Source: Qipengyuania vulgaris (lineage in GTDB: Bacteria; Pseudomonadota; Alphaproteobacteria; Sphingomonadales; Sphingomonadaceae). From it: a stretch of DNA of 64,000 bases. Made by a program: the position numbers and the translations under genes. Positions 1 to 64,000 of the stretch are shown piece after piece (position 1 is the first letter of the stretch; each line of letters begins with the position of its first letter). The DNA is taken from the NCBI RefSeq assembly GCF_009827325.1, contig NZ_WTYC01000002.1:124001-188000 (forward strand). The letters are read 5' to 3'. The notes under the pieces are model-generated. The model was not told the DNA's origin and ran no database searches. It saw nothing but the letters and a program-made list of their open reading frames with translations.

Positions 1-723
1 TGCGGTGTGGTCGGTCACGATAGTCTGCACGCCCTCGTTCGAGAGTACGCGCGCCAGATTGCCCTTCTCGCGGATGGAGAAGACCACGATCGGAATATCA
101 TTGTCACGGCATAATGCCACGGCACTGGCGTCCATGACTCTGAGATTGTCCGCCAGAACCTTGCCGTAACTCACGGTTTCGTAACGCTTGGCGTCGGCAT
201 TGTGCTTGGGATCGCTGTCGTAGACGCCGTCGACGCTGGTTCCCTTTAGCAGCGCATCGCAGTTCATTTCCGCGGCCCGCAGAGCCGCGCCGCTGTCGGT
301 GGTGAAATAGGGTGCGCCCACCCCGGCGGCAAAGATCACCACGCGGCCCTTTTCGAGATGGCGTTCGGCCCGGCGGCGGATCACGGGTTCGCACACCTGG
401 TCCATCTGCACCGCGCTCTGCACGCGGGTCTGGACGCCAATCTGCTCGAGCGCGCTCTGCATCGCCAGTGCGTTCATCACCGTGGCGAGCATGCCCATGT
501 AATCGGCCTGCGCACGGTCCATCCCCTGCGCCGCTCCGGCCATGCCGCGGAAGATGTTGCCGCCGCCGATGACCAGGCAGATTTCGAGGCCGGTTTCCTT
601 GGCCGCCTTCACTTCCTGCGCCAACTCCAGCACGAAGGCCGGGTCGATCCCGAACTGCTGGTCCCCCATCAACACCTCGCCCGACAATTTCAGGAGGACG
701 CGGTTCATCTTCGGGAGGGTCAT
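1..723 (-). CDS. pyrH: UMP kinase (3' end cut by the window edge)
   Basis: Uridylate kinase, which phosphorylates UMP to UDP in cytoplasmic pyrimidine nucleotide synthesis. Read from the ATG at 723, the frame stays open for 241 codons to the window edge. It starts [20 protein letters not shown], has the glycine-rich nucleotide loop [10 protein letters not shown] near residue 50, and carries the family segments [11 protein letters not shown] and [14 protein letters not shown]. The length already equals the usual 240 or so residues, so only the stop or a few residues should be missing. In most proteobacteria pyrH directly follows rpsB-tsf. Here tsf ends at 8257, so about 7.5 kb of other genes intervene, and tsf has its own terminator. 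The identification is secure. Confidence 0.96.
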
Positions 724-1170
724 GCGGGCTTGTCTCTATCTGCAGGGTTTGCGGCTCCTTAGCCATGAAGGGCTTAAGGCGCAAAGGGAAAGGCCGCGGG
801 AGGGCGACGAGCACTTCGCAAGCGGCAAGCAGGCATGCAAAAACATCCGGCGGCGAGCCCGGACCGTAACGCCGGGGGAAGCACCTGCGCTCAAGCAGCC
901 CGAAGGGCGGTAGCGCAAAGAAAAGGACGTGCTCTCAAGTAGCGCAAAGCGCGGTAGAGCAACAAAAAACAGATCACGCGGCCGGGCGAACCTTGCGCGA
1001 GGCGAGGCGTAGCCCCCGAGAGCGAGAATGACGGGGACCTTTTGCAGATTGCTCTGCTAAAGACCCCGCGGGCGGATGCCTGATCGGCGCGGTTCGGGTG
1101 GCGGCCCCGCCGGATCTTCATGCACTCAAGGCGGTCCGCCTCTGGCATCTGACGCGCACGATCAAAGCGA
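724..1170. other. Non-coding stretch upstream of pyrH
   Basis: No convincing gene lies between the pyrH start and the first gene of the accessory array. The open frames here are GC-rich, arginine-rich shadows without ribosome binding sites. The pyrH promoter should lie in this stretch, because pyrH is cut off from the rpsB-tsf transcript, but I see no clear -35/-10 pair. Confidence 0.5.
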
Positions 1171-1193
1171 CAAAAACGGGGTGGAATGCCGAC
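1171..1193. repeat. Array boundary repeat, copy 1 (short form)
   Basis: Contains AAAAACGGGGTGGAATGCCGAC, a shortened form of the recurring element whose full core reads AACGGCAAGTTCGGGGTGG. It lacks the CAAGTTC segment. It lies at the pyrH-side border of the accessory array. Confidence 0.5.
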
Positions 1194-1211
1194 TTCAGTA
1201 GCCAACCGCCA

Positions 1212-1637
1212 TCAGTGTGCAGGCTCCGAACATTGGAGATAGATAAAAGTCTTCGTTTTGGGATCAAACTCGATCTGTAGGGCAGTGCAATCTCTTCCTG
1301 CTACAGCCGGATAGTCTTCAAACTTCACCCATCGGCGATTGCCCGGTTGAAGGTCGGCGACGGATGGGCACGCGACTGGCCAAGAGTTGCCGTCCAACTC
1401 AGCCTCCTCGCATCCGTAATCGATCGGTCTCCGCTCTTCTATTTTAGTTGTGTAAGCGGCGTGAATCGATCCGCTATATTCGGTGTAGTAACGGGCATAG
1501 CGTTGTATGGGTAACGCGCCCACTGGCAAGATTATAGAGCTTTCGATTTCATCCATCAGTGCTTCATGGCGACCTGACTGATTTGAAGCGCAAGCCGACA
1601 GTGGGATAAACAATAATGTCGCAAATACTGCTCGCAT
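1212..1637 (-). CDS. Small putative lipoprotein
   Basis: Unrecognised small protein of about 141 residues. The ATG at 1637 is chosen because it places MRAVFATLLFIPLSACASN at the N terminus, a short signal peptide with a lipobox (LSAC) at residues 13-16. An upstream in-frame start would add 26 residues ahead of the signal. The mature part has four cysteines (CEEAE, ACPSV, DCTAL, LQCSE), which could form disulfides in the periplasm. It sits between two copies of the array boundary repeat and is read towards pyrH. No family recognised; the function is unknown. Confidence 0.6.
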   Translation of the reverse strand: MRAVFATLLFIPLSACASNQSGRHEALMDEIESSIILPVGALPIQRYARYYTEYSGSIHAAYTTKIEERRPIDYGCEEAELDGNSWPVACPSVADLQPGNRRWVKFEDYPAVAGRDCTALQIEFDPKTKTFIYLQCSEPAH

Positions 1638-1711
1638 AACGCATGCTTCGCACGGGCCTCCCCCGTCCGCAACGTCGACGTTACGGGAAGGTGGTGAACA
1701 CTGCGCTGGAT

Positions 1712-1743
1712 CCAAACGGCAAGAGCGGGTTGGAGTGCGGACC
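1712..1743. repeat. Array boundary repeat, copy 2
   Basis: Reads CCAAACGGCAAGAGCGGG followed by TTGGAGTGCGGAC. It keeps the AAACGGCAAG half and the terminal GCGGAC. It separates the lipoprotein gene at 1212-1637 from the gene ending at 1743. Confidence 0.65.
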
Positions 1744-2045
1744 TACCCTTTGTCGTAGAATGTATGCCCTCGGTTGACGGGCAAGAATGCTTTCAGAAAA
1801 GACGCCTGCAATACTTCTTCGGCTTCCAGTTCAAGCTCAGCGATACCATCACGCATCCACCCAGTTTGACTATCTAGATTAGTGAAAACGCTTTCGCAGG
1901 CCTTCCATGTAGCCGCCTGTCGGTCGGACGCGAGCACATATCTGTGGCAGTACAGGCCAGCTGGCTGACTTACGTCCCGGTCATCCTCAGATGGTTCGAT
2001 AATCCATCGTAATCGTCCATGGACCAAGACGTAGAAACAAAGCAT
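1743..2045 (-). CDS. Small hypothetical protein
   Basis: 100-residue cytoplasmic-type protein from the ATG at 2045, starting MLCFYVLVHGRLRWI and ending GHTFYDKG. It has a plausible amino-acid composition, with an acidic middle and hydrophobic N terminus. Its stop falls at the edge of a boundary repeat, as expected of a gene unit ending there. I do not recognise a characterised family. From memory, similar short proteins beginning MLCFxVLVHG occur in other Erythrobacteraceae; this was not checked. Confidence 0.5.
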   Translation of the reverse strand: MLCFYVLVHGRLRWIIEPSEDDRDVSQPAGLYCHRYVLASDRQAATWKACESVFTNLDSQTGWMRDGIAELELEAEEVLQASFLKAFLPVNRGHTFYDKG

Positions 2046-2166
2046 TCCTCAAACTCGCCCAATTCACCGACATCTGCAATGACGCTAGCTGTTAGGCTGC
2101 TTTTGGCCCAGACCCCGCACCGTTCTAACGCCACATTCTGGGTGGATTGCGGCCATTGTCCCGAGA

Positions 2167-2619
2167 CTACACAGGACACTGTCGACCGCGCCCGCTGCGG
2201 CGGCAGAATGGCGGTGTGCTCTGAGTCGACTCAACGTCCAACGCACTAAGCGCGACGAATACACCGCTTGACCCAGCAAGAATGCCCAAGGACCGTTCCA
2301 CGGCCGCGTAAGCGTTTCGGTTTGGAGCGGAGACGGTCATCCATGGAGCGATAGCGCGGTCATCAGTGGAGTAGTGACAGGTAATCCGCTCAACTTTGCT
2401 TTCGCACCACTTCCAATACGAAACGCACACGGTTTGAACGCAAGCGCGGTTCATGATCGCAGGGTCAAGTTCCGTCACATTATCCGACGACAACTGTATC
2501 TCGACCGTCCCTTCGCCAACCTGAGCAGTTGCCCAACGAGCTATTGAGTGTGGTTCACTTACACTGACACTATGCACGTCCGTCATGCACAGGCTTGCGA
2601 TGATCAGGAGGCATGACAT
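2167..2619 (-). CDS. Hypothetical secreted protein
   Basis: 150 residues from the ATG at 2619. The N terminus MSCLLIIASLCMTDVHS could be a weak signal peptide. The body has six cysteines in the CVQTVCVSYWKWCESKVERI region and after it. A second possible start lies at 2586 (MTDVHSVS). The last 30 residues are arginine- and proline-rich and may be read-through rather than true sequence. No family recognised. It is oriented like its neighbours at 1212 and 1743, towards pyrH. Confidence 0.4.
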   Translation of the reverse strand: MSCLLIIASLCMTDVHSVSVSEPHSIARWATAQVGEGTVEIQLSSDNVTELDPAIMNRACVQTVCVSYWKWCESKVERITCHYSTDDRAIAPWMTVSAPNRNAYAAVERSLGILAGSSGVFVALSALDVESTQSTPPFCRRSGRGRQCPV

Positions 2620-2695
2620 GCCCTATTGCTCGCACGATGCTCAGTTAGCTGCAATGCGTTGTCGCTAGAAAGGCAGTTTACGGTGAGCGTCGTGC

Positions 2696-2725
2696 CGGGC
2701 CGAAACGGCAAATTCGGGGTGGATA
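2696..2725. repeat. Array boundary repeat, copy 3
   Basis: Reads GCCGAAACGGCAAATTCGGGG and continues TGGATAGGAGAC, one base different from the consensus core. Upstream it is preceded by GCGTCGTGCCGGG, a weak match to the GGCGTCGTTAGCGG half seen in other copies. Confidence 0.7.
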
Positions 2726-2753
2726 GGAGACAGTGGCTTGCTAAGCTGTTCTT

Positions 2754-3074
2754 ATGAATAATCGGATCACGCTCACGATTTTGTTGTTGGCAGGCTTGGG
2801 GGTTAGCGGGTGTGTCCAGAAACAGTTGAGCGCGACATGTTACGATGGCTGGACTACGGATGAAGTGGGGACGTCCGAGGTATTCCAGCCTGCCGACGAA
2901 GAGAGAAATCGGATACTAGAAGCGATTGGTCCAGCATCGTCAGTGACGTGCTTTCACGCTCTTGCGCGGGGCGACATCAAAGTCGTGTTTAGTGATCGCT
3001 CAACTGCGACAGTTCGAAAAACCCCGGATGGGTACAAGCTTGTGGAACGAGGCAAGATAGTTTCGGTGGACTAG
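2754..3074 (+). CDS. Small putative lipoprotein
   Basis: 106-residue protein. MNNRITLTILLLAGLGVSGC is a lipoprotein signal peptide with the lipobox VSGC at residues 17-20. The mature part begins CVQKQLSATCYDGW and has three cysteines. It contains an alternating basic/acidic region (DIKVVFSDRSTATVRKTPDGYK) with a beta-strand look. It lies alone between boundary repeats 3 and 4 on the plus strand, unlike the three preceding genes. No family recognised. Confidence 0.65.
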   Translation: MNNRITLTILLLAGLGVSGCVQKQLSATCYDGWTTDEVGTSEVFQPADEERNRILEAIGPASSVTCFHALARGDIKVVFSDRSTATVRKTPDGYKLVERGKIVSVD

Positions 3075-3101
3075 CTCTCTCGATGTTCGCAATGTGAACG
3101 C

Positions 3102-3172
3102 TAGCGCAGGGTCCGCTTCTGTCCTCACTAATGCGCAGCAAAAACGGCAAGTTCGGGGTGGGAAGCTTCCGG
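3102..3172. repeat. Array boundary repeat, copy 4 (long form)
   Basis: The stretch GGTCCGCTTCTG, then ATGCGCAGC, then AAAAACGGCAAGTTCGGGG, then TGGGAAGCTTCC. The arrangement GGTCCGCTTCTG / ATGCGC / AAAACGGCAAG is shared with copy 7 (7607-7665), so these two copies are homologous over about 60 bases, not only in the core. Confidence 0.75.
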
Positions 3173-3525
3173 TCCGCTTTCAGGAGGCTAAGCCGCGAAA
3201 GCCGCCGTCGAGGCGAGTACCAAGCTCCGGCAGCAACGTGCCTTAGTTCCGGACAATAGGGTCGGTAAAGTACGAGCCCGAAAGCAGCCGCTTGGCTCTG
3301 ATGGTACTTCCTCGCATCGAATGTCCTCGTTGAGGTCATCCCATGACGATGGGGCCAGGGCAGTTTTCGGGAGCGGCAAGTCTTTGACGACGAATAGTTT
3401 GAGAGTGTCGTCCGTCTAGGGCGCATGGCCATCGGTCTGTTGCCGTTAGAGATACATAACCAAATCGGTAGCTGATTTCTCGAAGTGAACGTATACAAAC
3501 CGAGGGAGTGCTGTCGAGGAGCAGC

Positions 3526-4614
3526 ATGATGAGCATAGATGAGGGGATTGCTGCCTTTATCGGTCGTATCTACGAAAATGCGTTCGATGCTGACGCGTGG
3601 GACGCATGTGCGCGGGAACTAATGCAGCTAACCAGCGCGCACTTCCTTTTTTTCTCTTCGATCGATGCTTTGAATCCGGGATTCAACTTTCTGAGGCCTT
3701 ATGGGCCAGATGACGCCGCGATGGACAATGGCGTTCAGGAGTATACTCGCGATGGTTACTACCTCGACGACCCAACGCTCCATTTCGCACTGAGCAACCC
3801 AAATGCGCGATACTGTAGTAGTGATGATGTCATACCGATGGACGGCTATCTGGCCAGCCCGTACATTAAGTGGACGAAGAGCAGGTTCGGCTCGACACAC
3901 TGGCTGGTCGGGTTCAGCAAAGAAAACGACGGCATTTCGTTCGCGGCATCGCTTCATGCGCATCATTCGGTCGGTCGGTTGCCGGAGCGCGACGAACGCC
4001 TGTTCAAGATATTATTCGAGCATATGGAGCGGGCGCTGAGACTTGCGGCCCGACCGCCTTCGCTGGTCAGTTTCAATGAGGCGATATTTTACGTAGACCG
4101 AGCAGGCAAGGTTTTGGAAATGAGCCCCGCAGGGGAAGCAATTCTTGCCGAAAACGATGGCCTTGCTCTCGTCTCGGGCTTGCTTGAAGCAGCTACTCTG
4201 ACAGACACCCTGCGACTAGAGCGAGCAATACGCTCGGCAATCGATGCTCTCATGACAGGAGGTTCGGGGGGAGCCGTCCGATTGCCAAGGCCTTCTGGCT
4301 GTCGCGATCTATTGCTCGTGGTAAGCCCTTTTCCCCGCTCTCTGTCTCTTTCCGCCGCTTTCGAGCCAGCAGCGATAATCCGGATTAAACAGGCTGCACG
4401 TTCCTGCGCCGCTATGAGCGCCCATCAGGAATTGTTTGGCCTGACAGCACGCGAGACGGAGTTGGCCGGCATGCTTCTCCTCGGACACTCGCTCGAGAGC
4501 ATCGCAAGTTGTCTGGAGATCTCCCTCAACACTGTCCGCGTTCATTTGCACGCGATCTTCAGGAAAACCGGCACGAATCGGCAGTCTGATTTAGTGCGTA
4601 TGCTCATCACCTGA
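3526..4614 (+). CDS. LuxR-family transcriptional regulator
   Basis: 362 residues from the ATG at 3526, which has GAGGA five bases upstream; a GTG at 3508 would add six residues. The C-terminal 60 residues form a LuxR/GerE helix-turn-helix: LFGLTARETELAGMLLLG, then SLESIASCLEISLNTVRVHL, then IFRKTGTNRQSDLV. The first 300 residues are a sensory region without a recognisable ligand family; the FYVDRAGKVLEMSPAG part resembles a PAS-like strand pattern. No autoinducer synthase is nearby, so it would be a solo or non-quorum LuxR. It lies in the accessory array between boundary repeats 4 and 5. Target genes are unknown. Confidence 0.85.
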   Translation: MMSIDEGIAAFIGRIYENAFDADAWDACARELMQLTSAHFLFFSSIDALNPGFNFLRPYGPDDAAMDNGVQEYTRDGYYLDDPTLHFALSNPNARYCSSDDVIPMDGYLASPYIKWTKSRFGSTHWLVGFSKENDGISFAASLHAHHSVGRLPERDERLFKILFEHMERALRLAARPPSLVSFNEAIFYVDRAGKVLEMSPAGEAILAENDGLALVSGLLEAATLTDTLRLERAIRSAIDALMTGGSGGAVRLPRPSGCRDLLLVVSPFPRSLSLSAAFEPAAIIRIKQAARSCAAMSAHQELFGLTARETELAGMLLLGHSLESIASCLEISLNTVRVHLHAIFRKTGTNRQSDLVRMLIT

Positions 4615-4918
4615 TCCAGAGCCGCTGCCATAGGAAGATCGCACAAGAATTCAGAGTGCTAGAGGAGCCAACTTACGCACTAAAACTCGGTTAAGAGACC
4701 GGTGAGCGGTCGCAATGGAAGACACCGACCTAATCCGTTCAAACTATATGTAGCGGATCTACCTAAGTGCTACATCGTGGTTGCCGGATCGCCCGCAGGC
4801 TCCGGCAGCTTGATCGACCACTGATCGTCTTCGCTAACAACAAAACATGGCTCGCGGTCAATGCGTAACCCTCTGCGGCCGATCATTCGCTTTTCATTTC
4901 GAAAAAAGGATGATCACG
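4615..4918. other. Intergenic stretch before the TonB-C protein
   Basis: About 300 bases with no gene. It should hold the LuxR terminator and the promoter of the gene at 4919, but no strong hairpin or sigma-70 pair is visible. Confidence 0.4.
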
Positions 4919-5425
4919 ATGTATAAAATTCTCGCATTAGCACTCGCAACTACGGTTTCGGCAGCCCTACTTGCTGAACCCGTTCTTTCCCAAAGCATCG
5001 TTGTTACACCTGATGTTTCACATCAAGAGTTTGTCGAGAAGGTCACCCGCGATCTCGATAGACAACTGGATCGAACGAATGTTTTCGCTTCACAACCGAG
5101 CGGAGAAGGCATCTCCATCGTTCGATTTACCCGAGCCAGTGACGGCAGCGTCAGCAACGTGAAAATCTACCGAGAGTCTGGAAAGCGGGCTTTCGACCGC
5201 ATCGCGATGCGAGCCGTGAGCCGACTACGCTCATTGGAAACTCTCCCCGCTGGCGTGAGACCAGACCAGCTTTACCAAGCAAATATCATCTTTGCGGAAG
5301 ATGGTTGGGGCATTCACGATATGGAGCAACAGCTTGCTGCCGAGGAGTCAGCACGAAGAGCTTCGAACCTTTCTGAAAGGAAGGTTTTCGCCTTCGGTAG
5401 CGCCGCATCCCATCCTACGTCCTGA
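4919..5425 (+). CDS. Secreted protein with TonB C-terminal-like domain
   Basis: 168 residues. Start at 4919 is chosen because AAAGGA lies eight bases upstream and MYKILALALATTVSAALLAEP begins a Sec signal peptide, probably cleaved near VLSQS. The middle resembles the TonB C-terminal fold used in energy transducers and related periplasmic proteins: GISIVRFTRASDGSVSNVKI, then SGKRAFDRIAMRAVSRLRSL (the D..A..AV pattern), then LYQANIIFAEDG. It lacks a TonB transmembrane anchor and proline-rich spacer, so it is not a full TonB. Role unknown. It could be co-expressed with the upstream LuxR gene. Confidence 0.65.
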   Translation: MYKILALALATTVSAALLAEPVLSQSIVVTPDVSHQEFVEKVTRDLDRQLDRTNVFASQPSGEGISIVRFTRASDGSVSNVKIYRESGKRAFDRIAMRAVSRLRSLETLPAGVRPDQLYQANIIFAEDGWGIHDMEQQLAAEESARRASNLSERKVFAFGSAASHPTS

Positions 5426-5727
5426 CCGGGGCTTCCGTACCTAGTCAGCAACGCCCGACTAGGAGCACCCGGCGATGCGACCACTTGCGGGACAGTCGTG
5501 TCGCCGGGTTTCTTCTGCCTCTCGTGCCAGGTCGAAAAAAGCAGCTCTACAGCGACAACTTCCGCACAAATTGGAGTTAGAAATTTCGGGAGCTTGAGAG
5601 TTGATTGTAGGGGCAGCGGGCAGTCCGTCTGCTTCCGCCAAATCCACTTCCGGCCCCAATTGGCTGAAGCGCATAGGCTGAGACGACGGCAGGCATCGGG
5701 AAGCAGGAGGCTGTTTCTTGGCCGCTT
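5426..5727. other. Intergenic stretch in the accessory array
   Basis: About 300 bases before boundary repeat 5. Open frames on both strands are short and lack ribosome binding sites. No gene supported. Confidence 0.4.
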
Positions 5728-5812
5728 TGGCGTCGGCAGCGGAAGGTCCGGATTTGACGAACATCACAGTAGGCAGAAACGGCAAGTTCGGGGTGGGGAG
5801 CGGACTGTCTGG
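5728..5812. repeat. Array boundary repeat, copy 5 (complete form)
   Basis: Best complete copy. It begins TTGGCGTCGGCAGCGGAAGG and continues TCCGG, then after about 27 bases reads GAAACGGCAAGTTCGGGG and ends TGGGGAGCGGACTGTC. The first part matches 8106-8130; the second part holds the conserved core. Confidence 0.75.
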
Positions 5813-5913
5813 TATTAGTTGCGATGTGCGTTGAAGCGGACATTTGGCATCCGACTAATTGACAACACCACCCTTTTGCGCCATTTGTCGCCCCAGAAAC
5901 GACAGGTGGCGCA

Positions 5914-6390
5914 ATGACGGTAGTAATTGAAAAAGACGACGAAACGTTGGTTGTCCGCACCGGCAAGCTGCTGGGAGGCCGAGCGACATTTAAGCGTGCC
6001 TTGCGCACCAGGCTCGATGCGCATGAAGTGATCAAGCAGGGATTCCCGGGAGGGACTCTTATCCGCCTATCCCAGAATGTGACGATGCTTCAGCGCCCAG
6101 AAGCGTTCGAACAAGCGCTTGGGGTCAGCCTTCGCACGTTCCAGAGGCGTAAGAAAGATGCGTCGGCCAAGCCCCTGAGTGCAGAGCAGAGTGGGCGGGC
6201 TTGGAAATTTGCAGAACTACTTGAACAAGCGATTGAGGTCTTCGGAACGCAGGAGGAGGCGGAAGCCTTTTTCGAACGCCCTGCCATCGGACTTGATCAG
6301 CGCCGTCCCATCGAGCTTTTAAGCACGCCAGCGGGCATCGAACTCGTCGAGACTCATCTCGAGCGCCTCAAATATGGCGTTTATACATGA
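5914..6390 (+). CDS. Xre/ParS-type antitoxin of a RES toxin-antitoxin pair
   Basis: 158 residues. The protein has the organisation of the Xre/MbcA/ParS antitoxin family (DUF2384): an N-terminal helix-turn-helix-like part (EAFEQALGVSLRTFQRRKKD) and a C-terminal toxin-binding part (AWKFAELLEQAIEVFGTQEE, then AEAFFERPAIGLDQRRPIEL, then STPAGIELVETHLERLKYG). The last segment is the typical family ending. It overlaps the next gene by four bases (ATGA), so the two are translationally coupled. By family knowledge it neutralises the RES toxin and represses its own promoter. It sits in the accessory array between boundary repeats 5 and 6. Confidence 0.85.
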   Translation: MTVVIEKDDETLVVRTGKLLGGRATFKRALRTRLDAHEVIKQGFPGGTLIRLSQNVTMLQRPEAFEQALGVSLRTFQRRKKDASAKPLSAEQSGRAWKFAELLEQAIEVFGTQEEAEAFFERPAIGLDQRRPIELLSTPAGIELVETHLERLKYGVYT

Positions 6391-6884
6391 CGCCTCTCCC
6401 CGGCCCACGAGGCTCCGGAGAGATTAAGGCATGGCGACTCGATCAGGAACGATTTGCCAGTACATGGGACAGCGGCGAAGGCGCCTTCCAACTTGGGGGA
6501 CGCTGGAATACCAAGGGTGTGCATGCAGTCTACTGCGCCGTCGACCCGGCTACCGCGATCTTGGAAGTGGCGGTGCACAAGACCTTCCCTGTGCTCGACA
6601 CTGTACCGCACGTCATTACCTCGCTTCGGCTAATTGACCCAGCCGACGCGCATGTCATCCAGCCTGGCGACGTGCCCAACCCGAATTGGCTTCGTCCAGG
6701 CATTCCCAGCAGCGGACAACAGGTTTTCGGCAACGATCTACTCGGCGCGCACCTCTTTGTACTTATCCCGAGCGCCGTATCGAGTTACAGCTGGAACCTC
6801 ATTTTTGATCCAATTCGCGCTCGTGGACATTACACGATGTGCAGCCAAGAGCGCTTCGCTCTCGACACTCGACTCCACCCATAG
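6387..6884 (+). CDS. RES-domain toxin (NAD+-degrading family)
   Basis: 165 residues, starting inside the stop of the antitoxin gene. The RES-family pattern is present: the conserved Arg in AWRLDQERFAS, the GRWNTKG motif (R, W, N and G conserved in the family), the tyrosine and glutamate of VYCAVDPATAILEVAVH, and a later GNDLLG region before the C-terminal strands. In characterised members the RES domain degrades NAD+ and stops growth until the antitoxin binds. Together with the upstream gene this is a complete RES-Xre module with no visible lesion. Such modules are common in mobile and cassette-borne DNA. Confidence 0.85.
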   Translation: MTPLPGPRGSGEIKAWRLDQERFASTWDSGEGAFQLGGRWNTKGVHAVYCAVDPATAILEVAVHKTFPVLDTVPHVITSLRLIDPADAHVIQPGDVPNPNWLRPGIPSSGQQVFGNDLLGAHLFVLIPSAVSSYSWNLIFDPIRARGHYTMCSQERFALDTRLHP

Positions 6885-6957
6885 CCTGAATTCAGTTGAG
6901 CACGAGACAACGGCGGCCGTTTAGGGCCGATCGGAGACAGTGGCCAGCCACGCTGAT

Positions 6958-7076
6958 TATTGGCGTCGTTAGCCGACCGGCAGCTTTGTTTGAGATGTCC
7001 CATTAAAAACCTGTCAGGTTTAGGGAACGTCCAAGCAGCGCCCTGACGGCCGAAACGGGGTGGAGAGCGGACGTTT
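6958..7076. repeat. Array boundary repeat, copy 6
   Basis: Starts TGGCGTCGTTAGCCGACCGG and ends GGCCGAAACGGGGTGGAGAG then CGGACGTT. The core lacks the CAAGTTC segment, as in copy 1. An inverted pair AACGTCC (7025-7031) and GGACGTT (7069-7075) brackets the core, so this copy could form a hairpin. Confidence 0.65.
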
Positions 7077-7086
7077 TTAGCAGCTA

Positions 7087-7518
7087 CTAATCGCTAATCA
7101 ATTTCATGAATAATAGATGGTATTGTCCTTGGCCACGCTGCGTCTCTGCCACCGTGATCTTCATTGTTTCTTTCTGGTTTCCGGTTCGGGCGCCGCTCAG
7201 CGTAGCCTTCCTCTCGTTCAATTCGCTGCTCTCAAGCTGCCAACCTTTCTCAAGGAACTGATCCTCATAAAAAGACACAATTTCCGAGAGGTTGTCATCT
7301 GTTTGTATAGTTAGGCTCATGCCGTCCATTAGCGAGCTCGTTACTTCTGCGCCGGGGTATAGGTCAAAGCCATAACCGGGCTTGGCGTCAGCAGCCTCAT
7401 CGCCAACTCGAATGCTCTGTGCAATTTCGGTAGTCAGCTCATCTTGCTCAGACTGCACGCTGCACCCCGCAAGAAGAAAGCCGATCACCGTCCAGAGCCA
7501 ACCCGTATTGCCAGCCAT
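7087..7518 (-). CDS. Small putative lipoprotein
   Basis: 143 residues from the ATG at 7518, which places MAGNTGWLWTVIGFLLAGCS at the N terminus: a signal peptide with lipobox LAGC. An upstream in-frame start would add a charged 16-residue extension ahead of the signal, which is unlikely. The mature part includes YGFDLYPGAEVTSSLMDG and a later SEIVSFYEDQFLEKGWQLES stretch; the latter resembles a pattern seen in many small periplasmic proteins that pair a strand with a helix. No family named with confidence. It forms its own unit between boundary repeats 6 and 7. Confidence 0.65.
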   Translation of the reverse strand: MAGNTGWLWTVIGFLLAGCSVQSEQDELTTEIAQSIRVGDEAADAKPGYGFDLYPGAEVTSSLMDGMSLTIQTDDNLSEIVSFYEDQFLEKGWQLESSELNERKATLSGARTGNQKETMKITVAETQRGQGQYHLLFMKLISD

Positions 7519-7579
7519 AAATCTTTCTTGCTCCCATTCCCACTTACTAGCGCACTCTCGTTTCATTCGTTTTATTGCG

Positions 7580-7660
7580 AGGATGTCTGCAACGGCGTCG
7601 TCCTCTATCGGTCCGCTTCTGGTCGCATCTATGCGCGAAAAAACGGCAAGAACGGGGTGG
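7580..7660. repeat. Array boundary repeat, copy 7 (long form)
   Basis: Contains AACGGCGTCGTCCTC, then GGTCCGCTTCTGG, ATGCGCG and AAAAAACGGCAAGAACGGGG. It matches copy 4 over about 60 bases. It ends at the stop of the next gene. Confidence 0.75.
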
Positions 7661-8071
7661 TTAGTTGCCGCCGCCGTGCGCTCTTAGTCGGACGTGCTCG
7701 CAAGTCGCTAACAGGTTCGCTCCGATTGCTGGCTCCATCTCGATTAAAGTAAGTTCGCCAGCAACAACGGCGCTGATCTTTCTGTCACGAAGAGACGCAT
7801 ATTTCTCATGATACTCCGCCGAAGCGCTCATATGTGGTGGAGTATACAGTCGCTCAAGGTTGGTCAGGTTACTCGGAGCTTCGCGCGTTGTCGTGCCGAA
7901 GAACACAACCATGTTGCCCTCCCGGAAGTCGTCCATCTGCAATGCGTCGACACCGCCTAGGTGAACCTCGCATCCGCTGCCATCTGTCCTACTGAAGAAC
8001 ATTGTGCAGCCTTTGCCTTGCAACACGAGGCCATCAAAGGTGGCGTCATGGAGGGGAAGCTCTTTCTTCAT
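7661..8071 (-). CDS. Hypothetical protein
   Basis: 136 residues from the ATG at 8071 (MKKELPLHDATFDGLVLQGK). Probably cytoplasmic, with beta-rich sequence and no signal or membrane segment. The N-terminal MKKELPLHDATFDGLVL resembles, from memory, short proteins that begin with a domain covering aligned strands (LHD-TF-G pattern); no function is known to me. It forms the unit between boundary repeats 7 and 8, next to tsf. Confidence 0.6.
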   Translation of the reverse strand: MKKELPLHDATFDGLVLQGKGCTMFFSRTDGSGCEVHLGGVDALQMDDFREGNMVVFFGTTTREAPSNLTNLERLYTPPHMSASAEYHEKYASLRDRKISAVVAGELTLIEMEPAIGANLLATCEHVRLRAHGGGN

Positions 8072-8105
8072 TTGCCCCGATTACACGCCGAGCGCCTAGT
8101 CTGCT

Positions 8106-8160
8106 ATGGCGTCGTTAGCGGAATGTCCGGTCCCAATCCCAGTTTGCCGCCCAGACGAAA
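8106..8160. repeat. Array boundary repeat, copy 8 (5' half only)
   Basis: Reads ATGGCGTCGTTAGCGGAATG, then TCCGGTCCC, matching the first half of copy 5. The AACGGCAAG core is not recognisable after it. This marks the tsf-side border of the accessory array. Confidence 0.55.
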
Positions 8161-8200
8161 GATAGCGCTGCCCCGGTCGTCAACCAACTCCCGCCCACAC

Positions 8201-8233
8201 GAAAAAGGCCGCCGAAGCGAACTCCGGCGGCCC
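8201..8233 (-). terminator. Intrinsic terminator of tsf
   Basis: Stem arms 8207-8214 (GGCCGCCG) and 8225-8232 (CGGCGGCC). On the minus-strand transcript the hairpin is followed by a run of five U (AAAAA at 8202-8206 on the plus strand). It lies 24 bases after the tsf stop, so the rpsB-tsf transcript ends here and does not reach pyrH. Confidence 0.85.
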
Positions 8234-8256
8234 AATTCTGTAGCAAGCGCTTTCGC

Positions 8257-9183
8257 TTAACCGCCGACGGCAGCGGCGACTTCTGCTGCGAAGTCGCTTT
8301 CTTCCTTCTCGATGCCTTCGCCGAGCTGGAAGCGGACATAGTCCACCAGTTCGACCTTGGCGCCGATGTCCTTGCCGGCCTGCTCGACGACCTGCGAGAT
8401 CGGGGTCTTGTTGTCGATCACGTAGATCTGGCTGAGCAGCGCGTTTTCCTTGGCATATTTGCCGATCGCGCCTTCGACCATCTTTTCCTGGACGTTTTCG
8501 GGTTTGCCGCTTTCGGCAGCCTTTTCCTGCGCGATGGCGCGTTCACGCGCGATCACTTCGGCGTCGAGGCCGTCTGCGGTCAGCGCCTGCGGGAAAGCGG
8601 CGGCGATGTGCATGCCGAGCTTCTTGCCGAGGTCTTCCAGCTTGGCCTTGTCGCCTTCGCTTTCGAGAGCCACGAGGACGCCGATCTTGCCGAGGTCGGG
8701 GGCAACCGCATTGTGCATGTAGGGCACGATCACGCCGTTGGTGACCGAAACGGTCTTCATACGGCGGATCTGCTGGTTCTCACCGATCGTGGCGACATTG
8801 TCGGTCAGCTTTTCGGCAACCGAACCGCCATCGGGATAGCCCGCAGCCTTGAGCGTATCGACATCGTCACCATCGGTGCCGAGCGCGACCTGCGTGGTCT
8901 TGCGGACGAAATCCTGGAACTTGTCGTTCTTGGCGACGAAGTCGGTTTCCGAGTTCACTTCGACCGCAACGCCCTTGGTGCCTTCGACGGCGATGCCGAC
9001 GAGACCTTCGGCCGCGGTACGGCTCGACTTCTTCTGGGCGGTGGCGAGGCCCTTGGCGCGCAATGCGTCGACCGCAGCTTCGATATCGCCATCGGCGGCT
9101 TCGAGCGCCTTCTTGGCGTCCATCATGCCCGCGCCGGTCTTTTCGCGCAGGGCTTTCACGTCAGCGGCAGTGAATGCAGCCAT
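8257..9183 (-). CDS. tsf: Elongation factor Ts
   Basis: 308 residues from the ATG at 9183, the normal length for EF-Ts, the nucleotide exchange factor of EF-Tu. The N terminus [20 protein letters not shown] carries the UBA-like domain with the conserved [17 protein letters not shown] block. It is followed by the core segment [15 protein letters not shown] that contacts EF-Tu and by the C-terminal dimerisation module. It lies 115 bases after rpsB on the same strand, the normal order. The usual next gene, pyrH, is displaced to 723. A strong terminator follows. Confidence 0.97.
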
Positions 9184-9215
9184 GATAAATTCCTTTTCGA
9201 TTCTATGTGCGGGCA

Positions 9216-9242
9216 CCGGGCCTGCTGTGATCAGCGGCCCGG
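9216..9242 (-). promoter_or_regulatory. Hairpin between rpsB and tsf
   Basis: CCGGGCC (9216-9222) pairs with GGCCCGG (9236-9242), with further pairing of GCTG and CAGC inside. There is no U tract. It could tune the ratio of S2 to EF-Ts by partial termination or by RNA processing; that is inference only. Confidence 0.4.
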
Positions 9243-9298
9243 CGCGTACTCCGCTTGTATGACGGGAGCATGGCGCTCCCGCCTTACGAGGATTGGCT

Positions 9299-10048
9299 TC
9301 AGGCCGCCGCTTCTTCCGGCGGATTCTCCATCGCGCCGACATCGCGTCCGCTGTCGGTCACGCCTTCGCCCTTGCCCGAACGGGCCGCATTGGCAACCGC
9401 ATCGCAATAGAGCTTGATGGCGCGGGCCGCATCGTCATTGCCCGGGATCGGGAAGGCGATGCCGCTCGGATCGACATTGGTGTCGAGTACGGCGACAACG
9501 GGAATGCCAAGCACGTTGGCTTCCTTGATGGCGAGATCTTCCTTGTTGGCGTCGATCACGAACATCACGTCCGGAATGCCGCCCATGTCGCGGATGCCGC
9601 CAAGCGAAAGTTCCAGCTTGTCACGCTCGCGCGTCAGCTGGAGGATTTCCTTCTTGGTCAGGCCCGACATTTCGCCGCCAAGCTGCTCGTCGAGCGTCTT
9701 GAGACGCTTGATCGACTGCGAGATCGTCTTCCAGTTGGTGAGCATGCCGCCCAACCAGCGGTGGTTGACGAAGTGCTGGCCCGAAGCGAGTGCCGCTTCG
9801 CGGATACCGTCCTGCGCCTGGCGCTTGGTGCCGACGAACAGCACCTTGCCGCCCGAACGCGCGGTCTGGCTGATGAAGTCGAGTGCGCGCGCGAAAAGCG
9901 GCACGGACTGCGACAGGTCGATGATGTGGATGCCGTTACGCGCGCCGAAGATATACGGCTTCATGCGCGGGTTCCAGCGGTGGGTCTGGTGGCCGAAGTG
10001 TGCGCCGGCCTCGATCAGTTGCTGCATGGTGACGGTAGGGGCCGCCAT
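9299..10048 (-). CDS. rpsB: 30S ribosomal protein S2
   Basis: 249 residues from the ATG at 10048, which has AAGGAA six bases upstream; an ATG two codons earlier is too close to that site. Typical S2 sequence: [20 protein letters not shown], then [20 protein letters not shown], then [23 protein letters not shown] and [18 protein letters not shown]. It ends with a short acidic tail (ENPPEEAAA). First gene of the rpsB-tsf operon. Its promoter should lie in 10049-10270. Confidence 0.98.
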
Positions 10049-10273
10049 GGTCATTTCCTTTCCGGTTGTACCTCTGGAAGGCTGGAACCCGAGGATAGCG
10101 GAGCTTCCCGCGATCGGGCACCGGTATGAGCGCCTTCCATGTGGATTTGCCCGCCGTTCGAAAGGGCCCGAATTGGCCGATTCAATGGCGAACGCCGCGC
10201 GCATAGCGGGCTTCGCCGGACAAATCCAGACTCAATTCATCGCGAAAAAGGGGAATCCGGGCGCGAAAAACGC

Positions 10274-10302
10274 TTGACAGGTGAGAACAAAAAGAGAACA
10301 CT
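10274..10302 (+). promoter_or_regulatory. Promoter with LexA (SOS) box
   Basis: A -35 TTGACA at 10274-10279 is followed after 17 bases by AACACT at 10297-10302 as a weak -10. Between them GAAC-N7-GAAC lies at 10285-10299, which on the other strand is GTTC-N7-GTTC, the LexA operator of alphaproteobacteria. The operator sits between -35 and -10, the classic position for repression. The first gene downstream is the small membrane protein at 10407. This predicts induction by DNA damage. Confidence 0.7.
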
Positions 10303-10406
10303 GTTCCCATCGCCGGAACCTCCGGCGGCATTCCGGGGTTTTCCCGTAAATTTACCCCGGCTGTCAACAGCCTTGTGCACAGGCAGCCGGGCAGGAGATG
10401 ACCGAT

Positions 10407-10649
10407 ATGTTCGCGATTGTTCTCATTGCCGCCCTCGCCCTCGCCAGCATGGCGACGGTCCTCGTGCTCGCCGATAGCGGACTGCGCTGGTGGTCCGCCT
10501 TCGGCCTGCTGAGGCAGCGGATGAAGACCGGTTATGCGACTGCCGGTAGCGGACTGCGACCCGCGACCGTCGGCAGCAGCGCCGCCGCTTTCGAGCGCCA
10601 GCAGCGGACCTACCCCGTCATTCGGCAACCGGCACAGCGCGCCGCTTGA
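10407..10649 (+). CDS. Small membrane protein, probable SOS-regulated cell-division inhibitor candidate
   Basis: 80 residues. ATG at 10407 has GGAG nine bases upstream; the ATG at 10398 is too close to it. MFAIVLIAALALASMATVLV is a single transmembrane helix followed by LADSGLRWWSAFGLLRQRMK, an amphipathic aromatic-basic stretch, then a polar Ala/Arg tail. The gene stands alone under a promoter with a LexA box. By analogy with SidA of Caulobacter, a small inner-membrane SOS protein that blocks division, it may be a division inhibitor. That is inference from context and topology, not sequence identity. Its 3' end overlaps the convergent pssA gene by 32 bases. Confidence 0.6.
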   Translation: MFAIVLIAALALASMATVLVLADSGLRWWSAFGLLRQRMKTGYATAGSGLRPATVGSSAAAFERQQRTYPVIRQPAQRAA

Positions 10650-11460
10650 CCCGCGAATAACGCAAATGCGTAAATGGCAGCATTGCCAGATAGCCGATAC
10701 CGATTGCGCTGAGCGTCCACCAGGGTTCGACCAGTAGCGCCGCGAACAACAGCCCCGCGAATGCCAGAACCCACAGGCGGATGCCCTTGCGCGGCCGCAA
10801 GGATGTCCAGCTCGGCGTCGCCATGTTGGAAATCATCAGCAACGCGGTCGCCACCAGCCAAGGGGCGACGAAGACCGGCTCGCGGAAGACGTCGAGGCCT
10901 GTCGCCGACCAAAGATAGAACGGCATGAAGGCAAGGCCTGCTCCCATCGGTGCGGGAACTCCGGTCAGGAAGCCCAGCGACTTGTGGGGCTGTTCTTCCA
11001 TGTCGATCTGCGCGTTGAACCGGGCCAGCCGCAGCGCGCAGCAGATCGCCAGCGCCAGCGCGGCGAACCAGCCCCAACTAGGCTCCGCCGAAAGCGACCA
11101 CAGATAGATAATAATGGCCGGCGCGGTGCCGAAACTTAGCGAATCGGCAAGGCTGTCCAGTTCCGCGCCAAAACGCGATTGTGCCTTGAGCAGCCGCGCG
11201 ATGCGGCCGTCCATCCCGTCGAGTATCCCTGCAACGATGATCGCCACCGCCGCGGCCGCCCACTGCTCCGAAATGGCGAAACGGATGCCCGTCAGGCCCG
11301 AACACAGCGCCGCAGCAGTAATCGCATTGGGCGCCATCGCGCGCAGGCTGAGCCCGCGGGACTTGCCCATCATGGGTTTCTCGTCTTCGGCGGACTTGGG
11401 GCCAAGACGGGCACGTTCTTCCGGTTCGCGCCGCGGTTCGGGATCTGTCAGCAAGCTCAT
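10618..11460 (-). CDS. pssA: CDP-diacylglycerol-serine O-phosphatidyltransferase
   Basis: 280-residue inner-membrane enzyme that makes phosphatidylserine from CDP-diacylglycerol and serine, the first step towards phosphatidylethanolamine. The CDP-alcohol phosphotransferase signature D-G-x2-A-R-x8-G-x3-D-x3-D is complete (DGRIARLLKAQSRFGAELDS, then LAD). Several hydrophobic helices follow. It overlaps psd by four bases (11457-11460) and is read after it, so the two successive enzymes of PE synthesis form an operon. The 30-residue polar N-terminal extension is longer than in short PssA forms. Confidence 0.93.
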   Translation of the reverse strand: MSLLTDPEPRREPEERARLGPKSAEDEKPMMGKSRGLSLRAMAPNAITAAALCSGLTGIRFAISEQWAAAAVAIIVAGILDGMDGRIARLLKAQSRFGAELDSLADSLSFGTAPAIIIYLWSLSAEPSWGWFAALALAICCALRLARFNAQIDMEEQPHKSLGFLTGVPAPMGAGLAFMPFYLWSATGLDVFREPVFVAPWLVATALLMISNMATPSWTSLRPRKGIRLWVLAFAGLLFAALLVEPWWTLSAIGIGYLAMLPFTHLRYSRVKRRAVPVAE

Positions 11461-12206
11461 TGTGCGACTCCTTCGAGCAGCGGCTGGCTGCCCACTGCTG
11501 CGATCACGGTTTCTCCCGCGACCACTCTTTGCCCGACCATGACGTACGAGCCGGTGCCGGCGGGCAGGTAGATATCGACCCGGCTGCCGAACCGGATCAT
11601 CCCCACCCTCTGGCCAACACCTAGCGTATCCCCGGGTTTTACGAAGGAAACGATCCGGCGCGCAACAAAGCCGGCTATCTGCGTGAACCCGACCTTCAGC
11701 CCATCGGCGCGTTCGATCAGGATATGCTGGCGTTCGTTGTCCTCACTCGCCTTGTCGAGGTCGGAGTTGAAGAACTTGCCGGGAACATAGACGACCCTGC
11801 GCACCACGCCCCCGATCGGTGTGCGATTGATGTGCACATCGAGCAGCGACAGGAAGATCGAAACGCGCGTCACCGGTTCAGTGGCAAGTCCGGCGACGCC
11901 GCTGCCGTCATCGACGGTCAATTCGCGCGGCGGCTCGACCTGTTTGATCTGAATCACCTTGCCGTCGGCCGGCGAGACGATGAAACGCTCGTCCTGCGGC
12001 ACGACGCGTTCGGGGTCGCGAAAGAATGCAAAGATGCCGAGGGACAGGAATGCCACCGGCCAGGCCAGTGTTTCCCAGGCCAACCATGCCAGAACTAGCG
12101 AAATCCCAAGCGCTGCGAGACCGAACTTTCGCCCTTCCGGATGTATCCGCGGGAGGCTGGAAGGCACTTCCCCGCGTCCCTGATTGTCCTGTAGGTCTCC
12201 TGCCAT
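11457..12206 (-). CDS. psd: Phosphatidylserine decarboxylase (short proenzyme form)
   Basis: 249-residue proenzyme that decarboxylates phosphatidylserine to phosphatidylethanolamine at the inner membrane. An N-terminal membrane segment lies at about residues 28-62. It has the conserved FFRDPERVVP and SPADGKV blocks, the LDVHINRTPIGG histidine segment, and the autocleavage site GS in MIRFGSRVDIYLP, where the serine becomes the pyruvoyl group. The short length and RFGSR site fit the bacterial short-form (archaeal/alpha type) Psd. It is the first gene of the psd-pssA operon and diverges from the PAP2 gene at 12307. Confidence 0.94.
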   Translation of the reverse strand: MAGDLQDNQGRGEVPSSLPRIHPEGRKFGLAALGISLVLAWLAWETLAWPVAFLSLGIFAFFRDPERVVPQDERFIVSPADGKVIQIKQVEPPRELTVDDGSGVAGLATEPVTRVSIFLSLLDVHINRTPIGGVVRRVVYVPGKFFNSDLDKASEDNERQHILIERADGLKVGFTQIAGFVARRIVSFVKPGDTLGVGQRVGMIRFGSRVDIYLPAGTGSYVMVGQRVVAGETVIAAVGSQPLLEGVAQ

Positions 12207-12306
12207 AGACGTCCACTACGCGGGGAACGTCGCTCTCACAAGCTTGCGGCACGCAATATTCGACCGGTTAGAATTTCCTTCACCAAAGCATGGTAAACAC
12301 TGGGTT

Positions 12307-13383
12307 ATGAAACAGCTGGCTGAGATCACGCGCCGTTGGTGGGGCGAAGTTCCGATCTACCTGTACGCACTCGGTTGCGGCGGGGTCGTCCTGTACCTGT
12401 GGTCCCGTTTCGATATTCCCTACGAGGGAGCCGGCTCCACCACCAGTTTCCAGATCATCTACACCGTGGCGATCGCGTGGTTCTTCTTCGATATCATCTA
12501 CCGATTGATCCGCGAAAGGCCCGCCCGGCCGCTGGCGTGGGCGAAAAAAAGGTACCTAAGCGCCGGCTCGCTGGCCGCCGTGATCGCCAGCGCCCCGGCC
12601 TTGGCCATGTGCGCAATCCTGATCCCCGTCTTTTCGAGCCTCAAGGCGATGATCCCCCTGTTCACCCCATTCGATTGGGACGTCACGTTCATAGCGTGGG
12701 AACGCACCCTTTTGTTCGGGAACGATGCCTGGCAGGTAATGCAGCCGATTCTCGGCTATCCCCTGATCACCGCCGCAATCGCGGTCTTCTATCACCTATG
12801 GGTATTATTGCTTTATCTGGGCGTAACCGTCGTAGCGCTTTCGGGCTCCGTCAATGATGACCTGCGGCGCCGCTTCTTTCTGAGCTACGCGCTCGCGTGG
12901 TCCCTTGTCGGCGGCCTGCTTGCGACCATGCTGGCCTCGGTCGGCCCGGTATTTGCCGAACCGATCTTGGCAATTCCCGATTTCGCGGCGCAAATGGAAT
13001 ATCTGCACTGGGCCAACCAGCAGGTGCCTGTGATGACCATACCGGTTCAGGACACGCTGCTCGAGAGCTATAATACCAACGACAATGGTCTTGGGAGAGG
13101 CATCAGCGCCATGCCCTCGATGCATGTTGCGGTTTGCGTGCTGTTCTGGCTGACGGCCCGCGAAGTGTCTAAAACGGCAGGTCGTATCTTCTTCTGGTTC
13201 ATGGTGCTGATCTGGATAGGTTCGGTGCACCTCGCCTATCACTATGCGCTGGACGGTCTGGTTTCGCTCGCCGCGATCTGGGGGATCTGGAAGCTCGCTC
13301 CGCAGGTCTTCAAGGCATGGGACGCGCTGCCACTGCCCTGGTCTCAGCCAGCCCTTCGGACGAACACGGTTCCGGCCGAATAG
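12307..13383 (+). CDS. PAP2-superfamily membrane phosphatase/transferase, Aur1/Ipt1-like
   Basis: 358 residues from the ATG at 12307. Six or so transmembrane helices. The PAP2 active-site motifs are present: AMPSMHVAV (C2 motif with the general-acid His) and SVHLAYHYALDGLVSL (C3 motif with nucleophilic His and Asp). The arrangement matches the PAP2_3 (inositolphosphotransferase Aur1/Ipt1) subfamily, whose eukaryotic members move phosphoinositol onto ceramide. Sphingomonadales make sphingolipids, so a role in sphingolipid head-group or undecaprenyl/phospholipid turnover is possible. That is inference. It diverges from psd and overlaps the convergent FabH-like gene by 40 bases. Confidence 0.8.
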   Translation: MKQLAEITRRWWGEVPIYLYALGCGGVVLYLWSRFDIPYEGAGSTTSFQIIYTVAIAWFFFDIIYRLIRERPARPLAWAKKRYLSAGSLAAVIASAPALAMCAILIPVFSSLKAMIPLFTPFDWDVTFIAWERTLLFGNDAWQVMQPILGYPLITAAIAVFYHLWVLLLYLGVTVVALSGSVNDDLRRRFFLSYALAWSLVGGLLATMLASVGPVFAEPILAIPDFAAQMEYLHWANQQVPVMTIPVQDTLLESYNTNDNGLGRGISAMPSMHVAVCVLFWLTAREVSKTAGRIFFWFMVLIWIGSVHLAYHYALDGLVSLAAIWGIWKLAPQVFKAWDALPLPWSQPALRTNTVPAE

Positions 13384-14486
13384 CCGGCCCCGAAACTGCA
13401 GATCAGGCCGGTATCGCCTTCGGCAAGATCTTCGCTGTGCAAGTGGAAGGCGATGATCGAGCCCGCGCTCGACGTGTTGCCATAGGTATCCAGCACGGTA
13501 GGGCTTTCGTCCTCGCTCGCTTCATGACCCAGAACCCGATGCGCGATTAGACGGTTCATGCCGGTATTCGCCTGATGCAGCCACAAGCGGCGCAAACCTG
13601 CAGGATCGATCTCGAGCCGCGCCGCTTCGTCGACGATCATCTGGGCGACCATCGGCACGACTTCCTTGAACACCTTGCGGCCTTCCTGAACGAACAGCTT
13701 GTCCGGTCCGCCTGCTTCATCGGGATAAGCGCGATTGAGGAAGCCGAAATTGTTGCGGATGTTGTTGGAGAAAACCGTTTTCAGTTTCGTCCCCAGGATG
13801 TCCCAATGCTCTTTCGGAGCTATCCCGGAATCCTCGACTAGGACGGCGGTTGCCACGTCTCCGAAGATGAAATGGCTGTCGCGGTCGCGCCAGTTCAGGT
13901 GGCCGCTGGTGATTTCCGGGCTGACGACAAGCACGCTCTTCGCATTTCCCGCACGGATGTAATCGGCCGCCGTCTGGATGCCGAACGTGGCCGATGAGCA
14001 GGCGACATTCATGTCGAAACCGAAGCCATCGATGCCCAGCTCCTGCTGGATTTCGATCGCCATCGCGGGATAGGGCCGCTCCATATTCGATGCCGCACAT
14101 AGGACAGCATCGACATCTTCGGCCTTCCGCCCTGCCCGCTCCAGCGCCTGACGCGCGGCCTTCACGCCGATTTCCGCGAGGATCGAAAGTTCGTCATTGG
14201 ATCGCTGCGGCCAGCGCGGCGCCATGATTTCCGGGTCGAGCACAGGCACTTTCGCCATCACGTGGCGGGCCTTGATCCCGCTGGCCTTTTCGATGAACTC
14301 GACCGAGCTCTCGGTCAGCGGCTCGATCTCGCCAGTAGCGATCGCTTCGGCATTCGCCTCGTTGTGCCGCCGCACGTATTCGTTGAAACTGGCGACCAGT
14401 TCCTCGTTCGAGATGCTGTCTTCGGGTGTGAACAGCCCCGTCGCGGAAATGACGGGGCGGCCGGTCAATCGGGCAATATCGGTCAT
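13344..14486 (-). CDS. Beta-ketoacyl-ACP synthase III, long form
   Basis: 380 residues, longer than classic FabH (about 320). Catalytic triad visible: Cys in MNVACSSATFG, His in LWLHQANTGMNRLI, Asn in YGNTSSAGS. The family condenses an acyl-CoA starter with malonyl-ACP to begin fatty acid synthesis. The N-terminal insertion (EYVRRHNEANAEAIATGEIE) is typical of the long FabH2-like forms. It sits beside the lipid genes pssA, psd and the PAP2 enzyme. Start at 14486, ATG. The genomic island begins 65 bases upstream of its start codon. Confidence 0.9.
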   Translation of the reverse strand: MTDIARLTGRPVISATGLFTPEDSISNEELVASFNEYVRRHNEANAEAIATGEIEPLTESSVEFIEKASGIKARHVMAKVPVLDPEIMAPRWPQRSNDELSILAEIGVKAARQALERAGRKAEDVDAVLCAASNMERPYPAMAIEIQQELGIDGFGFDMNVACSSATFGIQTAADYIRAGNAKSVLVVSPEITSGHLNWRDRDSHFIFGDVATAVLVEDSGIAPKEHWDILGTKLKTVFSNNIRNNFGFLNRAYPDEAGGPDKLFVQEGRKVFKEVVPMVAQMIVDEAARLEIDPAGLRRLWLHQANTGMNRLIAHRVLGHEASEDESPTVLDTYGNTSSAGSIIAFHLHSEDLAEGDTGLICSFGAGYSAGTVFVRRAG

Positions 14487-14550
14487 CGGATTTGCCTAGT
14501 CTCACGCTTGGCGAACGGCAAGTGAGAGCGTAGCGATCATGAAAAGTGGG

Positions 14551-14573
14551 TGGTGGCAGGGCTTGAATCGAAC
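14551..14573 (-). other. Distal attachment site: remnant of a tRNA 3' end
   Basis: TGGTGGCAGGGCTTGAATCG then AAC. On the minus strand this reads as a T-loop (TTCGATT) plus acceptor strand ending CCA, with no matching 5' tRNA half. It aligns to the tRNA-Tyr 3' end at 36651-36674 with one gap and two mismatches. It is the expected left att duplicate of an old integration, drifted because it is not needed for tRNA function. Confidence 0.6.
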
Positions 14574-14625
14574 TTCGAAAATAACGTTTTGAAATCAATT
14601 TAGTACTCAGGGTCGGCGTAAACGC

Positions 14626-14646
14626 TCCCCCACACTCTCCCCCACA
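14626..14646. repeat. Tandem CCCCCACA motifs at the left island end
   Basis: CCCCCACA occurs at 14627-14634 and 14639-14646, 12 bases apart. The same kind of motif (TCCCCACAC) is repeated near the integrase at 36507 and 36518. They may be recombinase arm-type binding sites. Confidence 0.4.
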
Positions 14647-14957
14647 TTTTTGTTCATATAAGCCTTGTTCGATTCAGCTTTTCGGCAATCAAGCTGAATA
14701 TTCTGGGCTTTCGCGATGTACACACATGCGATTTTCGAGGTCGCTCTAGACCTACCGAACTCCACCTAAAGGCACTGCTCCCAGCCGTCGAGCACCTGGC
14801 TACAAGTTCGGCCTGAGAACTTAATTCAGCCCCCTCCCCAGTTCTTGGTATTGACATACTAAACTCACACTGACTCAACGAGTCCAATGAGAAGACATTG
14901 CGGACGAAATGTGATCGACAGGTGCAACCATTCCAGCACCTTGCTAGGTGTCGGATA

Positions 14958-15896
14958 ATGAAGACCGACCTTGATCATCTGCCCCCGCAAAAGCAGCGCG
15001 AGCTTGAGCGCGTGGTGCAGCTGGTGTTCGAAGAGTTCGAGGATGCCTTTGCGCTTGCAAAGCACGAGTGGAAGAAGGCCGGGCGCATACTCAAGGTCAT
15101 TCTTTATGGCAGCTATGCGCGCGGCACCTGGGTCGACGAGCCTCACACCGCGAAAGGCTATCGCTCGGATTATGACCTGCTCATTATCGTCAACGACAAG
15201 CGGCTGACCGACCGAGTGAAGTACTGGGCCAAGCTCGATGACCGGCTGATGCGCGAATATGGCGTCACCGGCACTCTCCAGACCCCGGTCAACTTCATCG
15301 TCCACACCCTGCAGGAGGTGAACGACGGGCTGGCGCATGGGCGGTATTTTTTTATGGACGTGAAGGATGACGGTGTCGCGCTTTACCAGTCCGATGACAC
15401 CGAGCTGCACACACCCAAGCCAAAAACGGCGACACAGGCGCTGGCCATGGCCCAGGAGTATTTCGAGGAATGGCTACCCAGCGCTCAAAGTTTCATGCGC
15501 GGATACGGCCACGCCCTTGACGATGGAGATCTGAAGAAGGCGGCGTTCGACCTGCACCAAGCTTGCGAGCGCCTATACCATACGGTCCTTTTAGTCTGCA
15601 CCTTCTACACGCCACACGTGCACAATCTGGGCTTTCTGCGCACCCAGGCCGAGCGCATTGATGCTCGGCTAACCTACGTATGGCCGCGCGACACACGCCG
15701 CGATCGAGCTCGCTTCGAGAAGCTCAGGGAAGCCTACGTCAAGGCTCGCTATTCCAAGCACTACCGCATCACCAAGGAAGAGCTGGAATGGCTCGGTGAG
15801 CAGGTCGAGGAGCTTGGCCGCGTCGTGCACGAAGTCTGCTCCGAGCGACTTGAAAAGCTGAGAGCCGATGCAAAAGCCAAGCCTGACAAGCGGTAG
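14958..15896 (+). CDS. Nucleotidyltransferase-HEPN fusion protein
   Basis: 312 residues from the ATG at 14958. The N-terminal half is a polymerase-beta-like minimal nucleotidyltransferase: VILYGSYARGTWVDE carries the GS motif and SDYDLLIIV the D-x-D metal ligands. The C-terminal half is all-helical and matches a HEPN domain: KKAAFDLHQACERLYHTVLL is the first helix, and EAYVKARYSKHYRI is the usual Y-x-x-ARYxxxY-like region. Separate MNT and HEPN proteins form toxin-antitoxin pairs in which MNT adenylylates the HEPN RNase; here both are in one chain. First gene of the defence half of the island. A TTGACA lies at 14851-14856 upstream. Confidence 0.8.
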   Translation: MKTDLDHLPPQKQRELERVVQLVFEEFEDAFALAKHEWKKAGRILKVILYGSYARGTWVDEPHTAKGYRSDYDLLIIVNDKRLTDRVKYWAKLDDRLMREYGVTGTLQTPVNFIVHTLQEVNDGLAHGRYFFMDVKDDGVALYQSDDTELHTPKPKTATQALAMAQEYFEEWLPSAQSFMRGYGHALDDGDLKKAAFDLHQACERLYHTVLLVCTFYTPHVHNLGFLRTQAERIDARLTYVWPRDTRRDRARFEKLREAYVKARYSKHYRITKEELEWLGEQVEELGRVVHEVCSERLEKLRADAKAKPDKR

Positions 15897-15910
15897 GCGA
15901 TGGAGCAAAT

Positions 15911-16426
15911 GTGCCGATTAGTGAGAATGCGGGGGCGAGCGCGGTGAAATCCCCCTTTGACGATCTACAAATCGATGCAGCGTTGGTCTGTGAATTTTTC
16001 GGGGTGTTCGGGCGGTTCGAGTACGCGATGAAGGCGACGATCTACTGCACTGGTGATCGATACGGAAATGCCCTTCCACATTGGCACGAGCTAAAGGACA
16101 GGCTTGGTCAGCCAATTTTGGACGTTGAGACAGATCGAGTTGCCAAGGCGATCGCCTACCTTCTTGAAGAGCCACCGAAGGTACAAATGTTTGTCCACGG
16201 TCGAGCGGAATTCATGGAGCGCGATCTGGATGGAGAAAACTCGGGCGTGAAAGCCATCGAGGCCGCAAAGCGAGTACGTAACAACCTCTTCCACGGCGGC
16301 AAGCACACCCCGCACTCTCCACCGGAACGCGATACACGCCTGATCCAAGCGTCGTTGGCAATCATTGAAGCATGCTTGTCTGTCGATGAAGCACTTAAGA
16401 CCGAATTTGAGCAGCAACTCATCTAA
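15911..16426 (+). CDS. Putative HEPN-family RNase-like protein
   Basis: 171 residues from a GTG at 15911, with GGAG five bases upstream and 14 bases after the MNT-HEPN gene, so probably co-transcribed. The sequence is largely helical, with KRVRNNLFHGGKH near residue 125. This is an R-x4-H motif, the catalytic signature of HEPN ribonucleases, in the typical (R)NxxxHG setting. The N-terminal part (FFGVFGRFEYAMKATIYCTG) resembles other stand-alone HEPN-like proteins of abortive-infection loci. No exact family is recalled. Likely an RNase effector; inference. Confidence 0.65.
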   Translation: MPISENAGASAVKSPFDDLQIDAALVCEFFGVFGRFEYAMKATIYCTGDRYGNALPHWHELKDRLGQPILDVETDRVAKAIAYLLEEPPKVQMFVHGRAEFMERDLDGENSGVKAIEAAKRVRNNLFHGGKHTPHSPPERDTRLIQASLAIIEACLSVDEALKTEFEQQLI

Positions 16427-16475
16427 CTGGCCATCGCGCTTCTTAAGTGCCGCATCTCAATAGATGTCACCGAGG

Positions 16476-17378
16476 TCACGGTGCGGGAGCATCGCAGACA
16501 CCACAACGCCGATATCCCTCAGGAACTGGCGTGCCGCACTCCTTGCATCTTGTTTCTTTGATCTTAGCCTTCCCAAGCACCCGATCATATCGCCAACCAG
16601 GCTCACCTGAGACGTCGACATAGACATCAGCGATCTTCATCGCGCCTCCGACGATGTTCGGCCCCTCCAGAAGCGTGGTTCCACCGGGAACATGGCCCAG
16701 TATCTCTTGATTGCCCGACCGATCGATCACGACACTCTGCACGCTCGATCCCACTGATGCCTTTCGGTCGTCCTGGTAAGCCACGTCTTTGACCGTCTTG
16801 ACGACAAGCTTGCGCAATACCTTGGCCGTCGCACCCTTTTTGATCGCAGGAACCAGACGTCGTTGAATCTTTGCGGGGTGACGCGGCGTCGCACCAATCG
16901 CTAGCACGAGGAACGGATGCTGGGCTCCGCTCCGCCAGCTCATCTCTCGCCCGCTAACTGAAAGCACGGGATCGGCGTCCGCACGCTCTGGGCCGTCGAT
17001 TGAATCATAGTTCGAGATTAACAGCGCAAACGGATTGCCGCGCTTAAATCCACCCATCACAAAACTGTGTCGGACGTTGATCCCTTGGCGTGCAATCGCG
17101 GCAAGCCGTGGCTCCGCGTCCGCCTTTAGGGCAGCTGCTGCGTCATCAATGGAAAGTCGGCCAAGGTCTGGGATTTCTGCAATCCAGTCGCTAGGCGTTC
17201 GCTTGCGAAAGTCACTTCCAATGCCGGTATAGGTAACAAAACCATGCCCATCAGCGAATTCGAGAAGAGTGAGTTTGTTAGACCGTTCAGTGACGATCTT
17301 GCCCTTCGGCGTTGTCAGCCTCCGATCGACCGCACAAATCGCGAAATCTCGTGTCAGAACGGATAGGTTGAAGGTCAT
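16476..17378 (-). CDS. Putative Ntn hydrolase (proteasome/HslV-like) with C-terminal zinc ribbon
   Basis: 300 residues from the ATG at 17378; an upstream GTG at 17456 would add a poor 26-residue extension. After removal of Met, Thr would be residue 1: TFNLSVLTRDFAICAVDRRL. This aligns by eye with the HslV/proteasome beta-subunit start. Asp falls at mature position 17 (VDRR) and Lys at 34 (SNKL), close to the catalytic Thr1-Asp17-Lys33 set, and a YTGIGSD turn follows. The C terminus is a zinc ribbon, CKECG and CGVCD. No HslU or proteasomal ATPase is nearby. It is read against its neighbours in the defence half. Family assignment is inference. Confidence 0.5.
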   Translation of the reverse strand: MTFNLSVLTRDFAICAVDRRLTTPKGKIVTERSNKLTLLEFADGHGFVTYTGIGSDFRKRTPSDWIAEIPDLGRLSIDDAAAALKADAEPRLAAIARQGINVRHSFVMGGFKRGNPFALLISNYDSIDGPERADADPVLSVSGREMSWRSGAQHPFLVLAIGATPRHPAKIQRRLVPAIKKGATAKVLRKLVVKTVKDVAYQDDRKASVGSSVQSVVIDRSGNQEILGHVPGGTTLLEGPNIVGGAMKIADVYVDVSGEPGWRYDRVLGKAKIKETRCKECGTPVPEGYRRCGVCDAPAP

Positions 17379-17482
17379 GCCCAGCCAGATGGCGACGCTC
17401 CACCGGGTTGGCAATTGCTGGCCAAACATTGATCCAAGTAACCCGGTGCGCTTCACCGCATGAACGGTGCTAGGGTGATCTC

Positions 17483-18361
17483 ATGAGCGACAAAGGACCC
17501 AAGATCACGTTCGGTGGTCGTCAGGCACGCGCCCTATGCAACATGAGCCATGCAGCCCGCCTCGACTTCATTGCCGAGGGCCTGCCTATCATTCTGCAAA
17601 GCGCCCGGGGCTTCTGGGACGCAGCAGAAGCGATCAAAACCAAGCCGCGGGAAGCAGCAGTGCTCACAGGCCTCGCTGAGGAAGAGTCAGCGAAGGCCCT
17701 TATCCTAATCGATCTGGTGCGGTGCCCGGTGCCCGAGGTTGGTAAGCGGATCGGTCGGATCGTTAAGAAGACGCTCTACGATCATCTCTCTCGTATGATC
17801 TATGCCAATGCTCAGTCATGGCGGCCAACAAACACCGCCCAGCTTCAGGAGTATGTCGACAACGAGCGACAAGGCCACCTTCTCGACGGAGGTATGAGCG
17901 AATACATCGTTCCCAATTGGTCGCTCTACCTTCGTGAGAGCACAATGTATGCCGACATCGAGGTCCACGAAGAAGGGATACCGCAGTGGAATGATCCCAA
18001 TCGCTGGGGCGGATCCACTATGGCTATCCGCCCCATCGCATTGCAGATTGTCGAAGCCCTTGAGGCTCTGGGGGTTCTAACCCGTGCAGGCCTTCAAGCT
18101 ACCAGTGATGTCTGGGGTAACGTCGACTTTGTACAAGAAGAAGGGCCGGTCGAAGCGCGCGAGCTCACTAAGCAACTTGGCGCTCGCCTAGACTCGGAAG
18201 GTTTGGTCACGGACCTCGCCACCGAGCAGCACGCGCGGCTCTTCTACGACTACTGGCAGCTTCCGATGTACAATCTCAAATTCGATATGATCGACGTACC
18301 GCTGGAACGGCTGGAAGCACAGCGAGAGGCCGCGTTCTGGAACGAGGCGGGCGAATACTAG
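17483..18361 (+). CDS. AbiV-type abortive infection protein
   Basis: 292 residues from the ATG at 17483, preceded by AGGGTGA. The region from about residue 35 to 80 (IILQSARGFWDAAEAI, then LTGLAEEESAKALILIDLVR) has the pattern of AbiV family proteins: SA-x-LW..A..L, then A..LA..EE.AKA.ILID. Lactococcal AbiV stops phage by blocking translation after infection; most homologues are untested. It is divergent from the Ntn-like gene. The C-terminal 170 residues have no motif I know. Confidence 0.7.
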   Translation: MSDKGPKITFGGRQARALCNMSHAARLDFIAEGLPIILQSARGFWDAAEAIKTKPREAAVLTGLAEEESAKALILIDLVRCPVPEVGKRIGRIVKKTLYDHLSRMIYANAQSWRPTNTAQLQEYVDNERQGHLLDGGMSEYIVPNWSLYLRESTMYADIEVHEEGIPQWNDPNRWGGSTMAIRPIALQIVEALEALGVLTRAGLQATSDVWGNVDFVQEEGPVEARELTKQLGARLDSEGLVTDLATEQHARLFYDYWQLPMYNLKFDMIDVPLERLEAQREAAFWNEAGEY

Positions 18362-18835
18362 CCTGCAAACCACGCTGTCATAGTGAAAGAATTCAGTGTC
18401 CGTGATTGTCTGAAAAAGGAGAAGGAATCGAGGGCGAGATAAAAGCAGCGCCGTCGGTCGGGCTGCAGGTGGTTGGTTTTGTTGCGTAATATGCGACGGC
18501 ACCGTAAGATACCGTGCGGCGGCATTTGGAAAATCCCGTTTCTTTTCAATCTAAATAGCGATGGCGCTTAGCCGAATAGCACACCACACGGTCACGACAT
18601 GCTTAAGAGAACTGGTCCGCGCTAGTCCGCAAGGATGTGTGCAGATGCATACATCCCAACCTATTTCACGGGTCGGCGCAATGGCGCGAAAACGGCGGCC
18701 CTTGCGTAGAATTGTCATGTGGCGCGTTCGGGACCCGATCACCGATAATTGGTCTCGATGGCGGGCCTGACCTGCTCCCCCTCCATGTCCCCAGGTCGGT
18801 CCGTCATCACCTTAAAGATGAAAGGACCGACCGGC
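18362..18835. other. Intergenic stretch inside the island
   Basis: About 470 bases with no supported gene; open frames are short, arginine-rich and without ribosome binding sites. It may be a relic of gene turnover between the AbiV gene and the excisionase-like gene. Confidence 0.4.
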
Positions 18836-19087
18836 ATGTCGATATCAGGCGATAACGACCAGCGAGCAAGCCCGAAACGTCGAACCGACATCGAGCCGAT
18901 CGCGATGCGTGTTCCCGAAGCCTGTCGCTATCTCGGGATTGGACGCAGCACCCTTTACGTACTGATCGGCGAAGGCGAGATCGAGTTCATCAAGCTTGGT
19001 AGTTCCACCCTGGTGCTAACTGAGAGTTTGAAAAGTTTAGTCGAGCGCAGGCGCGACGGTTTTGATGATAGCGAGAACGTAAAATAA
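18836..19087 (+). CDS. Excisionase-like helix-turn-helix protein
   Basis: 83 residues from the ATG at 18836. It contains a MerR/excisionase-type helix-turn-helix: MRVPEACRYLGIGRSTLYVL, then IGEGEIEFIKLGSSTLVLTE, then SLKSLVERRRD. In this family the protein binds near att sites and directs integrase towards excision, or acts as a small regulator. It lies far from the integrase (16 kb), so it may serve the island or a nested element. Convergent with the gene ending at 19168. Confidence 0.7.
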   Translation: MSISGDNDQRASPKRRTDIEPIAMRVPEACRYLGIGRSTLYVLIGEGEIEFIKLGSSTLVLTESLKSLVERRRDGFDDSENVK

Positions 19088-19167
19088 TGAACGCTCATCC
19101 AGGCCATGTTGACGCGATCACGCCGGATAACCTCACTAAGGCATCCCAGCGGGATTCTGGTCCACTC

Positions 19168-21990
19168 TCAATATCCGTACTTATCCTGTCTATCTTTGAA
19201 TGCCTTCTCACCTCCCTCCATGGTCGAGGTGATCACGTCGCAAATCTCCGGCGTATCGATCGCGCCAGCACACGCGACCTTTCGCTCACCACTACTATCA
19301 ATGTCTAGATAGGTAACGAGCTCACTCGCGCCATTGACGACGATATTTGCGTTGTGGCTCGCAAAGATGAGTTGGCGCTTCTGTTTTGCACTATGCAGCT
19401 TTTCCGTGAGATCGGTAATGATCTTATTATCAAGATCGCCCTCTGGCTGATCGATGATCAACGGCCCGCCCGGTTGCTCTAGCAGCATAAAAAGCAGAGC
19501 AGCGGCACGTTGTCCCTCCGATGCTTTCTCGAAAGAGATTTGCCTATCGCCATCGCAATAAGAAAGCTCAATTGATGGCTTCGGAACAGCTGTGCTGATT
19601 GCCTCCACGCGTGCCGTATCGATGCGCTCGCTGATCGCCATGTGTATCCGATCCGTATTGCCAAGCATATTCATCAGATCAGGACATTTTGGCTGCTCTT
19701 CGCCCGCCGCTGCACCAATTTGCCGCCAATAGAGAAGCGAAAGGCAATCAGTCCGGAGATTGTCAATTACGTCGATTGCGGCGTCAGCCTTCAAAGCATC
19801 GTCTAGCCCCTTGATGCGTGTGCCCTCCTGTGATCCCGTCTTGCTGGCAACATAATCCAGAGCCTCGGTGATCTCGGAGATATCTCCATTCTGATCAACG
19901 ACAGCACGGATCTTGCCGCTCGACAGGGCTTCAATCTCTTTCGCCCAATCCTGGGTGCGTTCAGATCGCTGGCGACTTGCGTCTTTCAAGCCAGTTACGG
20001 CCTCCTGGAGTTCTTTTGCCGGATCACCAATGACCTTCAGCTCCGCTTCAAGATCATCAATCTGAGCAATGAGCTGGGTAATCTCCTCCCGCAGCTTGAT
20101 GATTTGGGCAGTCACGGTCTTATGCTCACCAAGCTTTTCCAGTACTGCATCTCGGGCTTGGCGAGCCTTCTTAAATTCAGCTGCCCATTCGGCCTCTGCT
20201 CCGGCCATCACATTGCGTTTGGCGAGCATCTCAGACTTGAGCTTCTTCACGCCCTGACTGAACGCGCGATAAAGATCACGATATGCCGCGCGCACATGCT
20301 CGGTATCATCGGCAAGATCAGAGCTAAGGTCGCGATCGTTCAGTAATTCGCGTTCCATCGCGACCAATTCCGAATTGATTTGGTCGGCGTGCTTGGAGGC
20401 TTGAATGCGCTTCAGGTCAAACTCGTTGGCCTTGTCGAAGTATGCAACAGTTCTCCGATCCTCCTCCGACTGTTTTGGGAGAGTTTTCTCAAGAGCCTGA
20501 GCGCGCTGAGACAGAGAGTCACGGTTCGTCTTCAGTTGGCGCAGTTTCGCCTGCTTTGCCCAGTAGGAGGCAAGGTGCTCAATGCCATCTTTGACCTTCG
20601 CCTTGGCGGTCTCGATATCCTGCGCGAGGCGGTCATCCTCGCGCTTGTAGTCTAGGTTAACAAACTGAAGCAGATCGGCGAGCTGGGCCTTCTTACCCGC
20701 CTGCTTGCCAATCTCAGAAAGTTCGCCCTGGCTATAAACCACAGCCGGAAACAGCGCGCGCAACTCCTTGACCGTTACAGTTTGCGTTTCACCGTTCGGG
20801 TAAGTGACCTGCGGTTGGTATGCGTTCGCTTGTCCACGCTCGACTTTGAAAACTGCATTGTCCTGCACGAGTGTCAAGGTCACCCGCCCACCTTTGGAGA
20901 TGAAGGTGTCATTGAGTAAGTCACCCAATCGCTCCGTTCCTGAATAATGGTTTCTTGGGACATCATAGCAGCTTCGTCCCAACCCGAATGAGAGGTATTC
21001 GAGTAGAGAACTCTTGCCGCTCCCCCGCCCGCCAATCGCCGAGACCAGCTCGGGGCTGAACGGAAGGCTCGTCTTTTGAAGTATGAGCGAGCCTTCGAAA
21101 TCTAAAGAACCGACAACCAACGTCGGAATCTGAGGGGGTTCAATTCTTATGCGTGAGCGATGACCAAGAAAGGCCTGACGAATTCCTTCCGCCGTAGGTT
21201 CAGCGAGCTTGATCCAAGCGTTATTCTGACCAAGAGCATTGTAGTCGGCAGATCGGCTGTCAGAGGTGGGAAGAGGATAGATCTCGCGTGTTGACCAATT
21301 ATTGTCTTTTCCAGACAGGCGCTTCCGGTTCTTTGTTCCAAGCGTGTTGATAGTCTGGCCGTTATCTAGGTATCCGCCAACATAGGGCATCCGCCGGAAA
21401 TCTGCGTGTGAACCGTCGATCAGGACGGTATGATTGTTCCCTTGGGAAACGTTCGGCAAAATTATGTAGCGGCCCTTGAGACCAACTAGTGTATCAAGCT
21501 CGCTCGCGATGTCGGCATAATTGCAAGTAAGCTGTTGGACTTTTGGACTCTTGGCTGCTTTCTCGTCGAGGTCGGCATAGACGATCCCTAACTTGCCCTG
21601 TGCTTGCCTCTGCCAGTCCTCTGACAAGTCTGCATCGAATAGAATGAGGCACTGTTTTCCGCCGCTTGCAGTCAGCTCCATACCTGGAAAAAGCCACAGA
21701 TCGAACCCGGGATCAACATTTCGGCGGTTGGCAATTTCCTGCTGAATGTATGGGATCATGACCATCTCGTGATGATCGGTGACAGCGATTGCCTCCAAAC
21801 CTTTATCAGCACAAGTAGCAACGAAACTTGCCGCCCATTGCTGTCGTGAGGCATCTACGTCCGAGGCTTCAGCCTTCTTACCTGTTGCCTTGATTTCTTC
21901 AGAAATGCCGATTGGCCTTCGACCCGTCCAGTTCGGGTCGCGCGGCGTATGGACCTGAAAGTCGCACTTCCTCCAATAGGCGAAGCTCAT
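19168..21990 (-). CDS. PHP-SMC ATPase, TrlF-like
   Basis: 940 residues from the ATG at 21990 (MSFAYWRKCDFQVHTPRD); an ATG at 22071 would add 27 residues without a good ribosome binding site. The N-terminal third is a PHP metal-dependent phosphoesterase: DFQVHTP, then IAVTDHHEM, then FPGMEL. Then comes an SMC/RecF-type ATPase: Walker A GGRGSGKSSLLEY, long coiled coil in the middle (residues about 430-700), signature SEGQRAAALL, Walker B LIIDQPEGDLD and the H-loop ASHNANI. This PHP-plus-SMC layout is the one named TrlF-like in databases and predicted to be a conflict/defence protein. Last gene of the four-gene minus-strand operon. Confidence 0.8.
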   Translation of the reverse strand: MSFAYWRKCDFQVHTPRDPNWTGRRPIGISEEIKATGKKAEASDVDASRQQWAASFVATCADKGLEAIAVTDHHEMVMIPYIQQEIANRRNVDPGFDLWLFPGMELTASGGKQCLILFDADLSEDWQRQAQGKLGIVYADLDEKAAKSPKVQQLTCNYADIASELDTLVGLKGRYIILPNVSQGNNHTVLIDGSHADFRRMPYVGGYLDNGQTINTLGTKNRKRLSGKDNNWSTREIYPLPTSDSRSADYNALGQNNAWIKLAEPTAEGIRQAFLGHRSRIRIEPPQIPTLVVGSLDFEGSLILQKTSLPFSPELVSAIGGRGSGKSSLLEYLSFGLGRSCYDVPRNHYSGTERLGDLLNDTFISKGGRVTLTLVQDNAVFKVERGQANAYQPQVTYPNGETQTVTVKELRALFPAVVYSQGELSEIGKQAGKKAQLADLLQFVNLDYKREDDRLAQDIETAKAKVKDGIEHLASYWAKQAKLRQLKTNRDSLSQRAQALEKTLPKQSEEDRRTVAYFDKANEFDLKRIQASKHADQINSELVAMERELLNDRDLSSDLADDTEHVRAAYRDLYRAFSQGVKKLKSEMLAKRNVMAGAEAEWAAEFKKARQARDAVLEKLGEHKTVTAQIIKLREEITQLIAQIDDLEAELKVIGDPAKELQEAVTGLKDASRQRSERTQDWAKEIEALSSGKIRAVVDQNGDISEITEALDYVASKTGSQEGTRIKGLDDALKADAAIDVIDNLRTDCLSLLYWRQIGAAAGEEQPKCPDLMNMLGNTDRIHMAISERIDTARVEAISTAVPKPSIELSYCDGDRQISFEKASEGQRAAALLFMLLEQPGGPLIIDQPEGDLDNKIITDLTEKLHSAKQKRQLIFASHNANIVVNGASELVTYLDIDSSGERKVACAGAIDTPEICDVITSTMEGGEKAFKDRQDKYGY

Positions 21991-22125
21991 TAACTGTCTC
22001 ATTTTGAATTCAACGTTAGCGGGAATACCAGAGTAACGAAGGGTCGCAGTTTTTGCCAATATTTGCTTCATTTAGGCCGACGAGACTTCTACAAGCAAAA
22101 GCTGGAAGCAGATTGGCGAGAAATT

Positions 22126-23229
22126 TCAGTTCAAGCACTTTTGAAGTAGCTGCTTGAAGTCGGAAAAATCCTTCAGGCTCATCCGGTATTCGAGCTCTTC
22201 CCTCAACATCTCGGCGCCTGTCGTGAAACGGGAGGTCGTAAGAACAATCCCAGACGTTGCGCGACCAAGCTCGACAACCCCGCTGAGAGCCCGAACAACA
22301 CCGACACCTACCGGCCTGTCTGGAGCATAGCGTTTACACTCAACAAAGGAGAGCATAGTGCCAAGATCATCGCGTTTAGCGATTATCAGGTCTTTGCCGC
22401 CATCCTTCTGGGCAGGCGTCAGGGTAACGTTATAGCCGAGCCGCTCAAACATCTCCGCGCTCAACTCCTCAAAGCGGCGAGGTTCAAGTTGGAAAACAAT
22501 CTCAGGATCGCGACTGACAACTCTCAAAATTTGGTCATTGATCTCACGTACATCGGTGATGAATGTTCTACCCGATCGGGTCTTTGTGTTCACCGGACGT
22601 CCCGACGTATCGACCAATCCTGACTGAGAAAACGATGATAAAGACTCAATCATTTCAGCAGTGCTGGCATAAGTTTGGGCAAGCCCGCCGAGCAATGATG
22701 CTAGAAGTGCATTGCCGCCAGCGAGAGAAATTAACTCTGTGGGTGGCAAGCCCTGCAATCCCGCTTGTCGGCGGATGATTTCTGCAATTCGGTCGTCCGA
22801 CATAGGTCCGATCTGAAGGCGATCATACTTACCGGTTTCTGGGATTGGTCGCGAAACAATAAGTACGTGAAGTTTAGGGTCGTGCTTAGCTGCGTCCTCC
22901 AAATGACCTAGAGCCCATTCGCGCCCCGGCCAAACCTCGTCCAATCCGTCGAAAACAAGTAGCCTCGGCAGATTATCAGCCTTTGTCTTAAGAACGCGAT
23001 CAGGCTCGCCAGTGCCTGTGCAATACTCGATCCCGCCAGGATACTCATCAGCGAAAGCTCGCGCGTATTGAGAAGCCAACGTGGTCTTGCCGCTACCCGG
23101 TATGCCTTCAAGCACCAGCTTTCTCGTTTGGCTGCCAACCAATCTACGTCGAAGCTCTGACAATTCTTGCGTCCGTTCGACCTCAGACTCGCTCATCTTC
23201 TGGTCCCACTGTTCATGCAATGCCCGCAT
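22126..23229 (-). CDS. P-loop NTPase fused to a C-terminal Mrr-like nuclease
   Basis: 367 residues from the ATG at 23229; an in-frame GTG at 23322 would add 31 residues. Residues 42-49 are a Walker A (GIPGSGKTT) and 90-99 a Walker B (LLVFDGLDEV) with a STAND/NACHT-like spacing. The C-terminal 120 residues are a restriction-endonuclease Mrr-type domain: FEELSAEMFERLGYNV, then QKDGGKDLIIAK, then FVECKRYAPDRPVGVGVVRA; Asp, the E-x-K and the following Q/R-like residues are present. Avs-type defence proteins combine the same modules but with the nuclease at the N terminus. It lies 27-120 bases after the winged-helix gene and 54-135 bases before the TrlF-like gene. Confidence 0.8.
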   Translation of the reverse strand: MRALHEQWDQKMSESEVERTQELSELRRRLVGSQTRKLVLEGIPGSGKTTLASQYARAFADEYPGGIEYCTGTGEPDRVLKTKADNLPRLLVFDGLDEVWPGREWALGHLEDAAKHDPKLHVLIVSRPIPETGKYDRLQIGPMSDDRIAEIIRRQAGLQGLPPTELISLAGGNALLASLLGGLAQTYASTAEMIESLSSFSQSGLVDTSGRPVNTKTRSGRTFITDVREINDQILRVVSRDPEIVFQLEPRRFEELSAEMFERLGYNVTLTPAQKDGGKDLIIAKRDDLGTMLSFVECKRYAPDRPVGVGVVRALSGVVELGRATSGIVLTTSRFTTGAEMLREELEYRMSLKDFSDFKQLLQKCLN

Positions 23230-23349
23230 AACGGCCCTCTGATTAGACAGGAATGATGGCTGAGATTTGGTCCGCTTCAAGGAGCGACGGCAATCAATCT
23301 GGAACGCAAGAAATCCAAACACTGCGCTCCCAGCCTACTTTGGCCCCAA

Positions 23350-23694
23350 CTACAATGAATCGAGATTGGGTCGTTCCATTCCTTCCGCAAAAACACGTCC
23401 CTCTACCAATTCCCGCCCGTGGTGCGCCAACTGGAATACCAGCAGTTCTTCAGCCCAGGAAGATCGGATTGCGCCTTCTTTTTCAAGCAATTCGATCAAT
23501 TGCCTCATCTCGGCACGTGAGGTCCGAAGGCCGAGCAGATCAAGTGCAACTACCATTAGATGATCGTTAGCGGATCCGCGTAGGACATCGCCATCAAGCA
23601 GCCGCAAAATGGCCATTGCTTTGTGGGCTTGGACGGCCTCAGCGATTGCATCTTGGCTGTTGGCAAGCAGCTTAGCGGGACTTTCGACGCTCAT
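23350..23694 (-). CDS. Phage-type winged-helix protein (VpaChn25_0724-like)
   Basis: 114 residues, sharing an ATGA overlap with the end of the helicase gene. Helical, with AMAILRLLDGDVLRG, then LGLRTSRAEMRQLIELLEKE, then GRELVEGRVFAEGMERP. The spacing and the closing GR-x-EG-x-RP motif match, from memory, a family of Mu-like phage proteins (VpaChn25_0724) with a winged-helix fold. It is a phage-derived DNA-binding module built into a helicase/nuclease operon, perhaps as a regulator or as the sensor of phage DNA. Function inferred. Confidence 0.55.
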   Translation of the reverse strand: MSVESPAKLLANSQDAIAEAVQAHKAMAILRLLDGDVLRGSANDHLMVVALDLLGLRTSRAEMRQLIELLEKEGAIRSSWAEELLVFQLAHHGRELVEGRVFAEGMERPNLDSL

Positions 23695-26600
23695 GCTGAG
23701 AGGATCACCCTCAAGTTGGCTTCCGACGTTTTCTTCAAATACAGTTCGGTTGTTCCGAGCAGTTTCAGTGCGTCTTCCGTTATGGTGGCTATTGAAGCAC
23801 CTGGCTGTACAAGGATCATCTCAAACTCCAACCGCGCGCGGCGCGCTTTGTCTTTGAAATACACTAGCTGCTTAGTGTCGCCCTTGAGAAATCTGCTCGC
23901 GCCTTCCCGCATCCAAATGTCCTGTCGGCGCTTAAGATCATGATAAAGAGAATTCATGCCTGCATGCTTGACCGTGACGCTTTTCTGAGCCTGACCGCAG
24001 ACAGTGTAGAAGTTACGAATGTCGCGTGAGATCACTCCGCCATGCGCACCCTTGCAATGTATAAGGCAGAGCCTGATCGTCGTGTCGTCGACATCCTTTA
24101 GGCAGACAAGATCAGCGGCCTCGCCGCTTCCATCGTCGTTGAACACGATATCATACTCATCGGCGACTTGAGTGAACGTGCGGTATTGGATCGAGTCTTG
24201 GTTGCCAGCCTTGTGCATTGACTCCTGGTTGAGCGGAATTCCAGCCCAATCCCAGCTTTCAAGCCGGTCTCGGTCGAAGCTGCCAGCGTTAAGTGCGATG
24301 GGTATATGATAGCAGTTGTAAGAGTATGTGCCGTCAACATAGCGCACCAGGAAGGGGTCCTTCGCAAGGTACTCTTCGAGTGCGATTGCAGGTTCCTTGC
24401 CCTTCTGAAAGGTGAGGCGCGGTCCTGAGACGTGCTCGTGCAGGTAGCCACCCGGATGGCTTATATCGATGCGCAGCCGATATACCGATACAAGACCATT
24501 GCTCGAGATGCGAAGCAGTATCGAGCCATCATCCTCGGTGCCTTCGATCTCAAGGTCGACAAGGAACAGCGGGATCATGGAGTTACCGAAGCCGATGAAT
24601 TGACGATCATTCAGACGAAGCTGTGCTTGCTCGCCCCATTGCAACGCGATCGGAGCGGACCCCCAAGGCTTCTCGAGGCGTTCAGGCCTTAGGAAGTCCC
24701 GAGTGATGTTAGTCTCTTCTGAGTGTGTGGCTGTTACCTTGCTCCAGGTGAATTTGACCCAGTCCAGCCACTCCGCAATTGAGCCACCTTTCTGCTGCCA
24801 TATTTTGCCTCGGCGCTGAGTTCCTCCCCACAGCACGCGTTCGCCGTTCTCGTAGCCGAGGCAAGCGATGTTATTCAGAGAGGACTCCGCTTTTTCAATG
24901 CTTGCGAGTCCGTCGGTTACATTTGGTCCAAAATAAGAAGTGAAGCTGATCGCACCGACGCGCGATGAGCCTAGACTTTTAACAAGAGGCAATTCCACAT
25001 TGTTCAGTATCTGAAAGATAGACTTGCCCGTGACCAGTTCGGTCTGATCGTCGGTCACTGCTCTGGCCATGGTTTCGGAGCGGAGAGCGGAATAATCACT
25101 AGCATAAAGCGCAAGGACCTCTTTCTCCTTGTCCCACCTCATAACTAAGAGATCATGCACGACGTCGATGACGTCTTGGTAGTTGCCCCACGAAACTTTT
25201 CCAGAATGCTGAACTACAGCGACCAGAACCTCTCCGTCGTCATCATATGCGTACCAACTCTCGGCACCCTTTGGGAGTACAGAAGTGTAGGCGCGGGGAT
25301 TCCATGAGGCACACTTTGTCCGGAAGAACTGCGTCGATAGTGCTGGCCGGAGGTTCCAAAGCGATAAGTGCGCATGGAGGTCACCTGATGCGCGCAACTT
25401 GTCGACGACATCCTGAAGTCGCAGTTCCTCCTCGATCCGCTCCTCGCTCAATCGACGGATGAGCTTATCCCAATCCGCACCTTGCGCATAAAGATCGGCT
25501 AATCGCCTTTCGGCCTCTGGATCGGCGATGTTCGTAACCACCGTTGCCTCGCCAATGCTTCCGGGATCTCCTTTGCGTGTAAATCGACCGATAAACTGCA
25601 GAGTTATAGCGAGCGATTTGTGGGTGTCATGAAGCGCCGCCACTTTGAGGTTGGGAAGGTCGAATCCCTCCCCGAGCATATCAACACAAATAACGATCCG
25701 AGCGCCATCCGGACCGCGATCCAAGAGTTGGGCCAACGCCTCGCGGTTCGGAACGGTGCGCCCCGAACCCGAATAGACCATGACCGGGCGCAAATCTGAC
25801 GCAAGGCGGGAGTAAAGTTCGTGAAGCTCAGCAGCGCGTTCCTTTGTGCGGGTACGCGCCATCAAAAGGTGATCTAGGCCCAACGTCTCGCGATCTCGAC
25901 GCAAAGCTTCCAAGGCAGCCGATGCGATCTTATGATCGCGCCTGATTTGCTCGCCATATTCTTCGACCGCGATCAAGTTGATTGGTCGATAGTATCCTGC
26001 GGCTTGGGCGTCGCCCAGCTTGAAATTGAAGATAATCCGCCCATCGATCCGTTGGCTGTCGCGTCGAAATGGCGTCGCTGTGAATTGAACAACACGCTTC
26101 TCTGAAAAGTTGTCGCGAACTGACGACCACGTAGAGGCGGTGATATGGTGTGCCTCATCCACCATTAGATCGGTGCAACCTTCCAATAGAACTCGTCGAG
26201 CCACCGGTTCGCAGGCCTCCAGAGTGTTCGGCAGCGCAACGACCACGTTGGCCTCGCGCAGCAGGGTCTCCGCTTCTTCGATGGTGCGCAACCCAGCAGA
26301 GAGCGCAGCAACGCGGGGGCGCGCGACTTCCTGAGGCACTATTCCCGCATCCGGTAACACGCCAAGAGACAAGAATTTTCCAGCAATCTGAGATCGAAGC
26401 GGAACGCTCGGGACCAAAACGAGAGTGCGTCGAAGCCTTCGATAGACCAAGGTCGCCAGCATCGTTTCGGTTTTGCCTGTACCGGTCGGAAGCACGACGG
26501 TTGCTGGCTCAAACTGCGATCCAACAGCGAAATGCGCTGAAATAGCGTGAAGCGCTCCTATCTGGGGCGCTCTAAGTCCTGCTATACCTGCCTCTTCATC

Positions 26601-26984
26601 CTCGGTCGCGAATTGAAAGGTCCCGCTCCAACTGCGTGTCACAGCTTCCGGCGAGGATGCGTAGTCAGCCAACTCGTTCGCTTTGTCCCATGCCAGCTGT
26701 ACAGCGGGCGGAAACTCTTCCGGCGCAGTACCGTCTCCAATGAGCACAGCCATCGAACCATCAATCCGTCGCGCGCCCTTCCGGCGGATGAGCAGCCTGT
26801 CGAATGGAGCGGCGAGATTCGTCTCGATCAAATCGTGGCCGGCAACATCGCTTGTTTTGATGGTTGCAGATGTAGTGGCCCCCAGAAACGGGGTTTGCTC
26901 GACTGCATTATTCCCGACATTGACGCGGCGTCTTGGCAATGCGGGAATGTCCAACTTCCCATGCCAAAGTGTAATCAATGACAC
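23691..26984 (-). CDS. DEAH-type helicase with C-terminal nuclease-like region
   Basis: 1,097 residues. Superfamily 2 helicase motifs: PTGTGKTE (166-173), VDEAHH (275-280), QFTATPFR, and QFIGRFTR at about 460. The long C-terminal half is beta-rich and near residues 950-980 has EAADLVCLKDV and LCLIHCKGA, which resemble the D..(E/H)-x-K core of a PD-(D/E)xK nuclease; the usual Glu appears as His, so activity is uncertain. It is the first well-supported gene of a four-gene operon: 4-base overlap with the winged-helix gene, then the NTPase-Mrr and TrlF-like genes. Probably a phage-DNA-processing motor. Confidence 0.85.
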   Translation of the reverse strand: MSLITLWHGKLDIPALPRRRVNVGNNAVEQTPFLGATTSATIKTSDVAGHDLIETNLAAPFDRLLIRRKGARRIDGSMAVLIGDGTAPEEFPPAVQLAWDKANELADYASSPEAVTRSWSGTFQFATEDEEAGIAGLRAPQIGALHAISAHFAVGSQFEPATVVLPTGTGKTETMLATLVYRRLRRTLVLVPSVPLRSQIAGKFLSLGVLPDAGIVPQEVARPRVAALSAGLRTIEEAETLLREANVVVALPNTLEACEPVARRVLLEGCTDLMVDEAHHITASTWSSVRDNFSEKRVVQFTATPFRRDSQRIDGRIIFNFKLGDAQAAGYYRPINLIAVEEYGEQIRRDHKIASAALEALRRDRETLGLDHLLMARTRTKERAAELHELYSRLASDLRPVMVYSGSGRTVPNREALAQLLDRGPDGARIVICVDMLGEGFDLPNLKVAALHDTHKSLAITLQFIGRFTRKGDPGSIGEATVVTNIADPEAERRLADLYAQGADWDKLIRRLSEERIEEELRLQDVVDKLRASGDLHAHLSLWNLRPALSTQFFRTKCASWNPRAYTSVLPKGAESWYAYDDDGEVLVAVVQHSGKVSWGNYQDVIDVVHDLLVMRWDKEKEVLALYASDYSALRSETMARAVTDDQTELVTGKSIFQILNNVELPLVKSLGSSRVGAISFTSYFGPNVTDGLASIEKAESSLNNIACLGYENGERVLWGGTQRRGKIWQQKGGSIAEWLDWVKFTWSKVTATHSEETNITRDFLRPERLEKPWGSAPIALQWGEQAQLRLNDRQFIGFGNSMIPLFLVDLEIEGTEDDGSILLRISSNGLVSVYRLRIDISHPGGYLHEHVSGPRLTFQKGKEPAIALEEYLAKDPFLVRYVDGTYSYNCYHIPIALNAGSFDRDRLESWDWAGIPLNQESMHKAGNQDSIQYRTFTQVADEYDIVFNDDGSGEAADLVCLKDVDDTTIRLCLIHCKGAHGGVISRDIRNFYTVCGQAQKSVTVKHAGMNSLYHDLKRRQDIWMREGASRFLKGDTKQLVYFKDKARRARLEFEMILVQPGASIATITEDALKLLGTTELYLKKTSEANLRVILSA

Positions 26985-27023
26985 TATGAGCTCCTAGATA
27001 CTCGGAGGGCGACAAAGCAGCCG

Positions 27024-27518
27024 CTAGCGAAGGTGCTGTCTGACAAATTTCTGGATCGCTTGAGTGGGAGCTAAGGACGTCAAAGGCAGCCTCGCTTCGA
27101 ATTCTCCCACACTCACGCGACCGCGCTCAAACGCTCGACCACCTTCGCCGCGTCCAATTCTAGGATTCGCCTCGTAGACATTGCGCCATTGCCCATCTTG
27201 CCAACTACAGTCGAGCCCGAGGCCATGAGGGTTAGCTGGCCGCCATACTGCAACGTCATGACCGCGATGTCGGACAAATCCGGTTTCGATTCCGTGCTCG
27301 AGATCGGTCACTCGATCGGACACAACTCGCAGCAGTGGAAAGCTAGAACTATCGAGGTAAACTCTCTGCCGTTGCGTCGTCACTGGGAGCTCCTGCCGAA
27401 ACCTATTGGTTGTTGCATAATGAGAACTAACAGAGAACGAAAGGGCGGCTGGCAGTTTATCCGCAGACGGTAGCGGCCCGCAGATTTTAAGAGACTGAGT
27501 GTTCCCGACTTGGGACAA
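27024..27518 (-). CDS. Possible hypothetical protein upstream of the helicase operon
   Basis: An open frame of 164 codons ending 39 bases before the helicase start, in the same direction. The C-terminal two thirds (for example HGLGLDCSWQDGQWRNVYE) look like protein, but the start region is unconvincing and an opposing frame exists at 27189-27473. No family recognised. It may be the true first gene of the operon, a gene remnant, or non-coding. Confidence 0.35.
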   Translation of the reverse strand: MSQVGNTQSLKICGPLPSADKLPAALSFSVSSHYATTNRFRQELPVTTQRQRVYLDSSSFPLLRVVSDRVTDLEHGIETGFVRHRGHDVAVWRPANPHGLGLDCSWQDGQWRNVYEANPRIGRGEGGRAFERGRVSVGEFEARLPLTSLAPTQAIQKFVRQHLR

Positions 27519-27674
27519 CTAAGCACTTCGGGATCGTTCTGGATTTCGCGATGGCTGCTGCTCCGTGTCTTGCTTCACAACGCCGCTTGTATGTGCGATT
27601 GTTGTTGCGCGTATCGACCGAAAGTCGCGGCGCGGTAGCGGAAGCTGCAATCTCCAACGAAATTGGAACAGAAC

Positions 27675-28292
27675 ATGACTCAAACTCCATCTTACTCAAC
27701 GCTATTTTCATGCCTTTATGACGAACGAGAGCCAATCGGCTACGTTGGCCGTGGCACACATTATTCAGTCTTTCGAAGTGTCGAATGGCTCGATGTCGAG
27801 CGAAAGCAACTCGCCAAGCCCCAGATTCATGACTTCGCTGTGATCTGGGACGAAGACCATGATGAGCGGATAATCGATGTCATCGAGCGCATCTACATGG
27901 CTGGCTTTCTCTCGCCGGTTCAATTCATTGGCGAACGCAAGGGTGGGCTGTCGATCGTGCTAGCCGCAAGGTATTATTGCGGATCGAGCGACGATTTTCG
28001 TGGCGAGGAGTTCTTCAGGCAGATTGAGCCCATCGTTTCAAACGTGAATGGCGACTCATGGAATCTAGAGATTGGTAGTTTCGATCGTCACGATACGAGT
28101 GCGCGGGGACACCAAACAGAATTGCCAAGCATCATTCAGGATAATGATGAGGTGGCTTTCACCTACCTCAAGAACATCGATAATTTGTGGCGGCTAGGAA
28201 CCAAAGATTGGAGTCCGAAAGCGATCTACAACGACCCAATATCGGTACCATTTCCACCGGTCTCCCCCGACCCACTGCGAGAAACGGTCTAG
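27675..28292 (+). CDS. Hypothetical protein of accessory DNA
   Basis: 205 residues from the ATG at 27675, with GGAACAG upstream; an ATG four codons earlier is less well placed. MTQTPSYSTLFSCLYDERE, then GRGTHYSVFRSVEW, then IHDFAVIWDEDHDERIIDVI. Soluble, mixed alpha/beta, no signal. I recall highly similar proteins on sphingomonad plasmids and islands but no known function. It separates the defence half from the GC-rich non-coding stretch and the RiPP half. Confidence 0.75.
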   Translation: MTQTPSYSTLFSCLYDEREPIGYVGRGTHYSVFRSVEWLDVERKQLAKPQIHDFAVIWDEDHDERIIDVIERIYMAGFLSPVQFIGERKGGLSIVLAARYYCGSSDDFRGEEFFRQIEPIVSNVNGDSWNLEIGSFDRHDTSARGHQTELPSIIQDNDEVAFTYLKNIDNLWRLGTKDWSPKAIYNDPISVPFPPVSPDPLRETV

Positions 28293-28992
<700 letters not shown>

Positions 28993-29001
28993 GTGATAGC
29001 A

Positions 29002-29901
29002 ATGTCAAAGCTGCTGTTATGCGGAACAATTATGCTACTGGCTTCGCCTTCGTTAGCCACGCAAGAGTCTGAACCCGTCAATGATCCTGAAACCATTGTA
29101 GTTACCGGACAGCGTCAGGCTGATGTTGAGGCGATACGCGAGGGCATTGATCAGATTTCACCATCTCTCGGTCCGACAGATCCGATTGCACGTTTTATTG
29201 ATCCGATTTGTCTCGACTTTGCAGGACTTAGCCCGTCGCAGGAAGCTACGTTTCGTAAACTTATAACCTTTCGCGGCCAGAATGCCGGAGCACGCTTTGC
29301 GAAGACTGATTGTCGGACGAATGCATTGGTCGTAATCGTCGACGACCCCAAGTCATTCTTAGATGAAGCAAGAGAAAAGCAATCTAACTTAGTGAGCGCG
29401 AGCGACTATCGGAAATTAGAAGCATCGATTGCGGATGGTGATCCTGTAGTTGCAGTGCGTTCACAGGAAGTTCGCACGGCTTTGGGTAGGCCTGCGCCGC
29501 ATACCGCTACGATCCCAGGTTTGACACTCCCCATGGCGGCATCGACAAAGGTCAACACGGACGCGCGTGCGCGCAGGGTAGGCCTCGAACAGAGCGCAGC
29601 CTTAGTTAACTCGATCGTTATCTTTGACGCGACAAAAGTCGCAGGACTTAACCTTGTCCAACTTGCCGACTATGCGGCGATGCGACTGCTGATTTCGAGC
29701 GACGTTAGTCCAGCTTGGCAAGGTGGCCGACCTGATTCCATACTTAAACTATTCTCGAACTCCACAGATGATATTGAATCCTCAATGACGGTGTTCGATG
29801 AATCCTACTTGGCTGCAGTATATGGCCTCCCACTAAATGCTGCGCCTTCCAGACTAAAATCACAGGTATTGGCGGGGTACCTGGAACGATCTCAGAACTA
29901 A
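29002..29901 (+). CDS. Secreted protein of the RiPP cluster, unknown function
   Basis: 299 residues from the ATG at 29002. MSKLLLCGTIMLLASPSLAT is a clear signal peptide. Just after it comes ETIVVTGQRQ, similar to the motif that follows the signal peptide in TonB-dependent receptors of sphingomonads, but no plug or barrel follows. Two cysteines (DPICLDF and KTDCRTN) could form a disulfide. The rest is mixed alpha/beta without a recognised domain. It is 36 bases upstream of the thioredoxin-like gene, so the two are co-transcribed. It might be an export partner, protease or immunity protein of the cluster; unproven. Confidence 0.75.
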   Translation: MSKLLLCGTIMLLASPSLATQESEPVNDPETIVVTGQRQADVEAIREGIDQISPSLGPTDPIARFIDPICLDFAGLSPSQEATFRKLITFRGQNAGARFAKTDCRTNALVVIVDDPKSFLDEAREKQSNLVSASDYRKLEASIADGDPVVAVRSQEVRTALGRPAPHTATIPGLTLPMAASTKVNTDARARRVGLEQSAALVNSIVIFDATKVAGLNLVQLADYAAMRLLISSDVSPAWQGGRPDSILKLFSNSTDDIESSMTVFDESYLAAVYGLPLNAAPSRLKSQVLAGYLERSQN

Positions 29902-29937
29902 AAAGAATATGCAAATTATGTCGGGGAGGATTCGGTA

Positions 29938-30282
29938 ATGTCAAAACCGGTGCGTACTTATCGCATGGTGGATCTAGACGAAAGTTTAGCTAGGATCGAA
30001 TTCGCCATCACGGTCTATACTGTTCCGCATTGTGGTAAATGCGACCGTGTCGTTTCTCACCTCGCGGAGACGGATCTTGGTCTCAGCTTCCATCTATTTC
30101 GTTGCTTGATGGATAAACGAGACGCAGGTCAAATGTTCAAAAAGTTGGGCAGCCTAGATCTTCCTATCGTTTCGCTGCATGCCAATGGCAAACTCGTGCA
30201 CATCTCCCCTTACGGTGAGGGGCACAAACTTTTCCAAGCACTGGAACTAATACAAAAAGAAAGGGTCGCCGACTTCACATGA
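29938..30282 (+). CDS. Thioredoxin/glutaredoxin-like protein (CGKC)
   Basis: 114 residues. A glutaredoxin-like fold is suggested by ITVYTVPHCGKCDRVVSHLA, with the redox pair CGKC at about residues 32-35, and by SLDLPIVSLHANGKLVHISP, which has the Pro in the cis-proline position. No signal peptide, so cytoplasmic. It lies beside a RiPP precursor whose core has two cysteines (CGEMC), so control of their oxidation or sulfur chemistry is a natural guess. Its stop codon is inside a strong hairpin terminator shared with the convergent precursor gene. Confidence 0.75.
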   Translation: MSKPVRTYRMVDLDESLARIEFAITVYTVPHCGKCDRVVSHLAETDLGLSFHLFRCLMDKRDAGQMFKKLGSLDLPIVSLHANGKLVHISPYGEGHKLFQALELIQKERVADFT

Positions 30283-30296
30283 AGTTGGCGACCCTT
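30261..30296. terminator. Bidirectional terminator between the redoxin gene and the precursor gene
   Basis: AAGGGTCGCCGACTTC (30261-30276) pairs with GAAGTTGGCGACCCTT (30281-30296), 16 base pairs with one G-U, loop ACAT. It overlaps the stop codon of the plus-strand gene ending at 30282 and lies 17 bases after the stop of the minus-strand precursor gene. Confidence 0.85.
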
Positions 30297-30312
30297 CTCT
30301 TGAATTCAGCCG

Positions 30313-30465
30313 TCAGTAGGCTTCAGTATCACACATTTCTCCGCAGCCGTACACTTTTGTATAACGACCGCCCGCGACTTGCTGAAGTTCGTCTTGGGAA
30401 AGCTCCCGGGCCATGCGCCTCTGAGCCAATCTGACGGTAGTGCTTTTTGCTGATTGTTTTGACAT
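30313..30465 (-). CDS. RiPP precursor peptide with double-glycine leader
   Basis: 50-residue peptide from the ATG at 30465, with GGGAGAAGAAG just upstream. It is too short for ordinary gene prediction. The leader starts MSKQSAKSTTVRLAQRRMAR and ends ELSQDELQQVAGG, a classic double-glycine leader. Cleavage after GG would release the 17-residue core RYTKVYGCGEMCDTEAY. The core has acidic side chains (E, D, E), possible partners (Thr, Lys, Thr) for ester or amide cross-links, and two cysteines. It is divergent from an ATP-grasp ligase and a HlyD/C39-transporter pair that could modify and export it. Highly likely to be the substrate of that machinery. Confidence 0.85.
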   Translation of the reverse strand: MSKQSAKSTTVRLAQRRMARELSQDELQQVAGGRYTKVYGCGEMCDTEAY

Positions 30466-30509
30466 AGGCTTCTTCTCCCTAGTTAATGCTCTCTTGGAGC
30501 GGCATACAC

Positions 30510-30535
30510 ACTAGCTAGCAAGCGCTGACTGTCAA
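30510..30535 (-). promoter_or_regulatory. Possible promoter of the precursor gene
   Basis: On the minus strand TTGACA (30535 down to 30530), then 16 bases, then TAGTGT as a weak -10. It lies about 45 bases upstream of the precursor start in the 118-base region shared with the divergent ATP-grasp gene. Confidence 0.4.
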
Positions 30536-30583
30536 TCGCTGAGCCTCTGAGCGAGATTTTACATATTCTAAAGGGACAAAAAA

Positions 30584-31654
30584 TTGCGGTTACTCATTAT
30601 TTCCCTTCCAATAGATCAACACTCTACAATTGCTGCGTATCATTTATCTGAGATGGGCTTCGATGTGAGGTTTTGGTGTCCTTCAGATCTACCGAAGCGA
30701 ACCACAGCTTCTATATCTATTGGAGGAGGAACCCGCGTATCCTTGGGAGTCCATGGTGACGAACCTGCAGAGACGGTGCTTTTTCGCAAGTGGAGTGGGC
30801 CAGTCCTGCCTGACGATCTTCATCCGGCAGATCGAGATATAGCATCTCGTGAATTCGAACATTTCGGAACTGGGATACTCGATGCTCTGCACCCCGCAGC
30901 ACGCTGGATCAACGCTCCACGTTCGGCACGTATGGCAACAAAGATCCGGCAACTACAGGTTGCCGAAGCTGTTGGGTTCAATATTCCGCGCACCTGCATT
31001 TCAAACAATCCTCAAGATATTCGCGCGTTTGCTGAGGCTGCGAATCAGAAAGTCGTGTTCAAGTCATTCACTCCAGCCGTCTGGGAAGACCTGAGCGAAC
31101 GCCAGTACGTCACCATGACTTCGAGAGCTGATCCAGAGCTGATGTCCGACGATCTCGCGCTCAGCTATTCTCCAGCAATATGGCAAGAGGAAATTGCGAA
31201 GGCTTTTGAGCTTCGGATTACCATGTTCGAAGATGAAGCCGTAACCGTTCGAATCGATAGCCAACGGACTGATCACGGTACGGTAGATTGGCGAGCCGCA
31301 GGACATGATATCCCTGTCGTCGACCACCAACTGGACATAACCAACTACAATCTTTGCCGTGAATTGATGAGAAAGCTGGGTCTGGCCTTTGGAAGCATCG
31401 ACGCGATCGTCGATCATTCAGGAAAGCTCTGGTTCCTTGAGGTAAATCCGGCTGCGCAATTCTTGTGGATTGAGGATATCAACCCCGAGATCAAACTCTT
31501 AGGTCCATTCCTTAGTATGCTAGCCGGAGAGGATGTCCGCGACAGGACACCAACATTGAAGGAAACCTTGGCCGACAGTGCGTATCTCCATTACGAAGCG
31601 GAGTTGCGAGATAGCCATGAACAAGTCATGTCCTCTTTCAAAAGTTATGAGTAG
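30584..31654 (+). CDS. ATP-grasp ligase, MvdD/RimK-like (RiPP maturase)
   Basis: 356 residues from a TTG at 30584, with AAAGGGA seven bases upstream. The ATP-grasp fold is read from KVVFKSFTPAVWEDL (nucleotide-binding Lys), WQEEIAKAFELRITMF, SIDAIVDHSGKLWFLEVNPA (metal-binding Glu and Asn) and QFLWIEDINPEI. The N-terminal part (MRLLIISLPIDQHSTIAAYH, then RKWSGP) matches MvdC/MvdD-type maturases, which form ester or amide cross-links between side chains of a precursor (graspetides). It is 118 bases from the divergent precursor gene and followed after 8 bases by the HlyD gene, so it begins the biosynthesis-export operon. Confidence 0.88.
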   Translation: MRLLIISLPIDQHSTIAAYHLSEMGFDVRFWCPSDLPKRTTASISIGGGTRVSLGVHGDEPAETVLFRKWSGPVLPDDLHPADRDIASREFEHFGTGILDALHPAARWINAPRSARMATKIRQLQVAEAVGFNIPRTCISNNPQDIRAFAEAANQKVVFKSFTPAVWEDLSERQYVTMTSRADPELMSDDLALSYSPAIWQEEIAKAFELRITMFEDEAVTVRIDSQRTDHGTVDWRAAGHDIPVVDHQLDITNYNLCRELMRKLGLAFGSIDAIVDHSGKLWFLEVNPAAQFLWIEDINPEIKLLGPFLSMLAGEDVRDRTPTLKETLADSAYLHYEAELRDSHEQVMSSFKSYE

Positions 31655-31662
31655 GGCAGAAT

Positions 31663-32925
31663 TTGGGCGGGGACGAAACGATTGAACGTTCGGGTCAAAA
31701 CCGAGACACTGGTCTATTTCGCACGGAAGTCTTCGAAGCGCGCAAGGCCAAGAACGACGGCCGCGTCAATTTACTACCGTCAGTCAGCTGGCACGTCATT
31801 ACAGCAATCTTGCTGGGATTGTTTTTAGGAGGCGTAGCGTTCGTAGCACTTGTACCGCTAGCTCGAACGGAAACAGTAGACGGTGTCATCTGGCCTCACG
31901 GAAAACCAGTTTCTTTGGATAGCCCGATTTCCGGAACAATTACCTCCATTTCGGCAGGTGAAGACGATTTAGTCGATGAGGGTGAGTTGCTCGTTACTGT
32001 GGCTGATCGCACCGCTATCGGCTTTGGTGAGGACGCCGCAAAGATTGTTGAGAGAGGAATTGAAGCAAGGCGTTTGTTGGTCGCGAATGAGATGGACGCT
32101 GCGCGGAGAGACAACGAACTCGCTATTTCGGAACGTCGATCGAGGATCGGCGCTCTAATTTCTTCGAAAGCAGCTACACAAAACCAGATTACACGACAGC
32201 TTGAGCTGTTGGCCAGCGCGCGGGAAGATTTCGAGATAGCGCAAACCGTGGCTGTAGGCGGCTTTATCAGTCGCCAAGACTTAGCGAGACGTCAGGAGGC
32301 AGTTCTTGCTCGCGAGCAAGTACTTGCGCAATTGAAGCAGGAGATTGTCGACATCGAATCTCAGATCGCCATTGAAAGGGCCGGTATCAAGCGAGACACC
32401 GAGTCACTGGCAACCCGTCTGGCCTCCTTAGAATCGACGGAAGAAGCCTTCGGTCTGGAAAGCGCTCAAGCAGCCCGAAACTCAAGTGTTGCTCTGCTGG
32501 CGCCGGTTTCGGGAAGAGTTGGAGCGCTGAGACGAACACCCGGGCAGCGGATCGCTGTGGGCGAAGAGATTTTGTTGATTGCCAATGATAAACTCGAATG
32601 GCTGGTCGAGCTCCAGGTACCTTCTAGCGCCATATCGCGTGTCCGCGTAGGAGGCGCCGTAGAGTTACGCGTGGCTTCTCTCCCGTACCAGCAATACGGA
32701 ACCATTGAAGCGACGATAACCAGGATTGCGACAATCCCAGAACAGCGCAGCGATTCAGATGGTTCATCCACTTATTATAGGGTGAACGCCCGCATGAACC
32801 CATCCTCAGAATTAAGTGCCTCCCTGAGCTCAGTACAAGGGCTACCGGTCGAAGTCGTCATGCATATCGGACGTGCGACTATACTCGAACAGATTTTGGC
32901 TGAGCGCACCAGAGTCCAACTATGA
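31663..32925 (+). CDS. HlyD-family periplasmic adaptor
   Basis: 420 residues from a TTG at 31663, the only early start in frame. One transmembrane helix (about 45-68, WHVITAILLGLFLGGVAFVA), then the barrel-sandwich segment SPISGTITSISAGEDDLVDE, a long coiled-coil hairpin (about 135-265), the second half of the lipoyl-like unit (LLAPVSGRVGALRRTPGQRI) and a beta-barrel end. HlyD adaptors link inner-membrane ABC exporters to outer-membrane channels; no TolC is encoded here. It lies between the ATP-grasp and C39-transporter genes. Confidence 0.9.
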   Translation: MGGDETIERSGQNRDTGLFRTEVFEARKAKNDGRVNLLPSVSWHVITAILLGLFLGGVAFVALVPLARTETVDGVIWPHGKPVSLDSPISGTITSISAGEDDLVDEGELLVTVADRTAIGFGEDAAKIVERGIEARRLLVANEMDAARRDNELAISERRSRIGALISSKAATQNQITRQLELLASAREDFEIAQTVAVGGFISRQDLARRQEAVLAREQVLAQLKQEIVDIESQIAIERAGIKRDTESLATRLASLESTEEAFGLESAQAARNSSVALLAPVSGRVGALRRTPGQRIAVGEEILLIANDKLEWLVELQVPSSAISRVRVGGAVELRVASLPYQQYGTIEATITRIATIPEQRSDSDGSSTYYRVNARMNPSSELSASLSSVQGLPVEVVMHIGRATILEQILAERTRVQL

Positions 32926-32938
32926 GCCTCGCGATAAG

Positions 32939-35050
32939 ATGAAGATTGATCTGGGCATTTTCCCCGGCGAGAAAATGAAATTGGTCCGACAAACCGAGAT
33001 GTCGGAATGCGGTCTAGCATGTGTGGCGATGGTTGCGTCTCATTGGGGCGTGGATCTCGATATGGCGAGCCTCCGGCGACGATTTTCCATTTCTCAGCGA
33101 GGGGCAACCATAAACACCCTGATAGTCGTAGCAAATAAGCTCGGTCTTTCGGCACGACCTCTAAAGGTACCCCTAGAAGAGCTCCAGTACGTTCGGTTCC
33201 CTGCCATCCTCCATTGGGACCTCAATCATTACATTGTTATTCAGAAGTTGGAGCGCGGAATAGCTACAATTTTTGACCCGGCGGCATCCATCAAGAAGCT
33301 GACGCTAACTGAACTCTCTGACCACTTTACGGGCATCGCCCTCGAACTCTCTCCTGTCGAAAATTTTCATCAGCCTGAGCCGTCCCCGAGATTGCGCTTT
33401 TCTCAGCTTTGGCGCGGTGTTTCCGGTCTTAAACGGACGCTTTTACAGATTGCGGTACTAACGGTCGTCACACAGGCTTTTATACTACTCTCTCCTTATT
33501 TTCTACAACTTGCTGTTGACCACGTCATACCGGCTTCTGACTTGCCATTCTTGCTAATTTTGAGTCTCGCGTTCGGTATTTTTGCCATAATTTACGCGAT
33601 GTCATCGTTTCTCCGTTCATTTGTATTTTTATCATCAGGAACATTACTTAGCTTCGTCATGGCGAGCAATGTCGGAAGGCAACTCTTCCGACTGCCGGTG
33701 GCCTGGTTTGAGCGCCGCCATGTCGGCGATATTCTTTCGCGTTTTCAATCACTACAACCGATCCAAGACCTTTTGATCAAGGGCTCCGTTGTAACGGCTC
33801 TCGATGGCGTTCTGGCTATCGCGATCCTCATCGTGATGTTTCTTTACAGTGCTCTCCTCGCATCCATCTCTCTTGCCGCCTTTTTACTTTACCTATTAGT
33901 ACGCTTGGTTCTGTTCCGGTTTGAGCGGAGGGCAACTGAAACCGCCATAGCGATGCGGGCGAAAGAGCAGTCGACATTGATAGAAAGCATCGACGGGATT
34001 GTACCGTTGCGCCTCTCAAGTAAGGAAAGTGCACGTTTTTCGTTATGGCAGAACAAGTTAAATGATAGTTTGAACGCCGATGTATCCGAAGAACGAGTAC
34101 GCATCTGGCAGGAAACTTCGAATATCCTTATCCTACAATTAGAGACCATTATTGTCGTTGCGTTTGCGATAAGCTTTGTTCTCAACGAGCAATTTTCTGT
34201 GGGAATGGTGTTTGCTTACTTGGCTTACAAAACGCAGTTTTTACAAAGTGCCTCCAAACTCGTCGACAAATTCATCGAGTTTCGGATGCTCGGTCTCCAT
34301 CTTGAGCGGATCTCGGATATCGCCCTAGCGACAAGAGATATCAGCTTCGACTATCCGGGAAATGATGAAAACAAACTGAAGGGAGCTATTGCCCTAAATG
34401 ACGTTGATTTTAGATTTTCGGATGCCGATCCTCTAGTCCTAAATTCGGTTTCACTATGTGTCGCGTCAGGCGAGCACGTGGCAATCAAGGGGCCGTCGGG
34501 GGGCGGCAAATCGACATTGGCTAAAATTCTGCTCGGCCTCCTTGAACCGACATCCGGAGATGTCACAGTCGACGGCGTGCCAATCCGCGATTTCGGCTAC
34601 CAGCAATACCACGACAGTGTCGCTGCTGTGCTTCAGGACGATGTTCTGTTTTCCGGATCGATTGCCGAGAATATCGCTCTATTCGAACCCGGCGCAGACC
34701 TAGATAGAATCCGCGAAGCCGCTAAGGCTGCAGCTATCTCGGATGACATCGAAAAAATGCCGATGAAGTACGAAACGTTCGTCACTGAAAGGGGCTCCAA
34801 CCTCTCGGGCGGGCAAAGACAGAGACTCTTGCTTGCGCGCGCGCTCTTTCGCAATCCCCGCCTGCTACTGCTGGATGAGGGGACCTCAAGCTTGGACACT
34901 TGGCATGAGCGTAAAATCAACGAGGCAATTAGAACGCTTCGAATCACTAGAATCGTCATCGCCCATCGGCAGGAAACCATTGATCAGGCGAATAGAGTAT
35001 TCGAAATGAAAGACGGCTCACTCACTGAAATAGCGCCAAGTCCCCGCTAA
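32939..35050 (+). CDS. C39-peptidase ABC transporter (PCAT)
   Basis: 703 residues from the ATG at 32939, 13 bases after the HlyD stop; an ATG at 32975 is an alternative. The N-terminal C39 protease has its Cys in EMSECGLACVAMVA (residue 24), His in LHWDLNHYIVI (97) and Asp in TIFDPA (113), so it should be active; it cuts leaders after double glycine. Then come a six-helix membrane domain and an ATPase: Walker A GPSGGGKST, signature LSGGQRQR, Walker B LLLLDEGTSSLD. It would cut the leader of the peptide at 30313 after VAGG and export the core. Confidence 0.93.
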   Translation: MKIDLGIFPGEKMKLVRQTEMSECGLACVAMVASHWGVDLDMASLRRRFSISQRGATINTLIVVANKLGLSARPLKVPLEELQYVRFPAILHWDLNHYIVIQKLERGIATIFDPAASIKKLTLTELSDHFTGIALELSPVENFHQPEPSPRLRFSQLWRGVSGLKRTLLQIAVLTVVTQAFILLSPYFLQLAVDHVIPASDLPFLLILSLAFGIFAIIYAMSSFLRSFVFLSSGTLLSFVMASNVGRQLFRLPVAWFERRHVGDILSRFQSLQPIQDLLIKGSVVTALDGVLAIAILIVMFLYSALLASISLAAFLLYLLVRLVLFRFERRATETAIAMRAKEQSTLIESIDGIVPLRLSSKESARFSLWQNKLNDSLNADVSEERVRIWQETSNILILQLETIIVVAFAISFVLNEQFSVGMVFAYLAYKTQFLQSASKLVDKFIEFRMLGLHLERISDIALATRDISFDYPGNDENKLKGAIALNDVDFRFSDADPLVLNSVSLCVASGEHVAIKGPSGGGKSTLAKILLGLLEPTSGDVTVDGVPIRDFGYQQYHDSVAAVLQDDVLFSGSIAENIALFEPGADLDRIREAAKAAAISDDIEKMPMKYETFVTERGSNLSGGQRQRLLLARALFRNPRLLLLDEGTSSLDTWHERKINEAIRTLRITRIVIAHRQETIDQANRVFEMKDGSLTEIAPSPR

Positions 35051-35232
35051 GGCCGTGATACGCAAATTGGGTTTATTCGTTCTAAACCTTGGGAAATTTT
35101 ACCAATCGCCAGTAAGAATAATCGGGCCGTTCCCATTATGTTGAGTCACCGATGAATTCGAAAGCGAAGTCGTAAATAGGCAGTCTGGCGCCACGTTTAT
35201 CTTACAACTATAGGTGCACGATTCGGTATGCG

Positions 35233-36444
35233 TTAGGCAATAATCGCGGTATACTCCTGACCGTTCACTGTGCCAGAGCAGTAAGCGCCCCATGCTTCCA
35301 TCAGTTTCACCCGCGCCCCCGGCTTTTGCTTAGTTCCTAAATACGTTGTGCGGCGATAAGCAGCTTGCACAGCATCGGGCGTCTTGTGCGCCAGGGCGGC
35401 CTCGACCACGGGATTGGGGAAGCCTTCATTTGCTGCCCAGTCCGTGAAGGCAGAGCGAAAGCCATGGACGTGAAAGGGTTCCTGCATGTCGCGCAGCACC
35501 TTGAGCAGTGTCATGTCGGACATCGCTTTGCCCGTTGCCCCAGAAAATACTACTTCAGCCCCCTCGACGCGGAACGCATCCGCCTTCGCGAGGACTCCCA
35601 GTGCGGCCTTGGAGAGCGGGACCACATGTGCCTTACTTCGTTTCATGTGTTCGGCGGGGATCGTCCAAAGGCGTTCTTCCAGATCGAATTCTTCCCACTT
35701 GGCGAGTCGGATCTCCTGCGAGCGCGTGCCGGTCAGGATAAGGAGATCGAGCGCGAAACGTCCGAAGGATGGCTTGCGCCTCAGTGCGGTCAGAAACGAA
35801 GGAATGGCGACATAGGGCATCGCTTTGCGGTTCTGGGTTTTCTTGATCTGCCGTGGCAGGCCCCTCCCTGCTTTCAGGCTACTATTGCCCGATGGCGCTT
35901 CGGTCGACCGCCAGCCTTTGGCATGCGCATAGTCCAGCACGGCGCAAATCCGATTGCGAACCTGGCGCGCGGTTTCAGGGATTTCCTGCCAAATCGGCGT
36001 GAGTACATCGATGATGTCAGTTGCGGCGATACTGCCAGTCGGCATGTCACCAAGCTTGGGGAAAGCATAGTTCTCCAGACTGGCGAACCACTGGCGCGCG
36101 TAGACGGCGCTCTTCCAGCCCGCCTCGTTTTCGGAGTGATACTGTGTGGCGGCTTCGCGGAAGGTCACCTTGGCGGCCGCCTCGTCCCTGCGCTCAGTGA
36201 GAACATCGCGCTTTTCGATCTTCACGGCCTTGCGCAGTTCGTTGGCTTTCTCGCGGGCCTGCGCCAGTGTGACCAGCTTTGCGCTCCCCACTCCGATGTC
36301 TCGTCGCTTCCCGTCTTGCTGGAGTCGGAGCAGCCATGAAGCCGAGCCGGTTTTCCCAACTTTGAGAAAAAGACCGTCACCATCCTGATACGTGCCGGGA
36401 TTCGCTAAAGCTGCCTTTACCGCTACCGCCGTGAGCTTGCCCAT
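35233..36444 (-). CDS. Tyrosine-type integrase of the island (DUF4102 type)
   Basis: 403 residues from the ATG at 36444 (MGKLTAVAVKAALANPG); a longer start at 36513 is poor. The N-terminal DUF4102 arm-binding domain (GDGLFLKVGKTGSASWLLRL) is followed by a SAM-like core-binding domain and the catalytic domain: Arg in LILTGTRSQEIRLAKWEE, H-x-x-R in FHVHGFRSAFTDWA and LAHKTPDAVQAAYRRTTYLG with the nucleophilic Tyr in the closing part. P4/CP4-57-like integrases of this kind insert into the 3' end of tRNA genes. tRNA-Tyr is 207 bases away, so it is the recombinase for the island. Confidence 0.93.
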   Translation of the reverse strand: MGKLTAVAVKAALANPGTYQDGDGLFLKVGKTGSASWLLRLQQDGKRRDIGVGSAKLVTLAQAREKANELRKAVKIEKRDVLTERRDEAAAKVTFREAATQYHSENEAGWKSAVYARQWFASLENYAFPKLGDMPTGSIAATDIIDVLTPIWQEIPETARQVRNRICAVLDYAHAKGWRSTEAPSGNSSLKAGRGLPRQIKKTQNRKAMPYVAIPSFLTALRRKPSFGRFALDLLILTGTRSQEIRLAKWEEFDLEERLWTIPAEHMKRSKAHVVPLSKAALGVLAKADAFRVEGAEVVFSGATGKAMSDMTLLKVLRDMQEPFHVHGFRSAFTDWAANEGFPNPVVEAALAHKTPDAVQAAYRRTTYLGTKQKPGARVKLMEAWGAYCSGTVNGQEYTAIIA

Positions 36445-36446
36445 TT

Positions 36447-36526
36447 CCTTCCCCACATTTCCGCAGGCCGTTCCGGAAAATACAAGTGTGGGGAAGAGTG
36501 TATCTTTCCCCACACCTTCCCCACAC
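36447..36526. repeat. TCCCCACA motifs upstream of the integrase
   Basis: TCCCCACAC occurs at 36507-36515 and 36518-36526, TTCCCCACA-type sequence near 36449, and an inverted copy AGTGTGGGGAAG at 36485-36496. The same motif is repeated at the far island end (14627, 14639). They are candidates for integrase arm-type sites or autoregulation sites. Confidence 0.4.
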
Positions 36527-36650
36527 TAGGCCTCGGATGCGGGTGGATCGCGACGGCTGCTAGGGGACGGAATAGGGGCATTATACCGCAGAAATTCAAG
36601 GGTTTCCATGGATTTCTGGGGATGCAGATAGATGCTGAAAGAAAGAGCGG

Positions 36651-36736
36651 TGGTGGACAGGGCTGGATTCGAACCAGCGTACGCTTGCGCGGGCAGATTT
36701 ACAGTCTGCTGCCTTTAACCACTCGGCCACCTGTCC
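36651..36736 (-). tRNA. tRNA-Tyr (GTA)
   Basis: Reads from 36736 to 36651 with the acceptor stem GGACAGG / CCTGTCC, discriminator A and encoded CCA. The anticodon GTA lies at 36702-36700 (TAC on the plus strand), and there is a long variable arm typical of tRNA-Tyr. The 3' end faces the integrase gene and serves as the island attachment site, yet the gene is complete. Confidence 0.93.
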
Positions 36737-36892
36737 ACACCGGTTCGCCATCTTTCCCGAAAAACGGGCGAAAGAGCGGGGAGGCTCTGGGCCATCCCCT
36801 GCCGAGAGGCGCCCCTTTGGCGAAGCGGCGCTTGCCTGTCAATGCCCTCGCTGGCAGGAGCGCGACGCAATCTCGAATACAGGACATGAAGC

Positions 36893-37684
36893 ATGGCAAA
36901 AGGCGAACGCAAACGCGCATTGAGGGGCCGGGCCGGCCGCATGAAGGGCGGTCGGGGAAGCGGCCGGGCGAGTCCTGGACAGGTCCGTCTGTGGGGACGC
37001 CACGCGGTCGAGGCGGCGCTCAAGAACCCGGACAGGCAGCACCGCAAGTTGTGGGCGACACGCGAAGGCGTAGCCTCGCTGGACGGCGAATTGCCGGAAG
37101 ATTTCCCCGTCGAATATGCCGACGTCCAGGACCTCGCCCGCCTCGTCGCCAAGGATGCCCCGCATCAGGGACTGGTTCTAGAATGCGCGGCGCTGGAAGA
37201 CCGCTTCCTCGACGAAGTTCTCGACGGCGATCCGGCGCGTCCGATCATCGTGCTCGATCAGGTAACCGATCCGCACAATGTCGGCGCGATCATGCGCTCG
37301 GCAGTCGCCTTCAATGCGGCCGCCCTCGTCACGCAGGACCGGCACGCGCCTCCCGAAGGCGGGGTCATTGCCAAGTCGGCGTCGGGCGCGCTCGAAACGC
37401 TGCCATGGATCCGCGTGGTCAACCTTGCCCGCGCGATGGAGGAAATGGCCGATGCAGGGTATTGGCGCATCGGTCTGACCGGTCACACCGAAACCACCTT
37501 CGGGGATGCGCTGCCGGCCGGACCCGTGGCGATCGTCCTGGGCGCCGAGGGCGAAGGCATGCGCCAGAACATCGAAACCCATTGCGATGCGCTGGCGAAA
37601 TTGCCCATCTCTAACGAAATCGAAAGCCTCAACGTGTCCAACGCTGCGGCAATCGCGCTATATGCGGTGGCTACCAGGGGCTGA
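36893..37684 (+). CDS. rlmB: 23S rRNA (guanosine 2'-O)-methyltransferase, RlmB/TrmH family
   Basis: 263 residues. A basic N-terminal tail (about 30 residues) precedes an L30e-like substrate domain (LWGRHAVEAALKNPDRQHRK). The SPOUT methyltransferase domain has the motifs LDQVTDPHNVGAIMRSA, IVLGAEGEGMR and PISNEIESLNVSNAAAIALY, the trefoil-knot SAM site. RlmB methylates G2251 of 23S rRNA. It starts 156 bases from tRNA-Tyr, at the core side of the island. The start at the ATG at 36893 fits the usual length plus a basic extension. Confidence 0.9.
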   Translation: MAKGERKRALRGRAGRMKGGRGSGRASPGQVRLWGRHAVEAALKNPDRQHRKLWATREGVASLDGELPEDFPVEYADVQDLARLVAKDAPHQGLVLECAALEDRFLDEVLDGDPARPIIVLDQVTDPHNVGAIMRSAVAFNAAALVTQDRHAPPEGGVIAKSASGALETLPWIRVVNLARAMEEMADAGYWRIGLTGHTETTFGDALPAGPVAIVLGAEGEGMRQNIETHCDALAKLPISNEIESLNVSNAAAIALYAVATRG

Positions 37685-37709
37685 TTTCTAACGGGGGGAT
37701 TTTGCTGTG

Positions 37710-38558
37710 ATGAATATTTCGACGAAGCTGCGCGCGTGCGGACTTGCGATGGCGAGTTCGCTGGCGCTCACGGGCTGCCTGCTTACGCCGGGTGCCTTCA
37801 CCAGTGAGCTGCAGCTGATGCAGGATGGCACTTTCAGCTACAGCTACGATGGCGAGATCCAGATGCTCGCGCTTTCGAAACTGGCGCAGATGGCCGACCA
37901 GCCCGAAGAATTTGAAGCCGAATGCTGGGACGAGGACTACGAAACCCGCAAATGCACACCTGCCGAAGTCAACGAGCAGCGCGCCGAATGGGATGCGAAT
38001 GCCAGCGAGCGCGAGGCCGAAAGCAAGCGCGAAGCCGAACAGATGAAGGCGTTCCTAGGCGGGATAGACCCGTCGAACCCCGAAGCGGCGCAGGAACTCG
38101 CCGCAAAGCTCGAACGGCAGCGGGGCTGGGAAAAGGTTGCTTATATGGGCGACGGGCTGTTCGACGTCGACTTCCGCATCAAGGGCCGGACGACGCATGA
38201 CTTCGCCTTTCCGGTGATCGAGAAGATGCCCATGGGCAATATGTTCGTGACCGTGGTGCTGCGTGACGAGGGGCAAATCCGCGTCGATGCGCCCGGCTTC
38301 GCTGCGCAGGGCGGCGGCAATCCCATGCAGGGCATGATGTCGGGCATGGCTGGGATGGCGCAGATGTCTGAAGAAAACGGGGAGGACCTTGGCAAGGTAG
38401 TCGTGCCGGACGGCACCTTCACCATCGTCACCGATGGCCGTATCCTGGCCAACAATACCGATGAGGGTCCGACTGCCAACGCGCGCGGCCAGGCGCTGGT
38501 GTGGCAGATCAGCCCGCGTACCGAGCAGGCACCGACCGCCCTCATCGCGTTCGACTGA
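37710..38558 (+). CDS. Putative lipoprotein
   Basis: 282 residues from the ATG at 37710; a GTG one codon earlier is also possible, with GGGGGG nearby. The signal peptide MNISTKLRACGLAMASSLAL ends in the lipobox LTGC. The mature part has a helical acidic section (EREAESKREAEQMKAF) and a Met/Gly-rich segment (GNPMQGMMSGMAGMAQM). No family identified beyond this. Followed by a terminator shared with hup. Confidence 0.7.
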   Translation: MNISTKLRACGLAMASSLALTGCLLTPGAFTSELQLMQDGTFSYSYDGEIQMLALSKLAQMADQPEEFEAECWDEDYETRKCTPAEVNEQRAEWDANASEREAESKREAEQMKAFLGGIDPSNPEAAQELAAKLERQRGWEKVAYMGDGLFDVDFRIKGRTTHDFAFPVIEKMPMGNMFVTVVLRDEGQIRVDAPGFAAQGGGNPMQGMMSGMAGMAQMSEENGEDLGKVVVPDGTFTIVTDGRILANNTDEGPTANARGQALVWQISPRTEQAPTALIAFD

Positions 38559-38581
38559 TTTCCAGAACCTACAAACGAAAA

Positions 38582-38611
38582 CGCCGCAGCGGCCCGAAGG
38601 CTGCTGCGGCG
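38582..38611. terminator. Terminator between the lipoprotein gene and hup
   Basis: Arms CGCCGCAGC (38582-38590) and GCTGCGGCG (38603-38611). On the minus strand, for hup, it is followed by TTTTCGTTTG. It probably serves both convergent genes. Confidence 0.75.
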
Positions 38612-38635
38612 CTAAAATCGTGAAAGGGGCGCGTC

Positions 38636-38908
38636 TTAGTTGACGGCGTCCTTCAGGCCCTTGCCGGCCTTGAACTTGGGCTGGTTCGAAGCAGGGATGT
38701 TCATCGGTTCGCCGGTACGCGGGTTACGGCCGGTCGAAGCCTTGCGCTTGGCAACCGAGAAGGTGCCGAAACCGACCAGGCGAACTTCATCGCCCTTGGA
38801 CAGCGACTTGGTGATGGCATCGAACACGCCTTCGACGGCGCTCGACGCGTCGCTCTTCGACAGGCCGCTGGTTTCAGCGACAGCACCGATCAGATCGTTT
38901 TTGTTCAT
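38636..38908 (-). CDS. hup: DNA-binding protein HU
   Basis: 90-residue histone-like nucleoid protein. MNKNDLIGAVAETSGLSKSD begins the HU fold, and VRLVGFGTFSVAKRKASTGR, then NPRTGEPMNIPASNQPKF form the DNA-gripping arms with the GFGTF and RNP-TGE motifs. Standard length. It follows lon on the same strand, as in many proteobacteria, but a long terminator hairpin separates the two. Confidence 0.95.
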   Translation of the reverse strand: MNKNDLIGAVAETSGLSKSDASSAVEGVFDAITKSLSKGDEVRLVGFGTFSVAKRKASTGRNPRTGEPMNIPASNQPKFKAGKGLKDAVN

Positions 38909-39070
38909 ATTCTTAGAACCCCCTCATTCGAGTTTTGATTTGTGGTCCGGTGAATCGCTTCACCCGAGAGGCGGCGAATTGAGAGGCTTTTGGTCCGCGT
39001 GTCAAAGGCAAAATCCGCAATAACCGGCGGTTTTTGGCCTTGAAAACCCGTTTCTGCGGCAAAACGGGCA

Positions 39071-39112
39071 TTTGTTGTGCCGCAGCGAGACATCTCGCTG
39101 CGGCGCAACAAA
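39071..39112 (-). terminator. Long hairpin after lon
   Basis: Arms TTGTTGTGCCGCAGCGAG (39072-39089) and CTCGCTGCGGCGCAACAA (39094-39111), 18 base pairs with one G-U and a 4-base loop. It lies just after the lon stop at 39120 and probably terminates lon or stabilises its transcript; the U tract is weak. Confidence 0.7.
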
Positions 39113-39119
39113 TCAATTG

Positions 39120-41513
39120 TTAATGGGCAGTGGGCGAAGCGCCGCCGACATGCGGATGGCCCGGCTGGCTGGCCAGATCGTCCGCCTCTGTCCACTCGAT
39201 CGGATCGGGGAGCGACGTCAAAGCGTGTTCGAGCACTTCGTCCACATGGGAAACCGCGACGATTTCGAGCCCCTCCTTCACGTTTGCAGGAATCTCGGCG
39301 AGATCCTTCACGTTCTCTTCGGGGATGAGGACCTTCTTGATGCCGCCGCGCAAAGCCGCGAGCAGTTTTTCCTTCAGGCCGCCGATCGGCAGAACCCGGC
39401 CGCGCAAAGTAACCTCGCCGGTCATCGCCACATCGGGCCGCACCGGAACGCCCGATAGGGTCGAGACGATGGAGGTGACCATGCCGATACCCGCGCTCGG
39501 CCCATCCTTGGGCACCGCGCCTTCGGGAAGATGGATATGGATGTTCTTCCTCTGGAAGATGCTCGGCTTGATGCCGTAATGCGGAGCGCGCGCCTTCACG
39601 AAGCTGAAGGCCGCGGCGACGCTTTCGTTCATCACCTCGCCCAGCTTGCCGGTGGTCTTGATCTCGCCCTTGCCCGGCGTGGTGACGCTTTCGATGGTCA
39701 GCAATTCACCGCCCACCTCGGTCCAGGCCAGCCCGGTAACCGCGCCGACCTGAGCTTCTTCTTCGCCCATGCCGTGCTTGAACTTGCGCACGCCAGCGAA
39801 GTCCGAAAGGTTTTCGGGCGTGATCGTGACGCTTTCCGCCTTCCCTTCGAGGATGCGGCGCAGGCTCTTGCGGCATAGCCGGGCAAGCTCGCGCTCCAGC
39901 GTGCGGACGCCCGCCTCACGCGTGTAATAGCGGATCAGGTCGCGCAGCGCCTCATCGGTCAGCTCGAACTCGCCGTCCTTGAGGCCGTGATCCTTGACCT
40001 GCTTGGCGAGCAGGTGGCGGGTCGCGATCTCGACCTTCTCGTCCTCGGTATACCCTTCCAGGCGGATGATTTCCATGCGGTCGAGCAACGGCTGTGGCAG
40101 GTTGAGACTGTTCGCCGTGGTGACGAACATGATGTCCGAAAGGTCGAGGTCGAGTTCCAGATAATGGTCCTGGAACTTGTTGTTCTGTTCGGGATCCAGA
40201 ACCTCAAGCAAAGCCGAGGCCGGATCGCCGCGAAAATCTTGGCCCAGCTTGTCGATCTCGTCGAGCAGGAACAACGGGTTGATCTTGCCCGCCTTCTTGA
40301 GATTGCTGACGATCTTGCCCGGAAGCGAGCCGATATAAGTACGGCGGTGGCCGCGGATTTCGGCCTCGTCGCGCACGCCGCCCAGCGACTGGCGAATGAA
40401 TTCGCGCCCGGTCGCCTTGGCGATGCTCTTGCCGAGGCTGGTCTTGCCGACACCCGGAGGGCCGACGAGGCACAGGATCGGCCCCTTCAGCTTGTTGGTG
40501 CGCGCCTGCACGGCGAGATATTCGATGATCCGGTCCTTGACCTTCTCAAGCGCGTAATGATCCGCATCGAGGATTTCCTGCGCCTTGCCGATATCCTTCT
40601 TGACCTTGCTCTTCTTGCCCCAGGGCAGGCCGAGCAACACGTCCAGATAGTTGCGGATGACGGTCGCCTCGGCGCTCATCGGCTGCATGGCCTTGAGCTT
40701 CTTCAGCTCGCTTTCCGCCTTAGCGCGCGCTTCCTTGCTGAGCTTGGTCTTGCCGATCTTCTCAGTCAGCTCGGCGATCTCGTTGCCGCCGTCCTCGTCA
40801 CCGTCGCCCAGCTCGTTCTGGATCGCCTTCAACTGCTCGTTGAGATAATATTCGCGCTGGGTCTTCTCCATCTGCCGCTTCACGCGGCCACGGATGCGGC
40901 GCTCCACCTGCAGGACAGACAGTTCGCCTTCCATGAAGGACATCACCATTTCGAGGCGCTTCAGGGGATCGGTCTCGACCAGCAGGGACTGCTTGTCGGA
41001 AACCTTCGCCTGGATGGCGGCGGCGATGGTATCGGCCAGCTCGCCCGCATCGTCGATCTCGCCGAGCTGTTCGGCGGCGTCATCGCCGATCTTCTTGTTG
41101 AGCTTGGCATATTCGCCGAACTGCTCGATCACCTGGCGCATCATCGCGCTGATCTCGGTGCCCGCAGCTGTCGGTTCCTCAATCATCGACACGTCGGCGG
41201 CGACATATTCGCCGACCGTACGCAGCTCGTGCAGCTTGGCACGTTCCTGCCCTTCGACCAGCACGCGGACCGTACCGTCCGGCAGCTTGAGCAGCTGCAG
41301 GACCTGCGCGATCACGCCGGTGTCGTAGAGGTCGCGGCCCTCGGGATCGTCACAGCCCGGATCGAGCTGCGAGAGGAGGAAAATGTCCTTCGAACCTTCC
41401 ATCGCGACTTCGAGCGCCGCCACCGACTTGTCGCGCCCGACAAAGAGCGGGACGACCATGCCGGGGAAAACGACGATGTCGCGCAGGGGAAGGAGGGGAA
41501 AGGTCTCGGTCAT
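39120..41513 (-). CDS. lon: ATP-dependent protease Lon
   Basis: 797 residues from the ATG at 41513 (MTETFPLLPLRDIVVFPGMV), as usual for Lon. The N-terminal substrate domain and coiled-coil linker come first. The AAA+ domain has Walker A LVGPPGVGKTSLGKS and Walker B PLFLLDEIDK. The C-terminal serine protease has the catalytic Ser in PKDGPSAGIGM and the Lys in GGLKEKLLAA. Cytoplasmic quality-control and regulatory protease. No lesion seen. Confidence 0.97.
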   Translation of the reverse strand: MTETFPLLPLRDIVVFPGMVVPLFVGRDKSVAALEVAMEGSKDIFLLSQLDPGCDDPEGRDLYDTGVIAQVLQLLKLPDGTVRVLVEGQERAKLHELRTVGEYVAADVSMIEEPTAAGTEISAMMRQVIEQFGEYAKLNKKIGDDAAEQLGEIDDAGELADTIAAAIQAKVSDKQSLLVETDPLKRLEMVMSFMEGELSVLQVERRIRGRVKRQMEKTQREYYLNEQLKAIQNELGDGDEDGGNEIAELTEKIGKTKLSKEARAKAESELKKLKAMQPMSAEATVIRNYLDVLLGLPWGKKSKVKKDIGKAQEILDADHYALEKVKDRIIEYLAVQARTNKLKGPILCLVGPPGVGKTSLGKSIAKATGREFIRQSLGGVRDEAEIRGHRRTYIGSLPGKIVSNLKKAGKINPLFLLDEIDKLGQDFRGDPASALLEVLDPEQNNKFQDHYLELDLDLSDIMFVTTANSLNLPQPLLDRMEIIRLEGYTEDEKVEIATRHLLAKQVKDHGLKDGEFELTDEALRDLIRYYTREAGVRTLERELARLCRKSLRRILEGKAESVTITPENLSDFAGVRKFKHGMGEEEAQVGAVTGLAWTEVGGELLTIESVTTPGKGEIKTTGKLGEVMNESVAAAFSFVKARAPHYGIKPSIFQRKNIHIHLPEGAVPKDGPSAGIGMVTSIVSTLSGVPVRPDVAMTGEVTLRGRVLPIGGLKEKLLAALRGGIKKVLIPEENVKDLAEIPANVKEGLEIVAVSHVDEVLEHALTSLPDPIEWTEADDLASQPGHPHVGGASPTAH

Positions 41514-41822
41514 ATAATCAGTCCATTTGCGGCCCGGCACCGGGCCTGCGTCTCGCGATGGAATATGGGTAGCGGACCGCCCGGGCGCAATGTCCGCCCC
41601 GGGTTAAGCTGTGCACAGCGCGATCCGTTCAGCTTCTGCAGCCGCAATCTGAGACATGGACCACATGGACCACTGTCCAGGAGGCAAAAACCTGACAACT
41701 TGTGCAGCGGGAGACTCGAGGGCCGAGCCAGCTCGAAAACAGGCATGCCATCCGGCGCTAGCATCGGGTCACCGATGTAGGACAGCCGCCCATCCCGCCA
41801 CCCCGAAAAGGGGCAGCAGCGT

Positions 41823-42164
41823 TTACCCAAATCCGGGAATATTCATGCCCGGCGGAAGGCCCATGCCGCTCTGGACCTTTTCCATTTCCTCGGCCGACTT
41901 GCGGTCCGCCTTGTCGCGCGCATCGTTGAAGGCAGCGGCGACCAGATCTTCGACCATCTGCTTTTCTTCCACCTTCATCAGGCTTTCGTCGATCTGCACG
42001 CCTATAATGCGGCCGCGCGCCGTGGCACGCACCTTGACCAGACCGCCGCCTGCGGCGCCTTCGACCTCAATGTCGTCGAGCTTGGCCTGAACATCGTTCA
42101 TCTGGGTCTGGATCTGTTCAGCCGCCTTCTGCGCGGCAGCGATCATTTCTTCCATCGACTTCAT
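41823..42164 (-). CDS. ybaB: YbaB/EbfC family nucleoid-associated protein
   Basis: 113 residues, MKSMEEMIAAAQKAAEQIQT and then the conserved VEGAAGGGLVKVRATARGRI core, ending with a Gly/Pro/Met tail (LPPGMNIPGFG). Homodimeric DNA-binding protein, which binds DNA as a tweezer-like dimer. It lies 10 bases after dnaX on the same strand, the classic dnaX-ybaB pairing; recR does not follow here. The 300 bases between it and lon hold no gene. Confidence 0.92.
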   Translation of the reverse strand: MKSMEEMIAAAQKAAEQIQTQMNDVQAKLDDIEVEGAAGGGLVKVRATARGRIIGVQIDESLMKVEEKQMVEDLVAAAFNDARDKADRKSAEEMEKVQSGMGLPPGMNIPGFG

Positions 42165-42174
42165 AGGATCGTCC

Positions 42175-44034
42175 TCATGCTCTGCGGTTCCAGGGAACCT
42201 CGCGCCGGATCGGGGGGAGTTCGGCGCCGTCTTCGATTATTTCGGCATCGGGAAAGGCAGCTTCAACCGCTTTCACCATGGGATGCTCTCGCATGGCCGC
42301 TTTTGCAGCCTCGCGCTCGGCCTTTTCGCGCTCTACCATCGAGGGGCGCGCCTGCTCCGGATCGCCCGTTTCGAGCTGCCAGCGGGTCTCCGTCACCGCA
42401 TAGAGTGCATCGCGCAGGACCGGTTCGATAGCATCCGAATATTTCGCGTCGCGGGCGTAGACCAGCCTGCCCATCTCCACACTGATCGGGCGGATCTGCA
42501 GGCGCATGATGCTTTCGGCCTGCAATTTCCCGGCGGCAGAGACCTTTTCGACCAGCTCTTCCCAATCGAGCGAAGCCGTCGGAGCGCTCGCCCCGCCTTC
42601 GCCCGCCTCGCTTGCAGGGGCAGGTCCGCGCGCTGCGAGTTCCTCGATCTGTTTGGCCAGCTTGCCGGGATCGGGCATGGCCGAAGCGTGCAGCACGCGC
42701 AGCAGGGCCATACGCGCCGACACCAGCGGATCGGGCGCCTGCCGTACTTCTTCGTGCCCCTTGAGTAGGAGTTGCCAAAGACGGTGGACCTGGCCGACGG
42801 AAAGGCGTTCCGCCCATTCGGTCAGCTGTTCGCGTTCCTCGGCGGTGGTCGCATCGGCTTCCCCGCCCGAAACCTGTGTCAGCGCGATGCGGTGCGTGAG
42901 ATCCATCAGCGATCGCATCAGCGCCAGCGGCTCGACGCCCAGCGCATACTGGTCGTCCACCGCCGTCAACGCGGCCTTCGCATCGCCGCCCAGAATGTGC
43001 GCGAAAAGCCGCCGCTGTGCGCCCCTGTCGGCGAGGCCCAGCATGTCGCGCACGCGCTCCGCCGTGACCATGCCGCCGGCATCCATGTCGGCATGGGCGA
43101 TGGCCTGATCGAGGATCGACAGCCCGTCACGCACCGAACCTTCGGCCGCATTGGCAACAATGTGGATCGCCTCATCCTCCGCCTCGACGCCTTCCTTGCG
43201 GCAGATTTCGGTAAAATGCGCCTCGAGCAATTCGACCGGAATTCGCCGCAGATCGAACCGTTGTGTCCGGCTGAGCACCGTGACGGGCAGCTTTTCGACC
43301 TCGGTCGTGGCGAAGAGGAATTTCACATGCGCGGGCGGTTCTTCCAGCGTCTTGAGCAACGCGTTGAAGGCGTTGCGCGAGAGCATGTGGACTTCGTCGA
43401 TGATGTAGATCTTGTAACGCGCACTGACCGCAGCATAGCGCACAGCCTCGATGATCTCGCGCACGTCGTCGACGCCGGTATGGCTGGCCGCGTCCATTTC
43501 GATCACGTCGATATGGCGGCCCTCGGCAATTGCCGTGCACGGCTCGCACACGCCGCAGGGGCTGATCGTGGGACCGCCCTTCCCGTCCGGCCCGATGCAG
43601 TTCAGCGCCTTGGCAATGAGGCGCGCGGTCGAGGTCTTGCCCACCCCGCGAACGCCGGTCATCAGGAAGGCATGCGCCAGCCGGTCGCGCGCGATGGCAT
43701 TCGCCAGCGTGCGTACCATGGCGTCCTGCCCGATCAGTTCGGCAAAGGTTTGCGGGCGATACTTACGTGCGAGCACGCGATAAGGCTGTGCCGGTTCGGC
43801 AGGCGCTACTGCAGGGGCATCGGTCGGTGGCGGTGCTGCGCTGGCGGGTTCATTTGCCGGTTCCTCGGCAGGAGCGGGATCGGTAGCAGGCGCCTCGCGC
43901 TCGGCCTCAGCCTCGGGCGCATCGCCGAACATCGAATTCTGCCCCGCCGCCTCCAGTTCGGCAGCGCTCGGCGCATCCTCTTCCGCATCGGTCTCCCAGG
44001 GAAGGCCGTCAGTACTGTCCGGTGAATCACCCAT
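42175..44034 (-). CDS. dnaX: DNA polymerase III subunits gamma/tau
   Basis: 619 residues. The first 80 residues are a low-complexity Ala/Pro/Glu-rich extension, then YRVLARKYRPQTFAELIGQD begins the clamp-loader ATPase. It has Walker A GVRGVGKTSTARL, the zinc-binding cysteines CIGPDGK, SPCGVCEPC, Walker B IYIIDEVHMLS and sensor TTEVEKLPVTVLSRTQRFDL. The C-terminal part contains the tau region. The N-terminal acidic tail is longer than in E. coli but common in this order. It forms an operon with ybaB. Confidence 0.96.
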   Translation of the reverse strand: MGDSPDSTDGLPWETDAEEDAPSAAELEAAGQNSMFGDAPEAEAEREAPATDPAPAEEPANEPASAAPPPTDAPAVAPAEPAQPYRVLARKYRPQTFAELIGQDAMVRTLANAIARDRLAHAFLMTGVRGVGKTSTARLIAKALNCIGPDGKGGPTISPCGVCEPCTAIAEGRHIDVIEMDAASHTGVDDVREIIEAVRYAAVSARYKIYIIDEVHMLSRNAFNALLKTLEEPPAHVKFLFATTEVEKLPVTVLSRTQRFDLRRIPVELLEAHFTEICRKEGVEAEDEAIHIVANAAEGSVRDGLSILDQAIAHADMDAGGMVTAERVRDMLGLADRGAQRRLFAHILGGDAKAALTAVDDQYALGVEPLALMRSLMDLTHRIALTQVSGGEADATTAEEREQLTEWAERLSVGQVHRLWQLLLKGHEEVRQAPDPLVSARMALLRVLHASAMPDPGKLAKQIEELAARGPAPASEAGEGGASAPTASLDWEELVEKVSAAGKLQAESIMRLQIRPISVEMGRLVYARDAKYSDAIEPVLRDALYAVTETRWQLETGDPEQARPSMVEREKAEREAAKAAMREHPMVKAVEAAFPDAEIIEDGAELPPIRREVPWNRRA

Positions 44035-44077
44035 GCAGGATTAGGTAGGCGCAGACGCGGCGAATGTCATGCCGAGG

Positions 44078-44551
44078 CTAGTGGAAAGATGTGCGAGTAT
44101 CCTCGATCTTTCCTACGACCTCGATCTGGGGGTCGTTCAGACTGAGAAATTCCACGCAATCATTCCCGGTCACGAGCAAATAGGAAGGGCGATCCCCATT
44201 CATGAAGCCGCTCACCGTGCGGTGCAGTTCGGAACCGATCAGCCGATAGGTCGATGATCCGGTTTCATCGGCCCACTGGTCGACCTGCTCGAGGTCATGC
44301 TCGTCATGGATACGAATAGTATTGGCATCGGACTGGATACGATAAACTGTGCCATCTTCTTCATTGAAAACGATTATTTCGCACTCATCGTGCATCTCTG
44401 TGAATTCGGAGAAATCGTAGTGGGGTCCGTTAGCATAGCTCACGAATGCCTCCGACGGATACGTCACGCGCAGCAGATGGAGTCGATCGGAATCGACGTT
44501 CTCGAAAGGCGTTGCCCAACGGCTCGCCACGACGCGCGGTTTGTCAGTCAT
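44078..44551 (-). CDS. Hypothetical protein
   Basis: 157 residues from the ATG at 44551 (MTDKPRVVASRWATPFENVD). Acidic, beta-rich, soluble, without signal peptide. The middle has YDFSEFTEMHDECEIIVFNE. No family recognised. It lies between the SRP RNA gene and dnaX on the same strand, with 44 bases to dnaX. Confidence 0.65.
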   Translation of the reverse strand: MTDKPRVVASRWATPFENVDSDRLHLLRVTYPSEAFVSYANGPHYDFSEFTEMHDECEIIVFNEEDGTVYRIQSDANTIRIHDEHDLEQVDQWADETGSSTYRLIGSELHRTVSGFMNGDRPSYLLVTGNDCVEFLSLNDPQIEVVGKIEDTRTSFH

Positions 44552-44565
44552 CTAAGGAGTATAAG

Positions 44566-44650
44566 GAGCCGAGCGACCCGCCGCAATTCACCTGGGCTGC
44601 TTCCTTCCGGACCTGACCCGGTGAGCGAACGCAAACGTCCACCCGACTCC
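44566..44650 (-). ncRNA. ffs: Signal recognition particle RNA (small, 4.5S type)
   Basis: On the minus strand it contains the SRP core GGTCAGGTCCGGAAGGAAGC then AGCCC, the conserved apical hairpin that binds Ffh. The ends pair (GGAGTCGGG with the closing GCTCGGCTCC). About 85-90 nt, as for bacterial 4.5S RNA. Location near dnaX is typical. The exact ends are estimated from pairing. Confidence 0.88.
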
Positions 44651-44687
44651 CGGCGCGCCATATGGCGACGTGGGAGCTAGAAATCAA

Positions 44688-44966
44688 TCACCGAAAGTTA
44701 TCGGCGTAGGCCTGGATCTTGAGAGACTTGGGCGGCGTGGCGTGAACGCGTGCGAAAATGCCGTATTTTTCGGCATAGGCTTTCGCCTCTTCCTTGGTCG
44801 GAAACGTCAGCAACACCTGCGCCTGCGTATCGCTGCTGCCGGTCCAGCCCATCAACGGGTCTGCATGACGCGCCTCGGATTGCTCGAATTCGAGCACCCA
44901 TTCATCGGTACGGGCCCTGCCCGACTGCATCGCGTTCTTGGGTCGCTGATAGATTCTGGCGGTCAT
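44688..44966 (-). CDS. ETC complex I subunit (NDUFS4-like)
   Basis: 92 residues: MTARIYQRPKNAMQSGRART, then WVLEFEQSEARHADPLMGWT, then FPTKEEAKAYAEKYGI. This is the conserved alphaproteobacterial accessory subunit of NADH:quinone oxidoreductase, homologous to mitochondrial NDUFS4 (18 kDa). It is usually encoded away from the nuo operon in this class, as here. It supports an alphaproteobacterial source. Confidence 0.92.
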   Translation of the reverse strand: MTARIYQRPKNAMQSGRARTDEWVLEFEQSEARHADPLMGWTGSSDTQAQVLLTFPTKEEAKAYAEKYGIFARVHATPPKSLKIQAYADNFR

Positions 44967-44981
44967 GTGGAGCCCTGTAAT

Positions 44982-47429
44982 TCAGCCTTCGCTTCTTGAA
45001 AAGGCGTTCTTGGTCTTCAAACTGGGCTTTTCCGTCCAAGGTTCCTCCGGCCAGCGGTGCCTGGGATAGCGGCCCTTCATATCTTTGCGCACATCGTCCC
45101 AGCTGCCGCGCCAGAAGCCGGGCAAGTCGCGGGTCGCCTGGATCGGGCGTCCGGCGGGGCTGGTCAGCTTGAGCAGGAGCGGAGTCTTGCCGACAAGCGG
45201 ATGACGATCGAGGCCGAACAGCGCCTGCACGCGGACTTCGACGCTTGGGGCATCGTCACCAGTGTAATCGATCCGGTGTGAGGTCCCGGCGAGCGAGGCG
45301 AATTCGCGCGGCGCCTCGCGGTCGAGCCGCTGGCGGGTGTCCCAATCGAGCATGCCGAGCAACGCGTCGACGAGCTTTCCCCTGGGCACGTCGCAATCGC
45401 GCCGCCCCTCGAGCAGCGGCGCCAGCCAGAGATCGGCGGTGTCGGCCAGCCTGGAGGCAGCGAACGCGTCCAGCCCGATGAAGGCGGCGCGCGCCTGCAG
45501 GTCGGCAGGAACAAGTTTTGCCGCGTTCTTCAACGCCTTTTCCACAAGCATATCCACAAGCGCCCGAGGATCGGGTTCAGGATCGGGGCCGGAGGCGAGC
45601 GTTATGGCGCCAAGCCGCTTCTCCAGCAGCGCTTCGACTCGGTCGCCTTTCCAGCGCAGGACCGGGCGGCGTTCGATCCGCTCGTCCAGCCAGCGTTCCA
45701 GATCGCGCTCATCCAGCGCGATAGCGGAGGTAATCCGTGCGCCCTTCGCCTGTCCCTGTGCATCGCCGATCACCAGGAATTCGGCACGCGCCAGAGACGA
45801 TGCCGGATCGAGCATGAAACCGCGCCCCCCCGCAGCAATCCAGTTCTCGCCCGAAGAATCGCGGCGCTTGGCCACGAAGTCTGGACGACCTGCGGCAAGG
45901 AGGATCGCCGGCGGGACGTCCCGTCTCTCACGCCGCTCGGTCAACCTGTTCGCCAGCTTCGCCCATCGTCCGGCCAGCTTGCTGCTGGCCTCGGCGCGCG
46001 CTCCGCGATCGCCGTTCCACCGGGCAAGGCGGGCCTCGAGATCCTCGCCGCGCCCACCCAGTCCGCGCTCCTGCAGGAGTAGCGCCAGCCGTGCGGCAGT
46101 GTCTGCCGCGCCATGCTCTGCGCCGAACAGCACCATCGCGGCCGAGGACGGGTCGAGCGGCAGGCCTGCAAGTTGCTGCCCCCGCTCCGTAATACGCCCT
46201 TCCCCGTCCAGTGCACCGAGCCCTTCGAGTGTCTGGCGCGCCGCTGAAACCGAGGCGGCTGGCGGCGGGTCGAGCCATTGCAGGCTTGCCGGATCGCTCG
46301 TTCCCCATTTGGCGAGATCGAGCACCAGCGGCGCAAGGTCGGCAGTCTCCATTTCGGGCGGATCGAAAGCGGGCCTCCCCGCATGTCCGGCTTCCTCCCA
46401 CAGACGGTATGCTACGCCCGGCCCCTGCCGAGCCGCGCGCCCTGCCCGCTGCGCGGCGGCGGCCTGGCTGGCCCGGTGAGTCACGAGATGCGTCGTCCCG
46501 GCCGCCCGGTCGAATTCAGCACTTCGCGACAGGCCCGCATCGACTACCACGGAAACCCCTTCCAGCGTCAGCGACGTTTCGGCAATCGCGGTCGCCAGCA
46601 CGATCCGCCGGCGGCCTTCAGGATCGCGGCGGATGGCGGCGCGCTGGTCGGCGGGCTGGACCTGGCCGTGAAGCGGCAGGATCAGCGCTTGGGGCAGCCG
46701 GTCCGCCAGTCTCTCGCGGGTCCGCTCGATCTCCCCCACGCCCGGCAGGAAGGCGAGGATATCGCCCTCTTCCTCGCGCCAGGCGATGGCGATCGCAGAG
46801 GTCACCGCGTCTTCCATGCGCGTCTGGGGCGAGGAACCCAGCCAGCGGATGTCCAGCGGATATGCGCGGCCCTGGCTTTCGATGACAGGCGTGTCTTCGC
46901 CCATCAGCGAAGCGAAGCGCGACCCGTCGATGGTCGCCGACATGACGAGGATACGCAAGTCCTCTCGCAGCACCGCCTGCGTTTCCAGCGCCAGCGCCAA
47001 TCCAAGGTCGCTATCGAGATGCCGCTCATGCGCCTCGTCAAACAGCACGGCGGAGATGCCGGACAATTCGGGATCGCCAAGGATCGTGTTTACGAAGATC
47101 GCTTCAGTCACCACGAGCACCCGGGTCTTGCCCGAACGCTTGCTGTCGAGGCGAGTAAGGTACCCGATGGTCTCGCCCGGCTTCTCGCCCAGCACCTGTG
47201 CCATGCGTTCCGCCGCAGCCCGCGCGGCAACGCGGCGGGGCGAAGTCAGGATGATCGTGCCGGTACACCAATCCTCGCACAGGAGCGCAGGCGCGACGGC
47301 CGTTGTCTTGCCCGCACCGGGCGGCGCGACAAGCACAGCTTCACTTTTTGCGCGAAGGGCCGACAAAAGGTCGGGCAAGACAGCATGTATGGGGAGCGCC
47401 TCGGTCACGGATTCGCTCTTCGCATACAT
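44982..47429 (-). CDS. hrpB: ATP-dependent helicase HrpB
   Basis: 815 residues from the ATG at 47429; an ATG at 47462 would add 11 residues. DEAH-box helicase motifs: Walker A VAPPGAGKTTAVAPALL, DEAHERHLDSD, SATIDG, QRAGRAARQGPGVAYRLW. The HrpB-specific C-terminal region (PRELPGFWxGSW-like segment TRDLPGFWRGSWDDVRKDMK, then GRYPRHRWPEEPW) is intact. Biological role in bacteria is poorly known. Confidence 0.95.
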   Translation of the reverse strand: MYAKSESVTEALPIHAVLPDLLSALRAKSEAVLVAPPGAGKTTAVAPALLCEDWCTGTIILTSPRRVAARAAAERMAQVLGEKPGETIGYLTRLDSKRSGKTRVLVVTEAIFVNTILGDPELSGISAVLFDEAHERHLDSDLGLALALETQAVLREDLRILVMSATIDGSRFASLMGEDTPVIESQGRAYPLDIRWLGSSPQTRMEDAVTSAIAIAWREEEGDILAFLPGVGEIERTRERLADRLPQALILPLHGQVQPADQRAAIRRDPEGRRRIVLATAIAETSLTLEGVSVVVDAGLSRSAEFDRAAGTTHLVTHRASQAAAAQRAGRAARQGPGVAYRLWEEAGHAGRPAFDPPEMETADLAPLVLDLAKWGTSDPASLQWLDPPPAASVSAARQTLEGLGALDGEGRITERGQQLAGLPLDPSSAAMVLFGAEHGAADTAARLALLLQERGLGGRGEDLEARLARWNGDRGARAEASSKLAGRWAKLANRLTERRERRDVPPAILLAAGRPDFVAKRRDSSGENWIAAGGRGFMLDPASSLARAEFLVIGDAQGQAKGARITSAIALDERDLERWLDERIERRPVLRWKGDRVEALLEKRLGAITLASGPDPEPDPRALVDMLVEKALKNAAKLVPADLQARAAFIGLDAFAASRLADTADLWLAPLLEGRRDCDVPRGKLVDALLGMLDWDTRQRLDREAPREFASLAGTSHRIDYTGDDAPSVEVRVQALFGLDRHPLVGKTPLLLKLTSPAGRPIQATRDLPGFWRGSWDDVRKDMKGRYPRHRWPEEPWTEKPSLKTKNAFSRSEG

Positions 47430-47634
47430 CCCGCCCCTGCACAGCCCCCACTCCAACTGCATTTTTCAAGCCGTTGTAAAATGACCCTTTCACCATTGCA
47501 TTAGGTGAAACCGAGAGAAAGCTGCTATTCCGCTGCTTCCTTGTTCTTCCGATCGGGTGGGTGGAGCGGGGTTTTTTGCCGATGCGCCGCCAACGGGCGG
47601 GCATGCGAAGGGCCGCGAAACAAGGGAGAAATAC

Positions 47635-48438
47635 ATGAAAAAGATGATGACGGCGCTTGCCGCCTTTACACTCGCTACGAGCATGACCGCTTGCAGTAGC
47701 GCGGACGACACTGAGGCCGTTGCAGAAACCGCCGGCATTGCGGGCGACTGGATGATCGATGTCGATTCGGCACAATGGGAAAACGATGTCGGCGAATATG
47801 TACTTGCCAACGGCACCTACAACTGCCTTTCCTGCAATCCACCCTTTGAGGTGGCAGCCGATGGCGGCTGGCACGATGTCGAAATCCCCGCAACCGACAG
47901 CATCATGATGGAAGTGGTCGATAATAATACGGTTCGCTCCGCGGGCCGCCTGAATGGTGAAGACACAGGCAGTTCGACCTGGACCGTGAGCGAAGACGGC
48001 AATGCACTGGAAGTCAGCTGGACGAACCTTCGCGGCGATCAGCCAGTGACCGGCAAGACCAACTACACCCGTAGCGAGGCAGGGCCCGAAGGCTCACACG
48101 CGGTGTCGGGCAAATGGACTACTGCCGGCGTGAGCGACATCGACGAGGCGGGCCTGCGCTTCAGCTTCGGGCTCGACGGCGACACGATCACCAGTCAGGG
48201 CAATTCGGAAAGCTACACGGCCACTCTTGGTGGTGATGCCGTCGCGATCGACGGAAACGATGCAGGCGAAATGGTCAAGGTCGAAAGGACCGGCGACAAC
48301 AGCTTCCTCGAAACCTACACGCGCGATGGCGAGGTTGTCGGGACTACCGAACTGACGATCGACGGTGACACGCTGAATGGCGTCTCTACCGATCCCCGCA
48401 ACGGCAGCGTTGTACGCTGGTCGGCTACACGCCAGTAA
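47635..48438 (+). CDS. Putative lipoprotein, beta-rich
   Basis: 267 residues from the ATG at 47635, preceded by GGGAGAA; an upstream in-frame start lacks a ribosome binding site. The signal peptide MKKMMTALAAFTLATSMTAC ends with a lipobox (MTAC). The rest is beta-strand-like and acidic, with repeated GDxxT/S patterns, and a pair of close cysteines (NCLSCNPPFEV). No family recognised. Divergent from hrpB; followed by a terminator shared with the prenyl synthase gene. Confidence 0.7.
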   Translation: MKKMMTALAAFTLATSMTACSSADDTEAVAETAGIAGDWMIDVDSAQWENDVGEYVLANGTYNCLSCNPPFEVAADGGWHDVEIPATDSIMMEVVDNNTVRSAGRLNGEDTGSSTWTVSEDGNALEVSWTNLRGDQPVTGKTNYTRSEAGPEGSHAVSGKWTTAGVSDIDEAGLRFSFGLDGDTITSQGNSESYTATLGGDAVAIDGNDAGEMVKVERTGDNSFLETYTRDGEVVGTTELTIDGDTLNGVSTDPRNGSVVRWSATRQ

Positions 48439-48446
48439 CATGTGAT

Positions 48447-48473
48447 CTCCCGGCCGCTACGCGCGGCCGGGAG
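48447..48473. terminator. Bidirectional terminator
   Basis: Perfect 10-bp stem: CTCCCGGCCG (48447-48456) and CGGCCGGGAG (48464-48473), with a 7-base loop. It separates the convergent lipoprotein and polyprenyl synthase genes. No long U tract on either side. Confidence 0.7.
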
Positions 48474-48488
48474 CCATGTTCGTCGAAG

Positions 48489-49505
48489 TCAGTATCCCCG
48501 GGAGACCGCGAAAAGCGCAGCCTGCGTCATGGCGCGGCGGGCTTGGCCGTCGGGGAAAATCGACAGGGCATCGATGGCGCGCTGGGCGAAATGGCGGGCA
48601 CGGGCCTTGGTGTCGGCGACGGCGTTGTGGCTGTCGATCAGGCGGATCGCTTCTTCTAGGTCTTCGTCCGACGTGCGGAAACCGCCGATGGCGGCCTTCC
48701 AGAATTCGCGCTCTTCCGCGCTCCCGCGTGCATAGGCGAGGATCACCGGCAAGGTCATCTTGCCTTCGCGGAAATCGTCGCCGCGATCCTTACCCATCTC
48801 CTCGGCATCCGAATCGTAATCGAGCGCATCGTCGACTAGCTGGAATGCAACGCCGAGATTGCGGCCGTATTCGTCGAGCGCGCGTTCTTCTTCCTCGCTG
48901 CATTCGCCGACCACCGCCGCGATGCGGCTGGCAGCGGCGAAGAGCGCGGCAGTCTTGGCGCGGATAATGTGGAGGTAGCGTTCCTCGCTCGTGTCGATCT
49001 TGCGCTGGGCAGTCAGCTGGTCGACCTCGCCCTCGGCGATAATCGCGCTGGCACCCGAGAGGATCTTGAGCACCTTCAGGCTGCCGTCCTCGGTCATCAG
49101 TTCGAAGCTGCGGCTGAAGAGGAAATCGCCGACCAGTACGGTGGCGGGATTGCCGAAGATGATGTTCGCCGCCGCCTTGCCGCGCCGCAGGTCGCTGCCG
49201 TCGACGACATCGTCATGTAGCAGCGTGGCGGTGTGAATGAACTCCACCGCGGCGGCGAGCTTGTAATGACGTGCGCCGGTGTAACCGACCAGTTCAGCGC
49301 CCGCGAGGGTCAGCATCGGCCTCAGGCGTTTACCGCCGCCGGAAATCAGATGCCCAGCCAGCGCTGGGATCAGCGGGACCTCGCTCTGCATCCGGCCGAG
49401 AATGACCTGGTTGACCTGGTTCATGCCCTGTGCGGTCAGCGCCAGCATGGGCTCGATCGAGGGCTGCGGGGCCTTGCGCGGAAGGGGAACGACGTCTGCT
49501 GTCAT
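48489..49505 (-). CDS. ispB: Polyprenyl diphosphate synthase (ubiquinone side-chain, octaprenyl/decaprenyl type)
   Basis: 338 residues. Trans-polyprenyl synthase motifs: GGGKRLRPMLTLAGAEL, first aspartate-rich motif LLHDDVVDGSDLRRG and second motif FQLVDDALDYDSDAEEMGKD. The family chain-elongates farnesyl diphosphate to the long side chain of ubiquinone; sphingomonads make Q-10, so a decaprenyl product is likely. It diverges from chorismate mutase. The start ATG at 49505 gives a normal length. Confidence 0.92.
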   Translation of the reverse strand: MTADVVPLPRKAPQPSIEPMLALTAQGMNQVNQVILGRMQSEVPLIPALAGHLISGGGKRLRPMLTLAGAELVGYTGARHYKLAAAVEFIHTATLLHDDVVDGSDLRRGKAAANIIFGNPATVLVGDFLFSRSFELMTEDGSLKVLKILSGASAIIAEGEVDQLTAQRKIDTSEERYLHIIRAKTAALFAAASRIAAVVGECSEEEERALDEYGRNLGVAFQLVDDALDYDSDAEEMGKDRGDDFREGKMTLPVILAYARGSAEEREFWKAAIGGFRTSDEDLEEAIRLIDSHNAVADTKARARHFAQRAIDALSIFPDGQARRAMTQAALFAVSRGY

Positions 49506-49572
49506 GTCAGCTTGGCCATGTCCTGCCTAACCTTTCTTGGCAAGAGCGGGATTGGCGCTAATCTGGCAAGCA

Positions 49573-49887
49573 ATGACGCAAGACGCGCAACAACCAGTCG
49601 CCGAAGACCCAACGCTCGCGAGCTTTCGCAAGAGCATCGACAATATCGATGCCGCGCTGGTCCACATACTCGCCGAACGATTCCGGATCACGCAGGCGGT
49701 CGGCGCCTACAAGGCGAAGGCTACCCTGCCCCCCGCCGATCCGGCGCGCGAGGCCGAGCAGATCGCCCGCCTTCGCCACTTGGCCGAAGAGAGCGAGCTT
49801 GACCCCGAATTCAGCGAGAAATTCCTCCGCTTCATCATCGACGAGGTCATCCGCCACCACGAACGGGCGCGGCAGGACGAAGCCTAG
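49573..49887 (+). CDS. Chorismate mutase (AroQ class)
   Basis: 104 residues from the ATG at 49573; a longer frame from 49537 lacks support. Monofunctional AroQ-type: LASFRKSIDNIDAALVHILA (active-site Arg and the first long helix), then ERFRITQAVGAYKAKATLPP (Arg and Lys), then FLRFIIDEVIRHHER. It converts chorismate to prephenate for phenylalanine and tyrosine. Overlaps the stop of the convergent lipoprotein gene by four bases. Confidence 0.9.
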   Translation: MTQDAQQPVAEDPTLASFRKSIDNIDAALVHILAERFRITQAVGAYKAKATLPPADPAREAEQIARLRHLAEESELDPEFSEKFLRFIIDEVIRHHERARQDEA

Positions 49888-50522
49888 TCGTCGACCTTGC
49901 GGTCCCTGCCTGATGGACTGGGGACGGCAGTCGCGCGCCGCTGCGGCCTTGCAGGGCGTTCCGCACGTACGGGAGCGCTGGACCGCGGCGGGGCAGGACG
50001 GGCTCGTCTCGCGCCAGTCGCAGCCGGCGGCGCGGCTCGTTCGCGCCGGGACTCCCGGCGTTCCTCACGCTGGTTGCGCGCTGCGGCTTCGGCAGCACCA
50101 CGCACGGCACCGGCGGCGAAGCCTTCGTCCCGGTCGCGGCGACCACCGGAGCGATGATCCCGGTGATGTCCATCTCGGTCGCGCCTGTAGCCGCCCCAGT
50201 TGTCGCGAATTTCACGAGCGCCACCGCGCCGCGCTACCCAGTAGTTGCGATGACGGTCGTTCCAGCGATGGCGATGGCCGCGCTGGTCATAGACGTAGTA
50301 GCCGGTGCCCGGATAATAATAGTCGTCGTACCAGCCGTAGTAGGAGTCATAATACGGGTCGTAATAGGGATCGTAGTACCCGCCCGAATTATATCCCACG
50401 CCCACCGACACGCTGGACCCGTAAGGATCGAGCATCGTGGCGCAGCCTGACAGTGCAAGGCCGGAAGCCATGACGAGCCCCATGCGAAGAGGGGGGAATT
50501 TGCGGGGGGATATTCTTTCCAT
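49884..50522 (-). CDS. Putative lipoprotein with Tyr/Asp-rich and Arg-rich regions
   Basis: 212 residues from the ATG at 50522 (MERISPRKFPPLRMGLVMAS), with lipobox LSGC. After the signal comes a repetitive YYDPYYDPYYDSYYGWYDDY section, then a WNDRHRNYW segment, then about 90 residues very rich in Arg, Ala, Pro and Ser. The sequence is of low complexity and looks disordered, like small RcnB/YXWGxW-like envelope proteins. Function unknown; possibly binds envelope polymers. It is next to a two-component system. Confidence 0.65.
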   Translation of the reverse strand: MERISPRKFPPLRMGLVMASGLALSGCATMLDPYGSSVSVGVGYNSGGYYDPYYDPYYDSYYGWYDDYYYPGTGYYVYDQRGHRHRWNDRHRNYWVARRGGAREIRDNWGGYRRDRDGHHRDHRSGGRRDRDEGFAAGAVRGAAEAAARNQREERRESRRERAAPPAATGARRARPAPPRSSAPVRAERPARPQRRATAVPSPSGRDRKVDD

Positions 50523-50562
50523 GACCCGTGTCTTGCCAGCGATGGATTGAACGGATGGTGAA

Positions 50563-52065
50563 CTAAACACCCGGTCGCGGCAGGCGCAGCGTAACCATCA
50601 GACCGCCGAGATCCTCGCTTTCGCCAAGTTCGACGGTGCCCGCGTAGATTTCCGCGACGTCGCGCACGATCGCCAGTCCCAGTCCGGTGCCAGGCTTACC
50701 TGTATCGAGGCGAGCGCCGCGGTCGAAGATCCCCGCGCGCTGCGCTTCGGGAATGCCCGGCCCGTCATCCTCCACCCAGATGGTACACATCTTGCCGTGC
50801 GGTTCGGCATCCACGGTCACGAACACGCTTCCTCCACCGTATTTTGCCGCATTCTCGATGAGATTGCCGAGGATTTCGTCGAGATCCTGCCGTTCGATGG
50901 CGACGGCGGCCTGTCGATTTCCGTCCAGATCGAAACGCGTATCCTCGTAAATCCGCGTTACGGCGCGCAATACGCTTTGTACGCTGGGCCATACCTCTGC
51001 ACGGGCATGTCCCGATGCGCGGCGTCCGACCGCCCTCGCCCGTGCGAGATGGTGTTCGACGTGGCGCTGCATCGTCTTCGTCTCACGGCAGACGAGATCC
51101 GAAAGCCTGGGATCATGGGCGGTCGCCGCATTGGTGAGTACGGTCAGCGGAGTCTTCAGGGCATGGGCAAGGTTGCCGGCATGTGTCCGGGCCTCTTCGG
51201 CCTGCTTTTCGCTATGGGCGAGAAGCGCGTTGATTTCTTCGACCAGTGGCTCAACTTCGAGCGGTAGCGGATCGTCGATCCGGTTGGCCCCGGCCGAGCG
51301 CATCGACTGGATCGCAGCGCGTACGCGGCGAAGCGGAGACAGGCCGTAATAGCTTTGCAGAACTGCCATGATCAGCAGTCCAAGGCCGAGAGCCGCGAAG
51401 CTCCAGACCAGGATCGAACGAATGCGCGAAATCTGGAAGTCGAGTTCTTCCCTCGCCGAGGCTACGGTAAAGGTCCACTGCGTCTCGCTGTCGGGCAGGA
51501 TGATACTCCGCTCGACCACACGCAGCGGCTCGTCCGGGAACTGGTTGCTGTCGTAAAAATGCGGCTCATCGTCCACGTGATCGCCTTCGACCTCCAGCGT
51601 CCGGTCCCAAAGGCTGCGGCTGGGATAGGGATCCTTGCCGGGGCCGGTGATCTGCCAGTACACGCCGCTGTTCACCTCGAGAAACCGCTGGTCACCAAGC
51701 GAGCGATAAAAACGGACGTCGCCCCAATCGTCGACCTCTGCGGAAGCGATCAGGGCGGTCAGGACATATTCCAGCTGATCGTCGAAATTGCTCTGGACCT
51801 GGCTGGTCAGCGCCCTCTCGAGCGCAAACCCTCCGCCGAGAAGCAGGACGGAAATCCAGATCGCCGCAATCGCCATCATGCGTGCGGCCAAGCTTCGCCT
51901 TGGTGCAAGCGGAGTGCCGATCGTCACCGGATCGGCATCGACGGCGCTAGCAGGCGCAGACGCACCTCCGGTCGGGGAACCCGACGCCGGATGCGCCTCG
52001 CCTATGTCCTTTTCAGGATGCGCGCGGCTGTTCGGCGGGGTCGTCGAGGCTGTAACCGAGTCCAC
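50563..52065 (-). CDS. Sensor histidine kinase (PhoQ-like)
   Basis: 500 residues. A cytoplasmic N-terminal extension, a membrane helix (about 65-85), a periplasmic sensor of about 130 residues, a second helix (about 220-240), HAMP, then the HisKA segment with phosphoacceptor His in AGNLAHALKTPLTVL. The ATPase has the N box LIENAAKYGGG, G1 DDGPGIPEAQRAGIFDRG and G2 GTGLGLAIVRDVAEIYAG. The HALKTP box is of the PhoQ-type. Its start overlaps the response regulator by 53 bases, so the two are coupled. The N-terminal Pro/Ala-rich 60 residues may include an over-early start. Confidence 0.92.
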   Translation of the reverse strand: MDSVTASTTPPNSRAHPEKDIGEAHPASGSPTGGASAPASAVDADPVTIGTPLAPRRSLAARMMAIAAIWISVLLLGGGFALERALTSQVQSNFDDQLEYVLTALIASAEVDDWGDVRFYRSLGDQRFLEVNSGVYWQITGPGKDPYPSRSLWDRTLEVEGDHVDDEPHFYDSNQFPDEPLRVVERSIILPDSETQWTFTVASAREELDFQISRIRSILVWSFAALGLGLLIMAVLQSYYGLSPLRRVRAAIQSMRSAGANRIDDPLPLEVEPLVEEINALLAHSEKQAEEARTHAGNLAHALKTPLTVLTNAATAHDPRLSDLVCRETKTMQRHVEHHLARARAVGRRASGHARAEVWPSVQSVLRAVTRIYEDTRFDLDGNRQAAVAIERQDLDEILGNLIENAAKYGGGSVFVTVDAEPHGKMCTIWVEDDGPGIPEAQRAGIFDRGARLDTGKPGTGLGLAIVRDVAEIYAGTVELGESEDLGGLMVTLRLPRPGV

Positions 52066-52693
52066 GGATCGTTGTGATTACCTCTGCACCCAGCTTCTTG
52101 CGGATGCGTGTGACGAAGACCTCGATCGTGTTCGAATCGCGGTCGAAATCCTGATCGTAGATGTGTTCGATCAGTTCGGTACGGCTGACCACCTTGCCCT
52201 TGTGGTGCATGAGGTAGGACAGCAGCTTGTATTCCTGTGCAGTCAGCTTGACCGGCTCGCCCTTCAGCGTGACGCGGCCAGAACGCGTATCGAGCCGTAC
52301 ATCGCCCGCAGTCAGTTCGCTGGAGGTGTTGCCCGAGGCGCGGCGGATCAGCGCGCGCAAGCGGGCGATGAGCTCCTCGGTCTGGAATGGCTTGGCAAGA
52401 TAATCGTCCGCGCCGGCATCGAGGCCCGCGACCTTGTCCGACCAGCTGTCGCGAGCGGTGAGCACCAGCACGGGGAACTTGCGCCCTTCTTTCCGCCACA
52501 TGCCGAGCACGGTGAGACCATCGATCTCGGGCAGGCCGAGATCGAGAATGACGGCGTCGTAATCTTCCGTCGAACCGAGGAAGTGTCCATCCTCGCCATC
52601 GGTCGAAAGATCGATCGCATAGCCGTTCTGTTCGAGTGTAGTCTTGAGCTGCAGACCGAGCGTGGGCTCGTCTTCGACGATCAGGATTCTCAT
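52013..52693 (-). CDS. OmpR-family response regulator (PhoP-like)
   Basis: 226 residues. The receiver has VEDEPTLGLQL (acidic pocket), phosphoacceptor Asp in AVILDLGLPEIDG, Thr in VLVLTARDS and Lys in LAKPFQTEELIA. The winged-helix DNA-binding domain reads LTAQEYKLLSYLMHHKGKVV and then NTIEVFVTRIRKKLGAEVIT. It forms an operon with the histidine kinase that follows and is preceded by a PepSY-type gene 87 bases upstream, suggesting a common transcript, as with other PhoPQ-like systems. Confidence 0.95.
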   Translation of the reverse strand: MRILIVEDEPTLGLQLKTTLEQNGYAIDLSTDGEDGHFLGSTEDYDAVILDLGLPEIDGLTVLGMWRKEGRKFPVLVLTARDSWSDKVAGLDAGADDYLAKPFQTEELIARLRALIRRASGNTSSELTAGDVRLDTRSGRVTLKGEPVKLTAQEYKLLSYLMHHKGKVVSRTELIEHIYDQDFDRDSNTIEVFVTRIRKKLGAEVITTIRGLGYSLDDPAEQPRAS

Positions 52694-52780
52694 GAATTTC
52701 CGTCCTCGCTAATAATCTTGCGCGTGTTGTTCATGTAGATGAACGCGTCAAGATGAACGAGGTTTCTGATTGCGAAATAC

Positions 52781-53086
52781 TCAGCGGCTGCGGCGCAGGA
52801 TCCGGCCGGTGCGTGCGTCGACATCGACATAAAGCACGCGCCCGTCGCGAATGAACTTGAGGCGGTAAGCCATGGCCGTCGAATCGTAATCGAAGCCCAG
52901 ATATTCCGCATTCTTCATCATCGGCAGGATGCGGTTCTCGATCTCGCGAGCGCGCAGGATATTGCCTGCGCGCATTTCCTTGCGCGCTTCGCCCTGGTCG
53001 GAACGACGCTGCGCTTCCGCCGGGGTGGCAGTAAGCGGCCCGGCGATGAGGCCGAAGGCGAGCAAGGATGCGAGGATCGGTTTCAT
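52781..53086 (-). CDS. Periplasmic PepSY-like small protein
   Basis: 101 residues. MKPILASLLAFGLIAGPLTA is a signal peptide, cleaved near AEAQ. The mature part is basic, and YRLKFIRDGRVLYVDVDARTGRILRR is a PepSY-like strand ending (G-R-V-x-x-V-D-x-x-T-G-x-I). Such proteins often precede two-component genes and may modulate the sensor; inference. It is the first gene before the response regulator on the same strand. Confidence 0.8.
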   Translation of the reverse strand: MKPILASLLAFGLIAGPLTATPAEAQRRSDQGEARKEMRAGNILRAREIENRILPMMKNAEYLGFDYDSTAMAYRLKFIRDGRVLYVDVDARTGRILRRSR

Positions 53087-53148
53087 GATGGCTGTGTGCC
53101 TATCGGCGGAGCATTGAACAAGGTGTGAATACCCTTGTTCACACCGGT

Positions 53149-53868
53149 TCAGCGGGTCATCTCGTATTTCACGGTGACGCTGATGCCCGTGCTGACGAGG
53201 CCCGGTTCGACCGGTGCGGATTCGGCCTTGTCCATCATGCGGCTGGCAGTGACCACGATTGGCTGCGGACCTGAACGGCCCTGTATGGATTCGTTGATCT
53301 CCAGCAGACGGATGTTCGAGTAGCCTGCCATCGAGGCGTATTCACGCGCCTGTGCTTCGGCTCTCTGCATCGCGGCACGGCGGGCCGAAGCCTTGGCGGC
53401 CTCGTCATCTTCGAGACTGAACTGCGGACCATTGAGGTCGGTCGCCCCTGCCGCGACCAGCGCGTCCAGCACTTCGCCCGTTTCCTCAATCTCGCGCAGC
53501 TTGACCGTGACGCGGTTGCTGGCCTGATACCCGCGGAACACCTGTTCCTGGCGCTGCTGGTCGTAATCGTAGCGCGCGTTGAGGTTGATGCTGCTGGTCT
53601 GGATATCGCGCTCAGCAACACCCAGCGACTTGATGCGGTCGATCACCGCGCGCATCGCCTGCGAGTTCTGACGCAGCGCCTCGACGGCAGTCGGTGCGTT
53701 GGTCGTCACCCCGGCGCCCACCGTCACGATGTCCGGCTCGGCCTCCACTTCTTCCATCACGGTCAGTTCCACCACGGGGCCGGAAGACGCGATCTGTACT
53801 TCGGCGGCATGGGCGCTCATCGGAAGGGCGGCAGTAAGCATCAGGGCTGGAACGGCATAACGCGTCAT
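53149..53868 (-). CDS. SIMPL-domain (DUF541) periplasmic protein
   Basis: 239 residues from the ATG at 53868, eight bases after GGAG; a TTG two codons earlier is less likely. Signal peptide MTRYAVPALMLTAALPMSAH. The SIMPL domain shows VEAEPDIVTVGAGVTTNAPT, then QTSSINLNARYDYDQQ, the middle VTVKLREIEETGEVLDALVA and the family ending VSTGISVTVKYEM. Members form oligomeric periplasmic assemblies with roles in stress. Followed by a small hairpin at 53122-53145. Confidence 0.9.
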   Translation of the reverse strand: MTRYAVPALMLTAALPMSAHAAEVQIASSGPVVELTVMEEVEAEPDIVTVGAGVTTNAPTAVEALRQNSQAMRAVIDRIKSLGVAERDIQTSSINLNARYDYDQQRQEQVFRGYQASNRVTVKLREIEETGEVLDALVAAGATDLNGPQFSLEDDEAAKASARRAAMQRAEAQAREYASMAGYSNIRLLEINESIQGRSGPQPIVVTASRMMDKAESAPVEPGLVSTGISVTVKYEMTR

Positions 53869-54000
53869 GGGCAAATCTCCTTTTTGTCGAGCGGTATGTC
53901 CGCTTTGCAGCTTTACGCACGGCTGAACAAAGCCGTTCCGCTAAATACTTTGCCGGAAAGGAAATTGGTCGCTAGCCAGCGGCTGAGCAGGGGAAGAGTA

Positions 54001-55563
54001 GTGATCAGATTACCGAAATTCACGGCCATCATCTTTGCGGCATTGGCAAGCGTACAGGTTGCAGCCCAGCCGATGGAGCGGGTTCCGGATCGGAGTGAAG
54101 GCGAAGGCCCCTTCCCCGTGCTGATCATTTCGGGCGCCAACATGATCGAAGGTTCGGGCGCGCCCCCGACCGGTCCGGTGGATATCGTGGTGGAGGGTAA
54201 TCGCATCACCGCCATCCACGGCGGCAGCGCACCCGACGAAGTTCGCGCAAGGGCCGGAAGGATTGTCGATGCGCAGGGCATGACCGTCCTTCCCGGCTTC
54301 GTCGATACGCATGGACACAATGGCGACACCGGCAAGGCTTCGCAGCCTGCCTATGGCTACAAGTTGTGGCTCGCCCACGGGGTCACGAGCGTTCGCGGCC
54401 TCTCGTTTTACTGGGGGCCGGACCAGCCGGATCTTTCGGATACGCGCCGCAGCGCCGCCAACACCATCACCGCCCCGCGCCTGTTCCCCTATGCCGCAAT
54501 GGGCGACAAATGGGAGGGCGGCGCGATCGACAGCGAGGCGCAGGCACGTGCCTGGGTTCGCTGGGCGAAGGCGCAGGGATATTGGGGCATCAAGTTCTTC
54601 AACTCGCTCGAACCGGCCATCCTTGAAGCAGCACTGGACGAGGCCGAGCAGCAGGGCCTCGGCACGGTCGCGCATCTGGCGCAGCCCGGCGTCCAGCGCG
54701 TGAATGCGCGCAAGGCCGTCGAGCTCGGGATGGACGGCATCACCCATTTCTACGGCCATTTCGAAAGCCTGCTCGATAACAACGCCCTCCCCCGTTATCC
54801 GCAGGGCTATAACTACAGCGATGAACAATCGCGCTTCGGCTGGGTTGCACGGCTGGCCGATCAGGTGGTCGAGCCGGGCAGCGAGGAGTGGGACGAGTAT
54901 ATCGACTTCCTCGTGGAAAGCGACGTGACGCTGAGCCCGACGTTCAACATCTATTCCGCCAGCCGCGACGTCATGGCGGCCAAGAACCGCGATTGGCACG
55001 CACGTTACACGCTCCCAAGCCTGATGGATTTCTACGCACCCAGTGCAACCAATCACGGCAGCTATTACAAGGACTGGAGCACCGAGGACGAAGTCGCCTG
55101 GCGCAAGTTCTATCGCTACTGGTTCGATCTCACCGCCGAGTTCCATCGCCGCGGCGGACGCGTCACCGCGGGTAGCGATCCGGGCTATATCTACCAGACC
55201 TGGGGCTTTGCCTATATCGGCGAACTTGAAATGCTGCGCGAGGCAGGACTGTCGCCGCTGGAGGTCGTTCGCGCTGCCACCGTCGCAGGGGCCCGGGAAA
55301 TCTACGAACCGCGCGGAGAGGCGCCGCCCATGGGCACCATCCAGGTCGGCAAGCTGGCAGATCTGGTGATCGTCCCGGGTAATCCGCTCGACAATCTCAA
55401 GCTGCTCTACGGCACCGGTCATACGAGGCTGAATTACGACAGCGGAGAGATCGAGCAGGTCGGGGGCGTTCGCTGGACCATCAAGGACGGCATCGTCTAC
55501 GACGCGCCAGCTTTGCTCGAAGATGTGGCGCAGATGGTGGAAGCACAAAAAGCGGCGCGCTAA
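54001..55563 (+). CDS. Secreted amidohydrolase family protein
   Basis: 520 residues from a GTG at 54001, preceded by GGGGAAGAG; this start gives the signal peptide MIRLPKFTAIIFAALASVQV. The metal-dependent amidohydrolase fold is shown by GMTVLPGFVDTHGHNGDTG (H-x-H), a Lys in ILGIKFFNSL-like position (YWGIKFFNSL), later histidines in TVAHLAQPG and ITHFYGHFES, and the Asp in VTAGSDPGYI. The C-terminal segment LVIVPGNPLDN is typical of imidazolonepropionase-like enzymes. Substrate unknown. Convergent with nothing; the ABC-F gene follows after 42 bases. Confidence 0.9.
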   Translation: MIRLPKFTAIIFAALASVQVAAQPMERVPDRSEGEGPFPVLIISGANMIEGSGAPPTGPVDIVVEGNRITAIHGGSAPDEVRARAGRIVDAQGMTVLPGFVDTHGHNGDTGKASQPAYGYKLWLAHGVTSVRGLSFYWGPDQPDLSDTRRSAANTITAPRLFPYAAMGDKWEGGAIDSEAQARAWVRWAKAQGYWGIKFFNSLEPAILEAALDEAEQQGLGTVAHLAQPGVQRVNARKAVELGMDGITHFYGHFESLLDNNALPRYPQGYNYSDEQSRFGWVARLADQVVEPGSEEWDEYIDFLVESDVTLSPTFNIYSASRDVMAAKNRDWHARYTLPSLMDFYAPSATNHGSYYKDWSTEDEVAWRKFYRYWFDLTAEFHRRGGRVTAGSDPGYIYQTWGFAYIGELEMLREAGLSPLEVVRAATVAGAREIYEPRGEAPPMGTIQVGKLADLVIVPGNPLDNLKLLYGTGHTRLNYDSGEIEQVGGVRWTIKDGIVYDAPALLEDVAQMVEAQKAAR

Positions 55564-55605
55564 CCGCTTGCAGCATGGGGACAGCGCGACTACCTCGCGC
55601 CCCCT

Positions 55606-57411
55606 ATGGCACAGCCCCCTATCCTCAGCCTCGAAGGCATGGGCCTGCAGCAGGGCGGCAAATGGCTGTTCGGCGGGCCCGACCACGCGCCGCTCGACCT
55701 GCACATCGGCCCTCGTGACCGCCTGGCACTGATCGGCCGCAATGGCGTCGGCAAGACAACGCTGTTCCGCATGATCGACGGGCAGATCGAAACCGATGCG
55801 GGCGCCCGCAAGATCAAGCCGCACGCGAAGATAGTCCTGCTCGAACAGGACCCGGACCTCTCCGGCCACGCCACCTTGATGGACTGGGCGCTGGACGGCA
55901 CCCACGCGCCGGAGGAATTCGAGGTTGAAGCCATTGCGGGACAGCTTGGCATCGACATGAGCCGCGAAACGAGCGGTGCCAGCGGGGGCGAAAGGCGCCG
56001 CGCCGCCATTGCACGCGCACTGGCGCAGGACCCCGATCTCCTGTTGATGGACGAGCCGACCAACCACCTCGACCTCGGCGCGATCGACTGGCTCGAAAGC
56101 TGGCTCGACCGCTACAAGGGCGCTTTCGTGGTCATCAGCCACGACCGCACGTTCCTCAAGCGCCTGACGCGCGCGACCATCTGGCTCGACCGCGGCGAAC
56201 TGCGCCGCAAGGAAGTCGGCTTCGGCGGTTACGAGGCCTGGGAAGAGCAGGTCTATGCCGAGGAAGCCCGCGCGGCGGAAAAGCTGGACGCGAAACTCAA
56301 GCTCGAAGCGCACTGGCTCGAACGCGGTGTAACCGCGCGGCGCAAGCGCAATCAGGGGCGGCTCGAGAAGCTGTGGGAAATGCGCGCGCAGCGGGCGTCG
56401 ATGATCTCTGCTGGCGGAACCGCCAAGCTGAAGCTTGCGACGGAAGCGGAGTTCAAGTCCAAGTCGGTCATCACCGCGGACAAGATCACCAAGGCTTACG
56501 GTAATCGCACCATCATCAAGCCCTTCTCCCTACGCATCCAGCGCGGCGACCGGATCGGCATCGTGGGTGCGAACGGCGCCGGCAAGACAACGCTGCTCAA
56601 GATGCTCACCGGCGAGCTGGAACCCGACAGCGGCACGGTGGACATTGCCAAAACGCTGACCGGCGTGATGATCGACCAGCAGCGGCAAATGCTCACGGCC
56701 GACAAGACCGTGCGGCAGGTGCTGGCCGAAGGCGGCGACTGGATCGATGTTCGCGGGGTGCGCAAGCACGTGCAGGGGTATCTGAAGGAATTCCTGTTCG
56801 ACCCCAAGATCGTCGACATGAACGTGTCGGTGCTGTCGGGCGGCGAACGGTCGCGCCTGCTGCTGGCGCGCGAGTTCGCGAAGGCATCCAACCTCCTCGT
56901 CCTCGACGAGCCGACCAACGACCTCGATCTCGAAACGCTTGACCTGTTGCAGGAAGTCATCGCCGATTACGAAGGCACCGTTCTGATCGTCAGCCACGAC
57001 CGCGACTTCCTCGACCGTACCGTGACCATCACGCTGGGCCTCGATGGCACCGGCAATGTCGACGTGGTCGCAGGCGGCTATGAAGACTGGCAGGCGAAGC
57101 GGCGGCAACCAGTCGCTGGCAAGACGAGAGCGGACAAGGCAGGGGACAAGCCCGCACCCCCGCCTCCGCCGTCAAAGCCAACCAAGCTGTCCTACAAGGA
57201 CCAGCGCGATTACGAGCTTCTCCCGGCGCGCATCGAGGAGCTGGAAGCCGCGATTGCGCGCGGTGAGCAAATCCTCGCCGACCCAGATCTCTATACTTCC
57301 GATCCGCAACGCTTCGCCAATGTCTCGAAAGGCATCGAAAACGCCCGGACCGAAAAGGACGCTGCCGAAGAACGCTGGCTGCAACTGGCCGAGCAGGTCG
57401 AGGCACTTTGA
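55606..57411 (+). CDS. uup: ABC-F ATPase, Uup-like
   Basis: 601 residues with two ABC cassettes and no membrane segments. First Walker A IGRNGVGKTTLFRM and signature SGGERRRAAIARAL; linker with basic coiled coil and RKRNQGRLEKLWEM; second Walker A VGANGAGKTTLLKM and signature LSGGERSRLLLARE. The C terminus has a proline-rich hinge (PAPPPPPSKP) and a Uup-type coiled coil that binds DNA. Start MAQPPILSLEGMGLQQGGKW. It overlaps the next gene's TTG start. Uup-like proteins act in ribosome function and on branched DNA. Confidence 0.92.
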   Translation: MAQPPILSLEGMGLQQGGKWLFGGPDHAPLDLHIGPRDRLALIGRNGVGKTTLFRMIDGQIETDAGARKIKPHAKIVLLEQDPDLSGHATLMDWALDGTHAPEEFEVEAIAGQLGIDMSRETSGASGGERRRAAIARALAQDPDLLLMDEPTNHLDLGAIDWLESWLDRYKGAFVVISHDRTFLKRLTRATIWLDRGELRRKEVGFGGYEAWEEQVYAEEARAAEKLDAKLKLEAHWLERGVTARRKRNQGRLEKLWEMRAQRASMISAGGTAKLKLATEAEFKSKSVITADKITKAYGNRTIIKPFSLRIQRGDRIGIVGANGAGKTTLLKMLTGELEPDSGTVDIAKTLTGVMIDQQRQMLTADKTVRQVLAEGGDWIDVRGVRKHVQGYLKEFLFDPKIVDMNVSVLSGGERSRLLLAREFAKASNLLVLDEPTNDLDLETLDLLQEVIADYEGTVLIVSHDRDFLDRTVTITLGLDGTGNVDVVAGGYEDWQAKRRQPVAGKTRADKAGDKPAPPPPPSKPTKLSYKDQRDYELLPARIEELEAAIARGEQILADPDLYTSDPQRFANVSKGIENARTEKDAAEERWLQLAEQVEAL

Positions 57412-57989
57412 ATCACGAAGAACTCGCCCGGGAAATAGCGGGCTGCCGCGCCTGCACAGCCCACCTTCCCCACGGCGTTCGACCCGTTGCCAGCTTCTCC
57501 CCCACCGCGCGCCTGCTGATCATCGGCCAGGCCCCGGGGTCGAAAGTCCACGAAACCGGCATTCCCTGGGACGACAAGAGCGGCGACCGGCTGCGCGACT
57601 GGACGGGCCTCTCGAAGGTCCAGATGTACGATGCTGCGTGCGTTGCGCTGGTGCCGATGGGCTTCTGCTATCCCGGCAAGGCAAGCGGAGGGGACAAGCC
57701 GCCCCGCCCCGAATGTGCGCCGCAATGGCACCCGCGGGTGCTGGATGTTCTGCCCGATGAGCGGCTGACCTTGCTGGTTGGTACTTACGCGCAGGCGCAT
57801 TACCTGCCCGGTACGCGCAAGATGCCGATGACCGAACGCGTCCGGGCTTTTCGCGAATTCCTGCCGCGCTTCTTCCCCTTGCCTCACCCCGCCTGGCGAA
57901 GTGCGATCTGGATGAAACAGAACCCATGGTTCGAAGCGGAAGTCCTGCCGGTCCTGCGTGACGAGATCACTCGGATACTGGAGACATAA
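57408..57989 (+). CDS. Uracil-DNA glycosylase family protein
   Basis: 193 residues from a TTG at 57408 that overlaps the uup stop codon, so the genes are coupled. UDG-superfamily pattern: LLIIGQAPGSKVHETGIPWD, then DKSGDRLRDWTGLS, a middle substrate part VALVPMGFCYPGK and the closing motif LPHPAWRSAIWM. This matches the class of small UDG-like proteins in alphaproteobacteria (annotation uracil-DNA glycosylase family); the N-terminal CRAC could hold one end of an iron-sulfur cluster, but the other cysteines are few. Activity is not certain. Confidence 0.82.
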   Translation: MNHEELAREIAGCRACTAHLPHGVRPVASFSPTARLLIIGQAPGSKVHETGIPWDDKSGDRLRDWTGLSKVQMYDAACVALVPMGFCYPGKASGGDKPPRPECAPQWHPRVLDVLPDERLTLLVGTYAQAHYLPGTRKMPMTERVRAFREFLPRFFPLPHPAWRSAIWMKQNPWFEAEVLPVLRDEITRILET

Positions 57990-57994
57990 GCCTG

Positions 57995-58493
57995 TCAGGT
58001 TGACACAGTTGACACAGTTCTGGGCATCCATTCGATCCGGTAGAAATCGGCCACCCGGTCGAGCGCAAGCTTGAGAACAAGCTTGCCGCTACGCGCGGGC
58101 CAACCGAGATCCCTTTCGGCTTCGGGCAGCCCGTCGCAGGCGCAGACAACGCGCCACAGTATGTCATTCAGCCCCGCACCGGCTTCGGCCATCGCACCGT
58201 CGAACCGTGCCTTGGCGGATAGCTGGCGTTCCGTCGGCGTTAGGCCATCACCGCCGCCGCCGTCGACGCGCACCGGGTCCCAGCACATTGTTACCGATGG
58301 CGATAGCTGAGCGCGTTCGTAATCCGCCCTCAGCCGCTCGCCAGCGTCGAAGAGGCGATCGTCGAGGTGCCCGCGCGCATGCGAGAGGGGATTCGCCGAG
58401 GTTCACCGTGACGGTGCGCCTCTTTCCCCTGACCGAGTCACCACGCTTCGGCCCTACTTCCGTCAGTTCGCGTTCGACCAGTTTCCTGCGCAT
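57995..58493 (-). pseudogene. DUF6456 protein gene broken by a frameshift
   Basis: Two frames make one protein. From the ATG at 58493 the frame reads MRRKLVERELTEVGPKRGDS and continues to TVTVNLGESPL, then becomes nonsense. In another frame the sequence resumes RGHLDDRLFDAGERLRADYE, then WDPVRVDGGGG and on to GLNDILWRVVCACDGLPEAE, ending at 57995. The break lies between about 58386 and 58396. The missing piece fits loss of 8 bases in a conserved GWL stretch (from memory of homologues). A sequencing error is possible. It diverges from the regulator at 58586. Confidence 0.75.
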
Positions 58494-58585
58494 GCGTTCC
58501 CTCCAAATAATGCGGGCAAGCCTTGCGTTGAAGCGGTTCGTGTAGGAAAGACTAAATCACCGTTTTGGTTAGCAGGGAGTTGGAA

Positions 58586-59158
58586 GTGATCAACCGTATC
58601 CGCGATATCCGCAAGCAGAAGGGAATGACGCTGGCGGACCTTGCCGAGGCGTGCGACCCGCCGACCACGCCGCAGACGCTTGGCCGGCTGGAAACGGGCA
58701 TGCGCAATCTCTCGCTGAAATGGATGGAGCGGATCGGTGCGGCCCTCGGGGTCGAGCCGGAAATGCTCGTCCGCTCGGAAAAGGCAGGCCACCCGCAGGT
58801 GGTGGCGACGCTCGGGCAATCGGGGGCGGAAGCGCTCGGCATAACGCGGGATGCCATCCTCGCCACCGATCTGGGCGGAGACGGTGCGCTGGTGGTCATG
58901 ACAATCGATTATCCCCACGGGGAATATCGCCCGGGTGACCAGCTATGGCTTCGCCAGCTGGCACCGGAAGACTCCGCCCGCGCCGTCAATCGCGATGTGC
59001 TGGTGCCCAGAAAGGGCGGCCGCTTCGCCTTCGGCCGCCTGATCGACCGGCAGGGCAAACTGGTCGGCCTGCTGCCCCCCGGTCATGGGGAAAAGCAGCA
59101 GGTGGTGGACAGCCCTGCATGGATCGGCGTGGCCGAAATGCTGGTCCGCCGCCTTTGA
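58586..59158 (+). CDS. XRE-family regulator with S24/LexA-like C-terminal domain
   Basis: 190 residues from the GTG at 58586, six bases after AGGGAG. Helix-turn-helix in the first 60 residues: INRIRDIRKQKGMTLADLAE, then TTPQTLGRLETGMRNLSLKW. The C-terminal part (TIDYPHGEYRPGDQLWLRQL, then GGRFAFGRLIDRQGKLVGLL) has the strand order of the S24 peptidase fold, but I see no clear Ser-Lys dyad, so it may be a non-cleaving variant. Target genes unknown; the broken DUF6456 gene is divergent from it. Confidence 0.8.
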   Translation: MINRIRDIRKQKGMTLADLAEACDPPTTPQTLGRLETGMRNLSLKWMERIGAALGVEPEMLVRSEKAGHPQVVATLGQSGAEALGITRDAILATDLGGDGALVVMTIDYPHGEYRPGDQLWLRQLAPEDSARAVNRDVLVPRKGGRFAFGRLIDRQGKLVGLLPPGHGEKQQVVDSPAWIGVAEMLVRRL

Positions 59159-59179
59159 TTGCGGCGGCGGACATCAGCC

Positions 59180-60157
59180 TTACACTTCGCCGCGCAGCTT
59201 CTTTTCCTGCTTGTCGGCCACGGACTCCTCAGGGATGAAGCTGTTCGAATTGACACCCATCCACACGAGCAGCGGCGCGGACATGTAGACCGAGCTGTAG
59301 GTGCCGACGAAAATGCCCAGCGTGATGCCTGCAGTCAGGCCGAAGAGGCTGGCCGGACCGAAGAACAGCAGCGGGACCAGCGCGATCAAAAGCGTCAGCG
59401 AGGTCATCACTGTACGCGCTAGCGTCTCGTTTACCGAGAGGTCGAGCAGCTCCGGAAGCGGCATCTTGCGATACTTCTTCAGGTTCTCGCGGATGCGGTC
59501 GTAGATGACGATCGTATCGTTCAGCGAATAGCCGATAATGGCCAGGATCGCCGCGATGATCTGCAGGCTGAACTCTATCTGGAACAGCGCGAACATCCCC
59601 AAAGCCAGCGAAACGTCATGGAACAGGGCGAACAGGCCGCCAACGCCGAATTGCCATTCGAACCGGATCCAGATGTAAAGCGCCACGGCGAGCATTGCCG
59701 CCAGCAGAGCAAAAACGGCGTCCTCGCGGAATTCGCCCGATACCTTGCCGGAAACGTTGTCGTTACCGTCCAGCCGGAAATCGGGATAATTGCCCTGCAA
59801 TTCCGCCACTACCGTATTCGCAGCTTCCTGCGCGGCCTCGTTATTGGCCGACACGTCGTCGGGCAGGCGGACGCGGATCGAAACCTGATTGTCCTCGCCG
59901 AAGCGTTGGACCACCGGCGTACCGTAACCGAGACCTTCAATGTCCTCGCGGAGTTCGGCGACCGGCGCATCCGTCCGTTCGGTGAATGTCGCGCGCACTT
60001 CGAGACCACCGGCGAAATCCACGCCGTAATTGAGCCCCTTCGTCATCACGAGGGCCCAGCTCGCCGCGATCAGCAGGAGGCTGACGACGAAGAAAGGCAC
60101 GCGCCATTTCAGGAACTTGATGTTGGTATCGTCGGGGACGAGCTTGAGCAGTTTCAT
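59180..60157 (-). CDS. secF: Protein translocase subunit SecF
   Basis: 325 residues with six membrane helices. Conserved motifs: GLNYGVDFAGGLEVRA in the first periplasmic region, ALYIWIRFEWQFGVGGLFAL, then VIYDRIRENLKKYRKMPLPE and RTVMTSLTLLIALVPLLFFG. SecF works with SecD to pull exported proteins using the proton gradient. It follows secD by 12 bases on the same strand, in the order yajC-secD-secF. Confidence 0.96.
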   Translation of the reverse strand: MKLLKLVPDDTNIKFLKWRVPFFVVSLLLIAASWALVMTKGLNYGVDFAGGLEVRATFTERTDAPVAELREDIEGLGYGTPVVQRFGEDNQVSIRVRLPDDVSANNEAAQEAANTVVAELQGNYPDFRLDGNDNVSGKVSGEFREDAVFALLAAMLAVALYIWIRFEWQFGVGGLFALFHDVSLALGMFALFQIEFSLQIIAAILAIIGYSLNDTIVIYDRIRENLKKYRKMPLPELLDLSVNETLARTVMTSLTLLIALVPLLFFGPASLFGLTAGITLGIFVGTYSSVYMSAPLLVWMGVNSNSFIPEESVADKQEKKLRGEV

Positions 60158-60169
60158 CTTCCGTCGTCC

Positions 60170-61765
60170 TTAAATGTTGAGGTCCGTCGGCCGCGCCTTG
60201 CGCAACCAGCCCGCCACCCACATCCGGGTAAGCGGAACGGCGGTGAAGACCGAGGTAAACAGGCCCACGACCAGCACCACGGCGAAGCCCTTGATCGGGC
60301 CCGAACCGAACTGGAACAGCAGTACGCCGGCGATGAAGTTGGTGACGTTGGCGTCGTAAATGGCGCGGCTGGCTTCGATATAGCCGTTTTCCACCGCCGC
60401 CATGACCCTGCGCCCGCGTTTACGCTCTTCGCGAATACGTTCGTTGATCAGCACGTTGGCGTCGACCGCCGCACCGATCGTCAACACGAAACCGGCGATG
60501 CCGGGGAGCGTTAGAGTCGAACCGAGCGCTGCCATGATCCCCAGCAGCATCAGGACGTTGATGACCAGAGCCACAGTCGCATAGATGCCGAAGCGGCCGT
60601 AAGTGACAATCATCAGCACCATGACCAGCAGCGTTCCGATAGCCATCGCAAGAAGGCCCTGCTTGATCGAATCCGCCCCCAGGTCGGGCCCGACGGTGCG
60701 TTCCTCGACCACGGCGAGGTCCACCGGGAGCGCACCGGAACGCAACTGGATCGCCAGTTCGTTGGCCGATTCGGTTGTGAAGCTGCCACTGATCTGTGAC
60801 TGGCCGTTCTGGATCGGCTCGAGCATCCGAGGGGCGGAAATTACCTCCCCGTCGAGGATGATGGCGAACTGGCGTCCTGTGTATTGAGTAGTGAGGGTTG
60901 CGAAGCGGCGACCACCTTCGGGATTGAAGGTGATGCTGACGACCGGTTCGTTGGTCTGCTGGTCGAAGGTCTGGATCGCACCGGTGAGGGTTTCCCCGTC
61001 GATGCCGCCCAGCCGCTGCACGACCACGCCCGAACCCTGATAGACCTCTTCGTCTGCGTAGGGGAGCACTTCGCCGCCGGAGACGAACCCGCGGCTGACT
61101 TCTTCCGCCGTGGCTTCGCGCTCGACCAATTTGAATTCGAGTTGCGCGGTCTTGCCGAGCAATTCCTTCAGCTGTTCGGGATCCTGCAGGCCCGGGACCT
61201 GCACCACGATCCGCGTATCTCCCTGACGGAGGATTGTTGGCTCGCGCGTGCCGAGTTCGTCGACGCGAATTCCGATGGTGCGCAGCGCGCCTTCCATGGC
61301 CGCATCTACCGCATTGCTGAGCCCGGCTTCGGTCGGGGTGAGGACGAAGCGCTGCCCATCGACGACCTGGAGTTCCCATTCCTGCACCGGCCCGGTGCCT
61401 GCCATCAGATCCTCGATAGCGGCGCGCGCCCGGTCGATATCCGCGGCATCGTCGAGCAGGAAGCTCAGCTGGCCATCCTCGCTGGAGACGTCGCCGATAC
61501 GGATCCGCGGTTCGGCGCGGCGCATGGCGTTGCGCACGCCTTCTTCCATGTCCTCGAGCCGCTTGCTCGCCACCTGCGCACGCTCCGCTTCGAGCAGGAT
61601 GTGGCTGCCCCCAGCAAGGTCGAGCCCGAGATTGACGGTCGGATTGGGAAGCTGCTCGGGCCAATCATTGTTGGTCAGCGAAGCGATCGAGGGAAGCGCT
61701 GCGAGCACGCCAAGTATGGCGATGCCCCAGAGCATGACCTTCTTCCAGGTCGGGAATTCCAGCAT
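60170..61765 (-). CDS. secD: Protein translocase subunit SecD
   Basis: 531 residues. One helix, then NLGLDLAGGSHILLEAERAQ, the P1 head domain, and six-helix part with VGPDLGADSIKQGLLAMAIG, AIYDANVTNFIAGVLLFQFG and PIKGFAVVLVVGLFTSVFTA. Partner of SecF. Starts at ATG 61765 (MLEFPTWKKVMLWGIAILGV); follows yajC on the same strand. Confidence 0.96.
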   Translation of the reverse strand: MLEFPTWKKVMLWGIAILGVLAALPSIASLTNNDWPEQLPNPTVNLGLDLAGGSHILLEAERAQVASKRLEDMEEGVRNAMRRAEPRIRIGDVSSEDGQLSFLLDDAADIDRARAAIEDLMAGTGPVQEWELQVVDGQRFVLTPTEAGLSNAVDAAMEGALRTIGIRVDELGTREPTILRQGDTRIVVQVPGLQDPEQLKELLGKTAQLEFKLVEREATAEEVSRGFVSGGEVLPYADEEVYQGSGVVVQRLGGIDGETLTGAIQTFDQQTNEPVVSITFNPEGGRRFATLTTQYTGRQFAIILDGEVISAPRMLEPIQNGQSQISGSFTTESANELAIQLRSGALPVDLAVVEERTVGPDLGADSIKQGLLAMAIGTLLVMVLMIVTYGRFGIYATVALVINVLMLLGIMAALGSTLTLPGIAGFVLTIGAAVDANVLINERIREERKRGRRVMAAVENGYIEASRAIYDANVTNFIAGVLLFQFGSGPIKGFAVVLVVGLFTSVFTAVPLTRMWVAGWLRKARPTDLNI

Positions 61766-61791
61766 GTCGGCGTTCTATCCTTTTCGCGCGC

Positions 61792-62118
61792 TCAGTCGTT
61801 CGCAGGCTTGGCGGGCTTCGCGTTCAAGACCTCGCCGATGGTCTGCTTGACCGCGCGCACCTTGACGCCCTTGGCGAGTTCCAGTTCGACGAATTGTTCT
61901 TCGACCTTGGTGATCTTGCCGACCAGTCCGCCTGCGGTAACCACCTCGTCGCCCCTCTTCAGCCGTTCGACCTTTTCCCGATGAGCCTTCTGCTGACGGA
62001 GTTGCGGACGGATCATCAGGAACCAGAAGACCGCGAAAATCGCGACCCAGGGCAAAACCTGCAGCCAGATCGGCGGCTGGGCAGCGGCGGAGCCGGCGGC
62101 GGCGAGAATGTCGAGCAT
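61792..62118 (-). CDS. yajC: Preprotein translocase subunit YajC
   Basis: 108 residues from the ATG at 62118 (MLDILAAAGSAAAQPPIWLQ). One membrane helix (LPWVAIFAVFWFLMIRPQLR) and the conserved RPQLRQQKAHREKVERLKRG, then GDEVVTAGGLVGKI. First gene of the yajC-secD-secF operon. A longer start at 62181 has no support. Confidence 0.95.
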   Translation of the reverse strand: MLDILAAAGSAAAQPPIWLQVLPWVAIFAVFWFLMIRPQLRQQKAHREKVERLKRGDEVVTAGGLVGKITKVEEQFVELELAKGVKVRAVKQTIGEVLNAKPAKPAND

Positions 62119-62321
62119 GGAAGTCTTGCCTGTCTTTATGAAGCGTGTCGAACCGATGTCAGTTGGGCGCTGGCCGCACACGCTTCAAGGCACGCGGTCA
62201 TCCCCTCCTGCAAATTGTGGCGCGCGACTAGCAGCAATGTATGGGGCTGGCAACGAGATGGGCCGAGACAGGTGCTTGCCATGCGCAAAACCCCCGCCTA
62301 TAGGGCCGCCTCCACTGGCTT

Positions 62322-62398
62322 CGGGACGTAGCGCAGTCTGGTAGCGCACCACACTGGGGGTGTGGGGGTCGCTGGTTCGAATCCAGTCGTCCCGACCA
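62322..62398 (+). tRNA. tRNA-Pro (GGG)
   Basis: 77 nt including CCA. Acceptor CGGGACG / CGTCCCG, D-stem GCGC, anticodon stem CCACA / TGTGG, loop CTGGGGG with anticodon GGG, T-loop TTCGAAT. All stems close (one G-U pair in the T-stem). Confidence 0.95.
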
Positions 62399-62533
62399 GT
62401 GGAGATTTTCCAAACATAAGAGCAATTCCGCCGTGTGGCGGGATGGAATGCTAAGGTTCGCGCCGCAAGCCAGCGGTTCGCACTTTCCTACACAAACCGA
62501 TCTGGTTCAGCTGACCATTTGGAGGTTAGCATT

Positions 62534-62920
62534 ATGGCACTTATAGATTCGCTTATCGGCCCTATCGCTTCGATCATCGACAAAGTCATCCCCGACAAGG
62601 AAGCGCGCACCAAGGCCAAGCTCGAACTGATCGCGCTGGAGGGTTCGCACGAACTGAAGGCGATCGAGGCGCGGTCGTGGGCCATTGTTGCGGAGGCCCA
62701 GTCGCCCGATCCCTGGACGAGCCGCGCACGACCGAGTTTTCTCTATGTGATGTACACGATGATCCTGTTTGCGCTGCCGATGGGAATCATTGCGGCCTTT
62801 TCCGCCGAAACGGCAAAGGATATCGGTGCCGGGATCTCCGCCTACCTGCGCGGTCTTCCCGAAGAACTCTATGCACTCTTCGGCACCGGCTACCTCGGTT
62901 ATACCGCCGCTCGGCAATAG
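62534..62920 (+). CDS. GTA-type 3TM holin
   Basis: 128 residues from the ATG at 62534, preceded by GGAGG. MALIDSLIGPIASIIDKVIP, then PDKEARTKAKLELIALEGSH and SPDPWTSRARPSFLYVMYTM, then a hydrophobic helix (FALPMGIIAAFS). This matches the family of holins with three membrane segments used for gene-transfer-agent release. No GTA structural genes are nearby, which is normal for the release genes in some genomes. It may be an isolated release gene or a GTA relic. Confidence 0.85.
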   Translation: MALIDSLIGPIASIIDKVIPDKEARTKAKLELIALEGSHELKAIEARSWAIVAEAQSPDPWTSRARPSFLYVMYTMILFALPMGIIAAFSAETAKDIGAGISAYLRGLPEELYALFGTGYLGYTAARQ

Positions 62921-62971
62921 AGTAAGGTGAAAGGCGTTGAAGGGCGATGACTTACCGCTAAGAGTGGGGCC

Positions 62972-63406
62972 ATGACCGGAACGGTATTTGTCCTGAATGG
63001 CCCCAACCTCAACCTGCTCGGTACGCGGGAGCCGGAAATTTACGGGTCCGACACGCTGGCCGATATTGAGCGGGCGCTCCACGAACAGGCCGGGACGCTC
63101 GGGCTGGACATCAGCTTCCACCAGACCAATCACGAAGGCCAGCTGGTCGACTGGCTGCACGAAGCCAGCCGGCAGGGGGCGAAGGCAGTCCTGCTCAATG
63201 CGGCCGCCTATACGCATACCTCGATCGCCCTGTTGGACGCCATCAAGGCGATCGAGGTGCCGGTGATCGAGGTTCACCTTTCCGACCCCACCAAGCGCGA
63301 AGAGTTCCGGCACGTGTCCTATGTCGGCATGGGCGCCGCCGATTGCGTGCAAGGACTTGGCGCACGCAGCTATTCCGTAGCGTTGGAGAAGGCGGCGGCG
63401 CTCTAA
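62972..63406 (+). CDS. aroQ: 3-dehydroquinate dehydratase, type II
   Basis: 144 residues, dodecameric type II enzyme of the shikimate pathway. Motifs: VFVLNGPNLNLLGTREPEIY (catalytic Tyr), FHQTNHEGQLVDWLHEA, NAAAYTHTSIALLDA and EVHLSDPTKREEFRHVSYV (catalytic His and Arg). It is followed by accB, the usual order in alphaproteobacteria. Confidence 0.95.
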   Translation: MTGTVFVLNGPNLNLLGTREPEIYGSDTLADIERALHEQAGTLGLDISFHQTNHEGQLVDWLHEASRQGAKAVLLNAAAYTHTSIALLDAIKAIEVPVIEVHLSDPTKREEFRHVSYVGMGAADCVQGLGARSYSVALEKAAAL

Positions 63407-63480
63407 ATACGCCCCCTCCCCCTTGTCTTGGCGCGCCAGCCAGAGCATAGGCGCGTCCGATAACAGACAAGGGACCATTC

Positions 63481-63960
63481 ATGGCCGATCGCAAAGGCGC
63501 CGGACATTCCGGCATGAACGTCGACACCTCTCTCGTACGCGAACTTGCCGAGATGCTGGGTGAAACCGGGCTCACCGAAATCGAAGTCGAGGATGGCGAC
63601 CGCAAGATCCGCGTTTCGCGCGGTGGCGGCGTGGCCATGGCGGCGGCTCCCGCACCGCAGACGGCCCCGGCGGCACCCGCCGCCCCCGCTTCGCCTGCGG
63701 AAGCCGCAGCACCGGAAGCCGACACGGCTGGTGCCATGAAATCGCCCATGGTGGGGACTGTCTATCTTGCCCCCGAGCCGGGTGCTTCGGATTTCGTAAC
63801 GGTCGGCGACAGCGTCAAGGAAGGCCAGACGCTGCTGATCGTCGAAGCGATGAAGGTCATGAACCCGATTACTGCCGACAAGGCAGGGACGGTAAAGTCG
63901 ATCCTGGTCGAGAACGCCCAGCCGGTCGAATTCGACCAGCCGCTGATCGTTATCGGGTAA
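63481..63960 (+). CDS. accB: Biotin carboxyl carrier protein of acetyl-CoA carboxylase
   Basis: 159 residues. N-terminal helix part, then an Ala/Pro linker ([18 protein letters not shown]) and the biotinyl domain: [20 protein letters not shown], then [10 protein letters not shown] with the biotin-accepting Lys. Fatty acid synthesis. accC follows after 3 bases, so the two form an operon. The start at 63481 has an AAGGGA 8 bases ahead. Confidence 0.96.
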
Positions 63961-63963
63961 GCC

Positions 63964-64000
63964 ATGCCGATTTCACGCATCCTTATCGCCAACCGCGGCG
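63964..64000 (+). CDS. accC: Biotin carboxylase, 5' end only
   Basis: The ATG at 63964 begins MPISRILIANRG, the conserved start of biotin carboxylase (acetyl-CoA carboxylase subunit AccC). The rest lies outside the window. Three bases after the accB stop. Confidence 0.9.
   Translation, partial: MPISRILIANRG

What the first reader, a model, noticed from the sequence alone, without database searches (positions are those of the whole stretch)
30313..30465. An unannotated 50-codon gene encodes a likely RiPP precursor with a double-glycine leader
Seen directly: minus-strand ATG at 30465 with a strong ribosome binding site, leader ending ELSQDELQQVAGG, core RYTKVYGCGEMCDTEAY, stop at 30313. The leader end matches the known double-glycine leaders of peptide exporters. 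The core combines acidic residues with Thr and Lys, which suits graspetide cross-linking, and has a Cys pair. I do not know a described family with this core.
Basis: partly seen in the sequence, partly recalled or inferred. Interest (0 to 1): 0.92.

Follow-up and report, generated by a model that had tools for sequence, protein, structure and literature searches.

The report
New graspetide-type peptide gene cluster
A tiny gene in a bacterium of the Sphingomonas family most likely encodes a short peptide that a neighbouring ATP-using enzyme ties into rings and a neighbouring transporter trims and exports; it looks like an undescribed member of a known class of ring-forming bacterial peptides.

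Summary
The 50-codon gene (30465 to 30313, minus) is real: in a species of the same genus (G422) the neighbourhood recurs and the 17-residue core is identical although 13 of its 17 codons differ, all silently. In the more distant Sphingosinicella sp. LHD-64 a short gene in the same divergent position ends in HFTKVLGLGEMGDWVNP (here RYTKVYGCGEMCDTEAY): candidate ring-formers Thr, Lys, Glu and Asp are kept, both Cys are lost. The neighbour enzyme is a graspetide-type ATP-grasp ligase, followed by HlyD and a C39 transporter. New here: the leader belongs to a shared leader type. A profile of it gave 12 hits within 500 nt of ATP-grasp genes, in 10 of 36 further loci, and none among 5036 small ORFs farther away (E <= 0.5; at E <= 5, 13 and 1). 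A glutaredoxin-like gene goes with the two Cys-containing versions, not the third. I expect one Thr lactone and one Lys lactam, possibly with a disulfide. Ring formation is inferred, not shown. New member of a known kind.

The parts
30313..30465 (-). precursor peptide gene, 50 aa
   Evidence: coding constraint against G422; homologue in Sphingosinicella
30367..30465 (-). leader, 33 aa; its last 22 residues RLAQRRMARELSQDELQQVAGG fit a leader type found beside other ATP-grasp genes
30316..30366 (-). predicted core, RYTKVYGCGEMCDTEAY (17 aa)
   Evidence: identical in G422; T, K, V, G, G, E, M, D kept in Sphingosinicella
30475..30480 (-). Shine-Dalgarno-like AGGGAG, 9 nt before the ATG
   Evidence: seen in the sequence
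30254..30295 (-). terminator-like hairpin (AGGGTCGCC..GGCGACCCT) and T-run after the precursor; overlaps the 3' end of the convergent glutaredoxin-like ORF
   Evidence: RNA fold of the surrounding 100 nt, -37.9 kcal/mol; the consensus scan found no terminator-like site there
30584..31654 (+). graspetide-type ATP-grasp ligase, 356 aa, divergent from the precursor
   Evidence: TIGR04187 E 2.3e-45, TIGR04185 1.7e-40, TIGR04184 3.2e-40, each below its cut-off; PDB relatives 5ig8, 7m4s, 5ig9, 7mgv, 9bou, 7drm
31663..32925 (+). HlyD-type periplasmic adaptor
   Evidence: PF13437 E 3.1e-17
32939..35050 (+). C39 peptidase-containing ABC transporter (ORF open from GTG 32873; ATG 32939 judged likelier)
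   Evidence: PF03412 E 3.8e-33; best NCBIfam model TIGR03796 E 4.2e-142, below its cut-off
29938..30282 (+). glutaredoxin-like protein with CGKC, convergent with the precursor
   Evidence: TIGR02196 E 5e-6 and PF00462 E 2.5e-4, both below cut-off; kept in G422; none found in the Sphingosinicella locus (phmmer E <= 1e-5)
28993..29901 (+). 302-aa protein, signal-like N-terminus by eye, no Pfam or NCBIfam match at E <= 1; in all three close clusters
   Evidence: relatives elsewhere in the bacterial family
35233..36513 (-). tyrosine integrase, suggests a mobile island
   Evidence: PF00589, PF22022, PF13356
36651..36736 (-). tRNA-Tyr beside the integrase

Best explanation
The gene encodes a graspetide-type RiPP precursor. 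Proposed pathway: (1) the precursor is transcribed divergently from the enzyme operon and ends at its own hairpin (arrangement seen; separate transcription inferred). (2) The ATP-grasp ligase binds the leader block around RLAQRRMARELS (inferred from motif conservation and the microviridin precedent). (3) It phosphorylates side-chain carboxylates of the core, and Thr3 and Lys4 attack Glu10 and Asp13 to give one lactone and one lactam; which pairs with which is open (inferred: of the Ser/Thr/Lys donors and Asp/Glu acceptors in the core only these four are in all three versions). (4) The C39 domain cuts after the double glycine and the ABC/HlyD pair exports the 17-residue product (inferred from domains). 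(5) In the two Cys-containing versions Cys8 and Cys12 may form a disulfide, the neighbouring glutaredoxin-like protein handling the thiols (speculative). The target is unknown; protease inhibition is the precedent in the class (PMC8939145, Background).
For: Purifying selection on the frame, complete on the core. Between window and G422 the core (100%) is better conserved than the ATP-grasp (73%), 302-aa (66%), HlyD (58%) and glutaredoxin-like (56%) proteins; the C39 gene was not compared. Eight of 17 core residues are kept in Sphingosinicella, reached by 0 of 1,000,000 shuffles. Six distinct PDB sequences match the ligase at E <= 0.01, named ATP grasp ligase (two), AMdnB, CdnC, MvdD-like and ATP-grasp domain-containing protein; that 5ig8/5ig9 are microviridin ligases and 7drm a plesiocin ligase is recalled. 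The three ligases form a clade with local support 0.995. Leader-profile hits at E <= 0.5 in 36 loci not used to build the profile: 12 among 448 small ORFs within 500 nt of an ATP-grasp gene, 0 among 5036 farther away.
Against: No chemical evidence. The ligase scores below every NCBIfam curated cut-off (155 bits against 350 for TIGR04187), so the class rests on homology. The leader has no proline and so lacks the 'Phhx(1,2)h' motif that PMC8939145 reports in about half of precursors. The close subfamily was found in three genomes only. Sphingosinicella has GK instead of GG at the cut site and no HlyD or C39 gene found in the locus, so step 4 does not carry over there as drawn; C39 matches exist elsewhere in that genome. 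Structure prediction of the ligase failed (mean pLDDT 37.1). No glutaredoxin-like gene was found in the other leader-type loci, several of which have Cys in the core (single query, E <= 1e-5).
Confidence: 0.82

Rival explanations
1. An unmodified or differently modified double-glycine peptide (microcin-like or signalling) exported by the C39 transporter; the ATP-grasp enzyme does something other than side-chain cross-linking, such as adding an amino acid or joining the ends.
For: The leader end weakly resembles generic GG leaders (TIGR01847 14.9 bits against a cut-off of 15.7, PF10439 14.2 against 27.1). ATP-grasp ligases of nearby kinds add residues or cyclise head to tail (PMC8939145 Background).
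Against: The ligase's best models are graspetide maturases and its solved relatives include AMdnB and CdnC; T, K, E, D of the core are kept where much else drifts; ligase and precursor occur together in all three clusters.
Confidence: 0.12
2. The ORF is a chance reading frame between divergent genes.
For: It is short, and the mechanical ORF list holds many of this size in the region.
Against: 33 synonymous against 5 non-synonymous changes, with an unchanged core; homologue in a third genome.
Confidence: 0.01
3. The glutaredoxin-like protein and the 302-aa protein are bystanders of the island, not part of the pathway.
For: The 302-aa family has many other members: in 13 further fetched loci with a member no ATP-grasp match was found; three ABC-type matches to the C39 query appeared in two of them (L118, L122) and were not examined. 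No glutaredoxin-like gene was found in the Sphingosinicella locus.
Against: The 302-aa gene is in 3 of 3 close clusters and directly follows the ligase in Sphingosinicella; the glutaredoxin-like gene goes with the Cys pair (two with both, one with neither).
Confidence: 0.5

Closest known systems
Graspetides of the microviridin type (MdnB/MdnC, AMdnB, CdnC ligases)
   Same: Related ATP-grasp ligase (PDB 5ig8, 5ig9, 7m4s, 7mgv); short precursor beside it; core with Thr and Lys donors and Glu/Asp acceptors, so a lactone and a lactam are possible; ARxL in the leader resembles part of PFFARFL.
   Different: One ligase gene in the cluster, not two; no PFFARFL; core lacks the microviridin TxKxPSD pattern (pattern recalled) and has adjacent T-K and E-x-x-D.
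Graspetide groups with an NHLM-type peptidase transporter (groups 2, 8, 14, 16, 18, 20, 21, 23 in PMC13097080), e.g. rosaritide of group 21
   Same: TIGR04187-like ligase and TIGR03796-like peptidase transporter; predicted transporter cut site.
   Different: Rosaritide has three Ser/Thr donors, three Asp acceptors and a PpiC-like partner protein; here a Thr-Lys pair and a glutaredoxin-like and a 302-aa protein. Whether the present clade already lies in a published group could not be checked (supplementary tables could not be opened).
Class II / IIc bacteriocins with double-glycine leader (PF10439)
   Same: GG leader end and C39 exporter.
   Different: Far below the family cut-off (14.2 against 27.1 bits); an ATP-grasp ligase next door.

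Membership tests
Graspetide (RiPP class) | ATP-grasp ligase of the graspetide-synthetase lineage in the cluster | tested here: met
   TIGR04187 2.3e-45, TIGR04185 1.7e-40, TIGR04184 3.2e-40, all below curated cut-offs; PDB 5ig8 3.6e-39
Graspetide (RiPP class) | short precursor gene with leader and core beside the ligase, conserved with it | tested here: met
   G422 and Sphingosinicella
Graspetide (RiPP class) | core with nucleophile (Ser/Thr/Lys) and carboxylate (Asp/Glu) residues, conserved | tested here: met
   T, K, E, D invariant in 3 of 3
Graspetide (RiPP class) | side-chain lactone or lactam actually formed | not testable with these tools
   needs mass spectrometry or NMR
Graspetide (RiPP class) | leader 'Phhx(1,2)h' motif (reported in about half of precursors, PMC8939145, so not defining) | tested here: not met
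   no proline in the leader; a different shared leader type is present
Microviridin family (group 1) | PFFARFL leader and TxKxPSD-type core (core pattern recalled) | tested here: not met
   sequence of P0001
Double-glycine / C39-exported peptides | GG leader end and C39 peptidase transporter in the cluster | tested here: met
   window and G422; in Sphingosinicella GK and no C39 found in the locus
Class IIc bacteriocin (PF10439) | score above the curated cut-off | tested here: not met
   14.2 against 27.1 bits

The most novel reading that the evidence does not exclude
A compact graspetide whose adjacent Thr-Lys pair and E-x-x-D pair form a lactone and a lactam in one 17-residue peptide that is then locked by a Cys8-Cys12 disulfide under the care of a dedicated glutaredoxin-like protein: a mixed ester/amide/disulfide tricycle. 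It would stand for an uncatalogued proteobacterial graspetide branch recognised by a 22-residue leader of the form R-V-L-x-R-x-L-A-R-x-L-x-x-x-E-x-x-x-V-A-G-G.
Probability: 0.2. Interest if true: 0.65.

Novelty: new member of a known kind. Interest (0 to 1): 0.46.

Why it matters
It gives a minimal test case for graspetide chemistry (one ligase, two donors and two acceptors conserved, 17 residues) and a leader profile with which small precursor genes can be located beside ATP-grasp genes in Proteobacteria. None of the other leader-type precursors tested scored above a family cut-off (7 in NCBIfam; 5 in Pfam), nor did this one. PMC8939145 reports that for its branches 4, 6, 7 and 8 few or no precursors could be predicted, so a working leader profile has practical use.

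Tried and rejected
Chance ORF: rejected by the substitution pattern. Antisense 51-aa plus-strand ORF: no ATG and an early stop in G422. Weak precursor-model hits elsewhere: in the family search 15 of 397 genomes had a hit at E <= 0.05; only G000 and G297 are strong, and the other 13 (E 0.0077 to 0.045) were treated as noise, three of them after a look at a filtered ORF list. In the genus search 5 of 60 had a hit: G000 and G422 strong; G439 (E 4.5e-6) lies antisense to a 271-aa ORF, and G439 had no ATP-grasp match, so it was rejected; G417 and G410 (E 0.02 to 0.03) were treated as noise. Viral contigs: the core pattern hits 7 contigs, 7 of 7 with one conserved stretch of what looks like another protein, without such a leader; the ligase scan (two short patterns) gave one 30% relative. 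Plasmids: no match for the precursor at E <= 5; 73 records with a ligase relative, all under 60% identity, the two top rows at 33% and 35%. Structure prediction was poor for the 302-aa protein (mean pLDDT 50.9) and the ligase (37.1), so no fold search was made. No second copy of the tRNA-Tyr end was found in the window, so the far end of the island is not defined. The genome-contig scan used two peptide patterns from the first quarter of the ligase and returned one relative, so it says little about distribution.

Full report
Observation. A strong hairpin with a T-run follows it (-37.9 kcal/mol for the 100 nt around), although the simple terminator scan found none.

It is a real gene. The search of 60 genomes of the genus found one further species, G422, with the close ATP-grasp, on a 6.3-kb contig that holds the 302-aa protein, glutaredoxin-like protein, precursor (minus strand), ATP-grasp, HlyD and the first part of the C39 transporter (L043). 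Against G422 the precursor has 114 of 153 nucleotides identical. Over 50 codons there are 33 synonymous and 5 non-synonymous differences; in the 17-codon core 13 and none. Of the 38 differences 30 are at codon position 3 (P about 1e-8). As a control the five other frames were counted: four show more non-synonymous than synonymous changes, and one reverse frame, whose third positions nearly coincide, shows 24 against 9, still a weaker signal than the true frame. Synonymous sites are saturated, so no ratio is quoted. The same comparison gives 73% amino-acid identity for the ATP-grasp, 66% for the 302-aa protein, 58% for HlyD and 56% for the glutaredoxin-like protein; the core is the best kept of the sequences compared (C39 was not compared).

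A third, more distant copy. Its ATP-grasp is 42-45% identical to the window's and is followed by the 302-aa homologue. Divergent from it is a 55-codon ORF, MTESGVSFGVESKSESRIASRLLARELTVEDVSRVSGK|HFTKVLGLGEMGDWVNP. Eight of 17 core positions match the window core (T, K, V, G, G, E, M, D), a number not reached in 1,000,000 shuffles. Both cysteines are gone and the cut site reads GK. No HlyD, C39 or glutaredoxin-like gene was found in the fetched 16.8 kb (phmmer with the window proteins, E <= 1e-5, ORFs of 141-149 aa not included); C39 matches exist elsewhere in that genome. Of Ser/Thr/Lys and Asp/Glu residues in the cores, exactly Thr3, Lys4, Glu10 and Asp13 are present in all three. This is the best evidence for which residues are joined.

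The enzyme. The ATP-grasp matches graspetide maturase models (TIGR04187 2.3e-45, TIGR04185 1.7e-40, TIGR04184 3.2e-40, TIGR04192 5e-22), each below its curated cut-off. By sequence six distinct PDB sequences match at E <= 0.01: 5ig8, 7m4s, 5ig9, 7mgv, 9bou and 7drm. The listing names AMdnB, CdnC and an MvdD-like protein; that 5ig8 and 5ig9 are microviridin ligases and 7drm a plesiocin ligase is recalled. In a FastTree tree of fetched ATP-grasps (42 sequences before short and duplicate ones were dropped) the window, G422 and Sphingosinicella form a clade with local support 0.995. The C39 domain is well supported (PF03412 3.8e-33); the best transporter model is the NHLM-type exporter TIGR03796, again below cut-off.

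The leader type. Seven leaders were made into a profile: those of the three precursors, of a small GG ORF beside a distant ATP-grasp on a Bradyrhizobium sp. CB82 plasmid (L049), and of three tandem small ORFs on a Legionella adelaidensis plasmid, where an ATP-grasp, a 348-aa protein, HlyD and a C39 transporter follow (L050). Searched against small ORFs (24-140 aa) of 36 other ATP-grasp loci, the profile gave 12 hits at E <= 0.5 within 500 nt of an ATP-grasp (448 small ORFs there, those overlapping the ATP-grasp left out) and none among 5036 farther away; at E <= 5 the numbers are 13 and 1. Ten of the 36 loci have such a hit at E <= 0.5 and 26 have none. The loci are not all independent: L020, L047 and L048 hold what looks like the same enzyme, L028-L030 are near-identical, and L081 and L082 overlap. 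Seventeen leaders were then aligned without gaps over the last 22 residues: the seven of the profile plus ten picked by hand, one of them weak (L075, E 5.7); hits in L032, L033, L034, L083, L087 and L088 were left out. The clear columns are R 13, R 13, A 14, R/K 17, L 15, E 14, V/I 17, G 17 and, last, G 12 of 17; one Legionella leader is out of register by one. The ARxL part recalls PFFARFL of microviridin leaders, which PMC8939145 describes as the element that activates the ligase. None of the leader-type precursors tested scored above a Pfam or NCBIfam cut-off.

Distribution. ATP-grasp matches of any closeness, own or centre genome included: 16 of 397 genomes of the family (E <= 1e-10), 4 of 60 of the genus (E <= 1e-20; G415 and G421 only through a different ATP-grasp), 4 of 385 of the class (E <= 1e-20), 3 of 26 of the genus of G297 (E <= 1e-30), 15 of 396 of the order (E <= 1e-30), 1 of 254 of the family in a second draw (E <= 1e-45). 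The draws overlap. The close subfamily with this core was seen in three genomes: G000, G422, G297. The cluster lies near a tyrosine integrase and a tRNA-Tyr, so patchiness through mobility is plausible.

Mechanism. Shown: the gene, its conservation, its divergent placement, the domain content. Inferred: leader binding by the ATP-grasp, phosphorylation of Glu10/Asp13, attack by Thr3/Lys4 to give a lactone and a lactam, C39 cleavage after GG and export. Speculative: a Cys8-Cys12 disulfide with the glutaredoxin-like protein. For the last, the pattern is two clusters with both Cys pair and glutaredoxin-like gene and one with neither; but other leader-type loci with Cys in the core showed no such gene in a single-query search. 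The 302-aa protein belongs to a family with other copies in these bacteria; in 13 further loci no ATP-grasp match was found near it, so its role is open.

What is known. PMC8939145: abstract, Background, the two Results sections on precursors and on unexplored loci, and search passages were read. PMC13097080: abstract, Introduction, the sections on co-occurrence and on rosaritide, and search passages. PMC12291112: search passages only. Other papers: search listings only. Supplementary tables could not be opened, so I cannot say that this clade is absent from them. In the main text of PMC8939145 words beginning 'Sphing', 'Alphaproteobacteria' and 'glutaredoxin' do not occur; in that of PMC13097080 'Pseudomonadota', 'disulfide' and 'glutaredoxin' do not occur. 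In the rows shown by five literature searches (several lists were capped, e.g. 15 of 459) I saw no title or abstract start about a graspetide from this bacterial order; only open-licence papers are held. Hence 'new member of a known kind', with a core pattern I did not find described.

Noticed in passing
L050:7328-13336 (Legionella adelaidensis plasmid 26): Three tandem small GG-leader genes upstream of an ATP-grasp, a 348-aa protein, HlyD and a C39 transporter: a distant relative of the window cluster with three different cores.
   Followed up: partly
L020:8118-9278 (own genome, C11), also L047 and L048: A second graspetide-type ATP-grasp in the same genome, with matches in G415 and G421, followed by a 338-aa protein and with a 265-aa ORF (Fic-like by eye) upstream; no GG precursor recognised beside it by the scripts.
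   Followed up: partly
L075, L076, L077, L080, L084 (families f177 and f178 of the same order): Genomes with up to five ATP-grasp matches (G847) and several leader-type small ORFs with very different cores; L075 has four such ORFs (one weak) around two ATP-grasp genes.
   Followed up: partly
L117:7142-11257 (G422 C203): Four tandem copies of the 302-aa protein family; no ATP-grasp or C39 match in that 18-kb locus.
   Followed up: partly
L043:5979-6298: In G422 the C39 transporter reading frame ends early and a transposase-like ORF (by eye) runs to the contig end, so the transporter is either interrupted or the contig was cut there.
   Followed up: no
window:19168-26984: Large minus-strand genes that resemble defence functions by eye (SMC-like ATPase, NTPase with a restriction-type domain, helicase) near the peptide cluster and the integrase.
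   Followed up: no
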